NCBI GenBank assembly: GCA_903930515.1
Contig: CAIYYW010000324.1
Coordinates: 1 to 11,614, forward strand
Length of the DNA stretch: 11,614 nucleotides
Direction: 5' to 3'
DNA from: an uncultured delta proteobacterium
GTDB lineage: Bacteria; RBG-13-61-14; DRUE01
The first letter of the stretch is position 1, and the number at the start of each line of letters is the position of its first letter. The notes beneath the pieces were generated by a model. That model saw only the letters and a program-made list of their open reading frames with translations. It made no database searches and was not told the DNA's origin. The position numbers and the translations under genes are program-made. Shown in pieces: positions 1 through 11,614 of the stretch.

Positions 1-1248
1 CGATCTATCCAAAAAACCTTTCGCCCCGGCGAAGTTAAAGATTGGACTCCGGCGGGTTCATCCCAATTGATGTTCAGGGTGAAGAACATCTATCCTGACT
101 TTTACTTCCAGCCGGAATTGAAAGAGACCAGCCTGGATCAGGGCCGACCCGCGATCCAGCTTCTAATTTCAGAAGGCCGGGAGAAAAGGACTGAGATCCT
201 TTTTGCCGGTGTTGACGGGCGCGACAAGTTTTCTATTTCGCCCGGGGGAAATTTGTTTCGGTTTATTTGGGAGCCGCTCAGCCAAGATCAGATGGACGCT
301 CTTGCTCAAACCAAGTCACCCGCGCATATCATTAGCTTTGAAAAAAAGGATTGCTGTCCCAAACAGGAGATTGAAGTCAAGGTCGGAGAGGAATACAAGC
401 TCGGACCCGGCGGCAGGTATCAACTGAAAATTATCCGGTTTTTGCCGGATTTTGTCTATGACATTGCGGCGCGCAAGCAAGCGACCCGCTCTGATGAGCC
501 GAATAATCCTGCCCTTCAGGTTGCCATTACTGAGACCGCCTCCGGCGTGACCGAAGAGCAATGGCTATTTGCCCGGATGCCTGAATTTGGAAAAACCCAC
601 GGGATTAAGAAGGAAGGTCCGGATTTAATCTATCATTACATCCCCTCTGCGCCGCCGCCCGAAAAAGAACTCCTGATCGTGGGCAAAACCAGAGAGGCAA
701 TTGAGCTTGCGCGAGGTAAAATAATAAAAAAATATCTTCTCCCCAAAGACGGCCAGCCTATTGCTGGAACTGCTATTCTGGGCTTCAAGATTTATGAATC
801 CGCGGAGGAAATAAAAAAGCCGGCCACCCGTTCGGAGGATTGGAAAAATCCGGCGGCGGAGTTTGAAATCCAGCAAGGAGCAACTGTTCAGAGCCGATTC
901 TTTTTTTCAGGCAGTCCCCAACCGTTATTCCTTCCTGACGGAAAATCCGCTCTGGCGCTCCAATCAAGCCCAGAAGATGTGAAGGCTTACCGCAGTAAAC
1001 TGGCGGTGCTCCAGGGTGGGAAGAAAATATTGGGAAAAATCATCCGGGTGAACGATCCGCTTTACTATCAGGGTTATGTATTTTACCAGTCAAATTACAA
1101 GAAGGAAGACCCAACCTATTCCGGAATAATGGTGGTCAGGGACCCGGGATTGATCCTGGTCTGGATCGGCTTCGGAATGGTTTGCTTGGGATTGGTCTTT
1201 ATTTATTATGTCAGGCCGGCAATCCAGAGGAGGAGTAAGAATGCCTGA
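1..1248 (+). CDS. resB: ResB-like cytochrome c biogenesis protein, 5' end outside window
   Basis: The frame is open from base 1 (415 codons visible, then TGA at 1246-1248), so the N-terminus with its first membrane segments lies upstream; the TTG at 67 is only an internal codon. ResB (Ccs1) is the membrane partner of CcsA in System II cytochrome c maturation. It holds apocytochrome and heme outside the cytoplasmic membrane for thioether formation. The visible part is a long hydrophilic domain, as expected for the exported loop, then the family's C-terminal signature: a Gly-Tyr-Val-Phe-Tyr-Gln-Ser segment, a Val-Arg-Asp-Pro-Gly turn, and a final membrane helix (VWIGFGMVCLGLVFIYYV) followed by a basic tail. 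It overlaps ccsA by 8 nt, the usual resB-ccsA order, which strongly supports the call. The large domain is weakly conserved, so identification rests on the C-terminus and the neighbour. Confidence 0.85.
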   Translation, partial: RSIQKTFRPGEVKDWTPAGSSQLMFRVKNIYPDFYFQPELKETSLDQGRPAIQLLISEGREKRTEILFAGVDGRDKFSISPGGNLFRFIWEPLSQDQMDALAQTKSPAHIISFEKKDCCPKQEIEVKVGEEYKLGPGGRYQLKIIRFLPDFVYDIAARKQATRSDEPNNPALQVAITETASGVTEEQWLFARMPEFGKTHGIKKEGPDLIYHYIPSAPPPEKELLIVGKTREAIELARGKIIKKYLLPKDGQPIAGTAILGFKIYESAEEIKKPATRSEDWKNPAAEFEIQQGATVQSRFFFSGSPQPLFLPDGKSALALQSSPEDVKAYRSKLAVLQGGKKILGKIIRVNDPLYYQGYVFYQSNYKKEDPTYSGIMVVRDPGLILVWIGFGMVCLGLVFIYYVRPAIQRRSKNA

Positions 1249-2047
1249 GGCGACTAATTGGCTGGTCGGGATTATGGCGCTCCTTTATGGCGCGGCGATG
1301 GTCAGTTCCATCCTTGGTTTGATTTCCAAAAGAAAATTCCTGGACCGACTCGCGCTCATTCTCCTCGGAAGCGCCTTTTTATTCAACACCTGGACGGTTG
1401 CGGGCCGGTGGATGGAAGCCGGACATGCGCCGTTTCAAACCTTGTATGAAACCCTGATATTTTATCCCTGGTGTGTGGCGGTGGTGACCTTTGTCCTGAT
1501 CGGGATTCATCGGCTTTATTTTTTGGTTCCGTTCGCAGGAGGAGTTTCCTTGCTTGGACTCGCCTATACGCTTTATCGGCCGAACCTGGGAATTATGAAT
1601 CTTCCGCCTGCGCTCCAGAGCGGATGGTTCGTTCCTCATGTGGTCACTTACCTCGTGGCTTACGCCGCGTTATTTGCATCATTTGTGCTGGCGGTATTGT
1701 CCCTGGTGCAACCCTGGTGGGCAAAGAGGCGAAAGCCGGCCGAGGCTAAATCCGGGTTTAATTCCGTGAAATTTGAGCAGTATGCGCACCAGGCCGCAAT
1801 TTTTGGCATTTGCGCAATGACCCTGGGACTGGTTATGGGCGCGTTCTGGGGAAAGCTTGCCTGGGGGGATTATTGGTCCTGGGATCCAAAGGAGAATTGG
1901 TCGCTGGTGTGCTGGCTGGCTTATATTATATATCTGCATTTGCGGCTGATCGCCGGGTTTAGGGAGCGGAAGGCAATGTGGGTTTTGGTATTTGCGTTCA
2001 TGGCATTGGTGTTCAACTATCTCGGGATACATCATCCCTCCGGGTAG
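1241..2047 (+). CDS. ccsA: Cytochrome c biogenesis protein CcsA/ResC (heme handling)
   Basis: This is a polytopic membrane protein of 268 aa that handles heme and, with ResB, forms the System II cytochrome c synthase. The tryptophan-rich WWD motif is clear at residues 208-218 (WGDYWSWDPKE), followed by NWSLVCWLAY. Candidate heme-ligand histidines are H62 (AGHAPF) and H133 (PHVV). Several hydrophobic segments span the chain. I chose ATG 1241, which has a GGAGGAG ribosome site just upstream, over the in-frame ATG 1208, which would embed the start deep in resB. The C-terminus is odd. The family normally ends in a Leu-His-Ser-Tyr-type histidine after an (F)TYFG-like segment, but this protein reads NYLGIHHPSG and stops. 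Shifting one base near 2024-2028 restores a His at the expected distance (see findings). It may therefore be frameshifted, by real mutation or assembly error, although the family assignment is secure. Confidence 0.9.
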   Translation: MPEATNWLVGIMALLYGAAMVSSILGLISKRKFLDRLALILLGSAFLFNTWTVAGRWMEAGHAPFQTLYETLIFYPWCVAVVTFVLIGIHRLYFLVPFAGGVSLLGLAYTLYRPNLGIMNLPPALQSGWFVPHVVTYLVAYAALFASFVLAVLSLVQPWWAKRRKPAEAKSGFNSVKFEQYAHQAAIFGICAMTLGLVMGAFWGKLAWGDYWSWDPKENWSLVCWLAYIIYLHLRLIAGFRERKAMWVLVFAFMALVFNYLGIHHPSG

Positions 2048-2185
2048 CGCGCATTATGCCGGCCGGGGGCCAGGTCAGCCTGGATTACCGAGAAAAGGAG
2101 CTGATCCCTTGCCAGGTTTTGTATCTGCATTGGAAGATCCCGTTTTAAGGCCGAGCTTGATCAAATCCAGATATTCTGCTAAATT
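2048..2185 (+). other. Non-coding gap upstream of the riboswitch
   Basis: This is the first part of the 317-nt gap between ccsA and tupA. I see no gene, and no convincing terminator for ccsA. A perfect 5-bp hairpin (CCAGG-TCAG-CCTGG, 2070-2083) lacks a U-tract. The promoter of the tup operon should lie here, but I could not find a good -35/-10 pair at a position that would include the whole aptamer in the transcript. Read-through from ccsA is an alternative. The frame shifted from ccsA stays open to 2213, but its composition does not look like a conserved protein tail. Confidence 0.5.
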
Positions 2186-2303
2186 GATGATGTCTCCGAG
2201 CCTTGACGCCTAAGGGCTTTGCCTGGCAGGACCGATGGCGCAAGGCCGGCAGGGTTTAGCTGGAAACGGTTAAGCCTCCCGTGCTTGGAAAGGAGGTATC
2301 TTC
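2186..2303 (+). promoter_or_regulatory. Moco-family riboswitch aptamer (molybdenum/tungsten cofactor)
   Basis: Conserved blocks of the Moco RNA motif are recognisable in the expected order: CTCCGAGCC (2194-2202), GGGCTTTGCC (2214-2223), AGGACC (2228-2233), AAGGCCGGC (2242-2250), GCCTCCCGTGC (2274-2284) and GGAAAGGAGGTA (2287-2298). A fold can be drawn by eye. P1 pairs 2186-2192 with 2297-2303 (one U-U mismatch, one G-U). A long helix pairs 2200-2210 with 2237-2246 with a single bulged A2206. A hairpin at 2255-2274 is closed by a GAAA loop at 2263-2266. A CCUCC/GGAGG hairpin pairs 2275-2279 with 2292-2296. In the known class, binding of Moco (or Tuco) represses cofactor synthesis and metal transport genes. 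Here it precedes tungstate import and Moco synthesis genes, matching that role. The comparison with the consensus is from memory. Edges are approximate. Confidence 0.88.
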
Positions 2304-2313
2304 TGAAACCAAC

Positions 2314-2344
2314 CGGCCTTTCCGATCATCGGAGGCCGTTTTTT
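2314..2344 (+). terminator. Rho-independent terminator in the leader (riboswitch expression platform)
   Basis: The stem pairs CGGCCT (2314-2319) with AGGCCG (2333-2338), then CCGA (2322-2325) with TCGG (2329-2332), with a two-U bulge and a UCA loop. It is followed by six T (2339-2344), AA and five more T. It lies 10 nt after the aptamer and 20 nt before the tupA start, so it acts as an attenuator rather than the end of a gene. The 3' arm can pair instead with the aptamer core (2192-2199), giving an antiterminator. I infer that cofactor binding favours termination. Confidence 0.88.
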
Positions 2345-2364
2345 AATTTTTAAAAGGAGGAAAA

Positions 2365-3207
2365 ATGGAAGTTGAGAAATATTTTGGGAAATTGATTTTG
2401 GCTCTGGCCGGTTTGATGATTTTTTCATCGGGGGCTTTTCCCGCTGAAAAAAACCTGATGCTTGCGACCACCACCAGCGTGGACGCGACCGGGCTGCTGA
2501 ATGTGGTCGCGGACGAGTTCCAAAAGGATACCGGGATCAAACTGAAATGGGTCGCGGTCGGAACCGGCGCCGCGATCAAGCAAGCGCAGGACGGGAACGC
2601 GGATGCGGTGATCGCGCACGCGAAGAAGCTTGAGGACCAATTCCTCAAAGACGGCTACGGGGTGAACCGGAGGGTGATCGCGAAAAATTATTTTATGATC
2701 GTAGGCCCGGAGAGCGACCTGGCCGGGGTGCTTGACGCCAAAACCGCAAAAGAGGCGATGCAGAAGATCAAGTCTAGCGGGATACCCTTTGTCAGCCGGG
2801 GGGATAAATCCGGGACCAATATCCGGGAGCTGGAGCTATGGGAATTGGCCGGAGGCAAGCCGGATAAGAACTACCTGGAAACCGGGCAGGGGATGGCGCA
2901 AACCCTTATGATCGCGTCGGAAAAAGAGGCCTACACCATCACCGACACCGCCACCTTTTACGGCATAACCGGGATCAAGGGATTGAAGCCGGTTTTTGAA
3001 AACGCTCCGGAACTGGAAAACATTTATTCCGTGATCGTGGTGAACCCGTTCAAGATCAAGACCGCTAAATATTTTGAGGCGATGCAGTTCGCGGCCTGGC
3101 TGACCTCGCCCAGGGGACAGAAGGTGATCGGAGATTTTAAAGGAAAAAGCAACCGGCAATTATTTCAGCCGATCGCGGATCAGCCGGGGATAGATCTGAT
3201 CAAATGA
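2365..3207 (+). CDS. tupA: Tungstate ABC transporter substrate-binding protein TupA
   Basis: This is the periplasmic binding protein of a TupABC-type importer, which binds tungstate oxyanion with high selectivity over molybdate in the studied members. Length is 280 aa. An export signal is visible: a hydrophobic stretch at residues 10-20, then SSGAFPA, with cleavage plausible after A24 or A27. The hallmark TTTS motif that lines the oxyanion site is at residues 35-38 (LATTTSVDATGLL). The family blocks VGTGAAIKQAQDGNADAVIAH, EDQFLKDGYGVNRR, YFMIVGP and SRGDKSGTNIRE follow in order. The ATG has an AAGGAGG site 4 nt upstream and is the first start after the leader terminator, which makes this the first gene controlled by the riboswitch. 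The ATGA overlap with tupB indicates coupled translation. The Tup family is also annotated as WtpA-like or general molybdate/tungstate binders, but the TTTS motif favours Tup. Confidence 0.92.
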   Translation: MEVEKYFGKLILALAGLMIFSSGAFPAEKNLMLATTTSVDATGLLNVVADEFQKDTGIKLKWVAVGTGAAIKQAQDGNADAVIAHAKKLEDQFLKDGYGVNRRVIAKNYFMIVGPESDLAGVLDAKTAKEAMQKIKSSGIPFVSRGDKSGTNIRELELWELAGGKPDKNYLETGQGMAQTLMIASEKEAYTITDTATFYGITGIKGLKPVFENAPELENIYSVIVVNPFKIKTAKYFEAMQFAAWLTSPRGQKVIGDFKGKSNRQLFQPIADQPGIDLIK

Positions 3208-3848
3208 TCCTGCTGGAACTGATCAAGACCATCTGGGTCTCTTTGAAGGTGAGCGGGTCCGCAACCCTGATCGCATCCCTGCTCGCGGTCCCGCTCGCGC
3301 TTTTCCTGGCCGGGAACGAGTTCAAGGGAAAACGCCTGATCCTCCTGATCAACCAGACCTGGATGGCTGCGCCCACCGTGGTGATCGGGCTCCTATTTTA
3401 CTTCCTACTCAGCAGGTCCGGACCGCTCGGAGCCTTTGGAATCCTCTTCTCCCAGACCGCAATGATGATCGGACAGATTATTCTCATTCTCCCCCTGATC
3501 ATAGGCTTTGCATATAGCGCGCTCCGGCAGGTGGACCAGAAAGCGCGGCTAACCGCACTAACCCTCGGAGCCAACCCCTCCCAGGCCGGATGGATGGTGA
3601 TTAAAGAAGCGAAATATGCCTTAATTATCGCCTTGTTAGCTGGATTTGCTAGAGCTGTTTCTGAGGTTGGAATATCAATGATGTTAGGCGGAAATATCCG
3701 GGGAGAGACCCGGAATATCACCACCGCCATTGCCCTGGAATCCAGCAAGGGCGAATTTTCAGACGCGGTGGTTTTGGGCATACTATTGCTGGGGATCACT
3801 CTCGGGATCAACCTTCTGGTTAATTCCGGATTGAGGGAAAAAGCATAA
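3204..3848 (+). CDS. tupB: Tungstate ABC transporter permease TupB
   Basis: This integral membrane permease (214 aa) forms the translocation path for tungstate. It is rich in hydrophobic helices from the N-terminus (ATLIASLLAVPLALFLAG) onward. The cytoplasmic coupling loop that contacts the ATPase is recognisable: IKEAKYALIIALLAGFARAV followed by SEVG, an EAA-type motif, then GGNIRGETRNITTAIALE, which is typical of TupB. It starts at the ATGA overlap with tupA and ends at a TAATG overlap with tupC. Codon use changes abruptly at 3601-3690, which covers the EAA loop: 35 of 90 bases there are G or C, against 58 of 90 in the preceding 90 bases. The protein sequence is normal across this block, so it is not a frameshift. 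Confidence 0.93.
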   Translation: MILLELIKTIWVSLKVSGSATLIASLLAVPLALFLAGNEFKGKRLILLINQTWMAAPTVVIGLLFYFLLSRSGPLGAFGILFSQTAMMIGQIILILPLIIGFAYSALRQVDQKARLTALTLGANPSQAGWMVIKEAKYALIIALLAGFARAVSEVGISMMLGGNIRGETRNITTAIALESSKGEFSDAVVLGILLLGITLGINLLVNSGLREKA

Positions 3849-4882
3849 TGGGTATGGAACCCGCATATCTCCTTCACCAGATCGGTTATCGGTATCCGGC
3901 GAATAAGTTCGTGCTGGATTTGGAAAGGCTTGAGGTTCCGGCGGGCAAGATCATTGCGTTGGTCGGCCCGAACGGAGCCGGCAAGACCACCTTGCTGCTT
4001 TTGCTCGGGCTGTTGAAAAAGCCTACCCGGGGCGACTTGAAATTTTTCCATTCCGACCCCTGGCAAAGCCGGGAGCTGTTGTATGAGAAAAGAAAAGAAG
4101 TGGTCCTGGTCACTCATCATCCATACCTGTTCCAGGGAACGGTTTTTGAGAACCTGGTTTTCGGGTTGCGGGTGCGGGGGATTCCGGAGCCGGAATGGAA
4201 GGGCAGGGCGGAAGAGGCATTGGCGATGGTGGAACTGGACGGCTTTGAGGATCAGCCGGTCAAGGGCTTGAGCGCGGGACAATCGCAACGGGTGGCCTTG
4301 GCGCGGGCGATCATCATCCGTCCCCGGGTCCTTTTGCTGGACGAGCCGACCGCGAACATAGACGCGAGCATGGTCAGCCGGGTGGAATCCGTGATCAGCG
4401 AGGTGAACGCCCAGCTTTCAACCACCGTCATCTTCTCCACCCATAATTTCTCACAGGCCTTCCGGCTCGCGGATCAGGTCCTGTATTTCCTGGACGGGAA
4501 GCAGGTCAAATACAGCCACGAGAATTATTTCAGCGGAAGAGCCGAGACCGACGGCGCGATCAGTTGGATCGAGCCCAAACCGGGCGCGAAAATATTTTTC
4601 CCCGGAAGGCATCAGGGACATCTCACCGTGGTGATCAGCCCTGAAAAAATTGAGATGTTTCCCGCGTCGCAAAAGCAAACCATTCCCGGTCCCAATATTT
4701 TTTCCGGCCGGATCACCAGGCTGGAAATGGCGGAGAATAATCTGGCCTTGCTCCGGATGAGCGGCGAACTGAATTTTCGGCTGAATCGGCCATTGTCCGA
4801 GTTGGATAAAAAAGGCATTTCCCTTTCCAGCCCGGTTCTGGTAAGATTTGCGCCGGAAGCGGTTGAATTGATTAGGAAATAA
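3848..4882 (+). CDS. tupC: Tungstate ABC transporter ATP-binding protein TupC with C-terminal TOBE-like domain
   Basis: This is the cytoplasmic ATPase that powers TupB. All nucleotide-binding motifs are intact: Walker A GPNGAGKTT (residues 40-48), signature LSAGQ (141-145), Walker B LLLDEP (162-167) with the catalytic Glu166, and the switch His199 (STH). Residues from about 245 to 344 are an extra domain. VISPEKIEMFP resembles the RPE-type linker of oxyanion importers, and GRITRLEMAENN...LVRFAPEAVELI resembles a TOBE fold, which in ModC-type ATPases binds oxyanion and inhibits transport. I infer a similar feedback site for tungstate or molybdate. Translation begins at TAATG, overlapping tupB by one base; Met3 is an alternative start. 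The stop is followed by a 16-nt gap with the moeA ribosome site. Confidence 0.93.
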   Translation: MGMEPAYLLHQIGYRYPANKFVLDLERLEVPAGKIIALVGPNGAGKTTLLLLLGLLKKPTRGDLKFFHSDPWQSRELLYEKRKEVVLVTHHPYLFQGTVFENLVFGLRVRGIPEPEWKGRAEEALAMVELDGFEDQPVKGLSAGQSQRVALARAIIIRPRVLLLDEPTANIDASMVSRVESVISEVNAQLSTTVIFSTHNFSQAFRLADQVLYFLDGKQVKYSHENYFSGRAETDGAISWIEPKPGAKIFFPGRHQGHLTVVISPEKIEMFPASQKQTIPGPNIFSGRITRLEMAENNLALLRMSGELNFRLNRPLSELDKKGISLSSPVLVRFAPEAVELIRK

Positions 4883-4898
4883 GGAGCCAAGGTCGGAA

Positions 4899-6104
4899 AT
4901 GATAGATTATGAGACGGCTTTGAAAAAGGTGGTGGGCAAGGCCAAGCCCTTATCATCTGAGGTTGTGCCCTTGACCAAATCCCTGAACCGAGTGCTGGCC
5001 GAGGACCTCAAAGCCAAAGAGGCGATCCCGCCTTTTCAAAAGGCCACTATGGACGGATACGCGGTCCGGTCATCGGACCTGGTCTTTTCAGCCGCGTCCG
5101 CAACCGTGGCTCTGTTAGTGATTGAAGATTTGCCGGCCGGGAAGGTCAGCAAGGCCGAGCTTAAATGCGGACAGGCGATCCGGATTATGACCGGGGCGGT
5201 ATTGCCCAAAGGCGCGGACGCCGTGGTGATGGTTGAAGACACGGACCAGTGCGGTAAAAAAGTTTTTATCCGGCGCAAGGTTAGGCCCGGGGAAAATACC
5301 GGCCAGCCCGGGGAAGATGTCAAAAAGGGAGAACTGGTCCTGGAAAAAGGGATGGTGATCGGACCGGCCGGGATGGGGATGATCGCCTCGCTCGGGATCA
5401 ACCGGATCAAGGTGTTCCGGCGTCCGGTCGTGGCCATCATTTCCACCGGAGACGAGATCGTGGAACCGTCGGCCCGGATGCGGCCGGGCCAGATCCGCAA
5501 TTCCAACGGCTATTCCCTTTCCGGCCTGGCCCAATCTTTTGGAGCGGAAGTATTATATCTCGGGATCGCCGGGGACAAAAAATCGGCCCTCCGCGCCAAA
5601 ATCCGGGAGGCCGCAAAAGCGGATCTGTTAGTGCTCACCGGCGGGGTCTCGGTCGGGGACTATGACCTGGTCAAGGACCAGCTCAAGGGGTTCGGGGTCA
5701 AGGCCGTTTTCTGGAAAGCCCGGATCAAGCCGGGCAAACCGATTTTTTTCGGAACCAGGCGGAAACAGTTGGTGTTCGGCCTGCCCGGGAACCCGGCCAG
5801 CGCAATGGTCACCTTTCATCTGTTCGTCCGGCCGGCCCTGGACAAGATGATGGGCAGGAAAGAAATCGGGCCCAAGCGCGGGAAAGCCATCGTGCTGGAA
5901 GATTTATTCCTTAAAACCGGCCGGACCCATTTCCTGCGCGGAGCCTTGGACCCGAACGGAATGGTGGTTCAGGTGAAGCCGTTCCCGGACCAGAAAGCCG
6001 GGGTGCTGAAATCAATGCTCAGGAGCAATGTCCTGATCAAGGTCCCGCCTGAGCTGGAAGCGGTGGAAAAGGGAGAAGAATTGGAGATACTCTATCTGGA
6101 GTAG
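4899..6104 (+). CDS. moeA: Molybdopterin molybdenumtransferase MoeA
   Basis: MoeA inserts molybdate (or tungstate in some homologues) into adenylylated molybdopterin, releasing AMP. It is cytoplasmic and 401 aa, the normal length. The conserved PPFQKATMDGYAV block is at residues 44-56, with Asp52 equivalent to the essential Asp of the family. IMTGAVLPKGADAVVMVE, RPGENTGQPGEDVKKG, AIISTGDEIVEP and RPGQIRNSNGYSL follow. The MogA-like domain carries LTGGVSVGDYD (246-256) and GLPGNPASAMVTF. The C-terminal domain continues to GEELEILYLE. The start has AAGGAG at 4881-4886, partly inside the tupC stop. Placement directly after a tungstate importer suggests this MoeA may serve tungsten loading. The sequence alone does not distinguish Mo- from W-specific homologues. 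Confidence 0.96.
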   Translation: MIDYETALKKVVGKAKPLSSEVVPLTKSLNRVLAEDLKAKEAIPPFQKATMDGYAVRSSDLVFSAASATVALLVIEDLPAGKVSKAELKCGQAIRIMTGAVLPKGADAVVMVEDTDQCGKKVFIRRKVRPGENTGQPGEDVKKGELVLEKGMVIGPAGMGMIASLGINRIKVFRRPVVAIISTGDEIVEPSARMRPGQIRNSNGYSLSGLAQSFGAEVLYLGIAGDKKSALRAKIREAAKADLLVLTGGVSVGDYDLVKDQLKGFGVKAVFWKARIKPGKPIFFGTRRKQLVFGLPGNPASAMVTFHLFVRPALDKMMGRKEIGPKRGKAIVLEDLFLKTGRTHFLRGALDPNGMVVQVKPFPDQKAGVLKSMLRSNVLIKVPPELEAVEKGEELEILYLE

Positions 6105-6107
6105 AAG

Positions 6108-6581
6108 ATGGCCAAGCTGACCCACATAGACCAGGAGGGCCGCGCCCAAATGGTGGACATCGGCGCCAAGAAGATCACCCAGAGAACCGCGCTCGCCTCC
6201 TGCCTGATCCAACTCGGGCCGAAGACGCTCAATTTGATCAAAGACAACAAGATCGCCAAGGGAGAAGTCCTGAATACCGCCCGGATCGCCGGGATCAACG
6301 CGGCCAAGCGGACTTTTGAATTGATCCCGCTCGCGCATCCGATCCCGGTGGATCAGATTGAAATAGAAACCGAGTTCCTGAAAAACGGGATTAAAATTTT
6401 CTGCCGCGTGAAAACCCGGGCCCGGACCGGCGCGGAGATGGAAGCCCTGACCGGGGCCGCGATCGGCGCGCTCACGGTTTACGATATGGTCAAGGCGGTG
6501 GAGCGGGGAGCGGTGATCACCGGGCTTCGGCTGGAATACAAGGCCGGGGGAAAGAGCGGGACCTGGAAGAGGAAGGGATGA
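6108..6581 (+). CDS. moaC: Cyclic pyranopterin monophosphate synthase MoaC
   Basis: MoaC converts the MoaA product (3',8-cyclo-7,8-dihydro-GTP) to cyclic pyranopterin monophosphate, the second step of molybdopterin synthesis. Length is 157 aa, as usual. Catalytic positions are present: His77 in LAHPIP (family usually LCHPLP, so the neighbouring Cys is Ala here), the EMEALTGAAIGALTVYDMVKAV block with Asp126 and Lys129, and the C-terminal GGKSG. The start is 3 nt after the moeA stop, and the stop overlaps the ATG of the MOSC gene (ATGA). The gene order moaC-MOSC-moaA-mogA places both pterin-forming enzymes in the same transcript. Confidence 0.97.
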   Translation: MAKLTHIDQEGRAQMVDIGAKKITQRTALASCLIQLGPKTLNLIKDNKIAKGEVLNTARIAGINAAKRTFELIPLAHPIPVDQIEIETEFLKNGIKIFCRVKTRARTGAEMEALTGAAIGALTVYDMVKAVERGAVITGLRLEYKAGGKSGTWKRKG

Positions 6582-7072
6582 GCAAGCCCGGAAAATCGGG
6601 AAAAATCGCCTCGGTGAACCTGAGCCGGAAAAGGGGGCAGGTGAAGCAGCCGGTGGAAAAAGCGGAACTGATTTGCGGCAAAGGCTTTGCCGGAGACGGC
6701 CACCTCGGGTTCGGGCATCGCCAGGTAAGCCTGCTGATGCTGGAGAGCATAACCGAGCAGAAGAAACGGCTGGAACAGGCCGGGGTGGAATCCTGTCAGG
6801 AAAACCAGGGCAAAAAAATATCGCTCGCTCCGGGGGTGTTCGCGGAAAATCTGACCACCCTCGGAATTGATCTTTCCGGGATTTGCGTCGGGGAGGAGTT
6901 GGTGGTCAATGACCGGATCCGACTGCGGGTGAGCCAGATCGGGAAGGAATGTCATACCCGCTGCGCGGTTTATCGTCTGGTGGGCGATTGCATTATGCCG
7001 GCGTTGGGAATTTTTTGCGAAGCCCTGGACAGCGGGACGGTGAAACCCGGAGACAAAATTGAAAGGCGATAA
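6578..7072 (+). CDS. MOSC domain protein, stand-alone
   Basis: MOSC (MOCO sulfurase C-terminal) domains bind or sulfurate molybdenum cofactor or deliver it to target enzymes; the role of small stand-alone bacterial members is not fixed. This one is 164 aa. It shows the usual start of the fold (GKIASVNLS, residues 8-16), then GKGFAGDGHLGFGHRQVSLL (34-53), PGVFAENLTTLGIDL, VGEELVVNDRIRLRVSQIG and the conserved cysteine region GKEC125HTRC129AVYRLVGDC, ending in GIFCEAL and VKPGDKIE. The first seven residues (MSKPGKS) precede the conserved region and are encoded by an 18-nt sequence repeated exactly at the end of the operon. It starts in an ATGA overlap with moaC and overlaps moaA by 14 nt. Homologues are often fused to a MogA/MoaB domain; here that domain is a separate gene two positions downstream. 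Confidence 0.9.
   Translation: MSKPGKSGKIASVNLSRKRGQVKQPVEKAELICGKGFAGDGHLGFGHRQVSLLMLESITEQKKRLEQAGVESCQENQGKKISLAPGVFAENLTTLGIDLSGICVGEELVVNDRIRLRVSQIGKECHTRCAVYRLVGDCIMPALGIFCEALDSGTVKPGDKIERR
6579..6596 (+). repeat. 18-nt direct repeat, copy 1 (moaC stop / MOSC start)
   Basis: TGAGCAAGCCCGGAAAAT occurs here beginning at the moaC stop codon and encoding the first residues of the MOSC protein. The same 18 nt occur at 9111-9128. In copy 1 the terminator half that follows in copy 2 is absent. Confidence 0.85.
7049..7061 (+). promoter_or_regulatory. Ribosome binding site fixing a TTG start for moaA
   Basis: GGAG at 7049-7052 lies 6 nt before TTG 7059-7061, inside the end of the MOSC gene. 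An in-frame TGA at 7041-7043 blocks any start further upstream. The next ATG in frame lies within the iron-sulfur Cys motif, so TTG is the only sensible initiation codon. Confidence 0.8.
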
Positions 7073-8030
7073 GGTATTAAGGATCTCGGTCACGGACCGG
7101 TGCAACCTCCGCTGCATATATTGTATGCCCGAGTCCGGGGTGAATCTTTCGCCGAGCGATGAACTCCTGAGCTACGAGGAGATTGAGCTGATCGGACGGG
7201 CGGCATTGGACGCCGGGATCAGCAAATTCCGGATCACCGGCGGAGAGCCGCTGGTGCGGAAGGGGATCATTCAATTGGTGGAAAAACTGGCGCGTTTGGA
7301 TTCATTGGACCTTGCCCTAACCACCAACGGCATCCTGCTTGCAGAGTTCGCGCATTCGCTCAAGCAGGCCGGCCTGAAGCGGGTGACCGTCAGCCTTGAT
7401 ACCCTGCGCAAGGACCGGTTTGAAAAAATAGCCCGGCGGGACGGACTGGAGAAGATTTTCACGGCCCTGGACAATTCGCGAAAGGCGGGGCTTGCGCCGA
7501 TCAAGATCAATACCGTGATCATCCGCGGGGTCAATGACGACGAGATTTTGGATTTCGTCCGGTTCGGCCAAAAGGAAAAGGTTGAGGTCCGCTTCATTGA
7601 ACTGATGCCGTTTGCAGGCTTGAACTCGGGCTGCAAGGAACTGGGAAGATGGAACAAACCGCTGCTGGTCAAAGGGAATGAGATCAAGGCCGCGATTGAA
7701 AAAGAATTCGGGCCGCTCATTGATTCCCGACCGGAGCAGGGCGTGGCGAAAATTTTCCAGACCGAATCCGGAGCCAAGGTCGGGTTGATCACCCCGATCT
7801 CGGATCGGTTCTGCGACGGCTGCCAACGGCTCCGGCTCGGCCCGGAGGGAAAGCTCCGGATTTGTCTGTTTGACGAGCAGGGGATAGATTTACGGAAGGA
7901 GCTTCGGGAAAGGAAAGCGGATCAGGACCAGATGGCCGCGATCCTAAGCGAGGCTTTTTCGCGGAAAAATCTCTGGGAGAGAGGGGATTTGGAAAAATCC
8001 GCGGGAGAAATGTTTCGGATCGGGGGATGA
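7059..8030 (+). CDS. moaA: GTP 3',8-cyclase MoaA (radical SAM)
   Basis: MoaA is the radical SAM enzyme that starts molybdopterin synthesis from GTP. Length is 323 aa. The N-terminal SAM-binding [4Fe-4S] motif is C15-x3-C19-x2-C22 within ISVTDRCNLRCIYCMPE. FRITGGEPLVRKG, LALTTNG and RVTVSLDTL follow. The C-terminal cluster that binds substrate is C252-x2-C255-x13-C269 (RFCDGCQRLRLGPEGKLRIC). The chain ends in Gly-Gly, the conserved tail that reaches into the active site. The N-terminus is shorter than usual because it starts from TTG only 14 residues before the first Cys, and the first 14 nt overlap the MOSC gene. All key residues are intact, so it should be active. Confidence 0.97.
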   Translation: MKGDKVLRISVTDRCNLRCIYCMPESGVNLSPSDELLSYEEIELIGRAALDAGISKFRITGGEPLVRKGIIQLVEKLARLDSLDLALTTNGILLAEFAHSLKQAGLKRVTVSLDTLRKDRFEKIARRDGLEKIFTALDNSRKAGLAPIKINTVIIRGVNDDEILDFVRFGQKEKVEVRFIELMPFAGLNSGCKELGRWNKPLLVKGNEIKAAIEKEFGPLIDSRPEQGVAKIFQTESGAKVGLITPISDRFCDGCQRLRLGPEGKLRICLFDEQGIDLRKELRERKADQDQMAAILSEAFSRKNLWERGDLEKSAGEMFRIGG

Positions 8031-8031
8031 G

Positions 8032-8577
8032 ATGAGTTTCTTTCAAATCAAAGCCGGAATCCTGACCGTAAGTGACAAAGGCTCTCGCGGAGAGCGCGAG
8101 GACCAAAGCGGGAGGGCGATCCGTGAAATCCTGGGCAGGATCCGCGCGGAGGCGGTCCAATACCGGATCGTCCCGGACGAGCCGAAGCTGATCAAGAAGG
8201 CGCTGATCCAATGGAGCGATCAGGGATTGGATTTGATCCTCACCACCGGCGGGACCGGGTTCAGCCCCAGGGATTTCACGCCCGAAGCCACCAAAGCCGT
8301 TATTGAGCGCGAGACCCCGGGGATCAGCGAGGCGATCCGGATCAGCGGCTTTCAGAAAACCCCGCGGGCCATGCTCAGCCGGGCCGTCTCCGGCATCCGC
8401 AAATCCACCCTGATCATCAACCTGCCCGGAAGCGAGCGCGGGGTCCGGGAGAGCCTGGAAGCGATCCTGGAAATAATTCCGCACGGGATTGAAATCCTGA
8501 AAGGAACCGATTCCGAGTGCGGAACCAAAAAATACCGAAACCCTCAAACCCGGAAAAAGGGAAGGGGAGTAAAATGA
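8032..8577 (+). CDS. mogA: Molybdopterin adenylyltransferase-type protein (MogA/MoaB family)
   Basis: Members of this family adenylylate molybdopterin so that MoeA can add the metal. The signature LTTGGTGFSPRDFTPEATKAVIERETPGISEAIR is clear, including the Asp of the RDFTPEA segment. GILTVSDKGSRGEREDQSG at the start and LIINLPGSERGVRESLEAI near the end complete the fold. At 181 aa it is a little longer than the core domain, with a basic tail (KKYRNPQTRKKGRGVK). The start is 2 nt after the moaA stop, and the TGA stop is nested in the ATGA start of the lipoprotein gene. Both MogA and MoaB names are used for close relatives; pairing with moeA in the same operon supports an adenylyltransferase role. 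I chose mogA as the symbol with less certainty than the family. Confidence 0.9.
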   Translation: MSFFQIKAGILTVSDKGSRGEREDQSGRAIREILGRIRAEAVQYRIVPDEPKLIKKALIQWSDQGLDLILTTGGTGFSPRDFTPEATKAVIERETPGISEAIRISGFQKTPRAMLSRAVSGIRKSTLIINLPGSERGVRESLEAILEIIPHGIEILKGTDSECGTKKYRNPQTRKKGRGVK

Positions 8578-9113
8578 AAAAAGGTCTCTGGATCTCGCTG
8601 GCAATGACCGCAGTCTTTATCTGTTCCTGCCAGGGAGCCAATATCACCGGGACCTGGGACAGCGTTTCAGAGGAAAACGGCAAATTCAAGAGATACCATT
8701 TCACCGAGCAGGGCGGATTTTCCATTGATCGTTGCAAAGCCAGTCCCAGTGAGGAAGGGAAGGGAAGCGGAGATTCCACATGGGAATTGATCCTGCGATT
8801 GGTCCTGCAAAAATTGTCTGAGGGAAAACAGGGGAATAAGCAGGAAGCGCAGAAAGAAGAAGACCCGAGATGCGTGGAGTTTATGAAGGGGGAATATAAA
8901 ATTATTCAATTTTGCGATACCCCAGTCAATTGCATCCTCAAGCCTCAGCATAAAATCACCCTCACTCCCAAAGGAGGGTTCCGGGGAGTCCTCGCCAAAC
9001 TCAGCGGCCCCGCGGAAATGGATTTGGTCAAAAAAGGAAAAAGACTCACGCTCGGAGGCGAGCTCCTGACCAGGGTGATCACCAAAAATTCCAGTTGGAA
9101 AGACCTCTTCTGA
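8574..9113 (+). CDS. Small putative lipoprotein, function unknown
   Basis: I do not recognise this 179-aa protein. It starts at ATG 8574 after a GGAAGGGGAG site, overlapping the mogA stop; an in-frame ATG at 8517 would lie inside mogA and put a basic, charged stretch before the signal. The N-terminus MKK + hydrophobic + ICSC19 fits a signal peptide with lipobox (I-C-S-C; Cys at -2 is unusual), and Gln20 would allow outer-membrane sorting. The mature part opens with NITGTWDSVS, like the first strand of lipocalin-type small lipoproteins, continues with a Lys/Glu/Gln-rich segment (about 79-98), then beta-like, Gly-rich sequence to residue 179. Mature cysteines 54, 100, 114 and 120 could form two disulfides or a metal site. 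It is the last gene of the cofactor operon. A role in metal uptake or in an exported molybdo- or tungstoenzyme is possible but unsupported. Confidence 0.75.
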   Translation: MKKGLWISLAMTAVFICSCQGANITGTWDSVSEENGKFKRYHFTEQGGFSIDRCKASPSEEGKGSGDSTWELILRLVLQKLSEGKQGNKQEAQKEEDPRCVEFMKGEYKIIQFCDTPVNCILKPQHKITLTPKGGFRGVLAKLSGPAEMDLVKKGKRLTLGGELLTRVITKNSSWKDLF

Positions 9114-9128
9114 GCAAGCCCGGAAAAT
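9111..9128 (+). repeat. 18-nt direct repeat, copy 2 (lipoprotein stop / terminator arm)
   Basis: Exact copy of 6579-6596, also beginning at a TGA stop codon (of the lipoprotein gene). Here it supplies the 5' arm of the operon terminator. Confidence 0.85.
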
Positions 9129-9148
9129 TTTCGGCCTTTCCGGCTTTT
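9117..9148 (+). terminator. Rho-independent terminator ending the tup-moe-moa operon
   Basis: AGCC-C-GGAAA (9117-9126) pairs with TTTCCGGCT (9137-9145) as nine base pairs with one bulged C, a 10-nt loop and then TTTT. It begins 4 nt after the lipoprotein stop. The U-tract is short, so strength is uncertain. Confidence 0.75.
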
Positions 9149-9173
9149 GCCTGACCGAACCAACAACGCCTGC

Positions 9174-9201
9174 TTTACTATGCATCAGGTTTTGTTATCT
9201 T
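9174..9201 (+). promoter_or_regulatory. Candidate promoter for tsaD-rsmA-mutM
   Basis: A -35-like TTTACT (9174-9179) and a -10-like TATCTT (9196-9201) are separated by 16 nt. They lie between the upstream terminator and tsaD. A start site about 7 nt after the -10 would fall at or next to the A of the tsaD ATG (9209), and no Shine-Dalgarno is visible. The hexamers are imperfect, so this is a prediction only. Confidence 0.45.
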
Positions 9202-9208
9202 AGTCTCA

Positions 9209-10213
9209 ATGTTGGTGTTGGGGATAGAGTCCAGTTGCGACGAGACCGGCGCGGCCGTGGTGTCGGACCGGAAAATTCTTTCCAACCTGATCGCGAGCCA
9301 GGACGAGATTCATAAAAAATTCGGCGGCGTGGTCCCGGAACTGGCCGGGAGAAGGCATATTGAGGTGATTGCCGGCATAGTCCGGGCGGCGCTGGATCAA
9401 GCCGGAGTGACCCTGGACCAAATCCAGGGGGTGGCCGTGACCAAGGGACCGGGACTGGTGGTCTGTCTCCTGGTGGGGATGGGGGTCGCCAAGGGAATAT
9501 CCTGGAGCAGGAAAATACCGTTGGTCGGAGTCAATCACCTGGAAGGACATCTGCTCGCGATTTTCCTGGAGAACCCCTCAGTCCAATTCCCTTTTCTCGG
9601 CCTGATCGCGAGCGGCGGTCACACCATCCTTTGCCTGGCCGAAGACTTTGGCAAATATCAACTGCTCGGCCAGACCCTGGACGACGCTGCTGGAGAAGCC
9701 CTGGACAAGGCCGCCAAAGCGCTCGGCCTGGGCTATCCGGGCGGGAAGGAAATAGACCGCGTTTCCCAACCCGGCAATCCCCGCGCGATCCCATTCCCGG
9801 TCGCGTTCACCAAGCACCGCGAGCTGGACTTGAGCTTCTCCGGCCTGAAGACCGCGCTGGTCCGCTACCTCAAAGAACACCCGGAGAGCAAGGATAATCT
9901 CCCGGACCTCGCAGCCAGTTATCAGGAGGCCGTGGTTACGGCCCTGACCCAAAAATCGGCCCAGGCCATTGACAAATTCAATATCCCGTCCGTGGTCATC
10001 AGCGGGGGCGTGGCCGCGAACGCCCGACTCCGCAAGGCCTTTGAAGACTTGGGGGCGAATAAAAGGGTTTCCGTCTTTGTCCCATCGCTTAGGCTCTGCA
10101 CGGATAATGCCGCGATGATCGCCCTGGTGGGGGAGGAAAAATTGAAACGGGGAATCCGGGACCCGATCAACCTGGACGCACGGGCGGTGCTGGCCCTGGA
10201 AAACTGGAAATGA
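9209..10213 (+). CDS. tsaD: tRNA N6-threonylcarbamoyladenosine transferase TsaD
   Basis: TsaD (Gcp/YgjD/Kae1) transfers the threonylcarbamoyl group to A37 of tRNAs reading ANN codons, working with TsaB and TsaE in the cytoplasm. Length is 334 aa, normal for the family. The ASKHA-fold motifs are intact: LGIESSCDETGAAVV at the start, VPELAGRRH, the metal-binding H110-LEG-H114, ASGGHT, GEALDKAAKALGLGYPGG, LSFSGLKTALV, SGGVAANARLR and CTDNAAMIA with the metal-ligand Asp. ATG 9209 is the canonical start (MLVLGIE), although no ribosome site precedes it. The preceding gene ends at a terminator, so this opens a new unit. It overlaps rsmA by the ATGA arrangement. Confidence 0.97.
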   Translation: MLVLGIESSCDETGAAVVSDRKILSNLIASQDEIHKKFGGVVPELAGRRHIEVIAGIVRAALDQAGVTLDQIQGVAVTKGPGLVVCLLVGMGVAKGISWSRKIPLVGVNHLEGHLLAIFLENPSVQFPFLGLIASGGHTILCLAEDFGKYQLLGQTLDDAAGEALDKAAKALGLGYPGGKEIDRVSQPGNPRAIPFPVAFTKHRELDLSFSGLKTALVRYLKEHPESKDNLPDLAASYQEAVVTALTQKSAQAIDKFNIPSVVISGGVAANARLRKAFEDLGANKRVSVFVPSLRLCTDNAAMIALVGEEKLKRGIRDPINLDARAVLALENWK

Positions 10214-11070
10214 ATGACACCGAAAAAATTCTCAGCCGGTTCGGGGTCCAGGGCAAAAGGAGCCGCGGTCAAAACTTCTTGATTGACGAAAACATCCTGG
10301 CGCAAATAGCCGGGCTAGCCTCCATCGGCCCGGAAGACTATCTCCTGGAAATAGGTCCCGGGACCGGAAGCCTGACCAAGTACCTGGTAAAATCCGCGCG
10401 AAAAGTTTTCGCCGTGGAAATAGAGCGTCAACTCGCGGAAATTCTCAGGAGGACCGTGCCCGCGGAAAATTTAGAAATTATTGAAGCGGACATTTTGCGA
10501 TTTGATTTTAATAAACTTAAAATCCCCGATCAAAAGCTCAAGGTGGTTTCCAACCTCCCCTATAATATTTCCACCCAGGTGATCTTCCAATTATTGGAAA
10601 CCCCCGGAATCTTCAGCGAACTGTTCCTCACCCTTCAAAAAGAAGTCGCGGAGCGGATCGTGGCTCATCCCAGGACCCGCGCATACGGAATCCTCTCGGT
10701 TATTTGCCAGGTCCATTCCGAGCCGGAAATTATTCTTCGGATCGGCCCGGAGGCCTTCCGTCCCCGTCCCAAGGTCCATTCCGCGCTGGTCAGATTCAAA
10801 GTCCTTGAGCGGAACAGGTTTCCGATTCTGGATTACGCTGTTTTCAAAAAGGTGGTCAAGGCCTGCTTTGGACAGCGGAGAAAGATGATCATCAATTCCC
10901 TGGCCGGGTCGGGGTTGAACCTGGAAAAAGAAAACATCGCGCAACTACTGGATCAGGCCGGGATCAGGAAAGAGTCCCGGGCGGAAGAGATTGAGCTTGA
11001 GCGGCTGGTGAAGCTGTCAAATATTTATTGCGAGGAAATGAAGACCAATGCCGGAACTGCCGGAAGTTGA
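10210..11070 (+). CDS. rsmA: 16S rRNA dimethyladenosine transferase RsmA (KsgA)
   Basis: RsmA dimethylates two adjacent adenosines in the 3'-terminal hairpin of 16S rRNA during small-subunit assembly. Length is 286 aa. The chain begins with the RSRGQNFL block (17-24), then the SAM-binding LEIGPGTGSLT (46-56), acidic Glu70 and Asp94 at the usual cofactor positions, the catalytic NLPYNIS motif (115-121), RPRPKVHSALVRF, and the C-terminal FKKVVKACFGQRRKMIINSL helix. The ATG lies within the tsaD stop (ATGA). The 3' end overlaps mutM by 23 nt. The last nine residues (KTNAGTAGS), encoded within or beside this overlap, are not conserved-looking. Confidence 0.97.
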   Translation: MNDTEKILSRFGVQGKRSRGQNFLIDENILAQIAGLASIGPEDYLLEIGPGTGSLTKYLVKSARKVFAVEIERQLAEILRRTVPAENLEIIEADILRFDFNKLKIPDQKLKVVSNLPYNISTQVIFQLLETPGIFSELFLTLQKEVAERIVAHPRTRAYGILSVICQVHSEPEIILRIGPEAFRPRPKVHSALVRFKVLERNRFPILDYAVFKKVVKACFGQRRKMIINSLAGSGLNLEKENIAQLLDQAGIRKESRAEEIELERLVKLSNIYCEEMKTNAGTAGS

Positions 11071-11614
11071 AACCATCCGCTCGGAACTGGAATCGCGCCT
11101 GGCCGGGAAAAGGATCGCGCGGCTCTGGTGGAAAAAGAACTCAAGGGTCTTCCGCGACTTCCCGGAAAAGGACCGCCTGCTCGGCCTTCTGTCAGGCAGG
11201 AAAGTGATCGGTCTGGACCGGAGGGGAAAATATCTTTTGATTCAACTTTCGCGGGATTTGACCCTGGTGATCCATTTGGGAATGACCGGGAACCTATTGA
11301 TCCGGGACCGAGCTAAAAAGCCGGACCGGCATACGCACCTGGAAATATTCTTTCCCAAATTCAAGCTCACTTTCCGCGACCCGCGCACCTTCGGACGGGT
11401 GGGGATGATCCAACCGGGGGTCAGTTGCAAGCTGAACGGATTATTCCGTCTCGGGCTTGAACCCCTGAGCAAGGAATTCAATGAAAAATGGATGGCAAGA
11501 AAAATCGCCGGCCGCAAAGCCATGATCAAAGCGGTGTTGATGGATCAAGCGGTTGCCGCTGGGGTCGGGAACATTTATTCCGATGAAGCCTGTTTCCGGG
11601 CCGGGATTTCCCCC
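11048..11614 (+). CDS. mutM: Formamidopyrimidine-DNA glycosylase MutM (Fpg), 3' end outside window
   Basis: Fpg removes oxidised purines such as 8-oxoguanine and nicks the abasic site. I read 189 codons from ATG 11048 with no stop before the window ends, so the helix-two-turn-helix end and the C-terminal zinc finger lie outside. The start MPELPEVET is diagnostic: Pro2 becomes the N-terminal nucleophile after Met removal and Glu3 is catalytic. Lys61 in DRRGKYLL is the conserved active-site lysine. HLGMTGNL (76-83), FRDPRTFGR and LMDQAVAAGVGNIYSDEACFRAGISP follow. The start lies inside rsmA (23-nt overlap), probably with translational coupling. Nei/endonuclease VIII relatives are less likely because these usually begin MPEGPE. 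Confidence 0.96.
   Translation, partial: MPELPEVETIRSELESRLAGKRIARLWWKKNSRVFRDFPEKDRLLGLLSGRKVIGLDRRGKYLLIQLSRDLTLVIHLGMTGNLLIRDRAKKPDRHTHLEIFFPKFKLTFRDPRTFGRVGMIQPGVSCKLNGLFRLGLEPLSKEFNEKWMARKIAGRKAMIKAVLMDQAVAAGVGNIYSDEACFRAGISP

Follow-up and report, generated by a model that had tools for sequence, protein, structure and literature searches.

Among the 176 Moco RNAs analyzed by Regulski et al (2008), 58 lack the P3 stem, and in 17 of 19 organisms such RNAs accompany the use of tungsten (PMC2408646). From this correlation, P3-less RNAs were proposed to sense the tungsten cofactor (Tuco) (PMC2408646). The Moco RNA of the E. coli moaABCDE operon has P3 and responds to Moco, not to tungsten; removal of P3 abolished its regulation and did not switch its specificity (PMC2408646). 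In S. wolfei, a seven-gene operon of similar flavour to the one described here carries three P3-less RNAs (PMC2408646). Clusters that place tungstate transporter genes beside moeA, moaC, and mosC are known from Geobacter (PMC2700814). These clusters include mobA-mobB, the Geobacter genomes also have modABC, and in G. metallireducens moaE is missing (PMC2700814).

Here, we analyze a P3-less RNA and the operon behind it in an 11,614-nucleotide stretch of DNA from an uncultured delta proteobacterium, the whole of which we refer to as the window. The lineage is absent from the 2008 Moco RNA list (PMC2408646). The RNA resembles the described P3-less RNAs in its conserved blocks, in its GAAA tetraloop and receptor-like bulge of P2, in the absence of P3, in its terminator, and in its position before genes for Mo/W transport and molybdopterin synthesis (PMC2408646). 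It shares family and feedback logic with the E. coli RNA. Compared with S. wolfei, the locus has a single RNA, more genes, and an extra, genus-specific lipoprotein gene; unlike the Geobacter clusters, its gene run has no mobAB. The riboswitch is thus a typical example of an established RNA family and largely ordinary. Our main reading, to which we assign a probability of about 0.75, is that it senses a cofactor, likely Tuco, and shuts off the operon by premature transcription termination ahead of it.

Aptamer subtype and likely ligand

The aptamer and its elements are as follows.

2182-2311, forward strand: P3-less Moco-family (putatively Tuco-type) riboswitch aptamer, from the RF01055 match and covariation in relatives
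2186-2197 with 2292-2303, forward strand: P1 stem, read from the sequence
2209-2214 (CCUAAG) and 2234-2238 (GAUGG), forward strand: receptor-like bulge of P2, from the sequence and RF01055 alignment
2263-2266, forward strand: GAAA tetraloop on P4, from the sequence and RF01055 alignment

RF01055 (Moco RNA) was the sole Rfam match in the window. It extends over positions 2182-2311 of the forward strand and the whole model (1-135), with 75.2 bits (E 4e-17), about twice the gathering score of 36. The sequence-only reading, which had proposed a Moco-family riboswitch at 2186-2303, was therefore right about the family, and its limits coincide with the outer boundaries of P1; it missed the P3-less subtype and, with it, the likely tungsten ligand. 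In the RF01055 alignment, P2 and P4 are separated by only five nucleotides (CGGCA) and the P3 stem is absent; the remaining RNAs of the order also have a spacer of 5 nt here. A GNRA tetraloop and its receptor are both present, the GAUGG of the latter being one base off UAUGG. Covariation was strong over 60 distinct relatives, in an alignment that was fitted to the model and is biased towards its structure, so that the result favours the model. From these features, the aptamer is assigned to the P3-less "Tuco" subtype, the proposed tungsten-cofactor class.

This assignment makes the tungsten cofactor a likelier ligand than Moco as such. The same RNA and switch could instead respond to Moco or to either cofactor, P3 being irrelevant to the choice of metal: the link between P3 and Tuco is a correlation, Mo and W are nearly the same size, and among the proteins of the genome are four to five of PF00384, a family whose members may hold either metal. 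This alternative appears unlikely in view of the remaining gene content. Next to the TupABC-like operon genes, the genome encodes five homologues of AOR-family tungsten enzymes, and matches to ModA, to the xanthine-oxidase family (PF02738), and to the sulfite-oxidase family (PF00174) were absent from its assembly, which is 93% complete, so that the absences are not absolute. The lack of a ModA match also sets the genome apart from those of Geobacter. Furthermore, P3 is likewise absent from the well-aligned RNAs that precede tupA in other phyla, a comparison that leaves out clostridial RNAs below about 66 bits, whose alignment is forced by the P3-less model. Judged by these sequence features, the tungsten cofactor is the most likely ligand.

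Terminator and antiterminator of the leader

The aptamer is flanked by a possible promoter and a terminator, and overlaps one strand of a candidate antiterminator.

2157-2185, forward strand: possible promoter, TTGATC-17-TAAATT, with the end of the -10 box 8 nt upstream of the conserved CTCCGAG
2285-2293, forward strand: 5' strand of the candidate antiterminator, UUGGAAAGG, within the conserved 3' segment of the aptamer
2314-2344, forward strand: intrinsic terminator, CGGCC-TT-TCCGA / TCGGA-GGCCG followed by T6, from folding
2317-2325, forward strand: 3' strand of the candidate antiterminator, CCUUUCCGA, in the 5' half of the terminator

The promoter candidate matches the consensus at 8 of 12 positions, which is not significant alone (p 0.35). 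Its -10 register of 8-9 nt recurs before four further RNAs from the order, and a pair of these match at 11 of 12 positions. The terminator that the sequence-only reading had noticed in the leader was recovered by folding as a hairpin at 2314-2338 (-14.7 kcal/mol) followed by T6 at 2339-2344, and a terminator scan reported part of the hairpin.

In the minimum free energy fold of the leader, UUGGAAAGG is paired with CCUUUCCGA. When the leader was folded stepwise, the aptamer persisted until position 2312 and then gave way to this pairing, which excludes both P1 and the terminator; the terminator is thus mutually exclusive with a structure that uses aptamer bases. The antiterminator state (-68.3 kcal/mol) and the state with P1 and terminator forced (-66.4 kcal/mol) differ by 1.9 kcal/mol, in energies that omit tertiary contacts and ligand, so that ligand binding could overturn the balance. 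The complementarity between UUGGAAAGG and the terminator had a p of 0.016 in structure-keeping shuffles. A second segment of the aptamer, AAGGCCGG at 2242-2249, is a marginally better complement to this terminator arm (score 22 compared with 20.8), which makes the exact antiterminator uncertain.

The principle recurs in related leaders. In all six terminator-bearing RNAs found in the window's genome and two relatives of the same order, the terminator carries a 7-13 nt complement of the aptamer's conserved 3' CCUCCCGUNNUUGGAAAGG segment. Their complementarity scores sum to 132, whereas over 2000 shuffles that kept the hairpins the sum averaged 85 and never exceeded 114; simpler shuffles were compared as well. 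One of the six (G002 C125) is individually not significant, and the RNAs, being related, are not fully independent. In a congener (G001), the antiterminator pairing is retained through a compatible change from U-G to C-G. Taken together, computation supports an alternative between terminator and antiterminator, with the general principle firmer than the exact pairing.

A terminator at 2314-2344 that acts constitutively, or an RNA that acts on translation, would be an alternative for this leader. The two Aminicenantes loci that we inspected have a translational platform, in which a ribosome-binding GGAG lies inside the 3' strand of P1, a GTG or TTG start follows immediately, and there is no terminator. 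Here, by contrast, tupA has its own Shine-Dalgarno sequence (AAGGAGG, 2354-2360), which is separate from the aptamer and lies beyond the terminator, and the antiterminator complementarity recurs in six RNAs. We therefore consider constitutive termination or translational control very improbable for this leader. A separate observation concerns one RNA of the relative G002 (C9; L021 3487-3700), where the GGAG in P1 of the aptamer seems to be followed closely by a non-standard tupA start codon, possibly ATT, and the closest in-frame TTG falls inside the aptamer.

In the preferred reading of a terminating switch, UUGGAAAGG would pair with CCUUUCCGA when no cofactor is present, block the terminator, and allow read-through into the genes from tupABC to the lipoprotein (ON). 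Bound cofactor would lock P1 and the aptamer core and thereby occupy UUGGAAAGG, the hairpin at 2314-2338 with its U6 would form, and transcription would end before tupA (OFF). We infer this ligand-bound OFF direction by analogy with the E. coli Moco RNA. By such a switch, the end product would feed back jointly on metal import, on the synthesis of the pterin, and on insertion of the metal.

The nine-gene operon and its distribution

Nine genes follow the leader.

2365-3207, forward strand: tupA, tungstate-binding protein, NF041772 TupA 221 bits
3204-3848, forward strand: tupB, permease, NF038017 217 bits (above cut-off)
3848-4882, forward strand: tupC, ATPase, PF00005 104 bits and position
4899-6104, forward strand: moeA, metal insertase, PF03453, PF00994, PF03454
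6108-6581, forward strand: moaC, cPMP synthase, TIGR00581 188 bits (above cut-off)
6578-7072, forward strand: stand-alone MOSC-domain protein, PF03473 33.9 bits (above cut-off)
7059-8030, forward strand: moaA, GTP 3',8-cyclase with TTG start, TIGR02666 325 bits (above cut-off)
8032-8577, forward strand: mogA/moaB-type molybdopterin adenylyltransferase, PF00994 113 bits
8574-9113, forward strand: lipoprotein with lipobox-like FICSC, last gene of the run

The tup identities are probable rather than strict, since their specific matches lie below NCBI's cut-offs: NF041772 is the sole NCBIfam match of tupA (cut-off 400), tupB reaches 168 bits with NF041773 TupB (cut-off 320), and tupC reaches 128 bits with NF041774 TupC (cut-off 400), which is not its top match, so that tupC is named by position. 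For mogA, the top NCBIfam matches, PRK03604 and PRK09417, are both below cut-off. The lipoprotein had no match in Pfam or NCBIfam, and its single-sequence AlphaFold2 model was unusable (pLDDT 34).

Family searches and spacing agree with the earlier proposal of nine contiguous genes for tungstate import and cofactor synthesis. The gaps are -4 nt (tupA/tupB), -1 (tupB/tupC), 16 (tupC/moeA), 3 (moeA/moaC), -4 (moaC/MOSC), -14 (MOSC/moaA), 1 (moaA/mogA), and -4 (mogA/lipoprotein); tsaD begins 95 nt after the lipoprotein gene. The proposal had also held that no further terminator interrupts the run from tupA to the lipoprotein gene; indeed, the scan of the operon, with counts at chance level, yielded no forward terminator that had a genuine T run. 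A hairpin at about 9114-9152, after the lipoprotein gene (-12 kcal/mol), was rejected as a terminator because it has no T run and is too weak.

We infer from gene spacing a single nine-gene transcript gated by one RNA. Gating could also be partial, with the aptamer controlling mainly tupABC and the genes from moeA to the lipoprotein transcribed from internal promoters as well; the widest gap precedes moeA, and spacing alone cannot demonstrate a single transcript. This alternative is weakened by the overlap at five of the eight junctions, by a gene order that is kept across phyla, and by a scan for sigma-70-like sites that found no forward promoter-like site within the operon beyond chance-level counts. 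We regard it as quite unlikely and retain the single transcript as the preferred reading.

In the congener G001, the RNA and the complete nine-gene run are conserved, and tsaD and rsmA come next. In G002 (MGQK01, Deltaproteobacteria RBG_13_61_14), a member of the same order, the RNA is followed by tupABC-moeA-moaC-MOSC-moaA. Five Aminicenantes/Acidobacteria loci (L043-L047) have a P3-less RNA directly upstream of the first eight genes in identical order; they differ from the window in the ribosome site within P1 (read in two of them) in place of a terminator and in lacking the lipoprotein gene. Their TupA proteins share 65-71% identity with that of the window, compared with 48% for the same-order relative, which suggests horizontal transfer; the Tup, Moe, and Moa proteins encoded in the operon (2365-8577) are likewise nearer to those of the five loci. 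The lipoprotein has an orthologue in G001 (47% identity, same position), and its gene was not found in the Aminicenantes operons. By these comparisons, it is an addition at genus level and the only genus-particular part of the run.

In a wider set of 80 TupA loci, more than half have an RNA that matches this model, in most cases immediately upstream of tupA. The breadth of the regulon, which the sequence-only reading had singled out as noteworthy, therefore proved ordinary: the eight-gene order recurs behind P3-less RNAs across phyla, and the adjacency of tup, moe, moa, and mosC was already described for Geobacter (PMC2700814).

As in G. metallireducens, MoaE is missing: no match was found in the window's genome, the congener, the five Aminicenantes/Acidobacteria genomes, or three other tup-operon genomes, which still have moaA, moaC, mogA, moeA, and a stand-alone MOSC protein. 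Such MOSC proteins were proposed earlier as a substitute for missing MoaD/MoaE (PMC4751268). Elsewhere in the window's genome, a ThiS/MoaD-like gene adjoins an AOR gene (G000:C118). Directly upstream of the leader, the window (67-2047) contains ResB and CcsB/CcsA cytochrome c maturation genes.

Sister P3-less RNAs and envelope genes

The window's genome contains a second P3-less RNA (91.3 bits) with a promoter-like TTGACA-16-TAAAAT. The genes behind it encode a lipoprotein with kelch repeats, a GEGP motif-containing diheme protein (438 bits in NCBIfam, above cut-off), and a member of the Porin_O_P family; RNA and genes together lie at L003 (G000:C397) 850-5060, and the arrangement is retained in G001 (L019). 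A sulfite-oxidase-like domain in the diheme protein was considered and found no support in Pfam or solved structures, and a literature search for the GEGP motif returned no paper. This contig, too, has a ResB-like gene, which is located at one of its ends (L003 1-760). In G002, one P3-less RNA, with a 13-nt antiterminator complement, directly precedes a Porin_O_P gene (C41; locus L023 7094-8641). Another, with a terminator, precedes the gene of an exported protein that by eye resembles a barrel of the outer membrane, and behind this gene are CbiM/CbiQ/ABC-type transporter genes of the cobalt/nickel type (C125; locus L022 7176-11123).

Porin_O_P genes thus follow P3-less RNAs at three loci in the lineage. 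The neighbours of the sister RNAs (porin, kelch, diheme, CbiM/CbiQ-type) include no gene with a known link to Mo or W. Since the Porin_O_P family includes oxyanion-selective porins, an outer-membrane route for tungstate is at most a fair guess. We tentatively raise the possibility, which we hold to be doubtful, that the P3-less RNA regulon of this lineage extends past cofactor synthesis to the cell envelope, through such a route or through a novel redox system of the envelope that depends on tungsten, either of which might include the operon lipoprotein.

From an unstudied lineage, the window contributes a clear riboswitch of the tungsten type in which the switch between terminator and antiterminator is readable. 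The same aptamer type and the same eight genes, joined to two expression platforms in two phyla, form a natural comparison. Should the tungsten cofactor prove to be the ligand, the sister RNAs would mark the envelope genes behind them as tungsten-related, and the P3-less RNAs of the lineage would offer material for a direct trial of the split between Moco and Tuco.
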